The notes under the pieces were generated by a model. It did no database searches. It worked only from the letters and a program-made list of their open reading frames with translations, and was not told where the DNA came from. From the NCBI RefSeq assembly GCF_039962255.1, contig NZ_JAMPKY010000006.1:186001-250000 (forward strand): a stretch of 64,000 bases of DNA. The letters are read 5' to 3'. This DNA comes from Leptolyngbya subtilissima AS-A7. Its GTDB lineage: Bacteria; Cyanobacteriota; Cyanobacteriia; Phormidesmidales; Phormidesmidaceae. Below, in pieces: positions 1-64,000 of this stretch (positions within the stretch are counted from its first letter, which is position 1; each line of letters opens with the position of its first letter). The translations under genes and the position numbers were made by a program.

Positions 1-1256
1 AAGCGATCTTTGGCCGCGGTGAAGGCCTCTTTCATAGCAGCCTGAATCTTTTTAGGGTCGGGCTTTTTCCCCCCCATTAGGTCGCCGAAGTAGACGCAGG
101 CTCCTTCGCCCAGCGCCCAGGTGTAAGCGGCGGCCCAGGATGCTGCAACCACACTGCCAAAGCCGGGGATAAATTTGACCAGCTCGCGCCCGACAGCTTG
201 GGCAAAAAAACCGCCCGCGATCGCGCTAATTAGCCCACCCGCTTGAGAAGGGCTCAGGGTTTGACCGTAGAGCTTACCCAACAGCACCACCATAGAAACC
301 TGAAGCGCCGTCAGCACCGGCATAGTGGCAAAGGGTAGAGGTACCGCCGCCAGGGTGGCCGCCATAACGGCAAAGGCTGACATGTAGTGCCGCCCCACAT
401 CGCGGTAGAGGTTACCCAGCTGGTTGGTGGCCTCAGCCTGCTCGTCCAGCAGTTGGTAAAGCGCCTGGGCCTCGGCCTCAGGGAGCAGGTCAGCCAGGGC
501 ATCGCGCATCGCGTCAAGGCCATAGAACACGGGGTCGAAGCCGTCTTCGTCAAGGGTGAAGTCGATCAGCACGGTGCGATCAACCAATCCCTCAAAATTA
601 GCTTGCACGGCCTGAAAGGGACGCTGTACGGACTCCATCTTGGGTGGGTAGGGCGGGTGATTGTCCTGGTTGGGAGGATAGACCTCATGGCTGGAGGTGA
701 CCACCAGCAGGCAGGGCACGGTGGGAAACTGCTGACGTAGGCGGACGGCAATTTGGCGCAGGGTGTCGGTGGCAAAATCGTTGATTTTGACTGTCAAAAC
801 CAAAATGCGGGCCGTGCGGGTCTCACTGTTGAGATCGTTAACCAGCTCAGCAATGATAGCTTCGGTGGCCTGGGTTACATCCCCTAGCCCTACGGTATCG
901 GTAAAAATCAGCAGGGGCAGATCTTCGGAGGGGTAGGCGTAGCGCTGGGTGTTTTGGGTATGGGGCTTGAAACCCTGACCGATAATATCGGCTGAAACTC
1001 CGGTTAACCCTCGCACGATGGAGCTTTTGCCGGCTTGGGGTTTGCCAATCAGCAGAGCCTCGGTGGTGGGCAACTGCTCGCGCACGGCCGCCAAAATTTC
1101 GACCACTTTGTCATCGTCAATATTGAACCAGCGGCTGAGCTGCTGATCAGGCCGGAGCTGACCGATGCGCTCGCGCAACAGATGCCAGGCCTCTAGCATC
1201 GGAGCGGCCCACGACGGGCTGCCATTGGAGGGATTAGGTTGTGGAGAGTCGCCCAT
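1..1256 (-). CDS. Dynamin/Era-like GTPase with C-terminal DUF697-type membrane domain (3' end cut by window edge)
   Basis: The reverse frame is open from an ATG at 1256 to the left edge, about 418 residues, and has no stop in the window. Near residue 70 there is a P-loop (GKPQAGKSS, the G1 motif GxxxxGKS). About 40 residues later DTVGLGD fits the G3 switch (DxxG). The C-terminal part carries long Ala/Gly/Val-rich hydrophobic helices (near 180-330), as in GTPases fused to the YcjF/DUF697 domain. Such proteins are membrane-associated P-loop GTPases of poorly known role, probably in membrane remodelling or stress. The gene points away from the histidine kinase at 1363-3387 with about 106 bases between start and stop, so it is either downstream in the same direction or separately transcribed. 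The C-terminus is missing only because of the window edge. Confidence 0.8.
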   Translation of the reverse strand, partial: MGDSPQPNPSNGSPSWAAPMLEAWHLLRERIGQLRPDQQLSRWFNIDDDKVVEILAAVREQLPTTEALLIGKPQAGKSSIVRGLTGVSADIIGQGFKPHTQNTQRYAYPSEDLPLLIFTDTVGLGDVTQATEAIIAELVNDLNSETRTARILVLTVKINDFATDTLRQIAVRLRQQFPTVPCLLVVTSSHEVYPPNQDNHPPYPPKMESVQRPFQAVQANFEGLVDRTVLIDFTLDEDGFDPVFYGLDAMRDALADLLPEAEAQALYQLLDEQAEATNQLGNLYRDVGRHYMSAFAVMAATLAAVPLPFATMPVLTALQVSMVVLLGKLYGQTLSPSQAGGLISAIAGGFFAQAVGRELVKFIPGFGSVVAASWAAAYTWALGEGACVYFGDLMGGKKPDPKKIQAAMKEAFTAAKDR

Positions 1257-1362
1257 ACCCAGGCTCTAATTCTGCTGATCAGATACGGCCATCATGCCAC
1301 GCCTTGCCCTTCCTCAGCTGCCTTAGTAGTGCAACAGCAGGGCACCGAGATGCCCCTCAGCC

Positions 1363-3387
1363 CTAGTCATCGAGCAGCACAGAGGGATTGCCCGGTAGGG
1401 TAGCGGGCTGTTTTTTGGCCGTTCCGGCGGAGCGGTTGCTGCGGCTGTCGAGCTTACCTTGGGCAATGGGGACAGTGAAGTGAAATTGGCTGCCCTTGTT
1501 TTTACCCTCTGATTCGGCCCAGATTATGCCCCCCAGCCCCTCCACAATCTGACGGCACATGGCTAGCCCTAGCCCGGTACCACCGGTAGTCCGCCGCAGC
1601 GCCCCTTCTTCTTGATAAAAACGATCGAACACCACATTCAGGCGGCTGGGCTCAATGCCGCGCCCAGTGTCGGCGACGGTGACTTGCAGGTGGGTAGGGC
1701 TAGAGCGGGTCACCTGAATAATGATTTTGCCGGTGGTAGGGGTAAATTTTTGGGCATTGTCGAGCAGTTTAGCCAGCACCTCGACCAGCCATTCGCCATC
1801 GGCGCGCACTAGGGGCACCTGCTTAGGAATTTTGACCTTAATGGTGGGGGTTGCGGCGCTGTCTTGGCTACCGTGGATGCTGCTGAGGGCCAAATCGACG
1901 CATTCCTGAATGGAGAGCGACTCTAGGTTCCACTCGACACGACCGCTCTCAAGCCGTGACAGGGTGAGAAAGTCTTGCACCAGCTTGCGCATGCGCTCGG
2001 CATCTTCAAGGGCCGATTGCAGCATAATCTGGCGCAGCTCGTTGGGCATGTCAGGCTCGGTGGCCAGACTTTCGAGACAGACCTGAATCGTCGAGAGCGG
2101 GGTGCGTAGCTCATGACCAGTAATGGCGATCAGATTGGCCCGAGTGCGATCGAGGGCTTCGAGCTGCTGGTTGAGGTCCTGTAGGTTAGCGTAGGCCTCA
2201 GCCTGAATGATGGCGACGCTGAGCTGGGTGGCGATCGCATCTACCAGGGCTGTATCGTCTTCGCTCCACTCGTAGGGCTGGGGTAGGCAGTGGTGCAGTT
2301 CGATCAGGCCCACCAGGCGGTCTTGGTACGTCAGGGGCACAATCAGCCATGATTGAATCTGCCACCGCTCAATCAGGGGCTGAATGGCCTCTAGCTCATA
2401 ACGAAAAGGCGACTCGCGGTCTTGGGTGTTGGCAATGGCGACAATTTCTTTGGTGTCTTGAATGTAGTCAAATAGGGGATTGGTGGCCAGCGGCCAGGTC
2501 TCGCCCAGCAGCGACTCGACCTTGCTGTTGAGGTGCTGGTGCGCAATCACTACCGTGGCGTCGGTGGCGCTACAGGGATAGATTAGGCAGCGACACACGT
2601 GTAGCGCTTGGCCCAACTCCTGGGCCGCTTTGGCAAAAATTTCGTCGGCGTTAAGAGACTGCCGCACCACCGAGGTAATGGAGTTAACCAAGCGCTCCCG
2701 TCGCTCTTGAGCGGTAATAGCCTTGTAGGCTTTGAGCAGCTTGTACTGCCCTGCCTGGAGGTAGGTGACCAGTCGCTGGGTAAAAGGATCAGGCCCACCG
2801 CTGCCGTCGAGGCGTTCAGTAGGCATCAGGGATGGATTGATGTAGCGCTGGCGGGCGATCGCAATTTTGTCAGCCAAGTCAGGGCGGTATCCGGCAATGC
2901 GATCGAGCAGCATGTCTGCTGCCCGCTGACTGACGTAGCGGTCTTGGGTCCAAACTCCCTCAAACCGGCGAGTTTGGTCGAGGTGGGGGCCATCTATGGC
3001 CGGTACCGGCGATCGCTCTCGACAGATCAAGCAGGCACTGTAGTCAGCCCCCACCACAATCAGATGCCACTCCTGGGTAAGGGCATCGTCGGTGTCAAAG
3101 GCGATCGTTTCGTAGTTCTCAGAGCGACTGGCAAAACTAGTACCCAGGGCCGACAATACATAGACCTGATCGGTCAGCTCAGCAATGCGCAGATAGCGGT
3201 TAGCCTCCTGCAAATAAAACCGCTCCTGTTGAAAGCTAGCAATCACTAAAAACTTCGCCGTCCCCGCCAGCACGTGATCTTCCATCGCGTGGGACAACGC
3301 GGTTAAAGAGGTCTTGAAGTAGAGGCTAGGTCTCAGCTGGGGAATTGCGGTCAGCAATTCTTCCACTACAGAGGTGGAATGGCTCAT
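1363..3387 (-). CDS. Sensor histidine kinase: DICT sensory domain, GAF, HisKA, HATPase
   Basis: A 674-residue soluble-looking sensor kinase with no clear membrane helix. Residues about 20-190 resemble the DICT domain (named for diguanylate cyclases and two-component systems), a putative light- or signal-responsive module common in cyanobacteria. A GAF domain follows at about 245-395. The dimerisation/phosphoacceptor motif GHELRTPLS puts the phosphorylated histidine near residue 425. The N box (LLDNAQKF, about 541), DTGRGIEP (about 573) and GGTGLGLAM (about 602) show a complete ATP-binding domain, so the kinase should be active. The GAF domain has no DXCF or Cys-His bilin motif, so bilin binding is not supported. 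No response regulator is adjacent, making this an orphan kinase. The start at 3387 begins just before the DICT domain. Confidence 0.88.
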   Translation of the reverse strand: MSHSTSVVEELLTAIPQLRPSLYFKTSLTALSHAMEDHVLAGTAKFLVIASFQQERFYLQEANRYLRIAELTDQVYVLSALGTSFASRSENYETIAFDTDDALTQEWHLIVVGADYSACLICRERSPVPAIDGPHLDQTRRFEGVWTQDRYVSQRAADMLLDRIAGYRPDLADKIAIARQRYINPSLMPTERLDGSGGPDPFTQRLVTYLQAGQYKLLKAYKAITAQERRERLVNSITSVVRQSLNADEIFAKAAQELGQALHVCRCLIYPCSATDATVVIAHQHLNSKVESLLGETWPLATNPLFDYIQDTKEIVAIANTQDRESPFRYELEAIQPLIERWQIQSWLIVPLTYQDRLVGLIELHHCLPQPYEWSEDDTALVDAIATQLSVAIIQAEAYANLQDLNQQLEALDRTRANLIAITGHELRTPLSTIQVCLESLATEPDMPNELRQIMLQSALEDAERMRKLVQDFLTLSRLESGRVEWNLESLSIQECVDLALSSIHGSQDSAATPTIKVKIPKQVPLVRADGEWLVEVLAKLLDNAQKFTPTTGKIIIQVTRSSPTHLQVTVADTGRGIEPSRLNVVFDRFYQEEGALRRTTGGTGLGLAMCRQIVEGLGGIIWAESEGKNKGSQFHFTVPIAQGKLDSRSNRSAGTAKKQPATLPGNPSVLLDD

Positions 3388-3587
3388 GGTTCAGTTCAGG
3401 GAACCGTCGATTCAAAGGTTCTGCCCTGGCGCTCTCTAGAGAACCCCCAGGAGACCCGGTCGCATCGGCAGCAGTTACTCTCACCTAGCCTACCAGCTAC
3501 CCCCTTTCCCGATAGATATATTGTAACCATTTGCCAAAAACGGCCCTTGTCAGGGCAGAATGCCTGTTCTATCCGGCGGATCAGCAA

Positions 3588-3619
3588 TAAAAAAACACCT
3601 GCGCAAGCTTGCGCAGGTG
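3588..3619 (-). terminator. Rho-independent terminator of amt
   Basis: A perfect 24-base palindrome at 3596-3619 (arms CACCTGCGCAAG) is followed on the minus strand by seven T residues at 3589-3595. It lies about 50 bases past the amt stop codon. The rest of the 284-base interval up to the kinase start shows no gene. Confidence 0.9.
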
Positions 3620-3671
3620 GCCTAAATACTATGGTTCTAACCCACAGCAAGAACTAACGCTTTGGAGAAAG

Positions 3672-5171
3672 CTACATCACACCAGTCATATCGCTGGTGT
3701 CTTTGAGAAAGCCACTGTAGGCCTCCATGCCGTGCTCGCCAATGTCCAGCCCTTTCATCTCTTCTTCGGCGCTGACCCGCAGGCCCAGCACAGACTTAAC
3801 CACCAGCCAGAATATGGTGGACAGCACGACCGTAAACAAACCAACGGTCAAGATGCCCAGAATTTGAAGCCCTAGCTGACCCAAGCCGCCACCGTAGAAC
3901 AGCCCAGAAATACCCTCACCCCCTTGGGTAAAGTTGTTGGGGTTGGCAAACAAACCTACGGCTAGGGTGCCCCAGATGCCACAGACCAGGTGCACCGAGG
4001 TAGCACCCACGGGGTCGTCGATTTTAATGCTGTCAAAGAAGCCGACCGCGAACACCACCAGGATGCCGCCAATCAAACCGACCACGAAAGCACCTGCATA
4101 ACCAAAGACAAAGCAGCCAGCGGTAACCGATACCAGACCAGCCAGAATGCCGTTGATAGTCATCGACAGGTCGGGCTTGCCGCTCATTGCCCAGGAGACA
4201 AACGTAGCGGCTACACCACCGGCAGCAGCACCCAGGTTGGTGGTAACCGCGATATAGGCTACGTTTGAATCGGCTGCGAGCTGAGAACCAGGGTTGAACC
4301 CAAACCAGCCTAACCAAAGGATGAGGCAGCCCAGGGTCGCAATGCTCAAATTGTGCCCAGGCAGAGCATTAACCTGCCCATCAGAGTTGTACTTACCCAT
4401 GCGGGGGCCAAGAAAAGCGGCTCCCATGAGCGCCGCCCACCCACCAACAGAGTGCACAATCGTAGACCCGGCAAAGTCGTGGAAACCAAGATCAGCCAGC
4501 CAGCCGCCACCCCAGAGCCAGTGGCCTGTGATGGGGTAGGCAATAGCGGTCAGCAAAACGCTGAAGATGAGAAAGTCAACAAACTTGATGCGCTCGGCTA
4601 CCGCCCCAGACACGATGGTGGCAGCAGTACCAGCGAAGGCAACCTGAAACAGGAAGAACGTATCCTTAGTGAGGTTTATGCCATCGGGACCTAAACCGTA
4701 CAGTTCAGGGGCACCACCGAGGAAGAAGCTCCCCCAGCCTACCCAGCCGTTGCCATTGGCACCAAACATCAGCGAAAAGCCGATGAACCAAAAGGCTAGG
4801 GTGGCTAGAGCAAAAACAATCAGGTTTTTGGTCAACACGTTGACAGCATTCTTTTGCCGGCAAAAGCCAGTCTCCACCATGGCGAAGCCAGCGTTCATGA
4901 AAATGACCAAGAACGAACAGACCAGCACCCAAATGTTATTGAGGGTGACTTGCACATCGGCAGCAGTCAACTCTTCCTGAGCGTGAGCTGCGACTCCCCA
5001 GGTGGCCAGAATAATCAACGCCAATGGGATACAGGCTACCCAAGCCCAACCGCCAACCCGGGCGAATAGACGCTTAAACACCTGGTCAAAGGGCGGCACA
5101 TTAGCATTCCAAAAGCTCGGCTTAGACCGCCTCCGGAACTTAGAACGATTACGCAACACTAGATTAGACAT
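3672..5171 (-). CDS. amt: Ammonium transporter, Amt family
   Basis: A 499-residue polytopic protein of the Amt/MEP/Rh family, which moves ammonium or ammonia across the plasma membrane. The N-terminal 65 residues include a basic leader and a hydrophobic stretch ending in AHAQEE, probably a signal segment before the eleven-helix core. Family landmarks are visible: [16 protein letters not shown] early in the core, [16 protein letters not shown] in the middle, and [12 protein letters not shown] with the conserved His of the channel. The protein is a little longer than typical cyanobacterial Amt1 because of the leader. It is monocistronic, with its own terminator at 3588-3619 and a perfect NtcA-type box at 5465-5478, which suggests induction under nitrogen limitation. 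No glnB/glnK gene is adjacent. Confidence 0.95.
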
Positions 5172-5464
5172 CTCAACAGACGTTCCTTCAACACAATCAG
5201 ACAGTGAACACGGCCTACCGCTTTTCGGATCTGTGTCTCAGCCGCATAGCAGTGAGAAGATCCGCATGGGAGCTAAGGCCCACAGAATAGATGCATTCTG
5301 CGAACCACATACAAAGTTGCAAGTTTCTAACGGCAGCTACGTCAACCGAAAAATAACCTTTAGAAACCCACACCGATCTGCCTAAACATTTTTGAGATTA
5401 AGGGCAGAGGAATTTGCGTGTAAATAGAACAAGTTGATTCCATCAATTCTGAGGCAAGCAATCT

Positions 5465-5478
5465 GTATCAAGCGATAC
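5465..5478 (-). promoter_or_regulatory. Candidate NtcA box upstream of amt
   Basis: The sequence is a perfect GTA-N8-TAC palindrome, the NtcA consensus, located 294 bases before the amt start. An NtcA-activated promoter should have a TAN3T box about 22 bases downstream on the minus strand. The nearest match there (TGGAAT) is poor, so the core promoter is uncertain. Nothing else was recognised in the 435-base interval 5172-5606, which is noticeably A+T-richer than the flanking genes. Confidence 0.6.
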
Positions 5479-5606
5479 ACAACACCACACAAGGCTGCTA
5501 CATCCCTTATGTAATCCTTAAAACACGGGGTTAATTAACTGCAAATTAATTTGTTTGTCAAAGATGTTTTAAGGAACATTGCAGTCAAAAAAGGCGCTGG
5601 TGTCTT

Positions 5607-6152
5607 CTAAACTTGATTTGCCAAGTAGCTTTGGGGTCCAAGCTGCTCGAGTTTTTGCTGTTTGGCGAGCACTGAAGCTTCAAGAGCGCGGCGATATTGG
5701 GCGACCTGGTCGAGTAGGGTAGGACGATCGGTGGCCAAAATCTGCACTGCCAGCAGCCCAGCATTCGTGGCATTGCCAATGGCAACTGTGGCTACCGGAA
5801 TGCCCGCTGGCATTTGCACAATGGAGTAGAGCGAATCGAGCCCTTGCATAGTGCGGCTGACTACGGGGACGCCGATTACTGGTAGTGGGGTGAGGGCAGC
5901 GACCATGCCGGGCAGGTGAGCGGCTCCTCCGGCCCCGGCAATGATCACCTTGAGGCCGCGATCGCGGGCAGTTTGAGCATAGGTAACCATGCGCTCGGGG
6001 GTACGGTGGGCCGACACAATGGCCACTTCGTGGGCGACCCCAAACTCAGTACAGATCTCAATAGCTGCCGCCATGGTGGGCAAGTCTGAATCGCTGCCCA
6101 TGATGATGCCAATTTCAGGGCTGTTATCAGAGCCAATCTCAGGGTTAGTCAT
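5607..6152 (-). CDS. purE: 5-(carboxyamino)imidazole ribonucleotide mutase (PurE)
   Basis: PurE converts N5-CAIR to CAIR in de novo purine synthesis, in the cytoplasm. The motif [13 protein letters not shown] near the N-terminus and SAHRTPERM with the catalytic His are diagnostic. Further on, [11 protein letters not shown] and PVIGVPV match the CAIR-binding loops. The reading frame can be extended to ATGs at 6188/6185, but the extra residues precede the usual PurE start, so the ATG at 6152 (181 residues) was chosen. It is transcribed divergently from chlM. The partner purK is not in the window. Confidence 0.93.
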
Positions 6153-6315
6153 CGCCTTCGCTGCCGTCGAAAAGTGCCTACCCATCATGCCACTGGCGGG
6201 TTTCAGGCGATGGCCTTAGAGGCATAGGGGAAGGTTGAGTTTCGTTGCGGGCCGTTTTGGCGCAGCAAAACATCATAGAATTTTACAGAAATTAGCAAAC
6301 TCCGAAGCCCTCCCT

Positions 6316-7002
6316 ATGACTGCCACTGACGACAAAACCGTAGTTCGCGAATACTTCAATGCCACTGGCTTTGACCGCTGGCAGCGCATCTACGGCGATG
6401 GCGAAGTCAATAAAGTCCAGCTCGACATTCGCAAGGGTCATCAGCAGACCGTAGACACGCTGATGGGCTGGCTAGAGGCCGATGGCAATCTGGCTGGGCT
6501 CACCTGCTGCGATGCGGGCTGCGGCGTAGGCAGTCTAACGATTCCCCTAGCTCAGGCAGGTGCTCAGGTCTATGCCAGCGACATCTCCGCCAAAATGGTC
6601 GAGGAGGCTCGCCAACGAGCTGAGGTAGCTTTAGAGGGCAAAAATTTGCCTACCTTCGAGGTCAAAGACCTGGAGGAGTTGGCCGGTCGCTACCACACAG
6701 TGATTTGCTTAGACGTGCTGATTCACTATCCCCAAGACAAAGTGCAGGGCATGATCAGCCATCTTGGTTCCCTGGCCGAGTCGCGCCTGATTATGAGCTT
6801 TGCGCCCAAGACGCTGTTCTATAGCGCGCTGAAGAAGGTGGGCGAATTCTTCCCGGGGCCAAGCAAAACCACCCGCGCCTACCTGCACCGGGAGGCCGAC
6901 ATTGTGAAGGCGCTGGAGGCCGACGGCTGGCGCATTGAGCGCCGCACCTTGACCAAGACCCAGTTTTACTTCTCGCGCATGCTAGAAGCCGTCAAAGACT
7001 AG
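6316..7002 (+). CDS. chlM: Magnesium-protoporphyrin IX methyltransferase (ChlM)
   Basis: ChlM transfers a methyl group from S-adenosylmethionine to the C13 propionate of Mg-protoporphyrin IX, in chlorophyll synthesis at the thylakoid or plasma membrane. The 228-residue protein has the typical ChlM start (VVREYFNATGFDRWQRIYG) and the SAM-binding motif CDAGCGVGSLTIPLA near residue 75, followed by VYASDIS. The C-terminal region LYSALKKVGEFFPGP is replaced here by LFYSALKKVGEFFPGPSK, as in the family. The frame extends upstream to 6235, but homology begins at the ATG at 6316. The next gene (DUF423) starts 30 bases downstream on the same strand, so the two may be co-transcribed. Confidence 0.95.
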   Translation: MTATDDKTVVREYFNATGFDRWQRIYGDGEVNKVQLDIRKGHQQTVDTLMGWLEADGNLAGLTCCDAGCGVGSLTIPLAQAGAQVYASDISAKMVEEARQRAEVALEGKNLPTFEVKDLEELAGRYHTVICLDVLIHYPQDKVQGMISHLGSLAESRLIMSFAPKTLFYSALKKVGEFFPGPSKTTRAYLHREADIVKALEADGWRIERRTLTKTQFYFSRMLEAVKD

Positions 7003-7032
7003 TAGCCCGCTATAGGCAGGAACGAGACAGCC

Positions 7033-7425
7033 ATGACTGTAGAGCGGCTATGGATTGCGATCGCAGCGGTGCTGGGCGGCACCGCCGTAGCCGCGGGAGC
7101 CTTTGCCACCCACGCCCTTAAGCCTCAGCTCAGCGATCGGCTGCTGGCGGTGTTTGAGACCGCAGCCCGCTATCAGATGTATCACGCTCTGGCTCTGCTG
7201 CTGCTGGCCCTAGTGCGGCACCAAGGGCTAGCGGCCCCAGGATGGCTCGCCGCCTCGGGGTGGGCCTTGATCGCCGGTACTGTCGTATTTTCGGGCAGCC
7301 TCTATGCCCTGGCACTGACGGGTCGAACTATGCTGGGGGCCGTGGCCCCGATTGGCGGCGCGGCCTTGATGGTGGGCTGGGCCTGTCTGGCCATAGCCGG
7401 GCTGCGGGGGGCTGGAGAGAGTTAG
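7033..7425 (+). CDS. DUF423 family small membrane protein
   Basis: A 130-residue protein with four predicted hydrophobic helices. The start LWIAIAAVLGGTAVAAGAFA, then THALK and a YQMYHALALLLLAL segment, are the hallmarks of the DUF423 (YgdD/TMEM256-like) family of inner-membrane proteins of unknown function. The family is usually about 120-130 residues, so the protein is full length. It lies 30 bases after chlM on the same strand and probably shares its transcript; whether this means a link to tetrapyrrole metabolism is not known. Confidence 0.85.
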   Translation: MTVERLWIAIAAVLGGTAVAAGAFATHALKPQLSDRLLAVFETAARYQMYHALALLLLALVRHQGLAAPGWLAASGWALIAGTVVFSGSLYALALTGRTMLGAVAPIGGAALMVGWACLAIAGLRGAGES

Positions 7426-7557
7426 GGAGGCAAAGGGTATCGGGATTGGGTGACTTGCTGACCATATTTTTCTCTCTGAAGCGCTATCTCTATCCAGAGT
7501 CCACCCACTCAGCCCAGGCGGGCAGGCTATGATGACCCTGTGTCACGCCGGGCCGCT

Positions 7558-7785
7558 ATGTTTGAATACCTATCGCCGCGATCGCTGGCTACGCCCCAGG
7601 AGATCATCGAGTACCTGGAACTCCAGCAAGCCGCCCAAGATTTCCGCCTGGAGGTTGAGCACCGGACCAACCTGGAAGCTTACTACCAGTGGTATGACCA
7701 AGTAGCCACCGAAAACCGCCGCGATCTGGAGCAGATGCGGACGGAGGCCAACCTTCTGACCTGGTTCAGCCGTCGCTCTATCTAA
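7558..7785 (+). CDS. Small conserved-looking hypothetical protein
   Basis: A 75-residue soluble, charged protein starting MFEYLSPRSLATPQEII. I do not recognise a family. It is rich in Glu, Gln and aromatic residues with helix-forming spacing (EYLELQQAAQDFRLEVEHR), suggesting a short helical bundle. A GTG at 7540 would add six residues, but the ATG at 7558 is preferred. It converges with ftrV on the other strand, about 50 bases apart. Confidence 0.6.
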   Translation: MFEYLSPRSLATPQEIIEYLELQQAAQDFRLEVEHRTNLEAYYQWYDQVATENRRDLEQMRTEANLLTWFSRRSI

Positions 7786-7837
7786 GAGAGCAACAGAGCC
7801 TGATCCAATCAACTTTTTGAGCGATTTGCGCCCAAGA

Positions 7838-8074
7838 CTAGAGCAGTTCTAACTCATCTTGCTTGAGGTGAGCGCGCATGGGCCGCTTGGCCCCCTCGAC
7901 CTCAAACTCCACCTGAACCGGAAAATTAGGGCTGATGGGGCGACCCTTGTAGTCGGTGAGAATAGTCACAACGACTCCCTCTAAACCTTTAGCATCGAAG
8001 GCTTCGTTGCGGTGCAGCGGGTGGTGATAAAAAATAACCGATTCTTTGATTCGGACGCGTTCGCCAACATTCAT
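7838..8074 (-). CDS. ftrV: Ferredoxin:thioredoxin reductase variable chain (FtrV)
   Basis: This 78-residue protein matches the variable (alpha) subunit of ferredoxin:thioredoxin reductase, which with the catalytic Fe-S subunit FtrC passes photosynthetic electrons from ferredoxin to thioredoxin. Recognisable elements are MNVGERVRIKESVIFYHHP at the start, KGLEGVV, the GRPISPNFPVQVEF segment and the acidic C-terminal LKQDELELL. This SH3-like barrel is normally about 75 residues. An in-frame ATG three codons upstream (8083) exists, but the family begins at MNVG. ftrC is not in the window, as is common in cyanobacteria. Confidence 0.92.
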   Translation of the reverse strand: MNVGERVRIKESVIFYHHPLHRNEAFDAKGLEGVVVTILTDYKGRPISPNFPVQVEFEVEGAKRPMRAHLKQDELELL

Positions 8075-8191
8075 AGCACACACTCGCTCTTACTCAATCC
8101 TCCCTAGCGCCTGGTGACCAGGTGGGAACTTGCTTTTTTGTAGCCCTATTATCTTTGCACAGGATGGGCGCTTGCACGTGGCTGCTGCCGA

Positions 8192-8629
8192 TTAGGTCGA
8201 GCTATTCCCTGATTGAGGGCCGTAGGGCTGCATGAGTTCATCCAAACGCTGGGCCATGGCGGCCATTTCGGGGTCGCGGCGGGAGACTGATTGAGTGCGG
8301 TCCTGAAACGCCTGGCCAATTTCGGTGTCATAGAGCAGGTGACGGGCCTGGTTGAGCAACTCGGGAGCGCGCTCTAGGGGCTGGGGCTGCTTTGACATCA
8401 GCACCTCGTCGATTTGCACAATCAGCTGAGAGATAGGCCGCAGCCAGCTAAATTGCTCATGGTTGAGCACCAGACGCAGGTAGTCGCCCTTGTTGGCGAT
8501 CGCACCGTGGTTGGCCTCGTAGCGGTCTTTCTCAGCGTCCATTAAAATTTTGTGGGCCTTCAGCAGCAGGGGTCGAAACTGGCGCAGGGATTCAAAGGCC
8601 GGATCAGAAGCAGGATTACCAACAGTCAT
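8192..8629 (-). CDS. Conserved hypothetical protein, helical
   Basis: A 145-residue soluble protein without a recognised domain name. The central part (LLLKAHKILMDAEKDRYEANHG, then LRLVLNHEQFSWLRPIS and IVQIDE) resembles a small helical family seen in varied bacteria as a hypothetical protein. The ATG at 8629 was chosen because it begins just before this region. The frame continues to 8746, but that would overlap the region upstream of the divergent gene at 8775. With that gene it shares a 145-base divergent promoter region. Confidence 0.65.
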   Translation of the reverse strand: MTVGNPASDPAFESLRQFRPLLLKAHKILMDAEKDRYEANHGAIANKGDYLRLVLNHEQFSWLRPISQLIVQIDEVLMSKQPQPLERAPELLNQARHLLYDTEIGQAFQDRTQSVSRRDPEMAAMAQRLDELMQPYGPQSGNSST

Positions 8630-8774
8630 GTAACTCTCGCGCAGGCGTGCAGTACTCCCTTCACCATTCCACGAATAGAGAGCGATTTCAAGCCGCCCGG
8701 TGCTGAGGGGCGATCGCCCCCATGGGGTGACTGGGTTTGGTGTCACAATAGCCCTACATTCCTTTTATCTGGTC

Positions 8775-9482
8775 ATGGACTTTACCACCGTTCGCCCTGG
8801 GCAGCTTTCCATCATTGCTAACGATTTCGACGCCCGGCCGATGAGCTTTGTGCAAGATGGCGATCGCCAGGGCTACGAACCGGCTGTGGCGCGGGCGGTG
8901 AGCGAGGCCCTGGGGTTGGTACCGGTGTGGTTTGACTGCCCACCCGAAGAGTTTTACCCCACCCTTAGCACTGGCGATTACGACGTGGTGTGGTTTAGCC
9001 AAGCTATTACCCAAGATCGCCGCGCCTGGGCCGACTTTACCCGCCCCTACGGTCGCTTTGACGAAGCCGTGCTGGTGCGCGAAGATAGCCCTATCCAGAC
9101 GTTGGAAGACCTAGCGGGCAAGCGGCTCGGCTCCCTGGCGGGCAGCAGTCCCCTAATTCTCACTGAGGCTTTGCCTGACCTAGAATGGGTGCCGTTTGAA
9201 GGGGCTGACCACACCCGGCCCGCCCTGCTGACAGCCTTGAGCCAAGGCGCGATCGATGCCCTGGTGGGCGATGCCCTGCTGCTACTTACCGCCGAGGCCG
9301 ACACCACTAGCCTGCGAGTAGCTTTTCAAATTCCCACCCAGCACCCCTTTGGCGTTGGGGTGCTACCAGGCAACCGAGAACTGCTAGAGGCCCTCAATCA
9401 GGCGATCAATCAGCTAATTATGAACGGCACCCTGGCTAAGCTGTGGGCCCAGTGGATTCCCTACAAGCCGTTTCCGTTTTAG
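8775..9482 (+). CDS. Solute-binding protein family 3 (SBP_bac_3) fold, no signal peptide
   Basis: A 235-residue protein with the two-lobe fold of family 3 extracellular solute-binding proteins. Visible are GYEPAVARAVSEALGL (matching the GFDVDLAKAIA element), YDVVWFSQAITQDRRAWADFTRPY (the family signature around the first hinge) and TLEDLAGKRLGSLAGSS. The C-terminal half has GAIDALVGD and FGVGVLPGN. Proteins of this fold bind amino acids or small organic ligands for ABC transporters. Here the chain begins directly with the first beta strand and has no signal peptide or lipobox, so it is probably cytoplasmic or used as a sensor. No permease or ATPase gene is near. Its last 47 bases overlap the end of the convergent GGDEF/EAL gene. 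Confidence 0.8.
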   Translation: MDFTTVRPGQLSIIANDFDARPMSFVQDGDRQGYEPAVARAVSEALGLVPVWFDCPPEEFYPTLSTGDYDVVWFSQAITQDRRAWADFTRPYGRFDEAVLVREDSPIQTLEDLAGKRLGSLAGSSPLILTEALPDLEWVPFEGADHTRPALLTALSQGAIDALVGDALLLLTAEADTTSLRVAFQIPTQHPFGVGVLPGNRELLEALNQAINQLIMNGTLAKLWAQWIPYKPFPF

Positions 9483-12400
9483 CAGGGTCGAGGTTGGGAG
9501 CGGGCAGTTGGGCAATGAATGCCGTTGCATCCTTCACTGAGAGGGGCGAAGAGAAGTAATAGCCCTGCCCCCCCTGACACTGGTGGGCCTGGAGGTAAGC
9601 CACCTGCTCGCCGGTTTCAATGCCCTCGGCCACCACCGTCAAATTGAGGTTGGTGGCCAAGCTGATAATGGCTTTGACAATTTCGTAGTCGTCCGTGCTG
9701 GGGCCAGAGTGGTGCAGGTGGGTAATAAACGACTTGTCAATTTTGAGCACGTCGATGGGAAATCGATGCAGGTAGCTGAGGGATGAGTAGCCGGTACCAA
9801 AGTCATCCATACAGATCTGGATGCGGCGCTGGCGCAGCTGTTTGAGCAGATCAATAGCCATCTGGGCGTTTTGAATCAGCACGCTTTCGGTGATTTCAAC
9901 CTTCAGGTGCTGCCCCTGCAGGTGATTGCGGCTCAGGGCAGCGTCTATTTGCTGAATCAAGTCAGGGCGCACAAATTGCTTACCGGAGAGATTGACGCTG
10001 ACGGTGAGAGGTCGACTGTGGGGCAGCTCTCGATGCCAATAGCTCAGCTGACGGCAGGCCTCGTTTAGGGTCCACAGGTCGAGGGCAGTAATCAGTCCAG
10101 TGTTTTCGGCAACGGGGATAAAGTCGAGGGGAGGCACCAGCCCCCGGCGGGGATGCTGCCACCGCACCAAAGCCTCAAACCCCTGCACCGTGCCGGTGGC
10201 CAAATTGACGATGGGCTGATAATACAGCCGCAGTTCACCCCGCTCTAGGGCGCGGCGCAGGTCGTTCTCAAGCTCCATCTGCTGCATCACCATGGTGTGC
10301 ATAGGAGCGTCAAAAATGGCGTACTCGCGGTTGCTGCCCTTGGCTTTGTACATGGCGATATCGGCATCACGCAGCATTTGGTTGGGGTCGGTGTAGGTGG
10401 TGGCGCTGAGGGCGATGCCAATGCTGGCGTGGACAAAGACCTCATGCCCCTGGAGCAGCACCGGGCTTTCGAGAATGGCGTGAATGCGCTGGGCCATGGT
10501 GACGGCAACAGCGGCATCGCTGATATTAGACAGCAGCACCACAAATTCGTCGCCCCCCAAACGGGCGGCCACATCTGCCGGACGCAGGCAGGTTTGCAAT
10601 CGCTGGGCCACCACCTGAAGCAGCTGATCGCCCATGGCATGACCCAGACTGTCGTTGATCACTTTGAAGCGATCGAGGTCGAGAAACAGCAGGGCAAACT
10701 GACGATTCGCGCAGCTTAAAGCCTGCGGCATCTCAGAAGCGGGCACCGACTCGAAACAAGTATCCGTCCCGGAATCGCAGCAGAGGTCGGGCGCACCATC
10801 AAAGGTAGCGCCCACTGGAGAACAATGGTTGGGGCAGTGGTGGTGCAGGTGCTCAAGCGCCTGAGCCAGCCGTTCTAAGAACAGCGTGCGGTTGGGCAGC
10901 CCGGTGAGGCGATCGTGGGAGGCATCGTAGCGCAGCTGGGCCTCCAGCCGCTTGCGCTCGGTCAGCTCGATCTGGGCCTGGGCATAGAGCTCGGCTTGGT
11001 GAATGGCGATCGCCAAATGGTCGGCTAACCGCTTAATGAGTTTGATTTCGGCCTCGCTCCAACAGCGGGGGCCAGGGCAATGATGAACGCTCAATATACC
11101 TTTGACCTCGCCCCGATAGCGAATTGAAACGGCTAGAATCGCCCCAATATTCAGCTCTTGAGCCAGGGCCAGGTTGGGCAGCAGCATCGGTTCAGCCCTG
11201 ACATCGTCTACGACCACCGGCAGCTCCTCAGCCAACACTCGCTGGGCATGGGGGTTGCCTTCAATGGGAATCACCTGCCCCTGCAAACTATCAAAACCGG
11301 GCGTACTAGCCGTGTTGGTGTGCACCAACACCTGGTCGGTCGCCTGACAGAGAATCACTAGGCCGCGACTGGCTGCGAAGGTGTGGAGCATTTCGGTCGC
11401 CGCCCGCTGGAGCAGCGTCTCCAGCTCCAGACTGTCGCTAATGGCGCTGATGATGTTGTTGAGCAACTTTTCCTGCTGGGCCAGGGCGCTGGTCTGAGCC
11501 AGCAGCTGGCTCTGCTGGAGGGCGATCGCCACTTGGTCAGCCAGCTGAGATAATAGGGCACGCTCCTTGGGCTGCCACTGGCGCGGCCCGCGGCAGTGGT
11601 GAGCGCACAGCAGCCCCCACAGATGGCTGCCACAGTTAATCGGCACAACCAGATTGGCCTGCACCTGAAAGCGCTTCAGCAGCGCGCGGTAGCAGGGGTC
11701 AATGTTAGCCTCAGCCACGTTGTCGATGTGGTGGGTGCGGCCTCGGCGGTAGCGGTGGGCCAAGCCGGGCTTGGTTAAAAAACAAGTGTCTTCTACGGTG
11801 AGGCCGAAGGTTGCATCCCAAGGGGGCAGCACGGATTCAACCGCCATAGTGCCGCTGAGGTCAGCGTTAAAGCGATAGATGAGCACTCGGTCGGTCTGCA
11901 AAAACTGCCGCACCTCGGTGACCGTGGTCTGCAAGATCTGCTTGACCTCTAGAGATTGGTGAATGTGTTGAGTAATGGTGCGAATCAGATGCTCTTCTTC
12001 GGCCTGGCGGCGCAGAGCCTCCTGGGCCTTAACAAGGGGAGTGATATCGGTAGCCACTGACCCCAAAATGGGGGTGCCATCGGCCTCCAGGCTCACGGGA
12101 AACAGTACTGAGCTAAACACCCGCTGCTCCCCCTGAAGGTACAGCGTATCTTCTACGGTCAGGGAGGTTTGGGTGGTGACGATGTGCTGCACCCGCTCCA
12201 TAAAAACGCTCAACACCGAGGGCGGCAGCAGATCGGCAAAGGAACGCCCCACCACATCCTCAGGATGCAGGCCAAACTGGGCAGCGGTGGCCTGATTGAC
12301 TCGCCGATAACGTCCATTGGCGTCAAAGATGCTGACCAGAGCCGGAGAATTGTCGATAAACGCCTGCATCTGCTGGTTAGCGCTGACTAGGGCCTGCTCA

Positions 12401-13251
12401 GTATGCTTGCGATCGCTGATATCGAGCACAACAATATCCCAAGCAATGTCGCCGTTGGCCAAACATTCTGGGCAACCCATGCCCTGAAGCCAGGTCTGCC
12501 GCCCCGAGGGAGTGAGCAGACGCCATTCGCAAAACCAGGGGGTGAGGGTAGCGCCAGAACTCTGGAGCAGCCCCTGCACGGTGCTGCGATCCTCGGGGTG
12601 AATGGACAGCCAAAGCCGCTGGGGCTGGCCGAGCAGTTGCTCGGGCTCTAGCTCCCACATGTCGACACAGCCGGTGCTGACGTAGGTGATATCGTCGGCC
12701 CCAGAGGGATGCTGCACGTAGCGCAGCACGACCCCCGGCAGGTTAGCCAGCACCGGCTGTAGGCGGCTTTTGTGGCCTTGGCGAGGGGCAACCTGGCGCT
12801 GATGGGTTACGTCTGGCCCAACGCTGGTGAACCGCTGCACCAAGCCGGTGGCGCTGGTCAAAACAGTGGTGTTCCAAGCGATCAGGCGGCGATCGCCGCT
12901 GCGGGTGAGAATTTCAGTCTCATGGCGAACAGCCCCTTGGCTCTGGCCCACGGCGGCTCGTAATAGCTCACTCAGCGCCTGGCGATCGCTAGCGGGGATA
13001 AACAGCTCAAGCCAGTTGCCACCCACAACTTCGTGGCGTTGCCAGCCGGTGAGGGTGAGCAAGTAATCGTTACAGAGCAAAATGTGGCCATTGGCATCGA
13101 CCACTAGCCCCGCCATAGCCATCGTTTCGATCACCGCCCAAAAATGCTGCTCCGATGCTTGTAAATCGCCGATTTGGTCATCGCCTGTCCGGGCATCGGG
13201 AGCACCCACTACAGGATCGAAATCAGGCAAAGAAGTCCAATCATCGGTCAT
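9436..13251 (-). CDS. Multi-sensor diguanylate cyclase/phosphodiesterase (PAS-PAS-PAS-GAF-GAF-GGDEF-EAL), probable cyanobacteriochrome
   Basis: A 1271-residue cytoplasmic signalling protein controlling cyclic di-GMP. Order: PAS domains at about 30-150, 165-285 and 290-410; GAF1 about 425-580; GAF2 about 595-760; GGDEF about 775-980; EAL about 990-1250. The cyclase has an intact GGDEF motif (899-903) and an RxxD inhibitory site (RPAD, 890-893). The phosphodiesterase keeps EAL, VNLSGKQF, KVEITES, MDDFGTG, LKIDKSF, VAEGIET and the QG end motif, so both activities are possible. GAF1 carries DTCF (Cys490) and DPCY (Cys520), the two bilin-linking cysteines of DXCF cyanobacteriochromes. A Cys/His-rich insertion (about 802-850) interrupts the GGDEF domain. 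The 3' end overlaps the convergent solute-binding-like gene by 47 bases. Confidence 0.93.
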   Translation of the reverse strand: MTDDWTSLPDFDPVVGAPDARTGDDQIGDLQASEQHFWAVIETMAMAGLVVDANGHILLCNDYLLTLTGWQRHEVVGGNWLELFIPASDRQALSELLRAAVGQSQGAVRHETEILTRSGDRRLIAWNTTVLTSATGLVQRFTSVGPDVTHQRQVAPRQGHKSRLQPVLANLPGVVLRYVQHPSGADDITYVSTGCVDMWELEPEQLLGQPQRLWLSIHPEDRSTVQGLLQSSGATLTPWFCEWRLLTPSGRQTWLQGMGCPECLANGDIAWDIVVLDISDRKHTEQALVSANQQMQAFIDNSPALVSIFDANGRYRRVNQATAAQFGLHPEDVVGRSFADLLPPSVLSVFMERVQHIVTTQTSLTVEDTLYLQGEQRVFSSVLFPVSLEADGTPILGSVATDITPLVKAQEALRRQAEEEHLIRTITQHIHQSLEVKQILQTTVTEVRQFLQTDRVLIYRFNADLSGTMAVESVLPPWDATFGLTVEDTCFLTKPGLAHRYRRGRTHHIDNVAEANIDPCYRALLKRFQVQANLVVPINCGSHLWGLLCAHHCRGPRQWQPKERALLSQLADQVAIALQQSQLLAQTSALAQQEKLLNNIISAISDSLELETLLQRAATEMLHTFAASRGLVILCQATDQVLVHTNTASTPGFDSLQGQVIPIEGNPHAQRVLAEELPVVVDDVRAEPMLLPNLALAQELNIGAILAVSIRYRGEVKGILSVHHCPGPRCWSEAEIKLIKRLADHLAIAIHQAELYAQAQIELTERKRLEAQLRYDASHDRLTGLPNRTLFLERLAQALEHLHHHCPNHCSPVGATFDGAPDLCCDSGTDTCFESVPASEMPQALSCANRQFALLFLDLDRFKVINDSLGHAMGDQLLQVVAQRLQTCLRPADVAARLGGDEFVVLLSNISDAAVAVTMAQRIHAILESPVLLQGHEVFVHASIGIALSATTYTDPNQMLRDADIAMYKAKGSNREYAIFDAPMHTMVMQQMELENDLRRALERGELRLYYQPIVNLATGTVQGFEALVRWQHPRRGLVPPLDFIPVAENTGLITALDLWTLNEACRQLSYWHRELPHSRPLTVSVNLSGKQFVRPDLIQQIDAALSRNHLQGQHLKVEITESVLIQNAQMAIDLLKQLRQRRIQICMDDFGTGYSSLSYLHRFPIDVLKIDKSFITHLHHSGPSTDDYEIVKAIISLATNLNLTVVAEGIETGEQVAYLQAHQCQGGQGYYFSSPLSVKDATAFIAQLPAPNLDPAKTETACRESTGPTA

Positions 13252-13434
13252 ACAAGACGTTTCTAGGGGCGAGGCAGCCTGTGAGGACTACGCAAACCAG
13301 AGGCATTCCCAACTCATTCTTCCCACCCTGCAACCGTATACAGGGTGACTGTTCATAGGTCTTAATGTGTTCTATGGTAATTACCCCCAGGTAATTCTGG
13401 TAGCTTCAGTGCTAAGCACCCACCAGCATAGCGA

Positions 13435-13462
13435 AGCCCTCAGCGCGATCGCACCGAGGGCT
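13435..13462 (-). terminator. Hairpin downstream of the lysozyme gene
   Basis: A seven-base-pair inverted repeat (AGCCCTC/GAGGGCT) encloses a HIP1-like loop about 50 bases past the lysozyme stop. There is no T-run after it, so termination is uncertain. Confidence 0.3.
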
Positions 13463-13513
13463 ATAGCCTTGCCGTCTTTACCCTTAAGCTAGGGCGGGCC
13501 GCCTATAAACAGG

Positions 13514-14233
13514 CTAGAGAAACTGCTGCCAGTTTTCACTGCGAAACAGGGCTCGCTCAGCCTTGCGGCGGCGCTGTAGGCCAGGCATCACATTGCCCCC
13601 GGCATAAATCCACTTGGCGAACTCCTCAGACGCTCCAGCCATGTCTCCGGCGTTGAGCTTCTTTAGTAGGGTAGACGACTGCAAATTGCTGGGGCCGACG
13701 TTGAAGGTAAACGACACCAGCGCCGAGAACTGGTCGCTGGTCAGGGTGCGAGTCACAGCATCGGAGACGGCTTTTTCATACTTTTTGAGGTCGCGCTTGA
13801 GAATCTCTTCGGCCTCGGCCCGAGTGATGGTGAGCCCGCGGTAGACCTGCGGTGCCCCTGCAGAGGAGGTATGGCCATAGCCAATGGTCCAGGGTTCACC
13901 ACCGGTGCCGGGGTCGGGGTAGGCGCTGAGGCTCAGGCCCTCAAACCCCTTAATAATCGCTAGCCCAGCGGCGTTGATGGTGTTGCCTGGGGGCGGGGGT
14001 GGCGGGGGAGGTGGCGCGGGCGGCATGGGCTGAGGCTCAGGTCCTCCAGTGCCGATAGACACCGTCATGGCGCGGGGATAATCATCCCGCTGAAACCATG
14101 TCTTGACGCTGCCAACGTTGACTACCTGCTCCTTGGGATTATTGCTCGACGGATATTTCGTGATGCGAGAGATCCAGTAGCCTCCCTGCATCAGGTAGAT
14201 TGCAATGTCTGTTTCTTTAATCCAGGTTCCCAT
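13514..14233 (-). CDS. GH24 lysozyme (phage-type endolysin fold) with Pro-rich linker
   Basis: A 239-residue protein. Residues 1-60 form a small Trp-rich domain, followed by a proline-rich linker (about 65-83, with nine consecutive Pro) and a C-terminal T4-like lysozyme domain. The catalytic triad of the family is visible as Glu98 (GFEGL), Asp107 (YPDPG) and Thr116 (WTIGYGHT). GH24 enzymes cleave the glycan strands of peptidoglycan. The start at 14233 is preceded by a good ribosome binding site (GGGGAGGT); longer frames up to 14371 lack one. There is no signal peptide and no holin or other phage gene nearby, so export is unexplained. It may be a domesticated prophage gene. Confidence 0.88.
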   Translation of the reverse strand: MGTWIKETDIAIYLMQGGYWISRITKYPSSNNPKEQVVNVGSVKTWFQRDDYPRAMTVSIGTGGPEPQPMPPAPPPPPPPPPGNTINAAGLAIIKGFEGLSLSAYPDPGTGGEPWTIGYGHTSSAGAPQVYRGLTITRAEAEEILKRDLKKYEKAVSDAVTRTLTSDQFSALVSFTFNVGPSNLQSSTLLKKLNAGDMAGASEEFAKWIYAGGNVMPGLQRRRKAERALFRSENWQQFL

Positions 14234-14635
14234 ATGACCTCCCCGGAGCAGTCCGCATACCAGGAATTTACAATACTTTCGGAATAATGGGCCATTGAGT
14301 TTTGGCCAGGTTCTACCATTTTGCCCACCGTGGAGCATAGATTTAACCCCTATAGCCCGGCCAATCGCCATAGCCAGCCGCGCGATCGGCGAGAGCTACG
14401 CCCTAGCAGTTCGGTTTGGCACGGCCAAAGTTCGTCCCTAACCAAGGTTTCACCTGCTACCGCCGCGGGCTGACCAGTAATTTTTTGTCTACTCTAAGCT
14501 GAGGTTGCACTTTGCCCCTGGCAAGGCTAAGTCAACACCGCCCTGACAAACCCAGCAGAAGGTTTTTTCCAGGCAGACGATTCAGTCGTTAAGATATTCA
14601 AAGCTTAGTGTCTTTTCTGGTGGCTTATTATCTCC

Positions 14636-15955
14636 ATGGCTTTGCTCTCAGCAACCGCAGATTTGCCCTCCCGCCTGGTTTCACCCACCATTCGTCGCTT
14701 ACCCAACGGCCTTACAGTCATTGCTGAGCAAATGCCCTTAGAGGTTGTCAACCTGAGCCTATGGCTGCGGGTAGGCTCAGCGGTAGAAAGCGACGCCATC
14801 AACGGCATGGCCCACTTTCTAGAGCACATGATCTTTAAGGGCACTCAGCAGCTGCAATGCGGTGAGTTTGAGCGCCAAGTGGAAGAGCGCGGGGCCTTGA
14901 CTAACGCTGCCACCAGCCAAGACTACACCAAGTACTACATCACCACAGCGCCCCAAGACTTCGCCACCCTGGCCCCGCTGCAAATTCAGATGGTGATGGC
15001 TCCGCGCCTCAGCGACCATGATTTTGAGCGCGAGCGCCCGGTGATTTTGGAAGAAATTCGTCGCGCAGACGACAACCCCCGCCGCCGTACCTATTCCCGC
15101 ACCATGGAGCTGGTGTTTGACCGGCTGCCCTACCGTCGCCCGGTGCTGGGGCCGACCACCGTGGTCGAGGGGCTCACCCCGGCACAAATGCGAGAGTTCC
15201 ACAGCACTTGGTACCAGCCCCAGAGCATGACGGCAGTGGCGGTGGGCAACCTGCCGGTAGAAACCCTGATTGCCACGGTAGCCGAGGGTTTTGAGCAAGC
15301 CATGGCCCAGCGCCCCACGCCGCCAGACACCGCCAGCACTATTGAACGGTTCAAGCCGCTGCTGCCCGACGACTTGGAGCCCCCCTTTACGGACGTGCGG
15401 CGGGCGACCCACACCGATCCGGCTATGGCCCAGGCGCGTCTGGTGATGGCCTGGCGAGTGCCAGGGGTGACTCACCTAGAGGATACCTACGGCCTCGACA
15501 TCCTAGCCTCGATTTTGGGGCGGGGGCTAACCTCACGCCTGGTACGCGACCTGCGGGAAGAGCGCAAGCTGGTGACTAGCATTAGCTGTACCAACATGAC
15601 CATGGCTCACCAGGGGGCGTTTATGGTGTCGGCCCAGCTGCCCGCCGAAGATTTAGATCAGGTGGAGGGAGCGATCGCCCAGCACATTGCCACCGTGATG
15701 GAGGAGCCTGTCAGCCCCACAGAACTGAGCCGCGTGCAAACCCAGGTGGCCAACCGGTTTATCTTTGCCAACGAAACACCGAGCGATCGCGCTGGGCTTT
15801 ACGGTTACTATCAGACCCTGACGGGTGACATTACTGAAGGGCTCAACTACCCGGCCTATATTCAAAAGCTGGGCGTCAAGGATGTGTTGCAGTCGGCCCA
15901 GCGCTATCTCTCCAGCGAGGCCTACGGGGTGGTTGCCTTACAGCCAGCGGCTTAG
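14636..15955 (+). CDS. M16 family zinc peptidase (processing-peptidase-like)
   Basis: A 439-residue single-unit M16B protease. The inverted zinc-binding motif HFLEH (residues 60-64) and a downstream Glu in VILEEI (about 138-139) form the HxxEH...E metal site, so it is catalytically competent. LPNGLTVIAEQMP at the N-terminus and RGLTSRLVRDLREERKL in the second half match the family. There is no signal peptide, so it is likely cytoplasmic; family members degrade peptides or process precursors. The fructosamine-kinase-like gene starts 11 bases after its stop and is almost surely in the same operon. Confidence 0.92.
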   Translation: MALLSATADLPSRLVSPTIRRLPNGLTVIAEQMPLEVVNLSLWLRVGSAVESDAINGMAHFLEHMIFKGTQQLQCGEFERQVEERGALTNAATSQDYTKYYITTAPQDFATLAPLQIQMVMAPRLSDHDFERERPVILEEIRRADDNPRRRTYSRTMELVFDRLPYRRPVLGPTTVVEGLTPAQMREFHSTWYQPQSMTAVAVGNLPVETLIATVAEGFEQAMAQRPTPPDTASTIERFKPLLPDDLEPPFTDVRRATHTDPAMAQARLVMAWRVPGVTHLEDTYGLDILASILGRGLTSRLVRDLREERKLVTSISCTNMTMAHQGAFMVSAQLPAEDLDQVEGAIAQHIATVMEEPVSPTELSRVQTQVANRFIFANETPSDRAGLYGYYQTLTGDITEGLNYPAYIQKLGVKDVLQSAQRYLSSEAYGVVALQPAA

Positions 15956-15966
15956 GACAGGCAGCT

Positions 15967-16830
15967 ATGTGGACTGCGATCGCCCAACACATCGGCGCTA
16001 AAACCGGCACTGCCTTTACCATTGTCGACCGGCGATCGGTGGGGGGCGGTTGCATCAACCAGGCCTACCAGGTGAGTGACGGCAGCCAATCCTATTTTCT
16101 CAAGCTCAACCAGGCGTCGCAGGTAGCGATGTTTGAGGCTGAGGCTTTGGGCCTGAAGGATATGTACGACAGCCAGACCATTCGGGTGCCCAAGCCAATC
16201 TGCTGGGGCACGGTGGATGGCTCGGCCTACATTGCCATGGAGTGGTTGGATTTGGGCAGCGGCGGCGGTAACGCCTGGAGCCGTATGGGCGAGGCCCTAG
16301 CGGCTATGCACCGGGTCACTAGCGAGCAAGGTTTTGGCTGGCACCAGAGCAACACCATTGGCGCCACACCTCAGCCCAACCCCTGGACGGCGACCTGGTT
16401 GGAGTTTTATCGCGAGCACCGGTTGCGCCACCAGTTTCGCCTAGCGGGTCGTCGCGGGGGGCGGTTTCCGCGTCAGCACGAGTTGCTGATGGCGTTGCCA
16501 GATTTGCTAGCGGGCCATGACCCGGCTCCAGCTCTGGTGCACGGCGATCTGTGGTCGGGCAATGCAGCAGTGACGAAAGATGGCGAGCCGGTGATTTTGG
16601 ACCCGGCGACGTATTTTGGCGATCGCGAGGTAGACATCGCCATGACCGAGTTATTTAGCCGCTTTCCCAGCGCGTTCTATGACGCTTATAACGCGGCCTA
16701 CCCACTCGGTGCAGGCTATAAAACCCGCAAAACGCTATACAACCTGTATCACGTTATCAATCATTTCACCTTGTTTGGCGGCAGCTACGAATCGCAGGCC
16801 AACCGCATGATCGACCAGCTATTGCGGTGA
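15967..16830 (+). CDS. Fructosamine/ketosamine-3-kinase family protein
   Basis: A 287-residue kinase with the aminoglycoside-phosphotransferase-like fold of fructosamine-3-kinases, which phosphorylate sugar adducts on lysine so that they fall off (deglycation). Diagnostic elements are VGGGCINQAYQV at the start, FLKLN with the ATP-binding Lys, MEWL at the hinge, the catalytic loop HGDLWSGN (192-199) and LDPATYFGDREVDIAM containing the metal-binding Asp (212). Length agrees with the family. It lies 11 bases downstream of the M16 protease gene, an arrangement that may couple protein repair with proteolysis. Confidence 0.92.
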   Translation: MWTAIAQHIGAKTGTAFTIVDRRSVGGGCINQAYQVSDGSQSYFLKLNQASQVAMFEAEALGLKDMYDSQTIRVPKPICWGTVDGSAYIAMEWLDLGSGGGNAWSRMGEALAAMHRVTSEQGFGWHQSNTIGATPQPNPWTATWLEFYREHRLRHQFRLAGRRGGRFPRQHELLMALPDLLAGHDPAPALVHGDLWSGNAAVTKDGEPVILDPATYFGDREVDIAMTELFSRFPSAFYDAYNAAYPLGAGYKTRKTLYNLYHVINHFTLFGGSYESQANRMIDQLLR

Positions 16831-16871
16831 GGCAATTCAAATTCTTTTCATAGGGAACTTACGGAGTCTGT

Positions 16872-17300
16872 TTACTCCGGAGTACTGCCTTTGGGTCTAA
16901 TGGCAAACTCTAGCTGTGAGCGGTAGAAACAAACATCGAACTCTATAAAAAAGTTAACTTGCCCTAGAATAAGCGGCACGTTTGTAGCTTGTGTCCATGC
17001 GAATACAAGCTGCACAGGTTCAAACTGTCCGACAATGGCTTGAGCTAACACAACGCGCGCTTCGTACTGGGCTAAATTTCCTGTCAAACTCAATGCTGTC
17101 GTTTGCTGTTCCCAGATATAGCCAAGCTCAACCCCAACAGGATAGGGCAGTACGTTTACACTGGCCCCAGTATCCAACAGGCCAGAAGTTGGGATAGAGG
17201 ATTGCTGGTGTAGAAGGTTGAAGGACAAGTAGGGGCGGGCGCTGGCCTCGCCTAAAGCAGGATCACTAGGGATAAAAGGATAGCGTTCAGCATTACGCAT
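16872..17300 (-). CDS. Retropepsin-like aspartyl protease family protein
   Basis: A 142-residue protein with a retroviral-type aspartyl protease core. The active-site motif is LLDTGASVNVLPY (about residues 40-52), and a C-terminal VPLILGQVNFF resembles the ILG(R) flap/substrate loop of retropepsins. A single such domain would act as a homodimer. The start codon overlaps the end of the small upstream gene by eight bases, so the two are translationally coupled. Similar pairs are frequent in cyanobacteria, but their role is unknown. An imperfect hairpin at 16862-16879 overlaps the stop codon. Confidence 0.75.
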   Translation of the reverse strand: MRNAERYPFIPSDPALGEASARPYLSFNLLHQQSSIPTSGLLDTGASVNVLPYPVGVELGYIWEQQTTALSLTGNLAQYEARVVLAQAIVGQFEPVQLVFAWTQATNVPLILGQVNFFIEFDVCFYRSQLEFAIRPKGSTPE

Positions 17301-17511
17301 GATGGTTTTGAGCTTTGGCAGCGTTGAGCACGTTTAACATCGTATCTGCTGCCTCAACTGCATCGTAGGGCGACCAAACAGGGTAAGCCTCCTCAGGTTT
17401 AATGAGACTAGTTTCTTGCTGAGCCAATTCTGAGATCAAAAGCTGCATGATATAGAATTTGTCTGAACGACTCAGTTCTCTCAGCGTCGAAATTAATTCA
17501 GAGGAAATCAT
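17293..17511 (-). CDS. Small partner protein of the retropepsin-like gene
   Basis: A 72-residue acidic protein. The first half is helical (TLRELSRSDKFYIMQLLISEL), and the second has the conserved-looking segment AYPVWSPYDAVEAADTML. I know this type only as a short cyanobacterial protein found next to aspartyl-protease-like genes. The gene arrangement (small first gene, 8-base overlap, second gene enzymatic) is that of a toxin-antitoxin or chaperone-partner pair, but no function is established. Confidence 0.65.
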   Translation of the reverse strand: MISSELISTLRELSRSDKFYIMQLLISELAQQETSLIKPEEAYPVWSPYDAVEAADTMLNVLNAAKAQNHHA

Positions 17512-17924
17512 TGGGAATACTCCAATAAAGGTCGTTTCATATAGATATACAACATACTCTTAGGCTACCTTATTGGCTCATCGGCACCTTGAACAGCCAG
17601 CATGGTATCTACGTGGATGAAGACGCGAATCTAGCTTCCTTGACAGGATTACAACCCCTCTACCGTCTTCAGATTGCTGTTTCTGCAAATCGCAGAAATA
17701 GCCGATAGATTACAGTTCAATGATTGAGAATACTTTTCACAAACTTTATGAATCCTTTCAACGTTTTATCCCTACATATGATGATTTAGCTTCCAAGTAG
17801 TTCGTAGGACATACAAAGAATTAGTACCTCGATCCACAGGTTATCCATTCTTTAATGTGTGTAAGGTTGGCTTCCAAAAATCTTGCTGTGCCAGATTGCT
17901 TTTATTCTTAAATTGGAAGTGCTT
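17512..17924. other. Intergenic region, no gene recognised
   Basis: About 410 A+T-rich bases between the small gene at 17293-17511 and the end of the copper ATPase gene. No open frame with coding character, RNA gene or strong terminator was seen. It must contain the promoter of the retropepsin pair. Confidence 0.5.
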
Positions 17925-20309
17925 TTACTTCCCTCCGCGACGCAAAAGCAGCGAGTTAACTACTACGGCCACAGAGCTAAACGCCATCATGCCGCCGGCA
18001 GCAGCGGGGCTGAGGCTGACTCCGGCGGTGGGTAGTAGCACCCCAGCGGCTAGGGGGATCGCCACTAGATTGTAGGCAAAGGCCCAGGCTAGGTTTTCGC
18101 GAATTTTGTTGAAGGTAGCGCGGCTGAGGGTGAGGGTTTCGAGCAGACCCGAGAGGTGGTCGCCCATGAGAATTACGTCAGCGGTTTCCATGGCGATGTC
18201 GGTGCCGGAGTGGAGGCTGATGCCGACATCGGCCTGAACCAGGGCGGGGGCATCGTTGATGCCGTCACCCATTAGCGCTACAGTGTGACCCTCGGCTTGG
18301 AGCTGGCGGATCGCATCAACTTTGCCTTGGGGGGAGACTTCGGCGGTGACCTGGCTAGGGGCGAGGTTGAGCTGGGCGGCGATCGCCCCTGCCACTTCTT
18401 TTCTATCGCCCGTCAACACCCGAACCTGGAGACCCTGTTTTTGCAGCGTCTCAACTACCGTGGCGGCATCGGGGCGCAGCTGGTCTGCGATCGCCACTAG
18501 CCCCACCACGCGATCGCCCAGGGCTACGTAAACGACGGTCTGACCTGCTTCAGCCAACGCTTTCGCCCGGTCTTGCACATCGGCATGCAGCACCAGCTCT
18601 CGCTGGGTCATCCACTGCTGGTTGCCTAGAGCGCAGGGTTGCACGGTATCTTGCCAGGTGATCTGGGCGGTGACGCCGAGGCCGGGGTGGGTATCAAACC
18701 CGTCAGCTTGCAGCAGGTCTAATCCTTGTTCTGTCGCCGCCTGGTGGATAGCCTTGGCTAAGGGGTGACGGGTGCCGCTTTCGACGGTGGCGGCAAGTTG
18801 CAGAATATCGGCTTCGTTCAGGCCATCCGCCAGCACATGAATCGCTGTCACCTGGGGCTGACCCAGGGTGAGAGTGCCGGTTTTGTCAAAGACCACCGTG
18901 TCAAGGTGGTGGATGGTTTCGAGGCTGTCGCCGCCGCGAATGAGCAGGCCGCGCTCAGCCCCTAAGCCCGAGCCGACCAGAATGGCGGTGGGGGTGGCCA
19001 GGCCCAGAGCGCAGGGGCAAGCGACAACCATAACCGCGATCGCCAGCTTCAGACTTACCAGCAGGGTCGAGGAGGTGTAGGTCATGGTGTGACCCATGTG
19101 GGCCATGCCCAGTGCCGAGTGCATCACCTGGGGCCAGTGGTGCAGCCCAATGAAGTACCAAAACAGGAACGTGAGCGTAGCCAGAGATATCACCCCGTAG
19201 GTGAAGTAGCCCGAGATCAGGTCAGCTAGCCGCTGGATGGGGGCCTTGCGGCTCTGGGCTGTTTCTACCAAGCGAATCATTTGGGCCAGCACGGTGTCTT
19301 GGCCGGTGCTGGTGACTTGCAGGGCGATCGCGCCGCTCTGGTTCACCGTGCCCGCCGTCACGTTATCGCCGGGCTGCTTTAGCACCGGCATCGATTCGCC
19401 GGTCAGCATCGACTCGTCCACGGTGGTTTGGCCAGAGACTACCGTGCCATCGGCGGAGATTTTTTCGCCGGGCAGCACCTGCACCCACTCGCCTACCTGC
19501 ACGCAGCGGGCGGGCACCTCGACGCCGGTTTGAGCGACGCCAGCGGTGGCGGGGTTGGAGATCAGTCGGGCCACAGCGGGCTGGAGTTCGACCAGCGATC
19601 GCAGCGCATCTGCCGCCCGATACCGGGCCCGCTGCTCCAGGGTGCGGCCCAGCAAAATAAACGCCAGCAGCATCACCGGCTCTTCAAAAAAGCACTCCCA
19701 GCCCAGCCTAGGGAACACCAACGCCACCACGCTGGCCAGGTAGGCGCTGACGCTGCCCAGGGCCACCAGCGTATTCATGTTGGGGGCCAGCCGCCGCAGC
19801 CCGGCCCAGCCATCAACAAGAATTTCTCGCGCCGGAAAGGCCAGCGTCACCGTAGCCAAGATGGCGTGAAACCACAGGTCGCTGAGCACAGGAATGGTCA
19901 GCCAGCCGAAGTGATTGAGGTGGCCAATGGTGGAGAGAATGAGCAGGGCGATCGCCACCCCTAGCCGCTGCCCCTGCTGCTGCTGCTCGGCTCGCTTGGC
20001 CTCTACCCAGGCGGTGAGGTCGTCACCGTCGCCATCGGTGGCGCGGGGCGTCGCCGCAAAGCCCGCCTGAGTCACCTGGTCGGCCAGCTGATCGGCGCTC
20101 ACTACGCCAGCCTCAGTTTCGACCACCGCCACCTCGGTCACCAGGTTCACCGTGGCCGATCGCACCCCATCCACTTGGGCCAGGCGATTTTCAACGGCAC
20201 GCACGCAGCCGGCGCATTTCATGCCACTGACGTTGAGCACTACGGTCTGTCGATTAGACGGCTCTAAACCCGGTTCTGAGGCAGAGGTCTGAGGAGAAAG
20301 AACTTGCAT
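17925..20309 (-). CDS. Copper-transporting P1B-type ATPase (CtaA/PacS/CopA family)
   Basis: A 794-residue heavy-metal P-type ATPase. The N-terminal heavy-metal-associated domain has GMKCAGC (Cys32, Cys35). The actuator TGES lies at 303-306, the membrane metal site CPC at 431-433, the phosphorylated Asp in DKTGTLT at 475, and MGDGINDAP in the hinge. The final helices keep YN and MxxSS-type residues typical of the Cu(I) subgroup. An extracytosolic loop before the CPC helix (about 390-410) is His/Met-rich ([12 protein letters not shown]) and may accept or hand over copper. In cyanobacteria CtaA supplies copper inward and PacS loads the thylakoid; the sequence alone does not decide which this is. 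No copper chaperone gene is adjacent. Confidence 0.92.
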
Positions 20310-20442
20310 GGGCGAAAAGCTAGGAGCGGTAGTGGATCTAGCCTACCAAGCCCCTTCTCTTCTGCGTATCTCCCCGCTTGGCGAAAAATCGCATCTTTGC
20401 TCTCCATCTGCTCAAGCTTTGGGAGGGCCAGAACCCCGCTAG

Positions 20443-20459
20443 CCCCTATTCGATAGGGG
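20443..20459. promoter_or_regulatory. Short perfect palindrome in the copper ATPase / glpD divergent region
   Basis: Seven-base arms (CCCCTAT/ATAGGGG) flank a TCG centre, 134 bases upstream of the copper ATPase start. It could be an operator or a small hairpin. The remainder of the 457-base interval 20310-20766 holds no recognised gene; a TTG-started extension of glpD into it (from 20608) is not credible. Confidence 0.3.
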
Positions 20460-20766
20460 TTAAGGGAATTAATTGATCAAGGGTGCTAATCCGTAAGCCG
20501 CTGCTGATTGACCAATTGGCGTCTTCAAACGTCAGAGCAATACTCACAAAGATCATAGAATCCCACCCTGCATCTTTCCCTAGATATAGGCCTATGCCCC
20601 TGGGCGGTTGCTGGCTTATAGCCAAATACCTAGACTGGCTACAGACATAGCCAGCCTGTTTGAGCGGCTATCTAGCCGATGCAAAAATCCTCTACCGCCA
20701 AAAGCTCAAGCTAGAAGAATAGTTAGTCAGTTAGCCGCGATCGCAACCCCCCACGCCCCACCATTC

Positions 20767-22437
20767 ATGCGCGACCTGCAAACCCTCACTCAGCCCTTCG
20801 ACTTAATTGTGATTGGTGGCGGCATCAACGGTGCAGCTACGGCACGCGACGCCGCCCTGCGCGGGTTGCGCACCATCCTGCTTGAGAAAGGCGACTTCGG
20901 CGGCGGCACCACCAGCTGGTCGAGCCGCCTCATCCACGGCGGGCTGCGATATTTGGAATACTTTGAGTTCAACCTGGTACGTGAGTCGCTCCACGAGCGC
21001 GAGGTGCTGCTGCGCAATGCCCCTCACTTGGTCAAACCGTTGCCGTTGACGATTCCCATCTATCGCAGCGGCTCGCGCAGCTACCGTGTTGTTCAAGCGG
21101 GAATGGTGCTCTACGACCTACTCAGCTACGACAAGTCGCTGCCCAACCACCGCATGCTGTCGCGTAGCAGCACCCGGCAGCTATTTCGCGCCATCGATGC
21201 AGATGGGCTGGCGGGGGCGGCCCAGTACTACGACGGCCAGGCCGAGCATGCCGAGCGACTGTGCTTAGAAAATATTCTCGACGCCGAGCAGGCCGGGGCC
21301 ACGGTGCTCAACTATGCCCAGGTCGAAGACATTCACCTCAGCGAACAGCGAATTACTAGGCTGACCTGCCGCGATCTGCTCAGCAATCAACCCTTTGAGG
21401 TGACGACCCACGATCGCACGGTGATAGTCAATACCTCTGGCCCCTGGGTTGACGAGGTCTGTGGGCTCAGCCAGTCGCCAGTCAGCCAAAATCGTAAGAT
21501 CGGCGGCACCAAGGGCAGCCACATAATTGTCGATGCCTTCCCCGGCGCGCCCGACTCAGCCCTGTATGTAGAGGCCAAGTCTGACGGGCGGCCCTTTTTC
21601 ATTTTGCCCTGGCTGGGCCAGTACCTGATTGGCACCACCGACGAACACTACGCAGGCTCCCTCGAAACGGTCAAGGCCGACGATGCCGAAATCGACTACC
21701 TGCTGAAGGAAACTAACGCCGTGCTGCCCGCCGCCCATCTAACTCGGGAAGATGTGCGCTTCACCTACGCCGGGGTGCGGCCCTTGCCCTACGCCGAGGG
21801 CAAAAAGACCGGCAGCATTACCCGCGCCCACATTCTGCACGACCACAGTCGAGAGGGGGCTAAGAACCTGATTTCGCTAATTGGTGGCAAGCTCACCACC
21901 CACCGCCAAGTGGGCGAAGAGTTAGTAAATGCCGTCTTTCGTCAGCGAGGAGAGGAAGTGCCCGCCTGCCCAACTCACACCCGACCTCTACCCGGAGCCA
22001 TGCTGCTTGACGACCCCAGGGTGGGGGACTGGCGCGATCGCTACCGCCACCGCATTGGCCCCATTAGCTTCGATCACCTCCTCGGCATCTACGGCGCTCG
22101 CACAGGCGACCTGCTAGCTTTAGCCGATCGCTACCCAGCCCTAGCCCAGCCCATTGTCAGCTACGCCAAAGACATTCAAGCCCAGATTGTGTTTGCGGTG
22201 CAGGCCGAGATGGCTCACACCTTCATGGATGTTTTGCGCCGTCGCACTACCGTAGCCATGCACCACAACTATGGCTTCGAGGCTCTAGCCGTAGTAGCCC
22301 AGGTGCTACAGGAGTATTGTGGATGGAGTGAGGACATGTGCGATCGCAACATTCGCGCCTACCACCAGTTCATGGCCGCCAACTGCATCCCCGACTATGC
22401 GCTAGGTGAGGAGAAGGCGTCGCTGCAAACCGCATAA
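20767..22437 (+). CDS. glpD: Glycerol-3-phosphate dehydrogenase, FAD-dependent (GlpD)
   Basis: A 556-residue flavoprotein that oxidises sn-glycerol 3-phosphate to dihydroxyacetone phosphate and passes electrons to membrane quinones. The FAD-binding GGGINGAATARDAALRG motif is near residue 15-31, followed by LLEKGDFGGGTTSWSSRLIHGGLRYLE. LPWLGQYLIGTTD and GGKLTTHR are typical of the substrate/FAD region. The ATG at 20767 begins at the normal N-terminus. It is followed, 107 bases on, by gpsA on the same strand, which makes the reverse reaction with NAD(P)H. Confidence 0.95.
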   Translation: MRDLQTLTQPFDLIVIGGGINGAATARDAALRGLRTILLEKGDFGGGTTSWSSRLIHGGLRYLEYFEFNLVRESLHEREVLLRNAPHLVKPLPLTIPIYRSGSRSYRVVQAGMVLYDLLSYDKSLPNHRMLSRSSTRQLFRAIDADGLAGAAQYYDGQAEHAERLCLENILDAEQAGATVLNYAQVEDIHLSEQRITRLTCRDLLSNQPFEVTTHDRTVIVNTSGPWVDEVCGLSQSPVSQNRKIGGTKGSHIIVDAFPGAPDSALYVEAKSDGRPFFILPWLGQYLIGTTDEHYAGSLETVKADDAEIDYLLKETNAVLPAAHLTREDVRFTYAGVRPLPYAEGKKTGSITRAHILHDHSREGAKNLISLIGGKLTTHRQVGEELVNAVFRQRGEEVPACPTHTRPLPGAMLLDDPRVGDWRDRYRHRIGPISFDHLLGIYGARTGDLLALADRYPALAQPIVSYAKDIQAQIVFAVQAEMAHTFMDVLRRRTTVAMHHNYGFEALAVVAQVLQEYCGWSEDMCDRNIRAYHQFMAANCIPDYALGEEKASLQTA

Positions 22438-22442
22438 TCAGA

Positions 22443-22544
22443 GTTGGGGAGTGATGGGGTAGGGGAGCGAGGGAGTGCATCTATTCCACCCACCTCATTA
22501 CTCCACCACTCCATCACCCCGCCACTCCATCACCCCCACTCCCC
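22443..22544 (+). repeat. G-rich/C-rich low-complexity repeat between glpD and gpsA
   Basis: A G-rich arm (22443-22478) and a C-rich arm (22486-22544) made of CCACTCCATCACCCC-like units. GGGGAGTG at 22447 can pair with CACTCCCC at 22537, so the mRNA may fold just before the gpsA start. It belongs to the same dispersed family as 31720, 36542, 39108, 54864 and 62161. Confidence 0.6.
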
Positions 22545-23534
22545 ATGCTCGTCGCCCTAGCCTCTCAGCAAATTATTGCTACCTACAAAAACCGCCCGGT
22601 CACCCTCGCCATTTTGGGATCTGGGGCCTGGGGCAGTGCGTTGGCCCACATTGCCGCCACCAACCACCACACCGTGCGCCTTTGGTCGCGATCGGGCAGC
22701 GTTTCTCTGAAAAATGCTGTTGTTGGGGCAGATGTAATTCTGTCGGCCATCTCCATGAAAGGAGTGCTAGACCTGGTCACTCAGCTCAAGTCGTTGGCTA
22801 TTCCTGAAACCACGGTGCTGATGACGGCCACCAAGGGCTTTGACCCAGAAACCACCCTGACGCCATCAGTAATTTTTCAGCAGGCGTTTCCCAACCACGC
22901 GGTGGCCGTGCTCTCTGGCCCCAATCTCTCTAAGGAAATTGAGGCCGGGCTGCCTGCTGCCACGGTGATTGCCTGTGTCAACGAAACCGCCGCCGAGGCC
23001 GTGCAGCATGTGTTTGCCTCAGACCACTTTCGCACCTACACCAGCACCGACCCTCTGGGAGCTGAATTGGGCGGCACGCTAAAGAATGTGGTGGCGATCG
23101 CAGTCGGTGTCTGCGAAGGGCTCAATCTGGGCTCTAACGCGCGATCGGCCCTGATCACCCGCGCCCTGCCCGAGGTCATGCGTATTGGCACCCACCTGGG
23201 CGGACATCCAGAAACCTTCTTGGGTCTCTCGGGCTTGGGGGACATGCTGGCCACCTGCACCAGCGCCCTCAGCCGCAACTACCGGGTGGGCTACGGCCTT
23301 GCCCAGGGGAAATCTTTAGAGCAAGTTTTAGAAGAACTGGGCAGCACCGCCGAGGGCGTCAACACCGCCTACGTGCTCCACGACATTGCCCAGCGAGAGC
23401 AGCTCTCAGCGCCGATCTCTCAGCAGGTGTATCTGCTGCTCAAGGGTGACATCTCAGCCACAGAAGCCGTCGCCGCCCTAATGGAACGCAAGCTTAAAGC
23501 TGAGGATTACCAAGAGGTCTTGCAGTGCGAATGA
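22545..23534 (+). CDS. gpsA: NAD(P)H-dependent glycerol-3-phosphate dehydrogenase (GpsA)
   Basis: A 329-residue enzyme making sn-glycerol 3-phosphate from dihydroxyacetone phosphate for membrane lipid synthesis. The nucleotide-binding GSGAWGSALA is at about residues 23-32. The catalytic region ELGGTLKNVVAIAVGVCEGL and the substrate loop SNARSALITRAL are intact. The N-terminal domain is compact: about 35 residues usually found between the LWSR element and the ADVILSA strand are missing, which I believe is common in cyanobacterial GpsA. The start follows directly on the C-rich repeat; no strong ribosome binding site was seen. It is downstream of glpD in the same orientation. Confidence 0.93.
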   Translation: MLVALASQQIIATYKNRPVTLAILGSGAWGSALAHIAATNHHTVRLWSRSGSVSLKNAVVGADVILSAISMKGVLDLVTQLKSLAIPETTVLMTATKGFDPETTLTPSVIFQQAFPNHAVAVLSGPNLSKEIEAGLPAATVIACVNETAAEAVQHVFASDHFRTYTSTDPLGAELGGTLKNVVAIAVGVCEGLNLGSNARSALITRALPEVMRIGTHLGGHPETFLGLSGLGDMLATCTSALSRNYRVGYGLAQGKSLEQVLEELGSTAEGVNTAYVLHDIAQREQLSAPISQQVYLLLKGDISATEAVAALMERKLKAEDYQEVLQCE

Positions 23535-23566
23535 CTTGCAAGCATTACTGAAGGACAGTATGAACC

Positions 23567-23597
23567 CTGTAGGAACGCACGCTGTACGCCCCTACAG
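23567..23597 (+). terminator. Hairpin after gpsA
   Basis: Arms CTGTAGG and CCTACAG enclose a 17-base loop about 33 bases past the gpsA stop. There is no T-run. It could terminate either of the convergent transcripts. Confidence 0.35.
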
Positions 23598-23700
23598 AGT
23601 CATCCCCTAGCCGGTGGAGTCTAGGTTAGGCGGCTCAAAACGCCAGAATCCAGTCCGGCCTTCTATCTTTGTTCTTTAGCTATATTTCCGCTGCGTTCCC

Positions 23701-24723
23701 CTAGGCGGGTTCCGGAAAAGTTGAGGGCGAAAACATCTTGAGCATAGCGGTGTAGTGGGGTTCATAGTATTTGACATTGATCGACCCCACACAGGCCGAA
23801 AGCTCTTGGTCAAGCAGGTTGACCATCAGCCGCACCAGGCCCCAATTCACCTTTAGCCTGGGATACAGCATGACGCAGAGCGGGAAAAGCTCTTGGGCGA
23901 TCGCCGAGATGTTGTTCTCTAGCATGCAGGTCCAGAGATAAATCTGAAACATCTCCACATCGCGAATGCTGGAAGTGCGCACTGCGGCCGCGCTGAGGGG
24001 GCCGGTATAGGTCGCATAATCGGGGCACAGCGTAATCACTTGATTTACAATGCTCTTGGCAATGCGGTTGGTGGCCGGCAACGCCAGCCGCACCGTCTCT
24101 AAACGCGGGTCATGGTAGTCGTAGTTGGCGGCAGCGGTGTAGGCCCGGTGCAGCGGCATATACAACAGATCGTCAACCACTTTGAAGTAGCTTTGCAGGG
24201 TCGACTGCTCGGCCTCGGGGGCTTCCGCCGAAAGCATTTGACCGCAGTAGTGAAACTGCATGCTGACAAACCCAATCACCCTAGGGTCTACCGCCGTATG
24301 GGTTTGGCGAATAGCGCCCAACTGCTTAGAGGCCGTAACCGAAAATCGCTGGGGCGTCACGCCCTTGGCGTAGGCCGCCAGAGCCTCTTCGTAGACCGAA
24401 TGCACATCTTTGGAAATGGTCCAGGGGTCAATTAAGCTAGGGCTAATTTGGTGGCGACGAACTTCGCGAGATAGCAGCGTTTCCGTTTTGTTCCAGGCTC
24501 GGGCACTGACAGAGCGCAGGATATCGACGAGTTTTTGAGCGACATCCGGTCTAGATTGGGACTTATCTAAGTTCAGGAGCACCTGATCCTGACGATGCAG
24601 GTCTTTGACATACTTCTTTGCCCAAACCTCAGACAGGGAGGGCACTTCGGCCTTATCGGGAGCGCCAATTTTGTCTAGACGGCCAACTTTCAGGCTGGTC
24701 AATACCGAGCAGTCTGTCACCAT
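23701..24723 (-). CDS. Conserved-looking hypothetical protein (340 residues)
   Basis: A soluble, mostly helical 340-residue protein that I cannot assign to a family. The codon use is like its neighbours and the frame is uninterrupted, so it is a real gene. Features include a basic N-terminal part with KKYVKDLHRQDQVLL, a middle segment FVSMQFHYCGQML, and a C-terminal helical region rich in Leu/Met (MLENNISAIAQELFPLCVML). No transmembrane helix, signal peptide or catalytic motif is obvious. It is convergent with gpsA and followed upstream by almost 1 kb without genes, which implies its own promoter. Confidence 0.7.
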   Translation of the reverse strand: MVTDCSVLTSLKVGRLDKIGAPDKAEVPSLSEVWAKKYVKDLHRQDQVLLNLDKSQSRPDVAQKLVDILRSVSARAWNKTETLLSREVRRHQISPSLIDPWTISKDVHSVYEEALAAYAKGVTPQRFSVTASKQLGAIRQTHTAVDPRVIGFVSMQFHYCGQMLSAEAPEAEQSTLQSYFKVVDDLLYMPLHRAYTAAANYDYHDPRLETVRLALPATNRIAKSIVNQVITLCPDYATYTGPLSAAAVRTSSIRDVEMFQIYLWTCMLENNISAIAQELFPLCVMLYPRLKVNWGLVRLMVNLLDQELSACVGSINVKYYEPHYTAMLKMFSPSTFPEPA

Positions 24724-25709
24724 AGGAACACAACCACGCTTTAGGGAAACTGGAACGACGGAAAGAAAGATTTAAAAGCCATAGTAAGCCCAGGCTGGTC
24801 AGCAGAGTTAAGAAGATCCCGGAAAGCGGTAAGCCAAATTTATTAAACTTTATTCTTCGTAATGGTTCGCAAAGATAAATAATTTTTCGATGGGATTTTA
24901 CAGGATTTTGGCGGCTTTAAAGGTTGCGGCAGCCTCGACCGGGCGACAATTCACCGGAATGTGAGGACACCCAGTTCACAAAATAGCGACGCAGACCGTG
25001 GATCTCCTTGTATCCCCGCGTCCTTCTAAGGGAGGTAAGAAGGAGCACTTGAGAACATCCCTATGTAGCTCGCTTTTTGGCGAATTGGTATAAACAGGCT
25101 GAACCTCGTCCAATTAAACCTGGAGTTTCCCTCGCCCTCTGTCGACCCTACAAGTAGTTTACGAAGGGTTTAGGGAAGTGACTAGTTTCTTGGATACCCA
25201 CCTTGGGCGATGGCGATCGCCTCAGCGCGTCATTAAAACGATGGCATAGCCTGCAATCAATTCTTGGAGAGCACCCACCTTTCGCTCCTAACCTATAGGA
25301 AACAACAGGCCCATGCCAAGCGGCACCAGACGTTACCCATTCACTCCAGAAAACAACCTCTTCCACAGTTCAAGATCACAGCCCTATGGCGCTTCAAAAC
25401 TCTCTCCTAAGCAAGATATCGAAGCAAGTCCTCTACTTCGTTAGGCACAGAAAATCTACTAGCGTCTAGAGCAAGAGCACAAGTAATTTTAGATTTATTG
25501 CGGTAGTTGGAATATACACAACAGCCTCTCTGACAACGAATCCAAGAGAGCTATTCCGACCATAATTTTGCCTTGATCTGATTTTTTATTTAGAAAAGAA
25601 TAGACATCTATCGGTAGTTATGGCCCTTTGCTGGATTATGCCCGCTGATGGATGAGATTTTGGTGCCCAGCTAGTAAATTGAGGCCATTGATGCTGATAG
25701 AGGTAATCT
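24724..25709. other. Long intergenic region, no gene recognised
   Basis: Nearly 1 kb, A+T-richer than its surroundings. No frame has coding character; the 72-residue minus frame at 25148-25366 has odd composition and no ribosome binding site. No tmRNA, RNase P or 6S-like consensus was spotted. Promoters for the 340-residue gene and for the rhodanese-like gene must lie here. Confidence 0.5.
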
Positions 25710-26267
25710 ATGACTAATTTTCCTGAGCAAGTCGATAATGTCACTAATCAGGCCGCCGAGCAGGCTCAAAACTTGACTGAGCCAGCGGGAAATGTTGCTA
25801 GCCAAGTTCCTGAGCGAACCGAAGAATTTGCTCGCAAAGCTGATGATGCGTCCCACGAAGTTTCTGACCAAGTTGAATCGGCCAAGGCTACAGTAACCAA
25901 GCCTTTGCCCAAGCCCCCTGCCATGTCGGCCAACCAAGCACCTGCCGAAGAACTGCTTAAGCGTCTACAGTGGGGCGAGCCAGCGCTGACTATTATTGAC
26001 GTGCGCAGTCGCGAAGACTTCAACAACGAGCGGATTACTGGCGCTGTGCCCATGCCCATCGACCATGTTTTGGATAACGCTGAAAATGCCCTAGAGCATA
26101 AGCGCGATATCTATGTCTATGGCGATAGCGCTGACGATGCTGCTAGCCAGCTCCGTCAGGCAGGCTATGCCAGTGTAGCTGTGCTACAGGGTGGACTTTC
26201 GGCATGGAAGGCCGTTGGTGGCCCTACCGAAGGCGTCTATGCTTTTTCGTCACCGCTCAAGGATTAA
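25710..26267 (+). CDS. Rhodanese-like domain protein lacking the catalytic cysteine
   Basis: A 185-residue protein. Residues about 1-70 are a hydrophilic, Ala/Glu/Lys-rich helical region with repeated VTNQAAEQAQ-like stretches, resembling LEA or apolipoprotein-type amphipathic helices. Residues about 78-180 form a rhodanese fold: LTIIDVRSREDFNNERITGAV with the conserved Asp-Val-Arg, and LQGGLSAWKAVG near the end. The active-site loop that normally carries Cys (as in VYCxxGxRS) reads VYGDSADDA, so sulfurtransferase activity is not expected; it may bind a partner. The start at 25710 begins the amphipathic region. Confidence 0.8.
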   Translation: MTNFPEQVDNVTNQAAEQAQNLTEPAGNVASQVPERTEEFARKADDASHEVSDQVESAKATVTKPLPKPPAMSANQAPAEELLKRLQWGEPALTIIDVRSREDFNNERITGAVPMPIDHVLDNAENALEHKRDIYVYGDSADDAASQLRQAGYASVAVLQGGLSAWKAVGGPTEGVYAFSSPLKD

Positions 26268-26436
26268 GCACCTTTAGCATCAACATTGAACAGTAGAAAC
26301 CTGATTTAAGAAAGCTGAAAGGGTGCTCTTAGGAGACTCCGCGATCGCCCTCACACTCAAGCTTACAAATCAGGAATGTTCAAATCAGTTCTGATATGGA
26401 ACAGAACTAGATCAGCCAATAGCCATAGTTAATCGG

Positions 26437-26478
26437 TTCCCCTCGTACTTTCCTTAATAGAGAAAAGTGCGAGGGGAA
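26437..26478. terminator. Long hairpin between the rhodanese and HAD genes
   Basis: Nine paired bases (TTCCCCTCG/CGAGGGGAA), a T-G wobble and then ACTTT/AAAGT make a 15-pair stem with an eight-base loop region. It lacks a clean T-run but is the strongest structure in the 321-base gap 26268-26588, which otherwise holds nothing recognised. Confidence 0.5.
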
Positions 26479-26588
26479 ATCGGTGTTTGTTGTAGGCAGT
26501 TTAGCTAATGCCAAGATGCGTTCCCTCGACCACCCAAGGCTTAACTTTGGGAAACTACAATGGCCTATAGCGTTTATGCCACCCGACG

Positions 26589-27226
26589 ATGGACTTTCTC
26601 TGCCAGGCGATTATCTTTGACGTCGATGGGGTGCTGATTAACTCAGACCCAGTAGCAGAGCGCCATTGGCGGATCTGGGCCGATCGCCACGGGGTTGATT
26701 TCGAAGCGATCCTTCGCATTCACCACGGCCGCCCTACGATAGAAACCATTCGCCAGGTCGCGCCCCACGTGGATGCTGCTAAGGAAGCTCATATCAAAGA
26801 AACCGCTGAGGCGGACGACACCAATGGGCTGATACTCTACCCAGGCGCAAAAGAGCTTCTGGCTGGGCTGCCGCGCGATCGCTGGGGAGTCGCCACCAGC
26901 GGCACCCGCCGCACCGTCTCCCTGCGCTTTCCCCATCTTGGACTACCAGAACCCTTGGTGATGGTAACCGCCGACGATGTACAGCGGGGAAAGCCTGCAC
27001 CCGATCCCTATTTATTAGCGGCTGAGCAATTGGGCGTTGCCCCCACAGATTGCCGATTGAAGATGCCCCCGCTGGGGTAGAGGCGGCCAGAGCGGCCGGG
27101 ATTAGAGTAATTGCGGTGACGACAACAAACCGAGCCGAAGATTTGGGGTTGGCCGATGCAATCGCCCCTGCGATCGCGGCCCTACAGATTGAGGTAGGGG
27201 CAAGCGGACTGGTGGTTCGGCAGTAG
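26589..27226 (+). pseudogene. HAD-superfamily sugar-phosphatase-like gene with one frameshift
   Basis: The first 157 or so codons encode a normal HAD subfamily IA phosphatase: motif I FDVDGVLINSD at about residue 10, motif II ATSGTRR near 102, motif III Lys in RGKPAPDPYLL near 138. At 27056-27059 the frame is broken and the original frame stops at 27078. The next frame immediately continues with motif IV EDAPAGVEAARAAG and ends at 27226 with GLVVRQ. About one base is missing (or four, if the usual VIEDAP is assumed). Intact, the product would be about 212 residues, resembling beta-phosphoglucomutase or glycerol-3-phosphatase-like enzymes. It is either a recent pseudogene or a sequencing error. 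Confidence 0.85.
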
Positions 27227-27371
27227 CATGGGGGAGTGACCGAGGCTTAGATAGTTGCTCGAGTTGCCCCATTAAGTATGTCTTTTGTTTAAACTTTTCT
27301 CCCAATCTCCGGGCCATTCAAGGTCTAAATGAAAACTTGAGTGCTGTTGATGTCGGGAACTATTGAGCGCT

Positions 27372-28091
27372 ATGAATGGGTTAGCACGCTATGCCGTCGG
27401 TGTAACAGGCTTATTTCTGCCCACCCTGTTCTCAAATATTGCCCCTGCTGAGGCTGTCACTTTAACAGACAACAGATTTGGAGAAACAGTCGGGTTTGTG
27501 GGGGCCGACTTTGACAATAACGACAGCGGCACTTCAGCGACAGAGTTTGGGTCAGGGTTTGATATCAGCCAGGCGGCCCATATCACTGAGATTCTTTGGA
27601 GCGGAACCTACGGACCCAGCCGTACCCGAACTCCCTTTACAGACAATTTCTCTGTGCGCCTGTTTACCCTCAATGGCGTTGATGACTTTGGTAGAGTGTT
27701 AACTTCTCCTCTGGCTACCCTAATAGGCGATATTAGCTACGTTATAGAGCCCGTTCAAATTTATAATTCCACTGACGTAGTGGATGTATATTTCTACACG
27801 CTGTCGCTGTCTACACCGTTTAGCCTGGGCTCGGGGGGCTACCTGCTGTCAATTATGAACGACACCAGTGCTGACCTCGACGACAACTGGGGTTGGACTC
27901 GAACCGACCAAGGCGGAGCACTATTTACATACGATCCTACAGAACCCTGGGAAATGCTGTCTGGAGGACTATATTTTGCAATTCAGGGTGAGACCAAAGA
28001 CGACCCTCAGGCGGTGCCAACGCCAATGCTACTGCTAGGTCTGTTGGGTTTTGGGGTGACCGCTTGGCGTCAGCGCAAGCGTAGGGCCTGA
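27372..28091 (+). CDS. Secreted protein with PTPA/PEP-CTERM sorting signal
   Basis: A 239-residue exported protein. The N-terminus has a signal peptide (YAVGVTGLFLPTLF... cleaved near APAEA). The body is Asp/Gly/Thr-rich and beta-strand-like, without cysteines, and has no enzymatic motif. The C-terminus VPTPMLLLGLLGFGVTAWRQRKRR has the proline motif, hydrophobic helix and basic tail of PEP-CTERM/PTPA-CTERM anchors handled by exosortase. The ATG at 27372 was chosen over a TTG three codons earlier. No exosortase gene is in the window. A terminator follows five bases after the stop. Confidence 0.85.
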   Translation: MNGLARYAVGVTGLFLPTLFSNIAPAEAVTLTDNRFGETVGFVGADFDNNDSGTSATEFGSGFDISQAAHITEILWSGTYGPSRTRTPFTDNFSVRLFTLNGVDDFGRVLTSPLATLIGDISYVIEPVQIYNSTDVVDVYFYTLSLSTPFSLGSGGYLLSIMNDTSADLDDNWGWTRTDQGGALFTYDPTEPWEMLSGGLYFAIQGETKDDPQAVPTPMLLLGLLGFGVTAWRQRKRRA

Positions 28092-28095
28092 GCAA

Positions 28096-28130
28096 CTGCG
28101 GGCAAGCGTCAATAGTTGCCCGCAGATTTT
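28096..28130 (+). terminator. Rho-independent terminator of the PTPA-CTERM gene
   Basis: Ten-base perfect arms (CTGCGGGCAA/TTGCCCGCAG) with a ten-base loop, followed by ATTTT. The rest of the 316-base gap 28092-28407 contains an open frame at 28192-28449 that reads like a coding remnant, but no family was recognised. Confidence 0.75.
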
Positions 28131-28407
28131 GGTGGGCGATCGCCTCGATGAGACGCTGCTGAAGCTGGTCGATGAGCATTGACCGCTGGCAATGGTAGGC
28201 GATCGCCAGCCGCTACCCAAACGGAAACGGCTGCCAGGGAATTTATTCAGCCCAGAGGTTTATCATCGGGCCATCGGGTCGGCGGCGAGGGCGGCGATTG
28301 CAGCATCCAACGCCTGGCCAGGCTTGCCTGTTGGAGAAGTGATCGCAAGAAAGGTGCGCTATTGCCTCTGCAACACCGCACCTCAAGGTCATATTTCGAA
28401 TGAATTT

Positions 28408-28965
28408 TTATGCTTGTTCCCAGAGTTCTCTAACGCCATTTTCAGGTAGCCAGGTGGCAATTTCCTGAATGCGCTCTTCGGATAGCTCTCTCTTAGTGGC
28501 GGTGAAAACGGCTTTTACAGCCTTCTTACGCTCGGCGTCTTTGTTGGTGGGGTCGCGTCGTAAACCACCCTCATTCGCTACCCGGAAGAAGAAGCGATCG
28601 GAGTCAATTTTGAAAATTCCCGGCCCCTGCCAAGGCGGACGCACCCGGCTCAAAAATCCAACGAGAGGGTTGCTGTCTTTCCACAGGTCAGTTACCTCCA
28701 TTTGCAGGGCTTTTTCGTCGGTTGGCATGGCTTCTTCATGCAGTTCGTTAGCAACCCGATCGGCTGCTTCGGTAGTCATCAAGTCGCGCATGACGCGAAA
28801 AACAACTTCAGTAAAGTCTCTGGCATCGTAGGGCTCAGCGAAGCCCCCTTCAACCATCACATACTCTAAAAAAGACCGATCTTTATCGGCGATCGCCAAC
28901 CTAGAATCTTCTGTTTCGGTCGGGTCAAGCCCTTGAATTTCTCTCTCTGTAGTTTTATCTACCAT
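28408..28965 (-). CDS. DUF2267 domain protein
   Basis: A 185-residue soluble protein with a DUF2267 domain: FLEYVMVEGGF, ARDFTEVVFRVMRDLMTTEAADRVANEL and a PTDEKALQMEV segment match the family. The N-terminal 25 residues are acidic and probably disordered. The function is unknown; DUF2267 proteins are small helical proteins, often near stress genes. It is followed by 326 bases without a recognised gene (28966-29291), which must hold the divergent promoters of this gene and the secreted protein. Confidence 0.85.
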   Translation of the reverse strand: MVDKTTEREIQGLDPTETEDSRLAIADKDRSFLEYVMVEGGFAEPYDARDFTEVVFRVMRDLMTTEAADRVANELHEEAMPTDEKALQMEVTDLWKDSNPLVGFLSRVRPPWQGPGIFKIDSDRFFFRVANEGGLRRDPTNKDAERKKAVKAVFTATKRELSEERIQEIATWLPENGVRELWEQA

Positions 28966-29291
28966 GCTTACTTCCTCTATTGATTTACATCAATCTTTCT
29001 TTCAGTAAAGGTTAAGCAACTTAAAACTATTGCACTTCCCTCAGGGGTTCAAGTTTGATTGGGTCATCAGATAGATATCGTGAGCAATGTTGGGCGATCG
29101 CCACCGGAGTCTCCCTGTTGGAAGACAAAGGGAGGACAGTAGGATGGTTGGAGAAAGATCCTCTCGCTTTGGAATAGCGTTTGGCGAGGGTGAATGAGTC
29201 GCAGCAGGTGACAGTTTCAGTTTTTGTAACCATCCTGAGCTAACTACCCCCGTCGCGTAGGTTAGGGGCATAGCTTTGCGAGGGCCTGAGG

Positions 29292-30668
29292 ATGGAACAC
29301 CGCTGGAATGTTTGGTTACTGGGCGCAATTGCGGCAGGAGCTCTGCCCATGGCCCTTGCCGCCCCAACTCAGGCCTGGGATCCGATCGCCCCTAACCCCA
29401 ACGCCAATTCCGACGCTAACGCCAACCCTACAGAAAGTTCTATGCCACCGATCGTGCAGCGCCAGGCCTATGACCGCTACCTCCAGGTAATCGAGCGCAC
29501 CCAGGCGATGGTAAGCGACCCCGTCGCTCGCCGGCTGGCCGAAGCGCTCAATCTCAATGTCCTTAATGTCACCTGGGAAGACACCGGGCGCTTTTACGGC
29601 TCCTCCGTTGGCTCCAATATCAGCGACATGACCATTCAGGTGCAGCAGCAGGATCCCGTTAGCGGGCAGCACCAGCTGCACCTGATGCCGGTGATTCGCC
29701 ATCCCAACTTTGAAGATATCAGCGCCGACATTCCCCTAGAGAGCTTCTTTCTTCAAGTGGGCAACGAGAACGGCGAAGACCTGCGCCGAGTGGCGCTGAG
29801 CGAAGTGCTGGGCGATCTGCGGAGCTATCTCAGCACTCCAGATTCTTGGAGCGGGCGAGGGCGATCGCTCCTTGCCCCTAGGCGTGATAGCCATGTGCTG
29901 GTCAGTGCTCAGGCCTGCTTTTTGCCGATTCCTCAAGAGGGTATGGCCACATTCAACCCGGTGCTGTTTAACTATCAGTCGCGACCCGGTGATCCGGCAG
30001 TGCTGACCATTCTCGCCACCCGCGAAGGCACCAGCGTCACCGTGATCGACAACCAGCGCGATGGCTTTGAGGCAGGGCAAACCTGGGGTCAGCGCCTGTT
30101 TTTCAACAAAAATGGCGAACGGGCCAGCTTTACAGGTCAGCGCCTCAGCGATTTTCAGGCGGTGGAGAACCCTGGCGGGCGGCCTGAAGCCGCTGAGGAT
30201 GACACCGAGGGGCTAAATATGGTGCTGCTGATTCAGGTACCCCTCAAACAGCGGGCACCCATGCGCGAGTCATCCTTTGACAGTATGGCCCCCGCCGCCC
30301 CCATGGCCGCCGCCCCCCTGATGGAATCTCGTGGCCCCAGCGATGTAGAAGCCGCCGTCATCGGCCACGGCGCGGTGGAAGGGCCGTTTACTGAAATTGA
30401 CAACCTCGCCATTGAGCGCGACCCAGACTATCCCATTCGGGTCACGGTGCAGTTCTACAAAGCCACAAGCAACGGCGTGGTGTCAGAGGCCGACATGGCC
30501 GAAATTCGCGAGCAGATCGATCGCGTCTATGCCGAAGCCGACTACGTAGGCAGCCTGGTGGTGGATGGCCCCAGCGATCGCCCCACCGAGCACGACGGCC
30601 CTAAAGATGAGCCTGCCGACTGGTGGCAGCGCTTTTGGGAATACCAGCGCAACTTCCTCAATCGCTAG
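29292..30668 (+). CDS. Secreted protein of unknown function (458 residues)
   Basis: The N-terminus MEHRWNVWLLGAIAAGALPM followed by ALAAPTQA is a classical signal peptide with a likely cleavage near residue 28. The mature part begins with an Asn/Ala-rich low-complexity segment and then a mixed alpha/beta region with no family I recognise. A Met/Ala/Pro-rich linker lies near residues 340-360, and the C-terminus is acidic (DGPKDEPADWWQRFWEY). It is probably periplasmic or extracellular. Its last four bases overlap the prmC stop on the other strand (shared CTAG). Confidence 0.75.
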   Translation: MEHRWNVWLLGAIAAGALPMALAAPTQAWDPIAPNPNANSDANANPTESSMPPIVQRQAYDRYLQVIERTQAMVSDPVARRLAEALNLNVLNVTWEDTGRFYGSSVGSNISDMTIQVQQQDPVSGQHQLHLMPVIRHPNFEDISADIPLESFFLQVGNENGEDLRRVALSEVLGDLRSYLSTPDSWSGRGRSLLAPRRDSHVLVSAQACFLPIPQEGMATFNPVLFNYQSRPGDPAVLTILATREGTSVTVIDNQRDGFEAGQTWGQRLFFNKNGERASFTGQRLSDFQAVENPGGRPEAAEDDTEGLNMVLLIQVPLKQRAPMRESSFDSMAPAAPMAAAPLMESRGPSDVEAAVIGHGAVEGPFTEIDNLAIERDPDYPIRVTVQFYKATSNGVVSEADMAEIREQIDRVYAEADYVGSLVVDGPSDRPTEHDGPKDEPADWWQRFWEYQRNFLNR

Positions 30669-31594
30669 AGTTTGGGGGCGTAGACCGCTTGCACAAAGCG
30701 ATCGCGCCCTGCCAAGTCCAAACAAATCTCAATGTCGCGATAGCACCCCTGCGCTTCAAGCAGGGCTTTAACCGCCTCCCCCTGCCCCGCCATCATCTCC
30801 ACAAGCCAAAGACCACCCGGCACCAGATATTCGGGAGCCTGAGCTGCAAGCACCCTGAGATCACTTAAGCCATCGTCGCCGCCATCCAAAGCGCTGGCAG
30901 GTTCGTGGTTAATCACCTCGGGTTGAAGCGTTGGCAGCAGCGCCGAGGGAATGTAGGGCGGGTTCGACACCATAGCGCTGAGCTGGCCTCGGTAGGACGT
31001 TAACGGTTCAAACCAAGATCCGTTGTAGAACGTGATCCGATTCTGTAAGCCTGCGCGGTCTGCATTGTCTCGGGCGATCGCCAGCGCCTCAGCACTAAAA
31101 TCTACCGCCAAGATGCGAGCCGACGGAAAGGTTTGGGCGAGACCCAAAGCAATCGCGCCACTGCCCGTTCCCATATCGACCCAAATGCCCTGGGCCAGCT
31201 GATCTCCGAGGGGGCTGCGGGCGATCGCAGCCTCGGCTAGATCAATTATTAGCTCTGTCTCAGGGCGGGGAATCAGCACCGCCGGAGACACGGTCAACAT
31301 CAGGTCGCGCCAGGGAGTTTCGCCTACCAAATATTGCACGGGGGTGCGTTGCGTAAGGCGCTGCTGCCAGCGACGCTCCAATTTGGCTAGAGAATAGCGG
31401 AGAGTGATCTGCGATCGCTGGTGCACCGTGCCCAACCGTAGAGACAGCCGCTCCACATCCGCCACCGCCATCAGCAGCCAGTCCACTTCGTCAGCATCAA
31501 CTCCCGCCGCCTGGGCCTCTGCCAACGCCTTTTCGCGCCAGACCCACAATTCCGCCCCCGTCACGGCGCGATCGCTAGCTGTCATAGCCGCCAA
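30665..31594 (-). CDS. prmC: Peptide chain release factor N5-glutamine methyltransferase (PrmC)
   Basis: PrmC methylates the GGQ glutamine of peptide release factors with S-adenosylmethionine. The 309-residue protein has the N-terminal helical domain, the linker PRPETE (109-114), the SAM-binding VDMGTGSGAIAL (139-150) and the catalytic NPPY at 211-214. The start at 31594 gives the expected length. It converges with the secreted-protein gene and shares its stop region with it. No prfA is adjacent. Confidence 0.95.
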   Translation of the reverse strand: MAAMTASDRAVTGAELWVWREKALAEAQAAGVDADEVDWLLMAVADVERLSLRLGTVHQRSQITLRYSLAKLERRWQQRLTQRTPVQYLVGETPWRDLMLTVSPAVLIPRPETELIIDLAEAAIARSPLGDQLAQGIWVDMGTGSGAIALGLAQTFPSARILAVDFSAEALAIARDNADRAGLQNRITFYNGSWFEPLTSYRGQLSAMVSNPPYIPSALLPTLQPEVINHEPASALDGGDDGLSDLRVLAAQAPEYLVPGGLWLVEMMAGQGEAVKALLEAQGCYRDIEICLDLAGRDRFVQAVYAPKL

Positions 31595-31719
31595 TCTTCC
31601 CTAAACCGTGGGTCACACAAATCTCCTTGCACTAGCCCAGGTAAATTTTGAAGCCCCACGCTACCTTGCCAAAATCGCCAATCCAAAATTCTTGAACGCA
31701 AAGCGAGTCTGCCCCTACA

Positions 31720-31758
31720 ATCCATCCACCCCCTACCCCCTCACCCATCCACTCCCCT
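31720..31758 (+). repeat. Copy of the CCCATCCA-type intergenic repeat
   Basis: C-rich sequence with units ATCCATCCACCCC and CACCCATCCACTCCCC. It overlaps the end of the M15 gene by two bases. Flanking genes are both on the minus strand, so here it lies upstream of prmC in G-rich sense. Confidence 0.6.
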
Positions 31759-33418
31759 AACGCGTCCACCGCACCTTAGACCCGCGCGCATCCAAATGCA
31801 CCAGCGCTGGGAACTGGCTGTAGCGCCCCAATCCCCCCGGCCACCAAGGGTCCAGCGCCCAATAAACTTGGTTTCCAGTTAGCCCCATGCAGTAAAAGTC
31901 GATGGCGTCGCCCACAATATGGCGACTCTCGGAGGCACCACCGACCCGACTGTCGATCTCAGCGGGGCGGTACCAGCTAGTGATTAGGAAAGGGCGACCG
32001 ATGCGATCGCGAGCCTGCTGGGCCAGAACGGCAATACGCACAATGGCATCTACCGTGGCCTGGTTAGAAGGCATGCGGACACCGCCACGGGTGGCTTCCG
32101 ACCAGGTAAAGTTGCCGTTAGGCACAATGCTGGCGTCGAGCTGAATATTGTTGGGGGTCCACTGAGCGGGACGCGGTGGCAGTGGGGCAGGCACCGGGGC
32201 GGGCATGGCCTCGGGCGACGAGGGGGCAGCCCGCTCCAGCCGCCGCAGATCCTCGAATAGCGACTGAATCGCGGGAATCCGCCCCTCTAGTCGCCGCCAC
32301 AGCTGCACCAGGCGAATCAATGCCTCCCGCTGGTCTTCGGTGGGGGTGTAGGTGGTGGGGATGTTGGCCGCAAAGTCGAGCAGGGCGCGATCGAGGGTGC
32401 GGGCGGTCGTGACTAGGGCAGCCGGGTCGTCGGCGTTTTGCGCCAGGTCGTCGGGGTTGACACCCAGCTGCTGAATGGCGGTGGTGCGCGAGTCGAGGCC
32501 GAACCAGCGGCGGTAGCTCTCGGTTAGCGCAAAACGCAGATCGCCCTGACCGTTGTAGAGACTAGGTATTTTTTGCACAAAGGCGAGCAGCGCCGAGTCA
32601 AGGGTCTCCAGGTTCGTTTCATGGGCAAAGGGATCGTTGGTGAGCAGCCAGGCGATCGCCTCCTCCCGCGCATCCATCGCCCGCCACAGCTGCACCAGGC
32701 GAATCAGCGCCTCGCGCTGGTTGGGGTAACCCGCGTAGTAGCGACCCACCGACTGCATAAAGGCCACCAGCGCGTTGTCCAAAGCCGCTTCATCGGGCAC
32801 CTGGTCAACCACCGGCACGTTCAAAATTTCGTACACCGCCGCCGCCGTGTTGAGCTGTCGCCACAGCCTCACCGCCTCAACCATGGCCTGCCGTTGAAAG
32901 TCGAGCCGTCCATAGTTGGGTGGCACCCGCTCAGCAAAGGCCAACAGGGCCGAGTCGAGCTGACCTACAGTTTGGGGCAGCTGCGCCTCGCTGTAGTCGA
33001 TACTGATATCCGCGAGGTAAGCCTGGAGCAGGGCGGCAGCATCGCAGGGCTCAAGCTGGGCGGCATCGCGATCGCCCTCCGTTGGCGTAAAACCGTTCGC
33101 TACCGCTTGCAGAAAGCGATCGCTGTAGCGGCCCACGCTGACATCCCAAATGTCGGCCCCGTTCCAGCCCTGCTCAATGAGGCCAGTGGTGAGGCTGCGC
33201 AGGGTATTAGCGGCGTACTGCACCTGGGCCGCGAAGGTATCGACCTCACCCATATCTACCTGGTTCACCGGAGCAATGCCTAGGCCCGTTTCGCCGTCGG
33301 TGAGCTGGGGCTGGTTATGCACTGCGTAGAGGGCGGCCAAAATGGGCTTGTGCACCCCCGCTCGCCCCCCTTCCAATAGATAGTAATAGTTGCGCTGATC
33401 GGGTGCTAACGTGCTCAT
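31757..33418 (-). CDS. M15 family peptidoglycan peptidase with four helical repeats
   Basis: A 553-residue protein. The C-terminal domain (about 430-553) is an M15-type zinc peptidase: SRHIVGDAIDF carries the metal-binding His and Asp, and LVHLDARG the second His. The N-terminal part resembles a chitosanase/lysozyme-like or binding module (RAGVHKPILAALY). In between are four copies of a motif of the form LDxALLxFxxxIPxxY...QREALIRLVQLWRxL...AIxxL. Family members trim cell-wall peptides. No signal peptide is visible, which is odd for a wall enzyme. The start at 33418 is preferred over upstream ATGs at 33427 and 33487 because the latter overlaps the divergent HAD gene. Confidence 0.82.
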   Translation of the reverse strand: MSTLAPDQRNYYYLLEGGRAGVHKPILAALYAVHNQPQLTDGETGLGIAPVNQVDMGEVDTFAAQVQYAANTLRSLTTGLIEQGWNGADIWDVSVGRYSDRFLQAVANGFTPTEGDRDAAQLEPCDAAALLQAYLADISIDYSEAQLPQTVGQLDSALLAFAERVPPNYGRLDFQRQAMVEAVRLWRQLNTAAAVYEILNVPVVDQVPDEAALDNALVAFMQSVGRYYAGYPNQREALIRLVQLWRAMDAREEAIAWLLTNDPFAHETNLETLDSALLAFVQKIPSLYNGQGDLRFALTESYRRWFGLDSRTTAIQQLGVNPDDLAQNADDPAALVTTARTLDRALLDFAANIPTTYTPTEDQREALIRLVQLWRRLEGRIPAIQSLFEDLRRLERAAPSSPEAMPAPVPAPLPPRPAQWTPNNIQLDASIVPNGNFTWSEATRGGVRMPSNQATVDAIVRIAVLAQQARDRIGRPFLITSWYRPAEIDSRVGGASESRHIVGDAIDFYCMGLTGNQVYWALDPWWPGGLGRYSQFPALVHLDARGSKVRWTR

Positions 33419-33472
33419 AGCGTGCATTAAGCCACAATGACCTGTCCACAGTAACCACAAAGTGTAAACTCG

Positions 33473-34240
33473 ATGGGCGAAGTTCAACCATTACCCAGCC
33501 ACGGGTTTTCACCCCGACCCCAGCTGCTAGCCACCGACATGGATGGCACCCTCACCCGCCAGGGCAAGTTTACCCCCGCCCTACTGCAAGGGCTAGAACA
33601 GCTCCAGGGTTTAGGTCTGCCGGTGATGATTGTCACCGGGCGATCGGCAGGATGGGTGAATGGCCTCGCCCACTATCTCCCCGTAGTTGGGGCCATGGCC
33701 GAAAACGGCGGCATCTACTTTCCCCACAACGGGCCGCCAGAGCCATTAGTTGAAATTCCCAACTTGGTCGCCCACCGTCAGCTGCTGCAAAAGGCCTTTA
33801 CCCAACTTCAGTGGCGGTGGCCTAAGCTGCGCGAGTCAGACGACAATCGCTTTCGTCTCACCGACTGGACGTTTGACATTGAGGGCCTAACCCAGGCCGA
33901 TCTAGATGAAATGGCAGAGCTGTGCCAATCGCTGGCCTGGGGGTTTACCTACAGCACCGTGCAGTGCCACCTATTTACGCTGGGTCAGTCTAAGGCAGCG
34001 GGCTTGCAGCGGGTGGTCAAGCGCTACTTTGCGCCGATCGCCGCCGCTGAGGTCTTGACCGTGGGCGACAGCCCCAACGATGAGAGCATGTTTAACCCAG
34101 CCCTGTTTCCCCAATCGGTGGGGGTGGCCAACGTGGTCGATTACTGGCCCCGGCTTACCCATCACCCCACCTACATCACCAAGTCCACCGAAGTGGCAGG
34201 ATTTTTAGAACTCGTAGAAGCCCTAGTGCAGAATTCTTAG
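33473..34240 (+). CDS. HAD superfamily IIB hydrolase (Cof/sucrose-phosphatase-like)
   Basis: A 255-residue phosphatase with ATDMDGTLT (motif I, two Asp), TGRSAGWV (motif II), the Lys of SKAAGLQR (motif III) and GDSPNDESMF (motif IV) in the correct order. The IIB cap between motifs II and III matches Cof-type and sucrose-phosphate-phosphatase-type enzymes; the substrate cannot be read from the sequence. The start lies 54 bases from the divergent M15 gene, so they share a promoter region. Confidence 0.88.
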   Translation: MGEVQPLPSHGFSPRPQLLATDMDGTLTRQGKFTPALLQGLEQLQGLGLPVMIVTGRSAGWVNGLAHYLPVVGAMAENGGIYFPHNGPPEPLVEIPNLVAHRQLLQKAFTQLQWRWPKLRESDDNRFRLTDWTFDIEGLTQADLDEMAELCQSLAWGFTYSTVQCHLFTLGQSKAAGLQRVVKRYFAPIAAAEVLTVGDSPNDESMFNPALFPQSVGVANVVDYWPRLTHHPTYITKSTEVAGFLELVEALVQNS

Positions 34241-34863
34241 AATTAGCTTGGGAGTGACCAGTTTTGTAACAAAAAAAGACGTTGTTTCCTATCGCTGACA
34301 ACCAAATCCCATAACGTTGTTAGACATAAAACATTGTTGAAGTTTTGACCCTATGGGTGGGCAGTACTTTTACCATGCCAGACAAGGGGCAAGGCTTTTC
34401 TGCCGACTACTCTGCTCTACTCGGTCGAGGTGTCGTGCTCTGAAGTGTTTCATTTTGTTGAAATCAAAAAACAATCTGAATATCTAGACCATCTAGGTCA
34501 GTAGGGGAGATTGTAGTAGTCGGCAAGGTGGGGCAATTTTGTAGAAAATACATGTAAAACCAGGCCATTTAGACTGATTGACCATCCTTGTAATTCTCTT
34601 TAAACCGGGGGTTATGCCGACGGACCAGCCCCTTCGCCCCTGTCTAGAACCTATTACACGACTTTGCGATTCCCTTTGGGACGGCAAGCCGATCGCCCCT
34701 CCGACAAACCACTTCACTGCCTCGCGCTCGCTGAGCCTGACGCAAAATTTGACTCCCTTTGATCCTGTTTCCCTGACGCTAAGGTTGGGATCTTTTTTAT
34801 CGCTATTCTCCCGTTTACTGCCTGCGTTTTTGTTGTTTAAGGCCATTTCCTGCGTAATACCCT
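34241..34863. other. Leader region upstream of pntA with a terminator-like hairpin
   Basis: A 623-base gap without a convincing gene. At 34761-34798 GATCC...GGATC with a weaker inner CCT/AGG pairing is followed by six T residues. It may be the terminator of a short non-coding transcript or an attenuator 65 bases before pntA. A plus frame beginning at 34578 overlaps pntA in another frame and is not credible. Confidence 0.4.
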
Positions 34864-36477
34864 ATGACCATTGCAGCACCCAAAGACAATTCTGTAGCCG
34901 CTCCCCTAGATGCCGCCCCCTCCGGGCTGAAGGTTGGCATTCCGAAGGAGGTGTTTGCGGGCGAACAGCGGGTCGCCGCTACCCCCGATACCGCCAAGAA
35001 ATTGCAAAAACTAGGCTTTGAGGTCTTGGTCGAAACCCAGGCCGGGGCCGGGGCCAGCTTTACCGACAGCGCCTATGAGGCCGCTGGCTGCACGGTGGTG
35101 GCCGATGCCGCCAGCCTGTGGGAAGCCGCCGATGTGGTGCTCAAGGTGCGATCGCCCCAGCACCACCCCACCCTCGATCGCCATGAGGCCACTCTGCTCA
35201 AGCCCGAGCAAACCCTGGTCAGCTTTATCTGGCCCGCCCAAAATCCTGAGCTGCTAGAGCAGCTAGCCGGCCAGGGTGGCACTGTCCTAGCGATGGATTC
35301 TGTCCCCCGCATTTCTCGCGCTCAAAAGCTGGATGCCCTCAGCTCGATGGCCAACATCGGTGGCTACCGAGCGGTGATCGAAGCCGCCAGCCACTTTGGT
35401 CGCTGCTTCACCGGACAAATTACCGCTGCGGGCAAAATGCCCCCCGCTAAGGTGATGGTGATTGGGGTTGGCGTGGCCGGGCTGGCTGCGATCGGGGCTG
35501 CCAAGAGTTTGGGGGCGATCGTTAAAGCCTTTGACACCCGCCTAGTGGTCAAAGAGCAGGTGCAGAGCCTAGGCGCAGAATTTCTAGAGCTGCACTTTGA
35601 AGAAGACGGCAGCGGCGAAGGGGGCTACGCCAAGGTGATGAGCCCAGCCTTTATCGCCGCCGAAATGGCCCTGTTTGCCCAGCAGGCCAAAGACGTTGAC
35701 ATCATCATCACCACAGCACTGATCCCCGGCAAACCAGCGCCGCTGCTGATCACCCAGGAAATGGTCGAGAGCATGAAGCCCGGCTCGGTAGTTGTCGATC
35801 TGGCCGCTGAGCAGGGGGGCAACTGCGAAGTCACCGAGCCCGGTCAGGTAACTTCTCACAACGGCGTCACTATTATTGGCCTGACCGACCTGCCCAGCCG
35901 CATGGCCTCCCAGGCCAGCCAGCTCTACGGCAACAACCTGGTGCACCTGCTCAGCGACCTGGGCGGAGCCGAAAACTTCACCATCGACATGGAAGACCAG
36001 GTAATTCGCGCCACCACGGTGATTCACAACGGCCAAGTGACCTGGCCGCCGCCAAAAGTGGAAGCTCCCGCCCCCACCCCCAGCAACCAACCGGCGATCG
36101 CCACCACCACCGCAGATGCTCCAGCAGCAAAATCCTGGTTTAGTCAGCTGCTCTGGCCCATGCTAATTGGCTTGGCCTGCGTTGCCATTGGCCTCTGGGC
36201 CCCCGCCTCGTTTATGACCCACCTGACCGTCTTCGTCCTGGCCAGCTTCCTCGGCTGGAAGGTGATTTGGGACGTATCGCCCAGCCTGCACACACCCCTG
36301 ATGAGCGTCACCAACGCTATCAGCGGCATCATTATCATCGGCGGCATGCTGCAAATTTCTAACAACATCGCCTCACCGATGACGATTTTAGGGGCGATCG
36401 CCCTATTCCTCGGCACCGTCAACATTGCCGGCGGCTTTATGGTCTCCCAGCGCATGCTGAACATGTTCCACAAGTAA
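34864..36477 (+). CDS. pntA: NAD(P) transhydrogenase subunit alpha (PntA), fused type
   Basis: A 537-residue subunit of the proton-translocating transhydrogenase, which uses the proton gradient to reduce NADP+ with NADH. Residues about 20-385 form the NAD(H)-binding domain I (KVGIPKEVFAGEQRVAATP, VMVIGVGVAGLAAIGAAK, and the RQD loop region). A Pro/Ala-rich linker follows (about 398-420). Four membrane helices complete domain II (LLWPMLIGLACVAIGLWAP onward). Many cyanobacteria split this into two genes; here it is one fused chain as in E. coli. pntB follows 142 bases downstream and the two act as one complex. Confidence 0.95.
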   Translation: MTIAAPKDNSVAAPLDAAPSGLKVGIPKEVFAGEQRVAATPDTAKKLQKLGFEVLVETQAGAGASFTDSAYEAAGCTVVADAASLWEAADVVLKVRSPQHHPTLDRHEATLLKPEQTLVSFIWPAQNPELLEQLAGQGGTVLAMDSVPRISRAQKLDALSSMANIGGYRAVIEAASHFGRCFTGQITAAGKMPPAKVMVIGVGVAGLAAIGAAKSLGAIVKAFDTRLVVKEQVQSLGAEFLELHFEEDGSGEGGYAKVMSPAFIAAEMALFAQQAKDVDIIITTALIPGKPAPLLITQEMVESMKPGSVVVDLAAEQGGNCEVTEPGQVTSHNGVTIIGLTDLPSRMASQASQLYGNNLVHLLSDLGGAENFTIDMEDQVIRATTVIHNGQVTWPPPKVEAPAPTPSNQPAIATTTADAPAAKSWFSQLLWPMLIGLACVAIGLWAPASFMTHLTVFVLASFLGWKVIWDVSPSLHTPLMSVTNAISGIIIIGGMLQISNNIASPMTILGAIALFLGTVNIAGGFMVSQRMLNMFHK

Positions 36478-36541
36478 CCCCTGGAGTGTAAGGGGTCAGA
36501 GGTAGGGGGTCTTGAACCCAAACCCCAAGCGTCCAGCAGAA

Positions 36542-36600
36542 TCCCCTACGCCTCACTCCCCACCCATCCACCCCCTACTCCCCACCCATCCATTCCCTCG
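36542..36600 (+). repeat. CCCATCCA-type repeat between pntA and pntB
   Basis: Two copies of a CACTCCCCACCCATCCACCC-like unit directly upstream of the pntB start (20 bases before it). It is one of the longest members of the dispersed family. Confidence 0.65.
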
Positions 36601-36619
36601 TCCCTTCATCTCCCCAGAA

Positions 36620-38038
36620 ATGGAAAATAACCTCGTAACCGCGGCCTACATCGTCGCCAGCGCCCTCTTCATCCTCAGTCTGGCGGGGCTGTCGCAGCCA
36701 GAGACCGCTAAGCGGGGCAACCTGCTGGGCATTCTCGGCATGGCGATCGCATTTGGGGCCACGGCGCTCATTTGCCAAGGCTACCCCGTTCAGATCGGCT
36801 CTATCGGCCTCGGCGTGCTGGTGGGCGTGCTGGCCGCCGCCCGCGTGGCGATGACCGACATGCCCGAAATGGTGGCGCTGCTCAACAGCTTTGTGGGCCT
36901 GGCCGCTGTCCTCGTCGGCTTTGCTGAATACCTTCAGCCCAGTGCCGCCCTCACAGGCACGGATATTACCGTTCACCGGGTGGAAATCTATATCGGCGTG
37001 TTCATTGGCATTGTCACCTTCACCGGGTCGATGATTGCGGTGGCCAAGCTGCGGGGTTGGGTACCTAGCCGAGCGGTGCTGCTGCCCGCCCGCCACATAT
37101 TTACGCTAGGAATGCTGGGGGCGATCGCATTCCTTGTCGCGCCCTTTCTCACCGCTACCGGCAGCCCGGGGATGTGGATTTTGGCGGCGATGACTGCGAT
37201 CGCAGGCATCTTTGGCATTGTGATCGTAATGGCGATCGGCGGGGCCGACATGGCGGTGGTGATTTCGCTGCTCAACAGCTATTCGGGTCTGGCCTCAGCG
37301 GCAGCCGGCTTCATGCTCAACAATGACCTGCTGATCATCACTGGGGCGCTAGTCGGCAGCAGCGGTGCCATTCTCAGCTACATCATGTGCAAAGGCATGA
37401 ACCGCTCCTTCGTCAACGTGCTGCTGGGCGGCTTTGGAGAAACCGCTAGCTCCGGCAAGGCAGCCGCCCTGGAGGGCAGCGCCACTAGCACCACCACAGG
37501 CGAAGTCGTCGAGCTGCTGGCCAACGCCCAAAGTGTCGTAATCGTCCCCGGCTACGGCATGGCTGTGGCCCAGGCCCAGCACCCCGTGGCGGAAATCACC
37601 CGCCTGCTCCGTGCCCAGGGCAAGCAGGTGCGCTTTGGCATTCACCCCGTGGCAGGTCGCATGCCCGGCCACATGAACGTGCTGCTGGCCGAGGCCAACG
37701 TGCCCTACGACATCGTGCTTGAGATGGACGAAATCAACGACGACCTGTCCCACACCGATGTGGTGCTGGTGGTCGGTGCCAACGACACCGTTAACCCCAG
37801 CGCCAAAAATGACCCCAACAGCCCAATCGCTGGAATGCCCGTGATGGAAGTCTGGGAAGCCGATACCGTAGTGGTGCTCAAGCGCGGCATGTCGTCGGGC
37901 TATGCCGGAGTCGAGAATCCGCTGTTCTTCAACGACAACACGCTGATGCTGTTTGGTGATGCCAAAACCAACGTCAACGGCATTTTGGCTCAGCTCTCCA
38001 CCTCAACAGCTCCCGCCCCCGCCCTCGCCGCAGTCTAG
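36620..38038 (+). CDS. pntB: NAD(P) transhydrogenase subunit beta (PntB)
   Basis: A 472-residue integral membrane subunit: about nine helices ([20 protein letters not shown] onward) followed by the NADP(H)-binding domain III ([45 protein letters not shown]). The open frame starts earlier, at 36512, but the added residues are translated C-rich repeat, so the ATG at 36620 is taken. It forms the complex with PntA. A hairpin lies 2 bases after the stop. Confidence 0.95.
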
Positions 38039-38040
38039 TC

Positions 38041-38080
38041 CATCTCGGATGCGCTCTGACGATCCGAGTGCATCGAGATG
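38041..38080 (+). terminator. Strong hairpin after pntB
   Basis: Outer arms CATCTCG/CGAGATG continue through ATGC/GCAT, giving an eleven-pair interrupted stem. No T-run follows, so it may act in transcript processing rather than termination. Confidence 0.45.
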
Positions 38081-38191
38081 AACAACGTGGGCTAGCAACA
38101 GATAAACCTCGATACAACCAGCACCCCAGGTCGTAGGATGGATCAGCACAGCAGGATCTATCCTATGACCTGGGAGTTTTGGTGAGCGGGT

Positions 38192-38947
38192 ATGAAGTTT
38201 AAGCGCAGTACGGTAATACTGGTAGGGGTGGCCTTTCTGCTGGGGGCAGGGGTGCTGATTGCTGAGTCTCAGCGATCGCAGTCCCCCGACTCCACCGCCC
38301 AAACCGAGTCTACCGCGCCCATTCTCACCTTTGAAGAAACCGACGTCGCCACCCTCACCGTCGATCGCGGCAACGAAACCCTGGTCTTTGAGCAGGGCGA
38401 CGACGAAACCTGGCAAATGACAGCACCCGACCAAGCTCTGGCTGAACCGGGGGCGATCGCCTTCCTCCTCAGTCGCCTCAATACCGACTCGCCCCTGCAA
38501 ACCGTTACTATGCGAGCCGACCAGGCTAACGACTTTGGCTTCAACGCCCCCCTCGGCATTGTCACCGTCGCCCTTAAAGACGGCACCGAGCACGAGCTGA
38601 TTTTGGGTGGCCCAGACTTCAGCGGCAGCGCCAACTACGCGGTGGTAGACCCCGATCCCTGGCCCCCAGCCGGGGAGTCAGAATACTCCGTGCTCGTCGT
38701 CACTCGCGATGTGTCTAACGGCATCAACCGCCCTCTGGCGGAGTGGAAGATGCCGGTGGAAACCCCAACTCCAGCAAATCCGGAGGCTAGTTCAACCCCA
38801 GAGAGCAGCACACCAGCGGCAGCCCCGACGCCCACTTCGACGCCCGCTCCGGCACCCGCTCCAGCCCCTACTTCAGCACCCCCAGCAAACGAGACTGCGC
38901 CTGCGCCTGCGCCAACTGGCAACCCTGCGCCTGAAGCTACTAATTGA
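38192..38947 (+). CDS. DUF4340 domain protein with Pro/Ala/Thr-rich tail
   Basis: A 251-residue membrane-anchored protein. The N-terminal helix (VILVGVAFLLGAGVLIAES) anchors it. Residues about 45-185 resemble DUF4340 (LTVDRGNETLVFEQGDDETWQMTAP, then FLLSRLNT and LILGGPDFSGS), a domain found in gliding and secretion-linked proteins. The last 60 residues are a low-complexity tail of APTP/SAPA repeats, probably extended in the periplasm. It lies 153 bases after pntB on the same strand and is likely transcribed separately. Confidence 0.75.
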   Translation: MKFKRSTVILVGVAFLLGAGVLIAESQRSQSPDSTAQTESTAPILTFEETDVATLTVDRGNETLVFEQGDDETWQMTAPDQALAEPGAIAFLLSRLNTDSPLQTVTMRADQANDFGFNAPLGIVTVALKDGTEHELILGGPDFSGSANYAVVDPDPWPPAGESEYSVLVVTRDVSNGINRPLAEWKMPVETPTPANPEASSTPESSTPAAAPTPTSTPAPAPAPAPTSAPPANETAPAPAPTGNPAPEATN

Positions 38948-39107
38948 TTGGCATTACGGGTGCTAGGCTAAGCCCACCGTTGCTTTCGCGCGGTCGATCA
39001 AGCGTTGAATCGCGTTGACTTAATGCTGCTGGGCACCGGCCCACCCTACGCCTGCCCCACAAACTCCCCAAAGCAACACACCCACTGACCTTGGGCTTCC
39101 ATAACCC

Positions 39108-39143
39108 AACTACCCATCCACCTGCCCACTCATCCACCCCTCA
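39108..39143 (+). repeat. CCCATCCA-type repeat upstream of purU
   Basis: CTACCCATCCACCTGCCCACTCATCCACCCC-like sequence ending a few bases before the purU start codon, replacing a normal ribosome binding site there. Confidence 0.6.
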
Positions 39144-39998
39144 ATGTCTTCTCCCACCGCTATTTTGCTGTTTTCTTGCCCAGACCAAAAGGGTTTGGTG
39201 GCCAAGATCGCCAACTTTATCTACGCCAACGGCGGTAACATTCTCCACGCCGACCAGCACCGTGATCCTGAGGCGGGGTTGTTTTTGTCGCGCCTAGAGT
39301 GGGAGCTAGAGGGCTTTAACCTGCCGAGGGAGATCATTGGGCCGGCGTTTGCGGCGATCGCCCAACCCCTCGGAGCCACCTGGCAGCTTCACTTCTCCGA
39401 CGCCGTGCCCCGCCTGTCGATCTGGGTCAGCCACCAAGACCACTGCCTGCTCGACCTGCTCTGGCGACACAAAGCTGGCGAGTTCAAGGCCGAAATTCCG
39501 CTGATTATCAGCAACCATCCCCACCTCAAACCCGTTGCCGATCAGTTTGGCATTGCTTTTGAGCACCTGCCGATGACCAAAGACACCAAGGCTGAGCAAG
39601 AACAGCGGCAGCTAGAACTGCTCAAGGAATACAACATTGACCTGGTGGTGCTGGCTAAATACATGCAGGTGCTCAGCTCCGATTTCCTCAACCAGTACGA
39701 TCGCGTCATCAACATTCACCACTCGTTTTTGCCCGCCTTTATGGGAGCAAACCCTTACCAGCGCGCCTTTCAGCGGGGGGTCAAAATTATCGGGGCCACC
39801 GCCCACTATGTCACCTCCGACCTTGACGAAGGCCCGATCATCGAGCAAGATGTGGTGCGCATCAGCCACCGCGACGACGTGAAGGAACTGATCCGCAAGG
39901 GCAAAGATGTAGAGCGCATTGTGCTGGCCCGCGCCGTGCGACTGCACCTGCAAAACCGCACCCTTGTCTATGGCAACCGCACCGTGGTGTTTGCTTAA
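39144..39998 (+). CDS. purU: Formyltetrahydrofolate deformylase (PurU)
   Basis: PurU hydrolyses 10-formyltetrahydrofolate to formate and tetrahydrofolate, balancing one-carbon units for purine synthesis. The 284-residue protein has an N-terminal ACT regulatory domain (about 8-90; LLFSCPDQKGLVAKIANFIY) and a C-terminal formyl-transferase-like domain with the catalytic INIHHSFLPAF and the Asp of DLDEGPI. The start is directly behind the C-rich repeat with no clear Shine-Dalgarno sequence. Length is normal. Confidence 0.95.
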   Translation: MSSPTAILLFSCPDQKGLVAKIANFIYANGGNILHADQHRDPEAGLFLSRLEWELEGFNLPREIIGPAFAAIAQPLGATWQLHFSDAVPRLSIWVSHQDHCLLDLLWRHKAGEFKAEIPLIISNHPHLKPVADQFGIAFEHLPMTKDTKAEQEQRQLELLKEYNIDLVVLAKYMQVLSSDFLNQYDRVINIHHSFLPAFMGANPYQRAFQRGVKIIGATAHYVTSDLDEGPIIEQDVVRISHRDDVKELIRKGKDVERIVLARAVRLHLQNRTLVYGNRTVVFA

Positions 39999-40078
39999 TC
40001 GCGCCCTGTTAACTACTCAGACTTCCTAAACTAGGGTTTTGCCCACTTTAGAAATCTCTCTCAGCCAAAGTATTGCCG

Positions 40079-40313
40079 ATGCCTACCGTTCTTCAGGTCG
40101 GGCCTTATAGCTTTATCTTTTTCAGTTCTGATCGAGGTGAACCCGCTCATATCCACGTGAGCGCGATTGCCAAATCGCCAAGTTTTGGCTAAGCCCAGTT
40201 ACATTCGAGAAAAATCGTGGTTTCAAAGACTACGAACTCAACAAGATTGCCGAAATTGTCGAGGAAAACCAAGACATTCTCTAGAGGCATGGCATGACTA
40301 CTTTAGTCCCTGA
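40079..40313 (+). pseudogene. DUF4160 family gene with two frameshifts
   Basis: Three consecutive frame segments together spell a complete DUF4160 protein. The first (from ATG at 40079) gives MPTVLQVGPYSFIFFSSDRG and AHIHVS, then runs into a stop at 40190. The second frame, from about 40168, gives QIAKFWLSPVTFEKNRGF and ELNKIAEIVEENQDIL, stopping at 40282. The third gives EAWHDYF to a stop at 40311. Each break fits loss of one base. DUF4160 genes usually precede DUF2442 genes, and the intact DUF2442 gene starts here inside the third segment, overlapping by 20 bases. Confidence 0.85.
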
Positions 40314-40590
40314 AACTGAACCACTGGCTACTGCCGTAGTCATAGACTATGAAAAACTGGTGGTTGAGTTGGCCGATGGTCGCAGCCTAGCGATTCCCCT
40401 AGACTGGTACCCTCGGTTGATGCATGGATCTTCCCAAGAAAGAAACGACTGGCAACTGCTGAGCGATGGCTATGCCATTGAATGGCCGCAGCTAGATGAA
40501 CATATTGGTACTAAGGGATTGCTGGCTGGAAGGCCCAGTAGCGAAAGTCAGCGATCGCTGGCTCAGTGGTTAGCAGCTCGCCAAGCTTAA
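40294..40590 (+). CDS. DUF2442 domain protein
   Basis: A 98-residue protein with the DUF2442 pattern: VVIDYEKLVVELADGRSLAIPLDWYPRL, then WQLLSDGYAIEWPQLDEHI. DUF2442/DUF4160 pairs are widespread and are thought to be toxin-antitoxin-like or regulatory pairs, but no mechanism is established. Here the partner DUF4160 is frameshifted while this gene remains intact, so it may act alone. It overlaps the DUF4160 remnant and ends 20 bases before the convergent small membrane gene. Confidence 0.85.
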   Translation: MTTLVPETEPLATAVVIDYEKLVVELADGRSLAIPLDWYPRLMHGSSQERNDWQLLSDGYAIEWPQLDEHIGTKGLLAGRPSSESQRSLAQWLAARQA

Positions 40591-40609
40591 ATTGCTTGAC
40601 TGGCCTGTC

Positions 40610-40810
40610 CTATCGATCTTGGCCGCCACTGAGCCAGAGTTGAATTTGATTCCAAATGGCGTCGGGGCCGATGCCAAAGAGGAAGTAGAGAGCCAGCAGC
40701 AAAAAAGCCACCAGCAGCACCGTTTGAATGGTGTTTTTGATCAGCTTAAACACCCAGCCAAACACCACGATCGCAATCACGATCGCCCCGAGTACAATCA
40801 GCAGTTCCAC
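40610..40810 (-). CDS. Small membrane protein
   Basis: A 66-residue protein with two hydrophobic helices: LLIVLGAIVIAIVVFGWVF and TVLLVAFLLLALYFLF, joined by the basic turn KLIKN. The C-terminus is polar. No family is recognised, although similar short membrane proteins are found in cyanobacterial genomes. It begins 10 bases after the dxr stop on the same strand, so it is probably translated from the dxr transcript. Confidence 0.65.
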   Translation of the reverse strand: MELLIVLGAIVIAIVVFGWVFKLIKNTIQTVLLVAFLLLALYFLFGIGPDAIWNQIQLWLSGGQDR

Positions 40811-40820
40811 GGGTGCCCTC

Positions 40821-42014
40821 CTATCCCATCGAAACGACAGTGGCTGAGGTCAGCGATTCGCTAACGCTGGTGGCCTCGGCTCTGGCCCACTGGTCGGCGG
40901 CGAGAATGTCGGCCAGCACCGGCTGGGTGACATTATGGGAACGGTGGCGATCGCACACACCCTCAATCACCTTGGGAATTTCTAAGAAGTGGATCTTCTC
41001 GTCCAAAAATAGTGCCACCGCCTGCTCGTTGGCGGCGTTGAGCACAGCGGTCATCGTCCCGCCCGCTCGCCCAGCGGCGTAGGCCAGATCCATACAGGGG
41101 TATTTGGCGTGGTCAGGCTCGCGGAAGGTGAGGTCGCCCGCTTTGACTAAGTCTAGGGGTTCCCAGTCGGTGTAGATGCGATTGGGCCAGGAGAGGGCAT
41201 AGAGCAGCGGCAGGCGCATGTCGGGCCAGCCCAATTGAGCCAGTACCGACGTATCTTGCAGCTCAATCAGTGAGTGAATAATGCTTTGGGGATGGATGAC
41301 GATGTCGATGCGATCGTAGTCCATGCCGAACAAATAGTGGGCCTCGATCACCTCTAGCCCTTTGTTCATCAGCGTGGCCGAATCTACCGTGATCTTGCGG
41401 CCCATCGACCAGTTGGGGTGCTTGAGGGCATCGGCCACCGTTACCTGGGCCAGCTTTTCCACTGGCCAGTCGCGGAAGGCCCCGCCGGAAGCGGTGAGCA
41501 AGATCCGCCGCAGGCCATCCTTGGGCACCCCCTGGAGGCACTGAAAAATCGCAGAGTGCTCGGAGTCGGCAGGCAGCAGCTTGACGCCGTGTTTTTCCAC
41601 CAGGGGCAGCACGGCGGGGCCACCGGCAATTAGGGTCTCTTTGTTGGCCAGGGCGATGTCTTTGCCCGCTTCGATCGCCGCCAGGGTCGGCAGCAGCCCG
41701 GCGCAGCCAACAATGCCAGTCACTACAGCCTCCGCGTCGCCGTAGCGAGCCACTTCCACAATGCCGTCGTCGCCCGCAAGCAGCTGAGGCATCGGATCGA
41801 GACCAGCTAGGGCGTCGCGCAGTTCACCCAGCTTGTCGGGATTGCAGATGGCGACGATCTCAGGCTTAAACTGGCGTACCTGTTGGGCCAGCAGCTCCAC
41901 ATTGTTCCCTGCGGCAATACCCACTAGGCGGAACTGGTCGGGGTGGTGATCCAAAATATCGAGGGTCTGGGTACCGATAGACCCAGTTGATCCAAGCAGG
42001 GTGATGGCTTTCAC
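40821..42014 (-). CDS. dxr: 1-deoxy-D-xylulose 5-phosphate reductoisomerase (Dxr)
   Basis: Dxr catalyses the first committed step of the MEP isoprenoid pathway, converting DXP to MEP with NADPH. The 397-residue protein has the NADPH-binding [13 protein letters not shown] at residue 8, [12 protein letters not shown], the metal- and substrate-binding [13 protein letters not shown], and [12 protein letters not shown]. It is full length. The gene is transcribed divergently from the ArsR-type regulator, with a 230-base region between them. Confidence 0.96.
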
Positions 42015-42172
42015 AGCAATCCTCAGGGTGGGTGAACGCTATCTTTAAGAATCCCATGACGGGGGCCATGGCCCAAGGTCTTAGCAGAATCTCGTTTTCT
42101 AAGATTTGATTTAACCCCACGGGGATCATGGCTAAGCAATTGACAAGATTTGATGACTGTATCGCTATGGAT

Positions 42173-42193
42173 AACTGTAAAAATACAATAGTT
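42173..42193. promoter_or_regulatory. Possible operator between dxr and the ArsR gene
   Basis: An imperfect A+T-rich inverted repeat (AACT...AGTT, 13-base centre) about 52 bases before the ArsR-type start. Such symmetry is expected for a winged-helix dimer, but the match is weak. Confidence 0.25.
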
Positions 42194-42244
42194 GTTAAGA
42201 TTACTGAGAATCGTTCGCGCACACCCGAGCCTACCCCCTAAACC

Positions 42245-42598
42245 ATGGACTCTGTAGAACCGGTTTCAGTTGAAGTTGTGCAGCAGGTAGCGGATTATTT
42301 CAGCGTACTCAGCGAGCCGATGCGGCTACGCATCCTTAATTTCCTGCGCGAGGGTGAAAAATGCGTGCAGGAGCTAGTCGAGGCCACCCAAACTAGCCAG
42401 GCTAACGTCTCTAAACACCTTAAGGTGATGCTCCAGGCGGGCATTCTCAGCCGCCGCACCGAAGGTACCTCCGCCTACTACAGCGTTACCGACGAGCTCA
42501 TTTTTGACCTGTGCGGCTTGGTGTGCGATCGCCTCGCCTGCCGCATTGAAGCCCAGGCCCAGCACTTTCGCAACTTTAGCCTGGCCAGCCGCAGCTAG
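42245..42598 (+). CDS. ArsR-family winged-helix transcriptional regulator
   Basis: A 117-residue DNA-binding protein. The wHTH is clear: LSEPMRLRILNFLREGEKCVQELVEATQTSQANVSKHL (shown in part: the recognition helix is QANVSKHLKVM, about 60-70), then the wing ILSRRTEGTSAYYSV. Cys39 sits where the ArsR metal-binding Cys lies, but the usual CVC pair is absent; three more cysteines occur near the C-terminus (LCGLVC, LAC), which might bind metal or sense redox. Its target is unknown; the divergent dxr promoter is one candidate. Its stop codon shares CTAG with the PBP2 stop on the other strand. Confidence 0.88.
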   Translation: MDSVEPVSVEVVQQVADYFSVLSEPMRLRILNFLREGEKCVQELVEATQTSQANVSKHLKVMLQAGILSRRTEGTSAYYSVTDELIFDLCGLVCDRLACRIEAQAQHFRNFSLASRS

Positions 42599-44394
42599 GG
42601 AGCAGCCGCCGCTGCATTTTGGTCGGCTTTGAAGTAGGCTTCTAAAACCTTCAACACCATGGGGGCAGCCACCTTACCACCGCCGCCGCCCGAGTGCTCG
42701 GCAAAAGCCACAACCACCACCTCGGGTTTTTCCATGGGGGCATAGGCTCCAAACCAGGCGTGAGAAAGGCCAGGCGGCGCTTCAGCGGTACCACTTTTGC
42801 CCGAGAGGGGAGGTAGGTGGGGCACGTTGAGGCTCTGGCCCGTGCCGCCTGTAATTACCCGTCGCAGCCCCTGGTGTAAGACGTCAATCGTCGCATCGCT
42901 CAGCTCTAAAGACTCTTTCCAGTTGCGGTGCTCCTCGTTGTCTTTGAGCAGGTGGGGGGTAACCCGGTAGCCATTGTTGGCGGGCACCGCAAACATGTTG
43001 GCCACTTGAAGCGGCGTCGCCTGCATAAAGCCCTGACCAATAGACATGTTGATCGAGTCGCCAATCACCCAATCTTCGTCTAGGTTTTTTTGCTTCCAGG
43101 CTTCGTCGGGCACTAAGCCTGCGCTCTCTTCAGCACCTAGCTCAATACCGGTTTTGCGGCCAAAACCATAGCGGCGGGTCATCTCGATCAGAGTAGGGCC
43201 GCCGATGCGCATTGCCACTTGGTAAAAGAAGGTGTCACTACTCCAGGCCATCGCGCCAGGGAAACTCAGGGGGCCAAAGCCCGCCCGGTTCCAGTCGCCA
43301 AACTGAATGCCCCCCACCTGGATGTAGGGATAGGTGGGCAGCACCGTACCCGGATCGTACTTGCCCGACTCTATGGCCGCTGATGTGGTGACAATCTTAA
43401 AGGTGCTGGCTGGTGGAAACGCTTGCAGCGATCGGTTGAGAAAGGGGTGATCAGCTCCCTGAAGCTGTCGCCACTGGGCCTCAGTGATGCGGGTAGTGAA
43501 AATATTGGGGTCGTAGGTGGGCCAGCTGGCCATGGCCAGCACAGCGCCACTGCGCGGGTCGATAGCGACGATCGCCCCCTCGCGGTTGCCCAGAGCCGCC
43601 TCCGCCGCCCGCTGCAGCTCAATATCGATAGTGAGCTGAATGTCTTTACCGGCAACGGCGGGTTTATCGCCCAAAATGCTAATAATCCGCCCAGCGCTAT
43701 CGACCTCCACCTGCTGGCCACCCCAGGTGCCGTGCAGCGTGCTCTCAAAGGCCGACTCGGCCCCCATCTGCCCTACTACATCCCCTAAGCGATAGCCCTG
43801 CTCGCGGCGGGCCTTGAGCTGCTCGTCGGTGAGTTCGCCTGTGTAGCCAATCACGTGGGCAGCGAGGTCACCGTTGGGGTAGTTGCGCACCGCCTCAGCC
43901 TCCAAACGCACCCCGGGCAGCTCGTTGGTGTATTCGGCTAGGGCTGTGGCCTGGGCTGGGCTAATGCCGCGGGCAATGGTAATCGACTCAATCGACTCGT
44001 AGCCCGCCTGCTCTAGGCGCTTTTGAATCTCGTCGGGGGGCACATTGAGCACCTTGGACAGCCGGTTAATCACCATAGGCCACTTGTCGCGGGGTAGCGC
44101 GATCGGCCAGATTGACACGGTGTGCGACAGGCGGCTACCGGCGAGAATTTTGCCGTTGCGGTCAAAAATCGTGCCGCGAGCCGGGCGCTTTGGCACCAGG
44201 CGAATGCGGTTGGTGTCGGCCAGCTGACGATTGCGATCGCCCTCCACCACCTGGAGCTGAAATAGCCGCAGCCCAAAGGCCCCTACTAGCAGCACCGACA
44301 CCAGCACCATCAAGAACACGGCCTGAAAGCTGCGCCCAACAGTGCGACCGCGCACAGTATCGGGTACGTAGGGTAAATTTTGGAGTAGAGCCAT
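42595..44394 (-). CDS. mrdA: Penicillin-binding protein 2 (peptidoglycan transpeptidase)
   Basis: A class B penicillin-binding protein of the elongation complex, cross-linking peptidoglycan in the periplasm. From the ATG at 44394 it has 599 residues: a single N-terminal membrane anchor (about 22-44), a dimerisation domain starting GTIFDRNGKILAGS, and the transpeptidase domain with the active-site STFK (Ser330, Lys333), the second motif SSD in AWSSDTFF, and KSGT near the C-terminus. The frame continues upstream to 44616, but that overlaps the divergent TAXI gene and lacks homology. The C-terminus ends in an Ala-rich tail. The rodA partner is not in the window. Confidence 0.93.
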   Translation of the reverse strand: MALLQNLPYVPDTVRGRTVGRSFQAVFLMVLVSVLLVGAFGLRLFQLQVVEGDRNRQLADTNRIRLVPKRPARGTIFDRNGKILAGSRLSHTVSIWPIALPRDKWPMVINRLSKVLNVPPDEIQKRLEQAGYESIESITIARGISPAQATALAEYTNELPGVRLEAEAVRNYPNGDLAAHVIGYTGELTDEQLKARREQGYRLGDVVGQMGAESAFESTLHGTWGGQQVEVDSAGRIISILGDKPAVAGKDIQLTIDIELQRAAEAALGNREGAIVAIDPRSGAVLAMASWPTYDPNIFTTRITEAQWRQLQGADHPFLNRSLQAFPPASTFKIVTTSAAIESGKYDPGTVLPTYPYIQVGGIQFGDWNRAGFGPLSFPGAMAWSSDTFFYQVAMRIGGPTLIEMTRRYGFGRKTGIELGAEESAGLVPDEAWKQKNLDEDWVIGDSINMSIGQGFMQATPLQVANMFAVPANNGYRVTPHLLKDNEEHRNWKESLELSDATIDVLHQGLRRVITGGTGQSLNVPHLPPLSGKSGTAEAPPGLSHAWFGAYAPMEKPEVVVVAFAEHSGGGGGKVAAPMVLKVLEAYFKADQNAAAAAP

Positions 44395-44524
44395 ATATGT
44401 AAACCCAATCCAATTCCAGAGATGGAGCGTTGCGGCGAAAAGGCTACCAATCCTAAGCTGGACTTGGATTAGCCCCCCACGGCAAAATCGGCCAGTCACC
44501 ATTTTATATCGGCCCAGGAGATCT

Positions 44525-45820
44525 ATGCAGGGAAAGGTTGTCTTGCCGGTGGTGGTGCTGAGTCTGGTGGGAGTCGTGGCCTCGGCCTTTTTTTTGGTGC
44601 GTGAGCACACCCGCACCTACCGCCTGGTTCTGGCCTCAGGTGGCAGCACGGGTGAATATTACGCCTTTAGCCAGGCCTTTGCCCAGGTGGTGGCCCGCAA
44701 CCATCCCACCATTGCCATTGAGGTGCTAGAAACCGACGGCTCTCTGCAAAATATGGATTTGCTCAAAACCAACGCGGCCCAGCTGGCCCTGGTGCAGAGC
44801 GATACACCAGTGCAGCCGCCGGTGCGGGCGGTGGCCTTACTATTTCCTGAACTGTTTCATCTGCTGGCTCGCACCAATACCAACATCAACGGCGTAGCCG
44901 ATCTGCGGGGCAAGCGGGTCGCCCTTATGCCCAAGGGCAGCGGCTCCTACGCCCTGTTCTGGCCGCTAGTGCAGCACTACGGCCTGAGTGCAGACACGGT
45001 GACGGTTCTGCCCATGCCCGTTGACCAGGCCCACGCCGCCTTGGCCACGGGAAAGGTGGATGCCCTGTTTCGCGTTATTACCCTAGGCAACCCTGCCGTG
45101 GGGAAGCTGCTGCAAACCGGCACCACTCGCCTGATTCCCATCGATCAGGCCGATGCCCTCCAGCTGTCGCTGCCCTACCTCGAAGCCCAGGTGATTCCTA
45201 AGGGAACCTATAACGGCGGGCGCCCCGTGCCCCCAACCGACCTACCGGCGGTGGCGGTAAACGCTTTGCTGGTGGCCCACGAGAGTCTGCCCCCTAAGGT
45301 GGTAAATGCCCTCACCCAAACCTTGCACCAAAACCGCAACGAGCTGGTGGCTTTGTACCCACGCGCCGCCAGGATTCGCCTCGACACCTCGGGGGATTTA
45401 GGCCTGCCGCTGCACCCTGGAGCTGAGGCCTTTTATAGTCAGGGCGAGCCTGAGTTTTTGGTGGAGTATGCCGAACCCATTGGGCTGCTGCTGTCGGTGG
45501 GTGTGCTAGGGGTTTCAAGCCTATGGCAGCTGCAATCGTGGCTGTTGGGCAAGCAAAAAAATCGGGCCGACACCTACAACCTAGAAATTTTGGCACTGAT
45601 CGATGCGATCGATCGGGCTCAATCGCTGGAGGAACTGGCAGCCCTGCGTGAAACCCTATTTGACATTCTCAAACGGGTGATAACCGATCTAGATGTCGAT
45701 CGCATTACCAGCGAGTCATTTGAGTCATTCACCTTTCCGTGGGAGATCGCCAACAACACCATTCGCCACCAGGAGATGGTGCTGCGCAGCAGTGCTGGCA
45801 GAGCCGATCAGCGGAGGTAG
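44525..45820 (+). CDS. TAXI-family solute-binding protein with two membrane anchors
   Basis: A 431-residue protein. Residues 6-24 form an N-terminal helix (signal anchor). Residues about 35-310 match the TAXI (TRAP-associated extracytoplasmic immunogenic) binding fold: LASGGSTGEYYAFSQAFAQV and DLRGKRVALMPKGSGSY. A second hydrophobic helix lies near 325-345 (IGLLLSVGVLGVSSLWQLQ), followed by about 80 charged residues that would be cytoplasmic. TAXI proteins bind glutamate-like or dicarboxylate ligands for TRAP transporters, but no TRAP permease gene is near. The topology suggests a sensor or tethered receptor. Confidence 0.82.
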   Translation: MQGKVVLPVVVLSLVGVVASAFFLVREHTRTYRLVLASGGSTGEYYAFSQAFAQVVARNHPTIAIEVLETDGSLQNMDLLKTNAAQLALVQSDTPVQPPVRAVALLFPELFHLLARTNTNINGVADLRGKRVALMPKGSGSYALFWPLVQHYGLSADTVTVLPMPVDQAHAALATGKVDALFRVITLGNPAVGKLLQTGTTRLIPIDQADALQLSLPYLEAQVIPKGTYNGGRPVPPTDLPAVAVNALLVAHESLPPKVVNALTQTLHQNRNELVALYPRAARIRLDTSGDLGLPLHPGAEAFYSQGEPEFLVEYAEPIGLLLSVGVLGVSSLWQLQSWLLGKQKNRADTYNLEILALIDAIDRAQSLEELAALRETLFDILKRVITDLDVDRITSESFESFTFPWEIANNTIRHQEMVLRSSAGRADQRR

Positions 45821-45848
45821 GGACGTTGATCAGCGTTGAGCCAGTTGG

Positions 45849-48065
45849 TTAATGCCCGGCGTAGAGCGCGCCCGAAAACAGCACTTCGGTATTCAGGCTG
45901 GCAGCGTGGGGCAACCCAATTGGCGCATGGGCGAGGTATTCGGGCTGGGGCTGAACCGATATGACGGGGGCCACGGGCTGCGTTGCCTGGGGCTCTCCAG
46001 CGGGGGCAGCCGCCGGACCGGGCACTAGTTCGAGGGGCTGAGGAGCCGGGGCTGACGGCGCTATCAGCGGCTGGGGAGGAATCGCCGCCGGTAGGGGAGC
46101 CGGGGCAAGATCCACCGGGGCGGGTACTACCGCAGGAGCACTGGGAGGTTGAGGCGATCGCGGCACTGGGGCTTCTGCCTCAGCTGGAGCCGCTGGGCCA
46201 GGGACGGTGTCAATGCGATCGGGTAGGGGAGACTGCGGCCAGCCCAGGTTCGAGTTGATTGGCGCAGGGGCCATCGGTAGGTCCTCTGGCAGGGGCGAGG
46301 TTGTCGCATTCTCAAGGGATGCTTCAGCAGGAGTCTCCACTGTGGCAGCCTCTTCGGGATCTTGCACCTCGGTCCGACGAGCGGCAGCCCGTTCGATGGC
46401 GCGCAGGCGAGCCCGCTCGGCAGCCGCAATCTCTCCCTGCCAGCCGGCGATCGCGTCGGTGGCTTCATCGTAGAGGGCGCGGCCGGGCTTGACGCCACTG
46501 GCCTCAACAATGGCTTGAGACAGCTGACCGCGCTGGGCTAGCGATCGCGCCCGGTTGAGCAAAGGCCGATCCTCCATCACCTGGAGTTCACTGGTCCAGA
46601 TATAAACCCAGCTTTGGGCCTCGCCGCGCAGGGCTCGGTGGAGGGCGATGCCGCTGGCGGTCTGAATTGCCTCCCGTAGGCCGTCAAAGGTTTTGGCTCT
46701 AGCCAGCTCGTGGGCTTTGACTAGCTGGGGGCGATCTTCCAATCGCTCAATCTCCTGCCGCCAGTGGGCCACCATGGTTTGGGCTTGCACCCGCCGGGGG
46801 TGCCCCTGGGGCACTTGGGCAGCCTGGCTAGCAGCTGCATTGAGGGTCTCTTTGGTGCGCACTTGCCCAATGGCCTGGGCGGTTTGCAGGCGGGCCAGCT
46901 CGCCCATGTGGTTGCGCCAGCTCATCACGCTCGACTGGGCTTGGGGATAGTAGGGGCTGTCGGCGGGCAGGCGATTGGCCAGCAGCATGGCCTGGTAGAG
47001 CGTCACCAGCTGGTCGGGGGAAGTGCGCCAAGTAGTCAGGCTTTTCTGAGCCATCTGGCGGGCCTGGCTAATCCAGATTAGCTCTTGGGCAACTTGGGCG
47101 CGGCTGGGGTTGAGGGCAGCGCTGCGACCCAGGGCGATTGCCGCATCGAGCTCTGAGGCATACCACTTGTCTTGCCCCAGCTTGAGCAGCAGGTCGCTCC
47201 AGCGATCGAGGTAGGGCTGCACCTGCTGGCGAGCGTAGGTGCTTTCGTCGATCTGGCTGGCGGTGCGCAGGGCAGCTTCGAGGCGATCGCTGCCACCAGG
47301 GACAGCCGTGGCCACCGCCTCACCCAACAGCTCTTGAGCACGACGCTCTAGACGAATCTGGCGCGACAGGGCCTGCACCTGCTCGACCCGCCAGTGAGAA
47401 TTATTCAGCTCGGCCAGGGCCAACACCTGCTGCGAGGCCGTGGCCCAATCTTTTTGCTTCAGCGCCGTTTGGGCCGTGGCCATGATCGCTTCGCCCTGAT
47501 CCCACTCGCCCTGCCAGGTCTGCATGGTCTCTTGGGCGGTGGCAAATACCGGACTTTCCGTCGGAATGTGGCTCACCAGCGCCTGGGCCTGCTCCATGCT
47601 ACCGTTGCTGCGTAGCTCTTGCTCAGCGGCCTTGAGTACGACCCAAGACCACTGCTCAATCAGAGGCTGCACTTCGTAGTAGAGCGGGTGTCCAGCCGTC
47701 CAGCTGCCCGCTAGGTCAAGGGCAGTCAGCACATCGGGCAGTGCGCCCGACTCAGCCGCCACCTGGGCACAAAATAGCTGAGCGCGATCGGTCGTTACCG
47801 AGGCTGGGTTTTCACAGTTGGCGGTGGGGGGCAGATTAATCAGCCAGAAAAATGCCCCAAGCGCCGCGCCACTGGCGGCAAAACAGCTCAATAGAGTAAT
47901 CAGCAGCAGCCGCCAAGACTGATTGCCGCTCTGGGGCACTGGCACCATCACCTCAGACAGCCCCAGGGCCGAGTCGGCCTCATCGATCACTAGACTGAAA
48001 TCCTTAGCAACCCCTTCTGTCAGAGGTTCTCCCCGCTGGGGGCCAGACTGCTGTTGACTCAGCAT
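45849..48065 (-). CDS. Large helical-repeat membrane protein with Pro/Ala-rich C-terminus
   Basis: A 738-residue protein of unknown function. One membrane helix (about 52-76: LLLITLLSCFAASGAALGAFFWL) separates a short cytoplasmic tail from a large extracytoplasmic part. Residues about 95-570 are Ala/Leu/Gln-rich helices in units of about 70-80 residues, often carrying a Trp in a W...E/Q context, like TPR-type solenoids. The last 170 residues are rich in Pro, Ala and Val (APAPLPAAIPPQPL), probably spanning the periplasm or wall. The ATG at 48065 is taken over one 17 codons upstream. It may be a scaffold; nothing identifies a partner. Confidence 0.72.
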   Translation of the reverse strand: MLSQQQSGPQRGEPLTEGVAKDFSLVIDEADSALGLSEVMVPVPQSGNQSWRLLLITLLSCFAASGAALGAFFWLINLPPTANCENPASVTTDRAQLFCAQVAAESGALPDVLTALDLAGSWTAGHPLYYEVQPLIEQWSWVVLKAAEQELRSNGSMEQAQALVSHIPTESPVFATAQETMQTWQGEWDQGEAIMATAQTALKQKDWATASQQVLALAELNNSHWRVEQVQALSRQIRLERRAQELLGEAVATAVPGGSDRLEAALRTASQIDESTYARQQVQPYLDRWSDLLLKLGQDKWYASELDAAIALGRSAALNPSRAQVAQELIWISQARQMAQKSLTTWRTSPDQLVTLYQAMLLANRLPADSPYYPQAQSSVMSWRNHMGELARLQTAQAIGQVRTKETLNAAASQAAQVPQGHPRRVQAQTMVAHWRQEIERLEDRPQLVKAHELARAKTFDGLREAIQTASGIALHRALRGEAQSWVYIWTSELQVMEDRPLLNRARSLAQRGQLSQAIVEASGVKPGRALYDEATDAIAGWQGEIAAAERARLRAIERAAARRTEVQDPEEAATVETPAEASLENATTSPLPEDLPMAPAPINSNLGWPQSPLPDRIDTVPGPAAPAEAEAPVPRSPQPPSAPAVVPAPVDLAPAPLPAAIPPQPLIAPSAPAPQPLELVPGPAAAPAGEPQATQPVAPVISVQPQPEYLAHAPIGLPHAASLNTEVLFSGALYAGH

Positions 48066-48268
48066 ATACCCGTAAGCTCCCGCGCAACCACCTTTCCCCA
48101 CTCTACCCAGAATCAAAGGAAGACGGGAAGCATCAGTTACGATTTCTTAGCGCTGGCGGGAAATTTGCCTCGGTTTTGTCTTCAAACCTTGAAATGCAGT
48201 GCTGGCCAAGTCATTGTAGGACATGGACAGCTAGACGAAGCCAAAACCGAAACGCTATCTGGCTCGCC

Positions 48269-48484
48269 CTAGTCCGCCAGCGTCCACCAGCCTAAGCTGG
48301 GGCCAATAAACCGCAGCGTAATCCAAAAAGCGATGATCAGCACAATGGCACCCCAGGTACCTCGGGCAGTCCACTTCATAAACTGCTGCGACTGATCTTT
48401 GGTAATTGGCAGCCAGGGTAAAATTGGCTCTGACTGACCGTACTTTTCGCCTAGCTGCTCTTTGCGTCGTTTTGATTCGCCCAT
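48269..48484 (-). CDS. DUF2839 family small membrane protein
   Basis: A 71-residue cyanobacterial protein with the diagnostic start MGESKRRKEQLGEKYGQ and a single membrane helix (GTWGAIVLIIAFWITLRF) near the C-terminus. DUF2839 proteins are limited to cyanobacteria and plastids and have no known function. It is full length. Confidence 0.9.
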   Translation of the reverse strand: MGESKRRKEQLGEKYGQSEPILPWLPITKDQSQQFMKWTARGTWGAIVLIIAFWITLRFIGPSLGWWTLAD

Positions 48485-48583
48485 GGGTCTACGCCGCTAC
48501 ATGCTCTACTCATCATCAGATTAAATGATTTGATGTCATTCGGGCCCTCAATTTACGCCGGGCCTTAACTGATCGCGAGATTG

Positions 48584-49126
48584 TCAGACCGGCTCTCGGA
48601 CTTTGGCGAAGATAAATGTGTCTCGTGGTGTGGGCGAAAGGTTAGGGCGAATCATAAACCGAGGCAATATGCCCTCACGCCGTAAACCCGCCTTTTCCAA
48701 AACTCGCGCTGAAGCAAGATTTTCTGTGTCGCACGTCGCCCAGATGCGATCGATCTCAGGCAGACTCATCAACCATGACACAACTGCCCTGGCTGCTTCC
48801 GTCGCCAACCCTTGCCCCCAATAGCGGCGGTTGAGAACATAACCAAAATCTGCCCCAGGGCTCTCTATCCGGCACGCAATCGTCCCAATCGCTGTGTTCT
48901 CAGTCTTGGTAGCGATCGCCCAACAGAACTCACTGCCAGACTCCCATTGAGCAGCAAAGCTTTCGAGCGCGTCGACCGTATCCTGAATGCCCGTGTGCCT
49001 TGGCCAATCCATGTAGCGAGCCACTTCAGGATCCCGACCATACTCGTAGACAGCCGCCGCGTCGGCCAGGGTTGGACGCCGTAAAATCAGTCGGTCTGTA
49101 ATCAGTTGGGTAGGGACTTGGTACAT
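48584..49126 (-). CDS. GNAT family N-acetyltransferase (RimJ/RimL-like)
   Basis: A 180-residue acetyltransferase. LITDRLILRRPTLADAAAVY is the usual N-terminus of the RimJ/RimL branch; FGYVLNRRYWGQGLATEAARAVV holds the acetyl-CoA-binding loop (R/Q-x-x-G-x-G/A in WGQGLATEA); and NLASARVLEKAGLRREG is the C-terminal signature. These enzymes acetylate N-termini of ribosomal proteins or small amines; the target is unknown. Confidence 0.88.
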   Translation of the reverse strand: MYQVPTQLITDRLILRRPTLADAAAVYEYGRDPEVARYMDWPRHTGIQDTVDALESFAAQWESGSEFCWAIATKTENTAIGTIACRIESPGADFGYVLNRRYWGQGLATEAARAVVSWLMSLPEIDRIWATCDTENLASARVLEKAGLRREGILPRFMIRPNLSPTPRDTFIFAKVREPV

Positions 49127-49241
49127 GCCACAACGCCTCAGGAGTACGGTTCGAGGCTGTGACCAAAGTGTTTTGGTTGCGTCACCGCTCGCCCTCCATG
49201 CATACAGCCGTTCCCACTCCCCAGGTTTTACAGTTCTCGCC

Positions 49242-50774
49242 CTAAGGCCCCCACTGGGTAGGCAGCGATCGCGTGCAGGCCGCTGGACTCAGCGCCTCTA
49301 AGATTTGCGCTCCATAGCTGCGGTAGTGAACGCGGGTGTCGAGCAGAGCCACCGTGCCACCGTGCAGCCGCGAGGGGGCCACGGCCCGCTGCAACTCCGT
49401 CACTGCTGTGGGAAAGAGGTATAGCCGAAACCAATCCTGCCGCCGCCGCTTGTGATAGGCTACGCGCCCCGCCACCATCGGGTTTTCTAAAGAAGGCAGG
49501 GGCAGGGTCGCAATAATCAGCAGCGCCGGAGGCGGCAGCAGCGCCTGGTGCTGCCGCCAAAATGCCCAGCCGCTGACGAGAATGCCGTTGGTGTCGATGG
49601 CGGCATTCTCCACCTGCACCCGCGAACCAAATTCTCCAGCCAGCATTGCCCCTAGCTGCCCCTTCAGGGGCAAATCATCCAGCAAAATTACTGTAGGGCC
49701 AGAGACTTGGGGGCGAGCAACGTTCAGCAGATGGCGAATTTCTTGGTGCAGCACCCCCTGAAACTGGGGAGTGTTAGGCAGGGGCAAATGGGTGGGCAGG
49801 TAGAGCTGAATCGCGTCGTTTTGCCGATTGGGGGTGAACTGGAGGCAGGTGAGATCGCCAAGCCCCAGGCGCTGGCGAAAGTTGTCGGCTGCTTCATCTG
49901 GGTCAAGGGCGGCACCGATTAGCACCACCGGCTGGCGAGGCCACACGGAAGTCATAGCAGTGGCGAGTTCTACCGGGGCGCAGTGCAGCGTCATGTGGCC
50001 GCGATCGCGATCGACCGAAAACCAGAGCAAATGGTCGGGCGGATTAAACCGCTGCCAGAACTTCACCCACTGAGGCGGCATTGGCCCCTCGGCCTGGGGC
50101 GCACTGACACGGCTGGCGGTCAGCACCTGGTGCAGGCGCTGGAGTTGCTGGCTATCGCCTTCTTCGAGCAGGTAACGGTGGTAGGGGTTGGCCGGGCGCT
50201 GAAAAGCTGCGTGGGTCAGGGCCACGTGGGTGTTTTGAATGAGGCTCTGGTGGTCGGGGTAGGCCAGCGCCAGATGAGTCCAGTCGAGGGTGCCGAGGTC
50301 AACGGTGAGCTGCTGATGCAGCCAGAGTTCGAGGTTGTCGGCATCGTCAATCAGCGTAGGAATGCCGTCAGGGAACTGGTGGCCCCCCTCCAGGCGATCG
50401 CCCAGCCAAGCCTCGGGCGTAGTGATCAGCAGCCCATCGAAACCGTCGCCAGGCCAGCGATCGCCCATCTGCACCGGCTTCCGCAGCCGCAGCTTTTCTT
50501 GCAGCCGAGGAATATCAACCATCAGCACCCGTTGGGCCGTGGAGTCAGGCGCCACTACCACCGCTGGGCCAGGCCACATCATCAGCGCAATTAGGTAGCT
50601 GAGGCGATACTCGCCTTGGTAGGCAGACAGACCACCCACCTGCATCAACGCACTGCGCCCCAGCCGCAGGGCCCGCGCCACTAACCGCGCCAGCGTCAGA
50701 TGGTGGGGCCAGCTCGGCTCTCCCCATTCCCGCAGCAGCGCGCGCAGTTGTTGGTGTACTTGGGCCTCAATCAC
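49242..50774 (-). CDS. Degenerate DinG/XPD-like helicase family protein
   Basis: A 510-residue protein aligned in order with DinG-type superfamily 2 helicases but lacking the key residues. Where the Walker A should be, the chain reads VGGLSAYQGEYRLSYL with no GKT/S. The DEAH box is LIDDADNLE. The C-terminal motif VI appears as LQRAVAPSR, missing the GR of QxxGRxIR, before GGTVALLDTRVHYRSYG. There is no Fe-S cysteine cluster. ATP hydrolysis is therefore unlikely. The overall length is shorter than active DinG (about 640-700). The frame is intact with normal codon use, so selection has probably kept it for another role, such as DNA or protein binding. Confidence 0.75.
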   Translation of the reverse strand: MIEAQVHQQLRALLREWGEPSWPHHLTLARLVARALRLGRSALMQVGGLSAYQGEYRLSYLIALMMWPGPAVVVAPDSTAQRVLMVDIPRLQEKLRLRKPVQMGDRWPGDGFDGLLITTPEAWLGDRLEGGHQFPDGIPTLIDDADNLELWLHQQLTVDLGTLDWTHLALAYPDHQSLIQNTHVALTHAAFQRPANPYHRYLLEEGDSQQLQRLHQVLTASRVSAPQAEGPMPPQWVKFWQRFNPPDHLLWFSVDRDRGHMTLHCAPVELATAMTSVWPRQPVVLIGAALDPDEAADNFRQRLGLGDLTCLQFTPNRQNDAIQLYLPTHLPLPNTPQFQGVLHQEIRHLLNVARPQVSGPTVILLDDLPLKGQLGAMLAGEFGSRVQVENAAIDTNGILVSGWAFWRQHQALLPPPALLIIATLPLPSLENPMVAGRVAYHKRRRQDWFRLYLFPTAVTELQRAVAPSRLHGGTVALLDTRVHYRSYGAQILEALSPAACTRSLPTQWGP

Positions 50775-50952
50775 GGGGGGAAACGCCGCAGCGCCACGAA
50801 AGAATTGATTGGAACGGTTGACGACTGAAGTAGGTGGCGGGTTGCCCGCTCAGCTACAGGCGTTCATTGTCGCATAGATGACTGGTTGGGATCTCTAGGT
50901 ATCCCCCCACCGATATGCTGATAGGGTTTGCTGTGGATACGGGATTACAGCT

Positions 50953-51795
50953 ATGGAACGCATTGCCATCATTGGTTTGGGCCTAATCGGCGGATCGCTA
51001 GGGCTTGATTTGACCCGGTACGGTCATCCCGTCGTGGGCATTGCCCGTCGCGCCACCACTGCCGAGGAGGCTCTGGCGATGGGAGCCGTGACCGAGGCTG
51101 GCAACGAGCTGGCGCTGGTGTCGGGGGCCGATGTGGTATTTATCTGCACCCCGATTGATGCTGTTGTCGCCACGGCAGCGGCGATCGCTCCCTATTTGTC
51201 TGAGGGAGCGGTGGTTACCGATGTGGCGTCGGTGAAAGGAGAGCTTGTGCCCAGCCTAGAGTCTCTGTGGCCGGACTTTGTGGGTGGCCACCCAATGGCG
51301 GGCAAGGCCGAGGCTGGGCTGGCGGTCGCGGAGGCAGGGTTGTTTCAGGGCCGCCCCTACGTGCTTACCCCCACCGAGGCAACAAACCCAGAGGCTTTGG
51401 AGCGGGTACGGGCGATCGCCACTTCCCTAGGGGCGAATCTTTGCCAATGCCACCCCGACCAGCACGATCGCGCCGTCGCTTGGATCTCGCACCTGCCGGT
51501 GATGGTCAGCAGCAGTCTGATTCTCGCCTGCCAAGGAGAATCAGACCCGGACATCCTCGCACTTGCTCAAGCCTTATCCAGCTCGGGCTTTCAAGACACC
51601 AGCCGGGTGGGCGGCGGCGTACCTGATCTGGGTACATTGATGGCCCGCCACAACCGCACGGCATTGCTGGAGGCGCTGACCGGGTATCAGCAGCAGCTAG
51701 AGCAGCTGAAAGCCTTAATTGAAACAGAGAACTGGGACGCTCTGCACAGCCAGTTAACCAAGTCGCAAGCCGCCCGATCTGCCTATCTAGGCTAA
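50953..51795 (+). CDS. tyrA: Arogenate/prephenate dehydrogenase (TyrA)
   Basis: A 280-residue dehydrogenase of tyrosine synthesis. The nucleotide-binding motif GLGLIGGSLGLDL is at about residue 8; FICTPIDAV, VTDVASVKGELV and the catalytic His of GGHPMAGKAEAGL follow, with HPDQHDRAVAWISHLPVM in the C-terminal domain. Size and sequence resemble the cyanobacterial arogenate-specific, NADP-dependent TyrA. No ACT domain is fused. It stands alone between the DinG-like gene (divergent) and the DUF4258 gene. Confidence 0.93.
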   Translation: MERIAIIGLGLIGGSLGLDLTRYGHPVVGIARRATTAEEALAMGAVTEAGNELALVSGADVVFICTPIDAVVATAAAIAPYLSEGAVVTDVASVKGELVPSLESLWPDFVGGHPMAGKAEAGLAVAEAGLFQGRPYVLTPTEATNPEALERVRAIATSLGANLCQCHPDQHDRAVAWISHLPVMVSSSLILACQGESDPDILALAQALSSSGFQDTSRVGGGVPDLGTLMARHNRTALLEALTGYQQQLEQLKALIETENWDALHSQLTKSQAARSAYLG

Positions 51796-51923
51796 GTAGA
51801 AAACGGGTTGCCGATCGCGAGCCATTTGTATCCGCCTGCAAGGTCTGCGAAGAGTGTGTTTGGAGCCTGGAAGCTAGCGGAATAGCGGATGGGTAGATAG
51901 GTGATGGACGGTGGGGTGGCAAA

Positions 51924-52223
51924 ATGGATATTGAGAGCATTCAAAAAAAGATTCGCGCTGAGGAATATGTCTACACCTCCCATGCAGACATTGAGCGCAA
52001 AGCCGATGATTTGACCTTGATGCAGGTAGAAGAAGCTTTATTAAATGGAGAGTTTCTAGAGCAATATCCAGATACAGGTCGTGGCGAAAGTTGCTTAATT
52101 CTTGGACATTCTAGTAATCTGCCCATTCATATTGTCTGCGGCTGGCGAGGGGAGAGAGTTGCCATTATCACCGTCTATATACCAGGGCCGCCCAAATTTA
52201 TTGATCCAAAAACAAGGGCTTAA
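51924..52223 (+). CDS. DUF4258 family protein (RelE-like toxin candidate)
   Basis: A 99-residue protein with the DUF4258 pattern: YVYTSHADIERKADDLTLMQVEEAL, then ILGHSSNLPIHIVCGW and VAIITVYIPGPPKF near the C-terminus. The family is structurally related to RelE/ParE-type toxins. The next gene starts 3 bases after the stop and encodes a YgiT-type zinc-finger protein, the common antitoxin partner. The upstream 35 bases are a GATGGGTAGATAGGTG-like degenerate form of the dispersed repeat. Confidence 0.85.
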   Translation: MDIESIQKKIRAEEYVYTSHADIERKADDLTLMQVEEALLNGEFLEQYPDTGRGESCLILGHSSNLPIHIVCGWRGERVAIITVYIPGPPKFIDPKTRA

Positions 52224-52226
52224 CCG

Positions 52227-52472
52227 ATGCGAGATATTAAATGCAACACCTGTAGTAGCGCTGACTACGAAGAACGCCGAATTACTTATCTGTATAGCCA
52301 TCAAGGACAATATCTGATTGTCCCCAATACCCCCGTGGAGATTTGCAATGACTGCGGCACAGTCTATTACAGCGCTGAAGTTCTAAAGAATATTGAGCGT
52401 CAGTTTTTTGCTATTCGCAACAATACCGAAACACCTGACCAATATCTCCAAGTGCCTGTGAAATCCCTGTAA
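52227..52472 (+). CDS. YgiT-type zinc-finger protein (antitoxin candidate)
   Basis: An 81-residue protein with two CxxC pairs: CNTC at residues 6-9 and CNDC about 40 residues later (VEICNDCGTVYYSAEV), giving the zinc site of YgiT/MqsA N-terminal domains. The helix-turn-helix part of MqsA is absent. It follows the DUF4258 gene in the same operon and ends with VPVKSL. Confidence 0.88.
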   Translation: MRDIKCNTCSSADYEERRITYLYSHQGQYLIVPNTPVEICNDCGTVYYSAEVLKNIERQFFAIRNNTETPDQYLQVPVKSL

Positions 52473-52521
52473 AACCTGCGAGTCATCTGCTGGTGATTCT
52501 TTCGCAATTCAAAGATGCCGC

Positions 52522-54360
52522 CTACTTCGGCGGGTACACCGGCTCTTTGTCGATCACCACCGGCTTCTGGTACAGCAGGGCTGTAAAGGTCACCGTGGAA
52601 CCCAGCCCTTCGCCCATGCTGATGAACTGCACCACGCCGCCCATGGCTTCCACCAGACGTTGGGAAATCGCCAGACCCAGGCCGGTGCCGCCGTACTGGC
52701 GGGTGCGATCGCCATCCACCTGGCTAAAGCTCTGAAACAGCCGATCCTGCTTTTCTAGCGACACGCCAATGCCCGTATCGGCCACGCTAATTTTGACTAG
52801 TCCGGGCCAGGTTTTGCCCTGGTATTCCACCTTTTGGGGCTTCACCTCGGCGCTGATAGTGACACCGCCCTCGTGGGTGAACTTGATGGCATTGCTCACT
52901 AGATTTATTAGCACCTGGAGCAAACGCTGATAGTTGCCGTTGACGGTAATATCGTCGCGGGTAGCGGGCAGCAAAATGTCGAAAGTTAGGTGCTTTTCGT
53001 CGGCCTGGTGGCGCATGAAGTTTTCCACGTCGGCCAACAGCTCCTTGAGGCTAATTGGCCCCATGTCGATCTGCATTTTGCCCGCTTCGATCTTGGCAAT
53101 GTCGAGCACATCGTTGATCAGCTGTAGCAGGTGGATGGCTGACTTGTGGGCCTCCTCAATGAATTCTTCTTGCTCGGCGGGGTCGTCGGCCATGCCGTCA
53201 AGCACCAGCTTGAGAAAGCCAATCATGCCGTTGAGCGGGGTGCGCAGCTCATGGGAGGTGTTGGCCAAAAACTCGCTTTTCAGGCGCGAGGCTTCTTCGG
53301 CCTGCTGGCGGGCTTCCTCAGCTTGGCGGCGGGCCTCCTGAAACTCAAGCTGCTTCTCCATCAGGCTAGCGTTGGCCTGCTGGAGTTTGATCGCCAGGGC
53401 ATGGCTTTCGCCAAACAGGGTAGCGTGGGCGATCGCCGTACCCACCTGATCGGCCAGGTCAGTGAGCAAATTTAGCTCGATGTCTGACCAGGGGCGATCA
53501 GGGCGATCGTGGAGCACGATAAAGCCGTTGATGGTGTTTTGGTAACGGGTGGCCACCGCCACAATGGATGGGTCAGCGGGCTGCCGCTGCGGCACCACCG
53601 CCACTGACGACTGAGCCGCAGCACTGAGGCAAGGCGTTTCGGCCAGCGTCCACACCTGCCCCTGCCAACTGGGCAAATCGCCCAACCGCGTATACTCAGC
53701 GGTCACCGTGGCAGTCTGAGGAGCCACGTTGGGGATGGCGTCGCAGCTGCACACCAGGCAGCGGTTCACCCCAAACAAGTCGCCTAGGCCCTCCACTGTC
53801 TGCTGACGAATTATTTCTAGATCCAGCGTCCAGCGAACGTTGCGAGTAATTTGGGTGAGCCGAGGCGAATAGGTTTGCAGCTGGGCACAGGCCGCAGGCA
53901 AGCTCTCCTGAACCACAGCGGGAACTTCTGCGGTCCGCAGCCAAGGAATATTAGCCAACCCGTGCGGGTCAACCAGGTAGCCTGTGGCGGCAATGCGAAA
54001 TAACTGGCCGTCTAAGCCAATTATGGGTTGGAGCACCCACTGCACATCGATGCTGTGGGATCCCAAGGGGCAGCGCCCCGGCAGCTGCACCGGTTCCTGG
54101 TGGGTGGCTAAGCTTTCGAGCGCCTGACCCAGGGCATGGGGGGCAGCAAAGGAAACGATTTCGGCCAGCGATCGCCCCACCCAGTTAGCCGTTAGCGTCT
54201 CCGGCAGAGCTTTGACCCCCACGGTCTGAATTGACTCCACCACCGCCGTAGGGCTGAGCACCATAATCCAGGCGGAGATAGCATCCGCTGGGCTGGCCGC
54301 GGCCAAGGTCGGGAAAGAAGGTCGCGATCGCATAGGGGTACGAGGCCGGAACGCTCCCAT
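52522..54360 (-). CDS. Sensor histidine kinase (PAS-like, GAF, HisKA, HATPase)
   Basis: A 612-residue soluble hybrid-free kinase. Residues about 25-135 are PAS-like, about 175-315 a GAF domain (VGTAIAHATLF at its end). A Glu/Ala/Gln-rich coiled coil (about 325-362) joins them to the kinase core. The phosphoacceptor is His370 in TSHELRTPLNG. The ATPase part keeps NLVSNAIKF (about 486), DTGIGV (528) and GGTGLGLAIS (557). GAF contains no DXCF or Cys-His bilin motif. No receiver domain or adjacent response regulator is seen, so it is another orphan. The start is the most upstream ATG at 54360. Confidence 0.9.
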   Translation of the reverse strand: MGAFRPRTPMRSRPSFPTLAAASPADAISAWIMVLSPTAVVESIQTVGVKALPETLTANWVGRSLAEIVSFAAPHALGQALESLATHQEPVQLPGRCPLGSHSIDVQWVLQPIIGLDGQLFRIAATGYLVDPHGLANIPWLRTAEVPAVVQESLPAACAQLQTYSPRLTQITRNVRWTLDLEIIRQQTVEGLGDLFGVNRCLVCSCDAIPNVAPQTATVTAEYTRLGDLPSWQGQVWTLAETPCLSAAAQSSVAVVPQRQPADPSIVAVATRYQNTINGFIVLHDRPDRPWSDIELNLLTDLADQVGTAIAHATLFGESHALAIKLQQANASLMEKQLEFQEARRQAEEARQQAEEASRLKSEFLANTSHELRTPLNGMIGFLKLVLDGMADDPAEQEEFIEEAHKSAIHLLQLINDVLDIAKIEAGKMQIDMGPISLKELLADVENFMRHQADEKHLTFDILLPATRDDITVNGNYQRLLQVLINLVSNAIKFTHEGGVTISAEVKPQKVEYQGKTWPGLVKISVADTGIGVSLEKQDRLFQSFSQVDGDRTRQYGGTGLGLAISQRLVEAMGGVVQFISMGEGLGSTVTFTALLYQKPVVIDKEPVYPPK

Positions 54361-54415
54361 GGTAACTAACCGATCGCACCGATGGCTCTAGTTGAGAGGG
54401 AATTAGAAAGGTTTA

Positions 54416-54461
54416 GGGTGTCAGGTATAGAGTTTAAGGGGCAGCCTTAGACCCTACACCC
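54416..54461 (-). terminator. Nested hairpin after the RHH-like gene
   Basis: Outer arms GGGTGT/ACACCC and inner AAGG/CCTT between the RHH-like gene stop and the kinase start. No T-run is present, so function as terminator is uncertain. Confidence 0.3.
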
Positions 54462-54492
54462 CACACCTTGAACCCTGATTCTGCGCTCCTAA

Positions 54493-54726
54493 TCAATCAT
54501 TCCACTCGCCCTTGGGCGGCACCGTCGGGTTGCGGGGCAGGTGGCGCACTAGGTCATCTTCGTAGCGGCGATCGCCCCGCAGCCACTGGCGCAGAGCAAC
54601 ATCGATCACCTTGCTGGGGTCAGGGGAAAGATGGGTAACCTGGTCGAGCAAGTCCTTATCGATTTGTACCGAAAGATCGACTTTTTCCGCCGACCGCTCG
54701 CCGGAAGAAGAGGCAGAGTGTTGCAT
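54493..54726 (-). CDS. Ribbon-helix-helix (CcdA/antitoxin-like) small protein
   Basis: A 77-residue protein from the ATG at 54726. The middle part VDLSVQIDKDLLDQVTHLSPDPSKVIDVALRQWL has the beta-strand/helix/helix layout of a ribbon-helix-helix DNA-binding dimer. The C-terminal tail RHLPRNPTVPPKGEWND is polar and may bind a partner, as in antitoxins. No toxin gene lies next to it. A longer frame to 54774 adds 16 residues of doubtful value. Confidence 0.65.
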   Translation of the reverse strand: MQHSASSSGERSAEKVDLSVQIDKDLLDQVTHLSPDPSKVIDVALRQWLRGDRRYEDDLVRHLPRNPTVPPKGEWND

Positions 54727-54863
54727 AGTGAGTGGCCTAACTGCCGGGTATGGGGTGGATTTAGAATCTATCATCCAGTCTAAGCCCTGGCATAGGTGGG
54801 TTTGACGCCAAGGCCCACAACCCCTGCAAGATTAGGTCTGAAGATCTTGACATAACAAGCCCA

Positions 54864-54947
54864 GTCCCTCCACCTTCCCTATCTCCTCACCCTCCCTTTA
54901 CTCTCCTACCCCCGCACCCATCTACCCATCCACTCCCCTAACCCTCC
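54864..54947 (+). repeat. CCCATCCA-type repeat upstream of lepA
   Basis: A C-rich tract with units CCTCACCCTCCC and CACCCATCTACCCATCCACTCCCC, about 70 bases before the lepA start. Same dispersed family as the copies before gpsA, pntB and purU. Confidence 0.6.
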
Positions 54948-55016
54948 GCCGAGCATTCGCTAAACGAGGGATTACAATATTAAAGTCTGTAAACTACTGC
55001 CGCTGGTAAGCCTTGT

Positions 55017-56822
55017 ATGACAGAGGTTCCCGTCTCTCAGATTCGCAATTTCTCGATTATTGCCCACATTGACCACGGCAAATCGACCCTGGCCGACCGG
55101 CTGCTCCAGCGCACCGGCACCGTCAGCGATCGCGAAATGAAGGCCCAGTTCCTCGACAACATGGATCTGGAGCGGGAGCGGGGCATTACCATCAAGCTCC
55201 AGGCCGCCCGTATGAACTACAAGGCCAAGGACGGCAAAGATTACGTCCTCAACCTGATCGACACCCCAGGACACGTAGATTTCTCGTATGAGGTGTCCCG
55301 CTCTCTCATCGCCTGCGAAGGAGCGCTGTTGGTGGTTGATGCCTCCCAGGGGGTTGAGGCTCAAACTTTGGCCAACGTCTATCTAGCCCTAGAGAACAAC
55401 CTCGAAATCATCCCCGTTCTCAACAAAATTGACCTACCCGGTGCCGAACCCGAGCGCATCAGGCAAGAAATTGAGGACATCATCGGCCTTGATTGCAGCG
55501 GTGCTATTCTTGCCTCAGCCAAAGAAGGCGTGGGCATTGACGAAATTTTAGAATCTATCGTCTACCTGGTGCCGCCCCCGGCCGACACCGTCGATCAGCC
55601 CCTACGAGCGCTGATCTTTGACAGCTACTATGACAGCTACCGGGGCGTGATCGTCTACTTCCGCGTTATGGATGGCAGCATTCGCCGCAAAGACAAAGTG
55701 CGGCTCATGGCCTCAGGCAAAGAGTACGAAATTGACGAACTGGGCGTGCTTGCCCCCACTCAAATTCAGGTAGACGAACTCCACGCAGGAGAAGTGGGTT
55801 ACTTTGCCGCCTCGATCAAGGCCGTAGAAGATGCCCGCGTGGGCGACACCATTACCCTGGTGCAAAACCCCGCCACGGAAGCTCTGCCTGGCTATGCCGA
55901 AGCCAAGCCGATGGTGTTTTGTGGTCTCTTCCCCACCGTCTCAGACCAGTTTGAGGAATTGCGCGAGGCCCTCGAAAAGCTCCGCCTCAGTGACGCCGCC
56001 CTTCAGTATGAGCCAGAAACCTCAAGCGCCATGGGCTTTGGCTTTCGCTGCGGCTTTTTGGGCCTGCTGCACATGGAAATTGTGCAGGAGCGTCTAGAGC
56101 GCGAATACAACCTGGATTTAATCACCACCGCGCCCTCGGTAATTTACCGAGTTACCACCCTCAAGGGTGAGGTGCTCGAGATCGACAATCCCAGCACCTT
56201 ACCCGACCCACAAGCCCGCGAAAAAATTGAAGAGCCCTACGTGCAGCTCGACATGATCACCCCCGAAGAATATGTGGGCGCCCTGATGGAGCTGTGCCAG
56301 AACCGCCGGGGCGAATTTAAGGACATGAGGTACCTGGCCCAGGGCCGTACCACCTTGATCTACGAGGTGCCCCTGGCCGAGGTCGTGACCGACTTTTTCG
56401 ACCAGATGAAGTCGCGCAGTAAGGGTTACGCCAGCATGGAGTACCACCTGATCGGCTACCGAGAAAACCACCTGTCGCGGCTCGACGTGTTGATCAATGG
56501 CGATCCGGTCGATTCTCTAGCATCCATCGTCCACCGCGACAAGGCCTACTACGTGGGCAAAGCCCTAGTCGAAAAGCTCAAAGAGCTGATTCCGCGCCAC
56601 CAGTTTAAGATTCCGATCCAGGCGGCGATCGGCAGCCGAGTGGTGGCCAGTGAGAGCATTCCCGCCCTGCGCAAAGACGTGCTGGCCAAATGCTATGGCG
56701 GTGATATCTCGCGGAAGAAGAAGCTGCTGCAAAAGCAGGCCAAGGGTAAGAAGCGCTTAAAGGCGATCGGTACAGTAGATGTGCCCCAAGAAGCCTTCAT
56801 GGCGGTGCTGAAGCTGTCGTAA
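55017..56822 (+). CDS. lepA: Elongation factor 4 (LepA)
   Basis: A 601-residue ribosomal back-translocase GTPase that helps ribosome function under stress. The GTPase motifs are clear: [13 protein letters not shown] (G1, about 17-29), RGITIK (G2), DTPGHVDF (G3), NKID (G4) and SAKEG (G5). Later domains include the LepA-specific [22 protein letters not shown] and the C-terminal [27 protein letters not shown]. It is full length. Its own promoter region contains a C-rich repeat. Confidence 0.97.
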
Positions 56823-56898
56823 TCTAGAGAGCGCAAGGGCTAGCTAAATCTAGGGTATCTGCAGGGTGTGTTTGGTCGCAGCGATGATGTCTTTAGAG

Positions 56899-56933
56899 CC
56901 TTTTGCTTTTAGGTTTGGTCTCAAAGCAAAAGG
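56899..56933. repeat. 11-bp inverted repeat downstream of lepA
   Basis: Perfect arms CCTTTTGCTTT and AAAGCAAAAGG with a 13-base loop, 77 bases past the lepA stop. No T-run follows on either strand. Confidence 0.6.
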
Positions 56934-57402
56934 TCTCCGAAGAAGCCTAGATCTGCGGCACTAACACAGCGCCTATAGGAAGTGAGCGCTAATCCAATAA
57001 ATCTTCTGCTGGGAGGAGGTCGAGAAGCATCCTGAGGCTGCTAGAGCCAGCGGAGACCTCGAATTTTATAAAATCTCTGCAATGCTGCTTTTGACGTGTT
57101 TAGAGGCTGTTTTAGTTACACGCATCAAAACTGAAACTAAACCTTCACGTTGAAGCAGCCGAACTGCTCTAGTGCTATGTCTAACTAAAAATAGGAATGC
57201 CCCTAAGCTGAGCGAATCAAAATGTTTGCGCAGTATCTCCAGCCGAGAAACCCAAGCGTTGGTGGGCTTGGTTGGATTCCGCTAGCTGACGCTCTAATCA
57301 CTAACAAAATCCAAACTTTTCCTTTGTAGTTAATTCGTTAGGAATACCCGCTCCTATGCGGCAAGGCTAAAACCTATGACCCAGGTTAGGTAGACGATAA
57401 AG

Positions 57403-57431
57403 ACTCACCTATTTAAAATTTAGAGGTGAGT
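57403..57431 (+). terminator. Hairpin with T-rich tail in the 57-kb gap
   Basis: Arms ACTCACCT and AGGTGAGT enclose a 13-base A+T loop, followed by TTATTCAAGTTTTTT. It looks like a terminator for an unseen plus-strand transcript. Confidence 0.5.
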
Positions 57432-57493
57432 TATTCAAGTTTTTTGCCTCTCAAAATCATGGCATAGGATGGCTTACATAGGTTTTTCCTAGT

Positions 57494-57566
57494 GCTTGTA
57501 GACGTTGACCAATAGGCATATTTCCTGTTAACCAATAGATAATTTAGCTGTTCAACGTCTACAAGC
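57494..57566. repeat. 15-bp perfect inverted repeat with 43-base spacer
   Basis: Arms at 57494-57508 and 57552-57566 (GCTTGTAGACGTTGA and its complement) flank a spacer with the heptamer CCAATAG twice (spaced direct repeats). The layout resembles recombination or protein-binding sites rather than a terminator. Confidence 0.6.
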
Positions 57567-57624
57567 AGGATGTAGGTATACTTCCATGATTCTATAGCAC
57601 TTCTCTAATTCGAAAAAATTCTTG

Positions 57625-57661
57625 GGATAGGCATCTTACCTCTAAGGCAAGATGCCTATCC
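57625..57661. terminator. 13-bp hairpin upstream of the hemerythrin-like gene
   Basis: Arms GGATAGGCATCTT and AAGATGCCTATCC with an 11-base loop. On the minus strand an ATTTTTT run follows seven bases later, so it could end a minus-strand transcript, or act as a leader structure 108 bases before the next gene. Confidence 0.45.
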
Positions 57662-57768
57662 TGAATTTAAGAATTATTTGGACTGCTGTAATCCGGCGGG
57701 GGCACCCAAGTTTCGCCAAACCTGATAACTAAGCTTGAATTCAGTTGTTTTGCAGAGGAAAGTCAATC

Positions 57769-58815
57769 ATGGTTACAACGTTAGACGATACAAAACGGCA
57801 GTTAATTGGTGAGAAGCTGGCAGACTTAAAGGCCTTTCAAAATTTGATAATCTCGAATGATCAAAAGCTCATGGAGGCCTGCCCCTACCAAGATATTCGC
57901 GAACGTCTCCAGAACTTTCTGGAGGACGACCAGAAAAACCTTGGCATTATTGAAACTGTAATTGTTCAATATGGTGTTCCAGCCGATCCTAGTACTGCAA
58001 CTGAAACATTCATTTCACAGTCTGAGCAGATGATGTCTGGTGATGAGTTTACATTTTATCAAAAACTCATGCACCATGAATTGATGAAGCATAGTCAAGC
58101 GATGAGCGGCATCGTAATTCATAAGGCAGCCCAGAAGGTAGGAGCAGACATTGAAGTAGCCATTGGACCTTTGAATACGGTCAACTTTGAAGGGCGTGCC
58201 CATCAAGAACAGCTTAAGGGGATGCTCGAACAGGTGGGTGTTCGTGAGATGACTGGTCAAGACGCCGATCAAGGAATTTGGGCACGAGTGCAAGACTCGA
58301 TCGCCGCATTGTCGGGGGTATTTGGTAGTGTGGTGACCCAAAATACCGACAAAGAGGATATGAATATTCAGACTCTGATTCGGCTAGATCATAGCAAGGC
58401 AAACACCATCTTTACCGAAATCGGTGGCACTCAAGATCCTCAAAAGCTCCAAGAGTATTTTGGGCAGCTCTATAAAGATTTACTGGCTCATGCTGGGGCG
58501 GAAGAAGAAGTCGTCTATCCGAATGTGCGCTCATTCTACGGCAATGAAAATACTCAAGAGCTGTACGATGAGCAAGCTGAAATGAAGCGCATGCTGGATG
58601 AGATCAAAGCCATTGACCCTGCTTCGACTGATGAGTTCAAATCAAAGGTTAAACAGTTAATGGATATCGTTGGCGATCATATGCGCCAGGAAGAATCTAC
58701 GATGTTTGCCGCCATTGATAAGAATTGCAGCACTAGTCAAAAGGAACAAATGGCAACTGACTTTAAAGCTGCCAAGGGTAAGCTACAGCGGGAAATGGCA
58801 TCTGCTATTGGGTAA
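57769..58815 (+). CDS. Hemerythrin/HHE-domain protein with ferritin-like N-terminal half
   Basis: A 348-residue all-helical soluble protein. Residues about 1-180 resemble a ferritin-like bundle (KLADLKAFQNLIISND, HHELMKHSQAMSG). Residues about 200-335 match the HHE/hemerythrin fold: LIRLDHSKANTIF, LLAHAGAEEEVVYPNV and VGDHMRQEESTMF carry the His and Glu ligands expected for a di-iron centre, though the helix-3 ligand is less clear (YDEQAEM). Such proteins bind iron, oxygen or NO. The ATG at 57769 is preferred over one eight codons upstream. It has its own terminator and a structured upstream region, so it is monocistronic. Confidence 0.82.
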   Translation: MVTTLDDTKRQLIGEKLADLKAFQNLIISNDQKLMEACPYQDIRERLQNFLEDDQKNLGIIETVIVQYGVPADPSTATETFISQSEQMMSGDEFTFYQKLMHHELMKHSQAMSGIVIHKAAQKVGADIEVAIGPLNTVNFEGRAHQEQLKGMLEQVGVREMTGQDADQGIWARVQDSIAALSGVFGSVVTQNTDKEDMNIQTLIRLDHSKANTIFTEIGGTQDPQKLQEYFGQLYKDLLAHAGAEEEVVYPNVRSFYGNENTQELYDEQAEMKRMLDEIKAIDPASTDEFKSKVKQLMDIVGDHMRQEESTMFAAIDKNCSTSQKEQMATDFKAAKGKLQREMASAIG

Positions 58816-58904
58816 TAGCGCTTTTTCTCGATGTAGCATCGCTACTCAGTGCAGCTAACTTTCGTGAGCTTGTTTCGCCCTATGGGAAGCAAGCTACATC
58901 CTTC

Positions 58905-58935
58905 AACCCCTTCTCCCGTTTTGGAAGAAGGGGTT
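58905..58935 (+). terminator. Terminator-like hairpin of the hemerythrin-like gene
   Basis: Ten-pair arms AACCCCTTCT/AGAAGGGGTT with an 11-base loop, 90 bases past the stop; a second imperfect hairpin (AGCTTG/CAAGCT) precedes it at about 58867-58895. The remaining part of the 333-base gap 58816-59148 holds nothing recognised. Confidence 0.6.
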
Positions 58936-59148
58936 AAAGGTTATTTCTAGGATGATTAGTCTAGGAGCGTAAATAAGCCTGCCGTTGATGGGTTGATCTG
59001 ACGTAACTTTGACCATCTCTTCACCCGTGGTAGAAGCCTCTATGAGGACTTAAACTCCCTGGTAATCTATTCTGCTGGTAGGGCATGCTAAGGCCGTGAT
59101 CAATATCCTAACTAGGAATACTGGGCCTACTGGCCTGGAGAGGCGGCC

Positions 59149-60090
59149 ATGAAATTTAGCCTGGTAATTACTACCTATAATCGGCTGGACTTGCTGAAGC
59201 GAGCGATCGCCTGCGGTCTCAACCAAACCATGCCCTGCGAAGTCGTGGTCGCTGACGATGCCTCCACCGACGGCACTGAGGAGTATGTGCGCAGTCTGGG
59301 TAGCCAGGTTGTCTATCACCGCAATGCCCAAAACCTTAACCATGCCGCTACGGTAAACAATGGTGTAGCCGCCGCCAGCGGTGAGTGGGTCAAGTTTTTG
59401 GATGATGACGACTATCTAGCACCCGACTGCCTTGAGAAGATGGCGGCGGCGATCGCCCAGCATCCTCAAGCCGTGCTCTGCTCCTGCCAGGCAATTCAGG
59501 TTGACGAGTATGGTGCTGAGATTCGCCGCACCCCAGCTACCGGACCCGGCCAGGTGTTCTACATTCCTCAAAGCGCCATCCACTACGGCATGTTGATGGA
59601 TCAGGTGCCCTTTGGCACCCCAGCCCAGGTAGCGGCCCGCCGTGATGCCTTTTTGCAGGCGGACGGCTGGGATACCTCCATGACCACCAACTACGACGAC
59701 ATCGACGCCTGGGTAAAGGTGGCCGACTTTGGCGATGCGCTCTTCCTCAACGAATGCCTGGCCTACCGCACAATCTGGGCCGGGGGCTACGAGCAAAAAA
59801 TGTCGCTCAGCCGCCGCATGGCGCTGAATTTGACCATCAAAGAGCGCATTTATGGGCGGGTGCATGAGGGATACCGCGATCGCATTCCCACCCTTGTCGC
59901 CATTGGCCAATACCTGCACCTGCACTGGGGCCTAGTCGCCCTGCGCCAGCGCCAGGTCGCGGCTGGGCTCTCCCTATTGGCCCCCGGTGCTCTGTCGCCC
60001 GAGGCCTGGCAACTACTGGCCCAGGCTCGCAAATTGCGATCGCAGCCAGGAGCGAATAGCTTAGTCCCCCGTACTGTTCTGGTTCCCTAG
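59149..60090 (+). CDS. Glycosyltransferase family 2
   Basis: A 313-residue GT-A glycosyltransferase. The start FSLVITTYNRLDLLKRAI, VVVADDASTDGTEEYV and the DXD-type metal site in VKFLDDDDYLAPD are standard for GT2. There is no membrane helix, and the acceptor cannot be told; GT2 enzymes build exopolysaccharide, glycolipids or protein glycans. The C-terminal third (from about residue 215) is less conserved. No other polysaccharide gene is adjacent. Confidence 0.88.
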   Translation: MKFSLVITTYNRLDLLKRAIACGLNQTMPCEVVVADDASTDGTEEYVRSLGSQVVYHRNAQNLNHAATVNNGVAAASGEWVKFLDDDDYLAPDCLEKMAAAIAQHPQAVLCSCQAIQVDEYGAEIRRTPATGPGQVFYIPQSAIHYGMLMDQVPFGTPAQVAARRDAFLQADGWDTSMTTNYDDIDAWVKVADFGDALFLNECLAYRTIWAGGYEQKMSLSRRMALNLTIKERIYGRVHEGYRDRIPTLVAIGQYLHLHWGLVALRQRQVAAGLSLLAPGALSPEAWQLLAQARKLRSQPGANSLVPRTVLVP

Positions 60091-60132
60091 GGCGTTAGGT
60101 ATGATGGAAACACCGACTCACTGGATCAGGTG

Positions 60133-60465
60133 ATGCAGGCCAGCGAAACACCCGAAGGATTTCAGCAGCAGATCTTGTCAGAGCTGCGGCAAATCAACCA
60201 GCGGCTCGACCGAGTAGAGACTGATATCAGCAACGTGAAGACTGATATCAGCAATGTCAAGACTGACATCGGCAGAGTAGAAACTGATATCGAAAAGCTT
60301 AACTTCAAATTTGACACCTACCAAAACGCCTCTGACCAGGTCACGCGGCTAGCGACAACTATTGTGATCGCAGCAGCATCGGTGGTAATTTTGTCGCCCG
60401 TTTTGCAAGCCATTACCCCAGCCATCAGTGCTCTGGTGACTGGGATAGCTCCTGGCAATAGCTAG
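60133..60465 (+). CDS. Coiled-coil protein with C-terminal membrane helix
   Basis: A 110-residue protein. Residues about 15-60 form a coiled coil encoded by four 21-base DNA repeats (60214-60297) with the heptad V-E/K-T-D-I-x-x. A hydrophobic helix near the C-terminus (TTIVIAAASVVILSPVLQAI) anchors it. Such small proteins often interact with membranes or filaments. A GTG one codon upstream could also start it. The product is unknown, but similar short repeats are seen in bacterial coiled-coil proteins of variable length. Confidence 0.75.
   Translation: MQASETPEGFQQQILSELRQINQRLDRVETDISNVKTDISNVKTDIGRVETDIEKLNFKFDTYQNASDQVTRLATTIVIAAASVVILSPVLQAITPAISALVTGIAPGNS
60214..60297 (+). repeat. Four 21-bp tandem repeats coding heptads
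   Basis: Four consecutive 21-base units, three nearly alike (core ACTGATATCAGCAA), each coding one coiled-coil heptad. Because the unit is a multiple of three, copy-number change would keep the frame. Confidence 0.75.
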
Positions 60466-60490
60466 GACGCAACCTGCAATGTCCGGGTAT

Positions 60491-63400
60491 CTATAGGGCC
60501 GGACTAACGGATACCGCCAGACTGACAATTTGCCAGGGCTCTACCTCATGCCATCCCTTCGCTTCGTAGGGTTCTTCTAGCAAATTTACTCGCCCCGTTA
60601 CCTCCATTGATATGGAGCCCTGGAGTTTTAGAGTCGTTTCTAGGCCACTGCTCTCATAACCGCGCAGAATGTACTGTTCTGCTGATCCTTCTGCCTGCTT
60701 GAAGGCTGACAGCACAAACCCAGTGTCTCCTAAATTAAGGAAGCTGGCGGAGGATTGAGCGCCTATAGACATGACAGAGGATGGCAACACGCAGGGCCGA
60801 ATAGGCAGGTTGAAGTTGTGGGCGGCCTGTACGGTTTTGGCCTGCTGCCAGCCACGTGCGTGGGGATAAATGGCGTAGCTAAAGGTTTGGCAGCCGCGAT
60901 CGCACCCCGGATCCGGCCAGACAGGAGCCTTAAGCAGCGTCAGCCGCAGTTGGTTGGGTGTAGCATCAAACCCGTGCTTGTAGTCGGTGAGAATGCTGAT
61001 GCCGCGATCGCCATCGCTGAGGTCGGCCCAGCGCAGGGCAGGTACTTCCCATTTGGCCTGGTCTTGGGGAGTGGTGGGAGTGGTTGAGCGGGCGATCGCT
61101 CCGAAGGGAATTTCATAGGTCGCCTCAGCCGCCGACACCGTTAGCGGAAACGCCGCCTTCAGCACCACTTGGGTTTCGTGCCAATCTACCTCGGTGTGAA
61201 CTGCAAGTATGGAAGAATTTGCCTCCAAACGATAGTCTTGGGCGATGGTGGACTGGCCAAAGTGATGGACTACTCGGAGGGTCTGCCGCGCTAGACCATA
61301 CTCAATCCAGCTAACACTCTCAAGTACAAAGGCATCTAGGGGATGGTCTTGGTAATCAGGGGCAATATTCCACGCGTCCCAATATTGGCCCTCGTCTTTG
61401 AAAGCCTGGAGCTGGTTTCCACAGCCCTGAAAGGTTTCGGTGCCGGTAGCTTTGTGGATCAGGCTGGCGATGCCGCCAGTGGCCGGGTCGATGGTGGCTC
61501 TCAGATAAGCATTCTCTAAAACCCACTCGGCGGGGGTCGGACTGGGGAGGGCCGCCTCGGCAGGAATCAGCCAGATCAGGCGATAGCCCACCGAAGGAAT
61601 AGCGGGAACGTAGACCAGCAGCGACGGAGAGTCAGTCTGTTCAAGCTGGGTGGGTAGCGTTTGGCCCTCGGCATCCTGCGCTTGCCAGGAGGTTTGAGGC
61701 AGGGAAGACAAAGAAACGTTCACTACTTCACTGCGCTCCCAGTTCAGCGGGTTGAACAGCGCCACGGGCACGGCGTCAGGCTGTGGAGGCGCAGGTAGAG
61801 GACAGCGCACGGCGAGAGCCTGAAGAGAGGTTTGCAAAAGGCGATCGCCCATCTCCAACGCCGCCTGCCATTCTGCATTCGCTTGCTCAAACACTTCGGG
61901 GATCGACGACCCCGGCAAAATATCGTGGAACTGGTTAAACAGCACTAGCTTCCAGGCGGTTTCTAGCTCGGTCTGGGGATAGGGCTGAAGCCCGTAGATT
62001 GCGGCGATGGAAGCAAACAGTTCGGCTTGGAACAGAATGTCTTCGCAGCGGCGGTTGTACTGTTTTTGGTCGCCGTGGGTGGTGTAGCAGCCCCGGTGGA
62101 GTTCGAGGTAGAGTTCGTCGTTCCAGGTGGGGAGTGGGGGAGGAGGCGAGGGAACGGGCGGATGGGTGGATGGGTGGATGGGTGGATGGGTGAGTTGGTC
62201 AAACAAGGGGGCAGCGTGGCCGAAGGTGAGGGTGGGGAAGAAGGGGGAACTGGCCCAGCGCTGGGCTTTGTGCAGCATGTCGCGGGTGGGGCCGCCGCCG
62301 TGGTCGCCGACGCCGGGGAGCCAGAGGGCGTCGACAAACCCTGTGTTGGCTTCCCACTGGCAGGCGTATTGGGCCATGTCAACCGGAGCGATGTCGGTGC
62401 CGATGGGGGGCAGGGTAACGCCCGTAATCTCGGTGCCGTCTAGCCCCTGCCAGCTAAACAGGTCGTGGGGAAAGGGGTTGGTGTCGTTCCAGCGGAGTTT
62501 TTGGGTGGCGAAGTAGCGAATGCCGCCCTGGGTAAGCAGCTGAGGCAGTTGCCAGGAGAAGCCAAAGGTGTCGGGCAGCCAGGCGACCGCGCTCACTCCG
62601 CCAAACTTCTCAGCACAGTATCGCTGGCCATAGAGAATCTGTCGGGCGATCGCCTCTCCCCCCGGCAAGTTCAGGTCAGGCTCAACCCACAGCCCCGCAT
62701 CAATCGCCCATCGTCCGGCTTTAACTTCTTGCTGAATGGTGGCAAATAGCTCGGGGCGGTGCTGCTCTAGCCAGGCAAACAGCGCTGGGGAGGAATGGCT
62801 AAAAGTGAGTTCGGGAAAGTCTTGCTGTAGGGCTAACACCGAGCGAAACGTATTCTCGGCCGCTTCCCAAGTTTCGGGGACGGGCCAGAGCCAGGCTAGA
62901 TCTAAATGGGCGTGGCCTAGACAGTGGAGGGTGCGCTGCTTGAGCCAGGGCGAAAACTGCTTCAAAGTATCCCGTACGCGCAGAAGTGAGATGTGGAAGC
63001 GATCGCGATCGCCCACTCCATCCCAATCAATTTCTCCGAGAGCCTGGGTGAGAATGTCGAGCTTTTCCCCATCAAACTGAGCTAGATAGGTGGCTAACAC
63101 CGCCAATTCGTCAGCCACAAAACTGGGCTCGGGGCAGTCGCCCGCCAAAGCCTCAAACACCAGTTCGGCCTGCACCAGCGCCCCCTCATCGTGGCCCGGA
63201 CTTAGCAGCTTCAGCGAAACATCCACCGATTCTCCCGGCACAACCCTGTCCGTCAGCACAATCCGCGTCCAGCAGTCGAAGATATCTCCCGTCTGCACCG
63301 GCTCGCCATTGACAAAGATGTCCGCTTGGTCGGCCCACCAGCGCAGCGCCAGCCGTGCCGTTAGCCCATGAAGGGGATAGCCATTGAGCTCGGTGGGCCA

Positions 63401-63643
63401 AGTAAAGCGCTGGTGCAGCCCCAGGGAGACTTTGCCCTTAGGCCAAGCGATGTGATGGCGATCGTTCAGCGTTGCTAGCGGCCAGGTTTTCCAGGCATTG
63501 CCAAAGGAAACATTCAGATCATCCACAGCCTCAGGACAGCGGTGCCAGGTACTCCGCACATCGAGTTGGCTCAGGTGACGGAGGCGATCGAGGATGGCTA
63601 AAATCTGCGGCGGGAGTACAGGGAGAACGGTGGCAGGGGGCAT
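60491..63643 (-). CDS. Glycoside hydrolase family 38 alpha-mannosidase
   Basis: A 1050-residue enzyme. The N-terminal beta-domain is followed by the catalytic domain beginning at GHAHLDLAWLWPVPET; the nucleophile Asp is in WLPDTFGFS, and the metal-binding and WLPGVGDHGGG segments are present. The mid and C-terminal mannosidase domains follow (NPLNWERSE, and LRVVHHFGQSTIAQDY). Residues about 482-504 contain a Pro/His-rich insert translated from the octamer repeat at 62161-62192, just before WNDELYLELHRG. It is cytoplasmic by lack of signal peptide and would trim alpha-mannosides. The ATG at 63643 is used because longer frames overlap the divergent gene. Confidence 0.92.
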   Translation of the reverse strand: MPPATVLPVLPPQILAILDRLRHLSQLDVRSTWHRCPEAVDDLNVSFGNAWKTWPLATLNDRHHIAWPKGKVSLGLHQRFTWPTELNGYPLHGLTARLALRWWADQADIFVNGEPVQTGDIFDCWTRIVLTDRVVPGESVDVSLKLLSPGHDEGALVQAELVFEALAGDCPEPSFVADELAVLATYLAQFDGEKLDILTQALGEIDWDGVGDRDRFHISLLRVRDTLKQFSPWLKQRTLHCLGHAHLDLAWLWPVPETWEAAENTFRSVLALQQDFPELTFSHSSPALFAWLEQHRPELFATIQQEVKAGRWAIDAGLWVEPDLNLPGGEAIARQILYGQRYCAEKFGGVSAVAWLPDTFGFSWQLPQLLTQGGIRYFATQKLRWNDTNPFPHDLFSWQGLDGTEITGVTLPPIGTDIAPVDMAQYACQWEANTGFVDALWLPGVGDHGGGPTRDMLHKAQRWASSPFFPTLTFGHAAPLFDQLTHPPIHPSTHPPVPSPPPPLPTWNDELYLELHRGCYTTHGDQKQYNRRCEDILFQAELFASIAAIYGLQPYPQTELETAWKLVLFNQFHDILPGSSIPEVFEQANAEWQAALEMGDRLLQTSLQALAVRCPLPAPPQPDAVPVALFNPLNWERSEVVNVSLSSLPQTSWQAQDAEGQTLPTQLEQTDSPSLLVYVPAIPSVGYRLIWLIPAEAALPSPTPAEWVLENAYLRATIDPATGGIASLIHKATGTETFQGCGNQLQAFKDEGQYWDAWNIAPDYQDHPLDAFVLESVSWIEYGLARQTLRVVHHFGQSTIAQDYRLEANSSILAVHTEVDWHETQVVLKAAFPLTVSAAEATYEIPFGAIARSTTPTTPQDQAKWEVPALRWADLSDGDRGISILTDYKHGFDATPNQLRLTLLKAPVWPDPGCDRGCQTFSYAIYPHARGWQQAKTVQAAHNFNLPIRPCVLPSSVMSIGAQSSASFLNLGDTGFVLSAFKQAEGSAEQYILRGYESSGLETTLKLQGSISMEVTGRVNLLEEPYEAKGWHEVEPWQIVSLAVSVSPAL
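62161..62192 (-). repeat. Four perfect copies of an 8-bp repeat inside the alpha-mannosidase gene
   Basis: GATGGGTG (plus strand) occurs four times in a row, in a wider G-rich tract (about 62128-62192). The unit is eight bases long, so each copy is read in a different frame; gain or loss of one or two copies would shift the reading frame. It matches the dispersed intergenic repeat family. Confidence 0.85.
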
Positions 63644-63688
63644 GGCTCCGGTATGATCAAAGGCAGTCTCCCCAGTGTAGGCAGAGTT

Positions 63689-64000
63689 ATGGCGACTTCG
63701 TCGCGCTCGTTTCAAAGCCAAACCGTGGCCCGCTTGGTGGCGGGATATCAGCAGATGGCCCACAGCACCGGGCAGTGGCTGCGGCAGGGGCGCACCGCAG
63801 CGGTTTGGGGTCTGCAAGTAGCCGTTTACCCCTTCTACGCAGCGGTGCAGGGGCTAAGAATGGGCGCTCGGCAGTTGCAAGCCACCCGTCCCTGGCGGCC
63901 GGTTTGGGCCAAACTCACGGGAGCACTCCCTGCAGAACTGGTAGCAGCAGACACACCGATTCGCGCCTTGCTGTCGGTCATTCAACCACCGGTAGTCCAC
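63689..64000 (+). CDS. Hypothetical protein, 3' part beyond the window
   Basis: The frame is open from the ATG at 63689 to the right edge (104 codons seen). The sequence is Gln/Ala/Arg-rich with amphipathic helices (ATSSRSFQSQTVARLVAGY, then WGLQVAVYPFYAAVQGL). No family is recognised in this part. It diverges from the alpha-mannosidase with only 45 bases between start codons, so the two share a promoter region. Confidence 0.7.
   Translation, partial: MATSSRSFQSQTVARLVAGYQQMAHSTGQWLRQGRTAAVWGLQVAVYPFYAAVQGLRMGARQLQATRPWRPVWAKLTGALPAELVAADTPIRALLSVIQPPVVH

Follow-up and report, generated by a model that had tools for sequence, protein, structure and literature searches.

A predicted DXCF-type cyanobacteriochrome domain joined to GGDEF and EAL domains in Leptolyngbya subtilissima AS-A7

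The 1271-aa protein encoded at 9436..13251 on the minus strand of the window (the whole analysed stretch of 64,000 nucleotides from Leptolyngbya subtilissima AS-A7) carries a GAF domain, named GAF1 here, that is likely a DXCF-type (dual-cysteine) cyanobacteriochrome whose light state would shift the balance between c-di-GMP synthesis and breakdown through the GGDEF and EAL domains of the same chain. This assignment is based on sequence, conservation, relatedness, bilin pathway genes and intact catalytic motifs. Most likely, Cys520 would hold phycocyanobilin, or its isomer phycoviolobilin, permanently, while Cys490 would attach to the bilin at C10 in one of the photostates. GAF1 would then switch between a violet- or blue-absorbing state and a longer-wavelength state (teal, green or orange); the switch may be passed through GAF2 to GGDEF and EAL, so that the light state of GAF1 would presumably govern the balance of making versus breaking c-di-GMP. 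In PMC11284453, DXCF domains are defined by a canonical and a second cysteine, with isomerisation of phycocyanobilin to phycoviolobilin and ligation at C10, and are described as spread across lineages and believed to be of early origin. Their photoproducts range from teal to orange (PMC6628166).

Domain organisation of the sensor protein

The families found above Pfam cut-offs in this protein (identified from the ORF list and Pfam) were PAS, two GAF stretches, GGDEF and EAL. A PHY domain, which most phytochromes need (PMC11284453), was absent from the Pfam matches of the protein at E 0.01. The PAS region covers approximately residues 31-408 (12028..13161, minus strand) and can be read as three PAS domains from the Pfam stretches 36-144, 189-268 and 300-404. 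GAF1, delineated by motifs, Pfam, PDB matches and trees, occupies residues 430-580 in frame (11512..11964, minus strand). The sequence-only reading had pointed to the two cysteines of DTCF and DPCY, 30 residues apart, and both were recovered exactly in the ORF. DTCF corresponds to residues 488-491 (11779..11790, minus strand) and includes the second cysteine, Cys490, the predicted C10 adduct site; DPCY corresponds to residues 518-521 (11689..11700, minus strand) and includes the canonical Cys520, the predicted permanent bilin link. All other landmarks quoted for this domain were also present in frame (RVLIYRFN starting at 455, AHRYRRGRTHHIDNV at 498 and ANLVVPI at 532). DTCF was found a second time, within an insertion that makes part of the GGDEF domain variable.

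GAF2 spans approximately residues 600-754 (10990..11454, minus strand; Pfam stretch 608-751) and displayed no cysteine at either bilin position in its alignment row, L001_611. The GGDEF domain covers residues 843-975 (10327..10725, minus strand; best Pfam stretch and motif count), with GGDEF at 899 and an RPAD inhibitory site at 890, and is followed by the EAL domain at residues 996-1236 (9544..10266, minus strand; Pfam and motif count), with EALVR at 1026 and DDFGTGYS at 1149. Ahead of the FALLFLDLDRFK strand of the GGDEF domain lies a His/Cys-rich stretch (window 10699-10851, residues about 801-851). A reading of this stretch as a metal site was rejected; it is probably a loose loop, because the orthologs differ here both in length and in content.

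Relatives of GAF1

Searching the PDB with phmmer (E 0.001) gave 89 distinct matching sequences, of which the best 60 were listed. The nine with the highest scores were all cyanobacteriochromes or proteins engineered or otherwise derived from these: 6oap (144 bits), the GAF of a dual sensor histidine kinase which we take to be PPHK, a cyanobacteriochrome GAF; miRFP670nano (6mgh, 119 bits), presumably originating from NpR3784, and its two variants (115 and 98 bits); NpR6012g4 6bhn (112 bits); RcaE 8k9o (106 bits) and 7ckv (97 bits); AnPixJg2_BV4 5zoh (98 bits); and slr1393g3 5dfx (98 bits). The tenth match was a cyanobacterial phytochrome, SyB-Cph1 8w26 (96.8 bits in two pieces), which ranked above 3w2z (presumably AnPixJg2; 96.3 bits) and TePixJ 3vv4 (92.5 bits). 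Bacteriophytochromes reached 37.6 bits at most among the matches listed. The cyanobacteriochrome origin of miRFP670nano is given in PMC6336887.

The AlphaFold model of GAF1, built on an 11-row alignment, displayed a pLDDT of 79.2 and a pTM of 0.80. In it, Cys490 falls within a short helix at fragment residues 65-69 and Cys520 within the helix at 95-103; its least certain part was the loop just before DTCF (fragment residues 55-60 below a pLDDT of 50, mean of 67 for block 61-70). The best 30 Foldseek rows were cyanobacteriochromes or derivatives, with TePixJ 4fof at rank 23, and SyB-Cph1 followed at rank 31. VIA-align Z values extended from 23.0 to 20.1 among the 50 matches listed (slr1393g3 23.0, TePixJ 4glq 21.8, best bacteriophytochrome 6t3l 21.0). 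These values did not separate cyanobacteriochromes from phytochromes, and the fold alone therefore does not decide between them.

Two trees were examined. The first comprised 68 rows, including 13 of the 22 ortholog rows and 14 rows kept from 26 own-genome places; it excluded the other ortholog rows, the GAF2 rows of orthologs, matches covering less than about 110 query residues, the weak rows L001_611, L021, L025, L050_832, L064_1530 and L005_336, and three rows belonging to L082 and L088. GAF1 and its orthologs formed one branch (98/92 with L046 and L047) among dual-cysteine cyanobacterial GAFs, in a tree whose deep forks were weak and whose bootstrap had not settled. One divergent row from the window's own genome, OWN_L006_323, also fell into this 14-row branch, where its support was weak (89/19). 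The second tree, of 56 rows, was rooted on four GAF2 rows; 17 rows were removed (nine divergent own-genome rows including OWN_L006_323, L045 and seven others), and the four GAF2 rows and one phytochrome were added. Here GAF2 split off with 100/100, GAF1 orthologs held together with 96/92, and the lone, gapped phytochrome row (SyB-Cph1) fell inside the set, near RcaE. Alignment, proposed along with the original assignment as its check, thus did not place GAF1 outside the cyanobacteriochromes, the border with the phytochromes being left unsettled by the tree. The score of SyB-Cph1 among the lower cyanobacteriochromes, the Z values and the position of its gapped row would all argue against a clean split between both groups.

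TePixJ grouped with GAF1 in neither tree; it paired with the own-genome paralog L006_495 (87/98 and 100/98), a close relative of TePixJ (163.7 bits). Both trees indicate that TePixJ is not a close relative of GAF1. Its GAF (3vv4, 4glq) resembles GAF1 in displaying the DXCF second cysteine (DPCF there, DTCF here) and the canonical cysteine at aligned positions, and in its fold (4glq: rmsd 2.1, 149 aligned). It differs by an identity of only 33-36% in structural alignments, by its separate branch, by a cysteine spacing of 28 instead of 30, by His instead of Tyr after the canonical cysteine, and by its deposition as a methyl-accepting chemotaxis protein. Five further dual-cysteine GAFs (L002, L004, L005, L006 and L012) were present among the 14 own-genome tree rows, that of L006 being L006_495.

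The cysteine pair among orthologs

The PAS3-GAF1-GAF2 stretch was used as query against 57 genomes, the window's own included. Ortholog-level matches (46-97% identity) were encountered in 19 of the 25 other genomes of the genus, the copy of G023 ending at a contig edge, and one more (L047 of G026) outside the genus in the same family. No such match was obtained in the other six genomes of the genus (G003, G005, G006, G018, G021 and G024); four of these were drafts with a completeness of 84-87%, and the other two were small (3.9 and 3.2 Mb). Named relatives of GAF1 (77-91%) were records of Nodosilinea, Phormidium tenue and Leptolyngbya, which makes Nodosilinea the probable genus. PAS1 was missing in orthologs L059 and L061 and PAS2 in L060; the rest was in one frame and GAF1 was retained. 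The ortholog alignment contained 22 rows (the window, L028-L047 and L058), while L057, L059, L060, L061 and L062 were left out as they lie on contigs of the same lengths as L029-L032 and L035.

Cys490 and Cys520 were both kept in 21 of the 22 rows of this alignment, even where GAF1 was only 50% identical to that of the window, and on this account the pair is judged to lie beyond chance. The motif pairs of these 21 orthologs were DTCF/CY (16), DTCF/CH (two), DTCL/CY, DPCF/CH and DPCF/CY (one each). Invariant positions amounted to 45 out of 151 across the same rows, both cysteines included; Asp488, Tyr501, Arg502 and His551 were jointly conserved with them. The exception, L045 (G014), displayed neither bilin cysteine. 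Compared with its sister L041, it displayed an identity of 50% in GAF1 as against 69-96% in the other domains, and its GGDEF and EAL motifs were intact. This joint loss together with faster divergence of GAF1 is the pattern to be expected of cysteines on which the domain's function depends, and constitutes the best evidence for such a role, drawn from one event in one genome. L045 is perhaps a natural blind version of the sensor and offers a ready-made natural control.

In a search of 291 genomes, the best GAF of all 20 loci ranked after the genus orthologs (L079-L098, chosen by similarity to the query, L088 being the known ortholog L047) displayed DXCF and the canonical cysteine. The 68-row set comprised 47 rows with both cysteines, 15 with the canonical one only, one with the second only and five with neither; the association of the two (Fisher p = 0.007) is illustrative only, the rows being related and chosen by query similarity.

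The sequence-only reading had also described a Tyr replacing the usual His after the second of the two cysteines. The Tyr was indeed present, but it is not unusual: 22 of the 47 dual-cysteine rows displayed Tyr at this position and 25 His, which makes it ordinary, and miRFP670nano is likewise Cys-Tyr. As a special mark of colour or of biliverdin this residue was dropped, being common there; the four positions that differ between 3w2z and 5zoh (AnPixJg2_BV4) do not include it either. The spacing of 28 attributed to TePixJ held for 35 of the 47 dual-cysteine rows, TePixJ among them; two rows displayed 29 and ten displayed 30. All ten were GAF1 orthologs, that is, 10 of the 12 dual-cysteine ortholog rows of the tree set. 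Orthologs L046 and L047 displayed 28, and L032, from outside the tree set, had one residue fewer in this interval than the window. By these comparisons the two-residue insertion, located after DTCF, is the sole distinctive feature of GAF1; most Nodosilinea-type orthologs share it, but none of the other dual-cysteine rows of the tree set does. It could move Cys490. That these orthologs form a dual-cysteine sub-lineage of their own, in which the insertion alters how Cys490 meets the bilin and yields a colour pair or adduct logic unlike described DXCF sensors (e.g. an adduct that forms in the photoproduct and not in the dark state), appears improbable.

Alternatively, the insertion might keep Cys490 away from C10, so that GAF1 would bind its bilin via Cys520 only and act as a single-cysteine sensor (e.g. 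red/green-like) with a relic DXCF. The prevalence of spacing 30 over 28 among the orthologs speaks for this, as does the Tyr found instead of Cys at the DXCF position of 6oap and miRFP670nano, the closest solved sequences. It is nevertheless unlikely: Cys490 and Asp488 were invariant in all 21 rows besides L045 although residues between the cysteines vary, L045 lost both cysteines together, and the insertion follows DTCF, with two dual-cysteine relatives at the intermediate spacing of 29. Very improbable is a former cyanobacteriochrome that has given up its bilin and now serves solely for dimerisation or the binding of a ligand. The protein does persist without the cysteines in L045, and 4 of the 14 own-genome GAF rows were without both; yet the two cysteines and the four residues conserved with them were jointly kept in the other 21 ortholog rows, and it was in the one row without cysteines that GAF1 diverged faster. 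A dual-cysteine, bilin-binding GAF1 thus remains the preferred reading.

Bilin supply, c-di-GMP output and gene neighbourhood

A heme oxygenase was detected in the genome by Pfam (NCBIfam gave no family for that protein), and the only Fe_bilin_red place found was PcyA, phycocyanobilin:ferredoxin oxidoreductase (363.7 bits, cut-off 206). Phycocyanobilin should therefore be available, that is, the host should make it. Motif, ortholog conservation, PDB relatives, tree position and bilin supply together support the initial suggestion of a DXCF cyanobacteriochrome.

The motifs regarded as catalytic in GGDEF/EAL families are GGDEF, ExLxR, Asn, ExTE, DDFGTGxS, KID, AEGxE, QGY and RxxD. All were intact in 22 of 22 ortholog rows except RxxD, which was displayed by 19. 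The proposed union of a sensor GAF with domains for both c-di-GMP synthesis and breakdown in one protein was accordingly borne out, at the level of catalytic motifs. One-sided GGDEF-EAL proteins are common, and the light sensor may work while only one enzyme domain is used, the GGDEF domain being for example a GTP-sensing part of what is in effect a phosphodiesterase. When the whole protein was compared with NCBIfam, the best match was the Tlr1612 phosphodiesterase family NF053781, which points in this direction: it resembles the GGDEF-EAL half, although at 666 bits the protein fell below the cut-off of 1600 and the best stretch covered residues 842-1246 only. The use of one enzyme domain is considered possible but somewhat doubtful, given the GGDEF motif intact in every ortholog row, RxxD in most of them, and the precedent of SesC with both activities.

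SesA, SesB and the bifunctional SesC are described in PMC5871770, according to which blue light induces the cyclase and green light the phosphodiesterase of SesC from Thermosynechococcus vulcanus. SesC, compared here by its description, is a cyanobacteriochrome with cyclase and phosphodiesterase in one protein, and the window protein would resemble it through its cyanobacteriochrome-type GAF and intact GGDEF and EAL motifs. They differ in that colour and light response are described for SesC, whereas those of the window protein are expectations from its putative DXCF type. The latter was not found described among the open-licence papers searched, those on Nodosilinea with cyanobacteriochromes included. 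Two-cysteine light sensors fused to c-di-GMP enzymes are a well-known type, of which this protein is a good further example; it leaves the picture of how light-to-c-di-GMP receptors work unchanged and adds a conserved, testable candidate in Nodosilinea-type cyanobacteria.

Four ORFs beside the sensor gene were kept in six out of six named relatives. A family 3 solute-binding protein gene (8700..9482, plus strand) lies tail to tail with the sensor gene, the ends of the two overlapping by 47 bases, and adjoined it in all six. On the other side, a phage-type lysozyme domain protein (13514..14371, minus strand) adjoins the sensor gene and was also found in all six. The window further encodes a protein with DICT, CHASE6_C, GAF and histidine kinase domains (1363..3387, minus strand), possibly a second sensor, and a glycosyl hydrolase family 38 (alpha-mannosidase type) protein of 1108 aa (60491..63817, minus strand).
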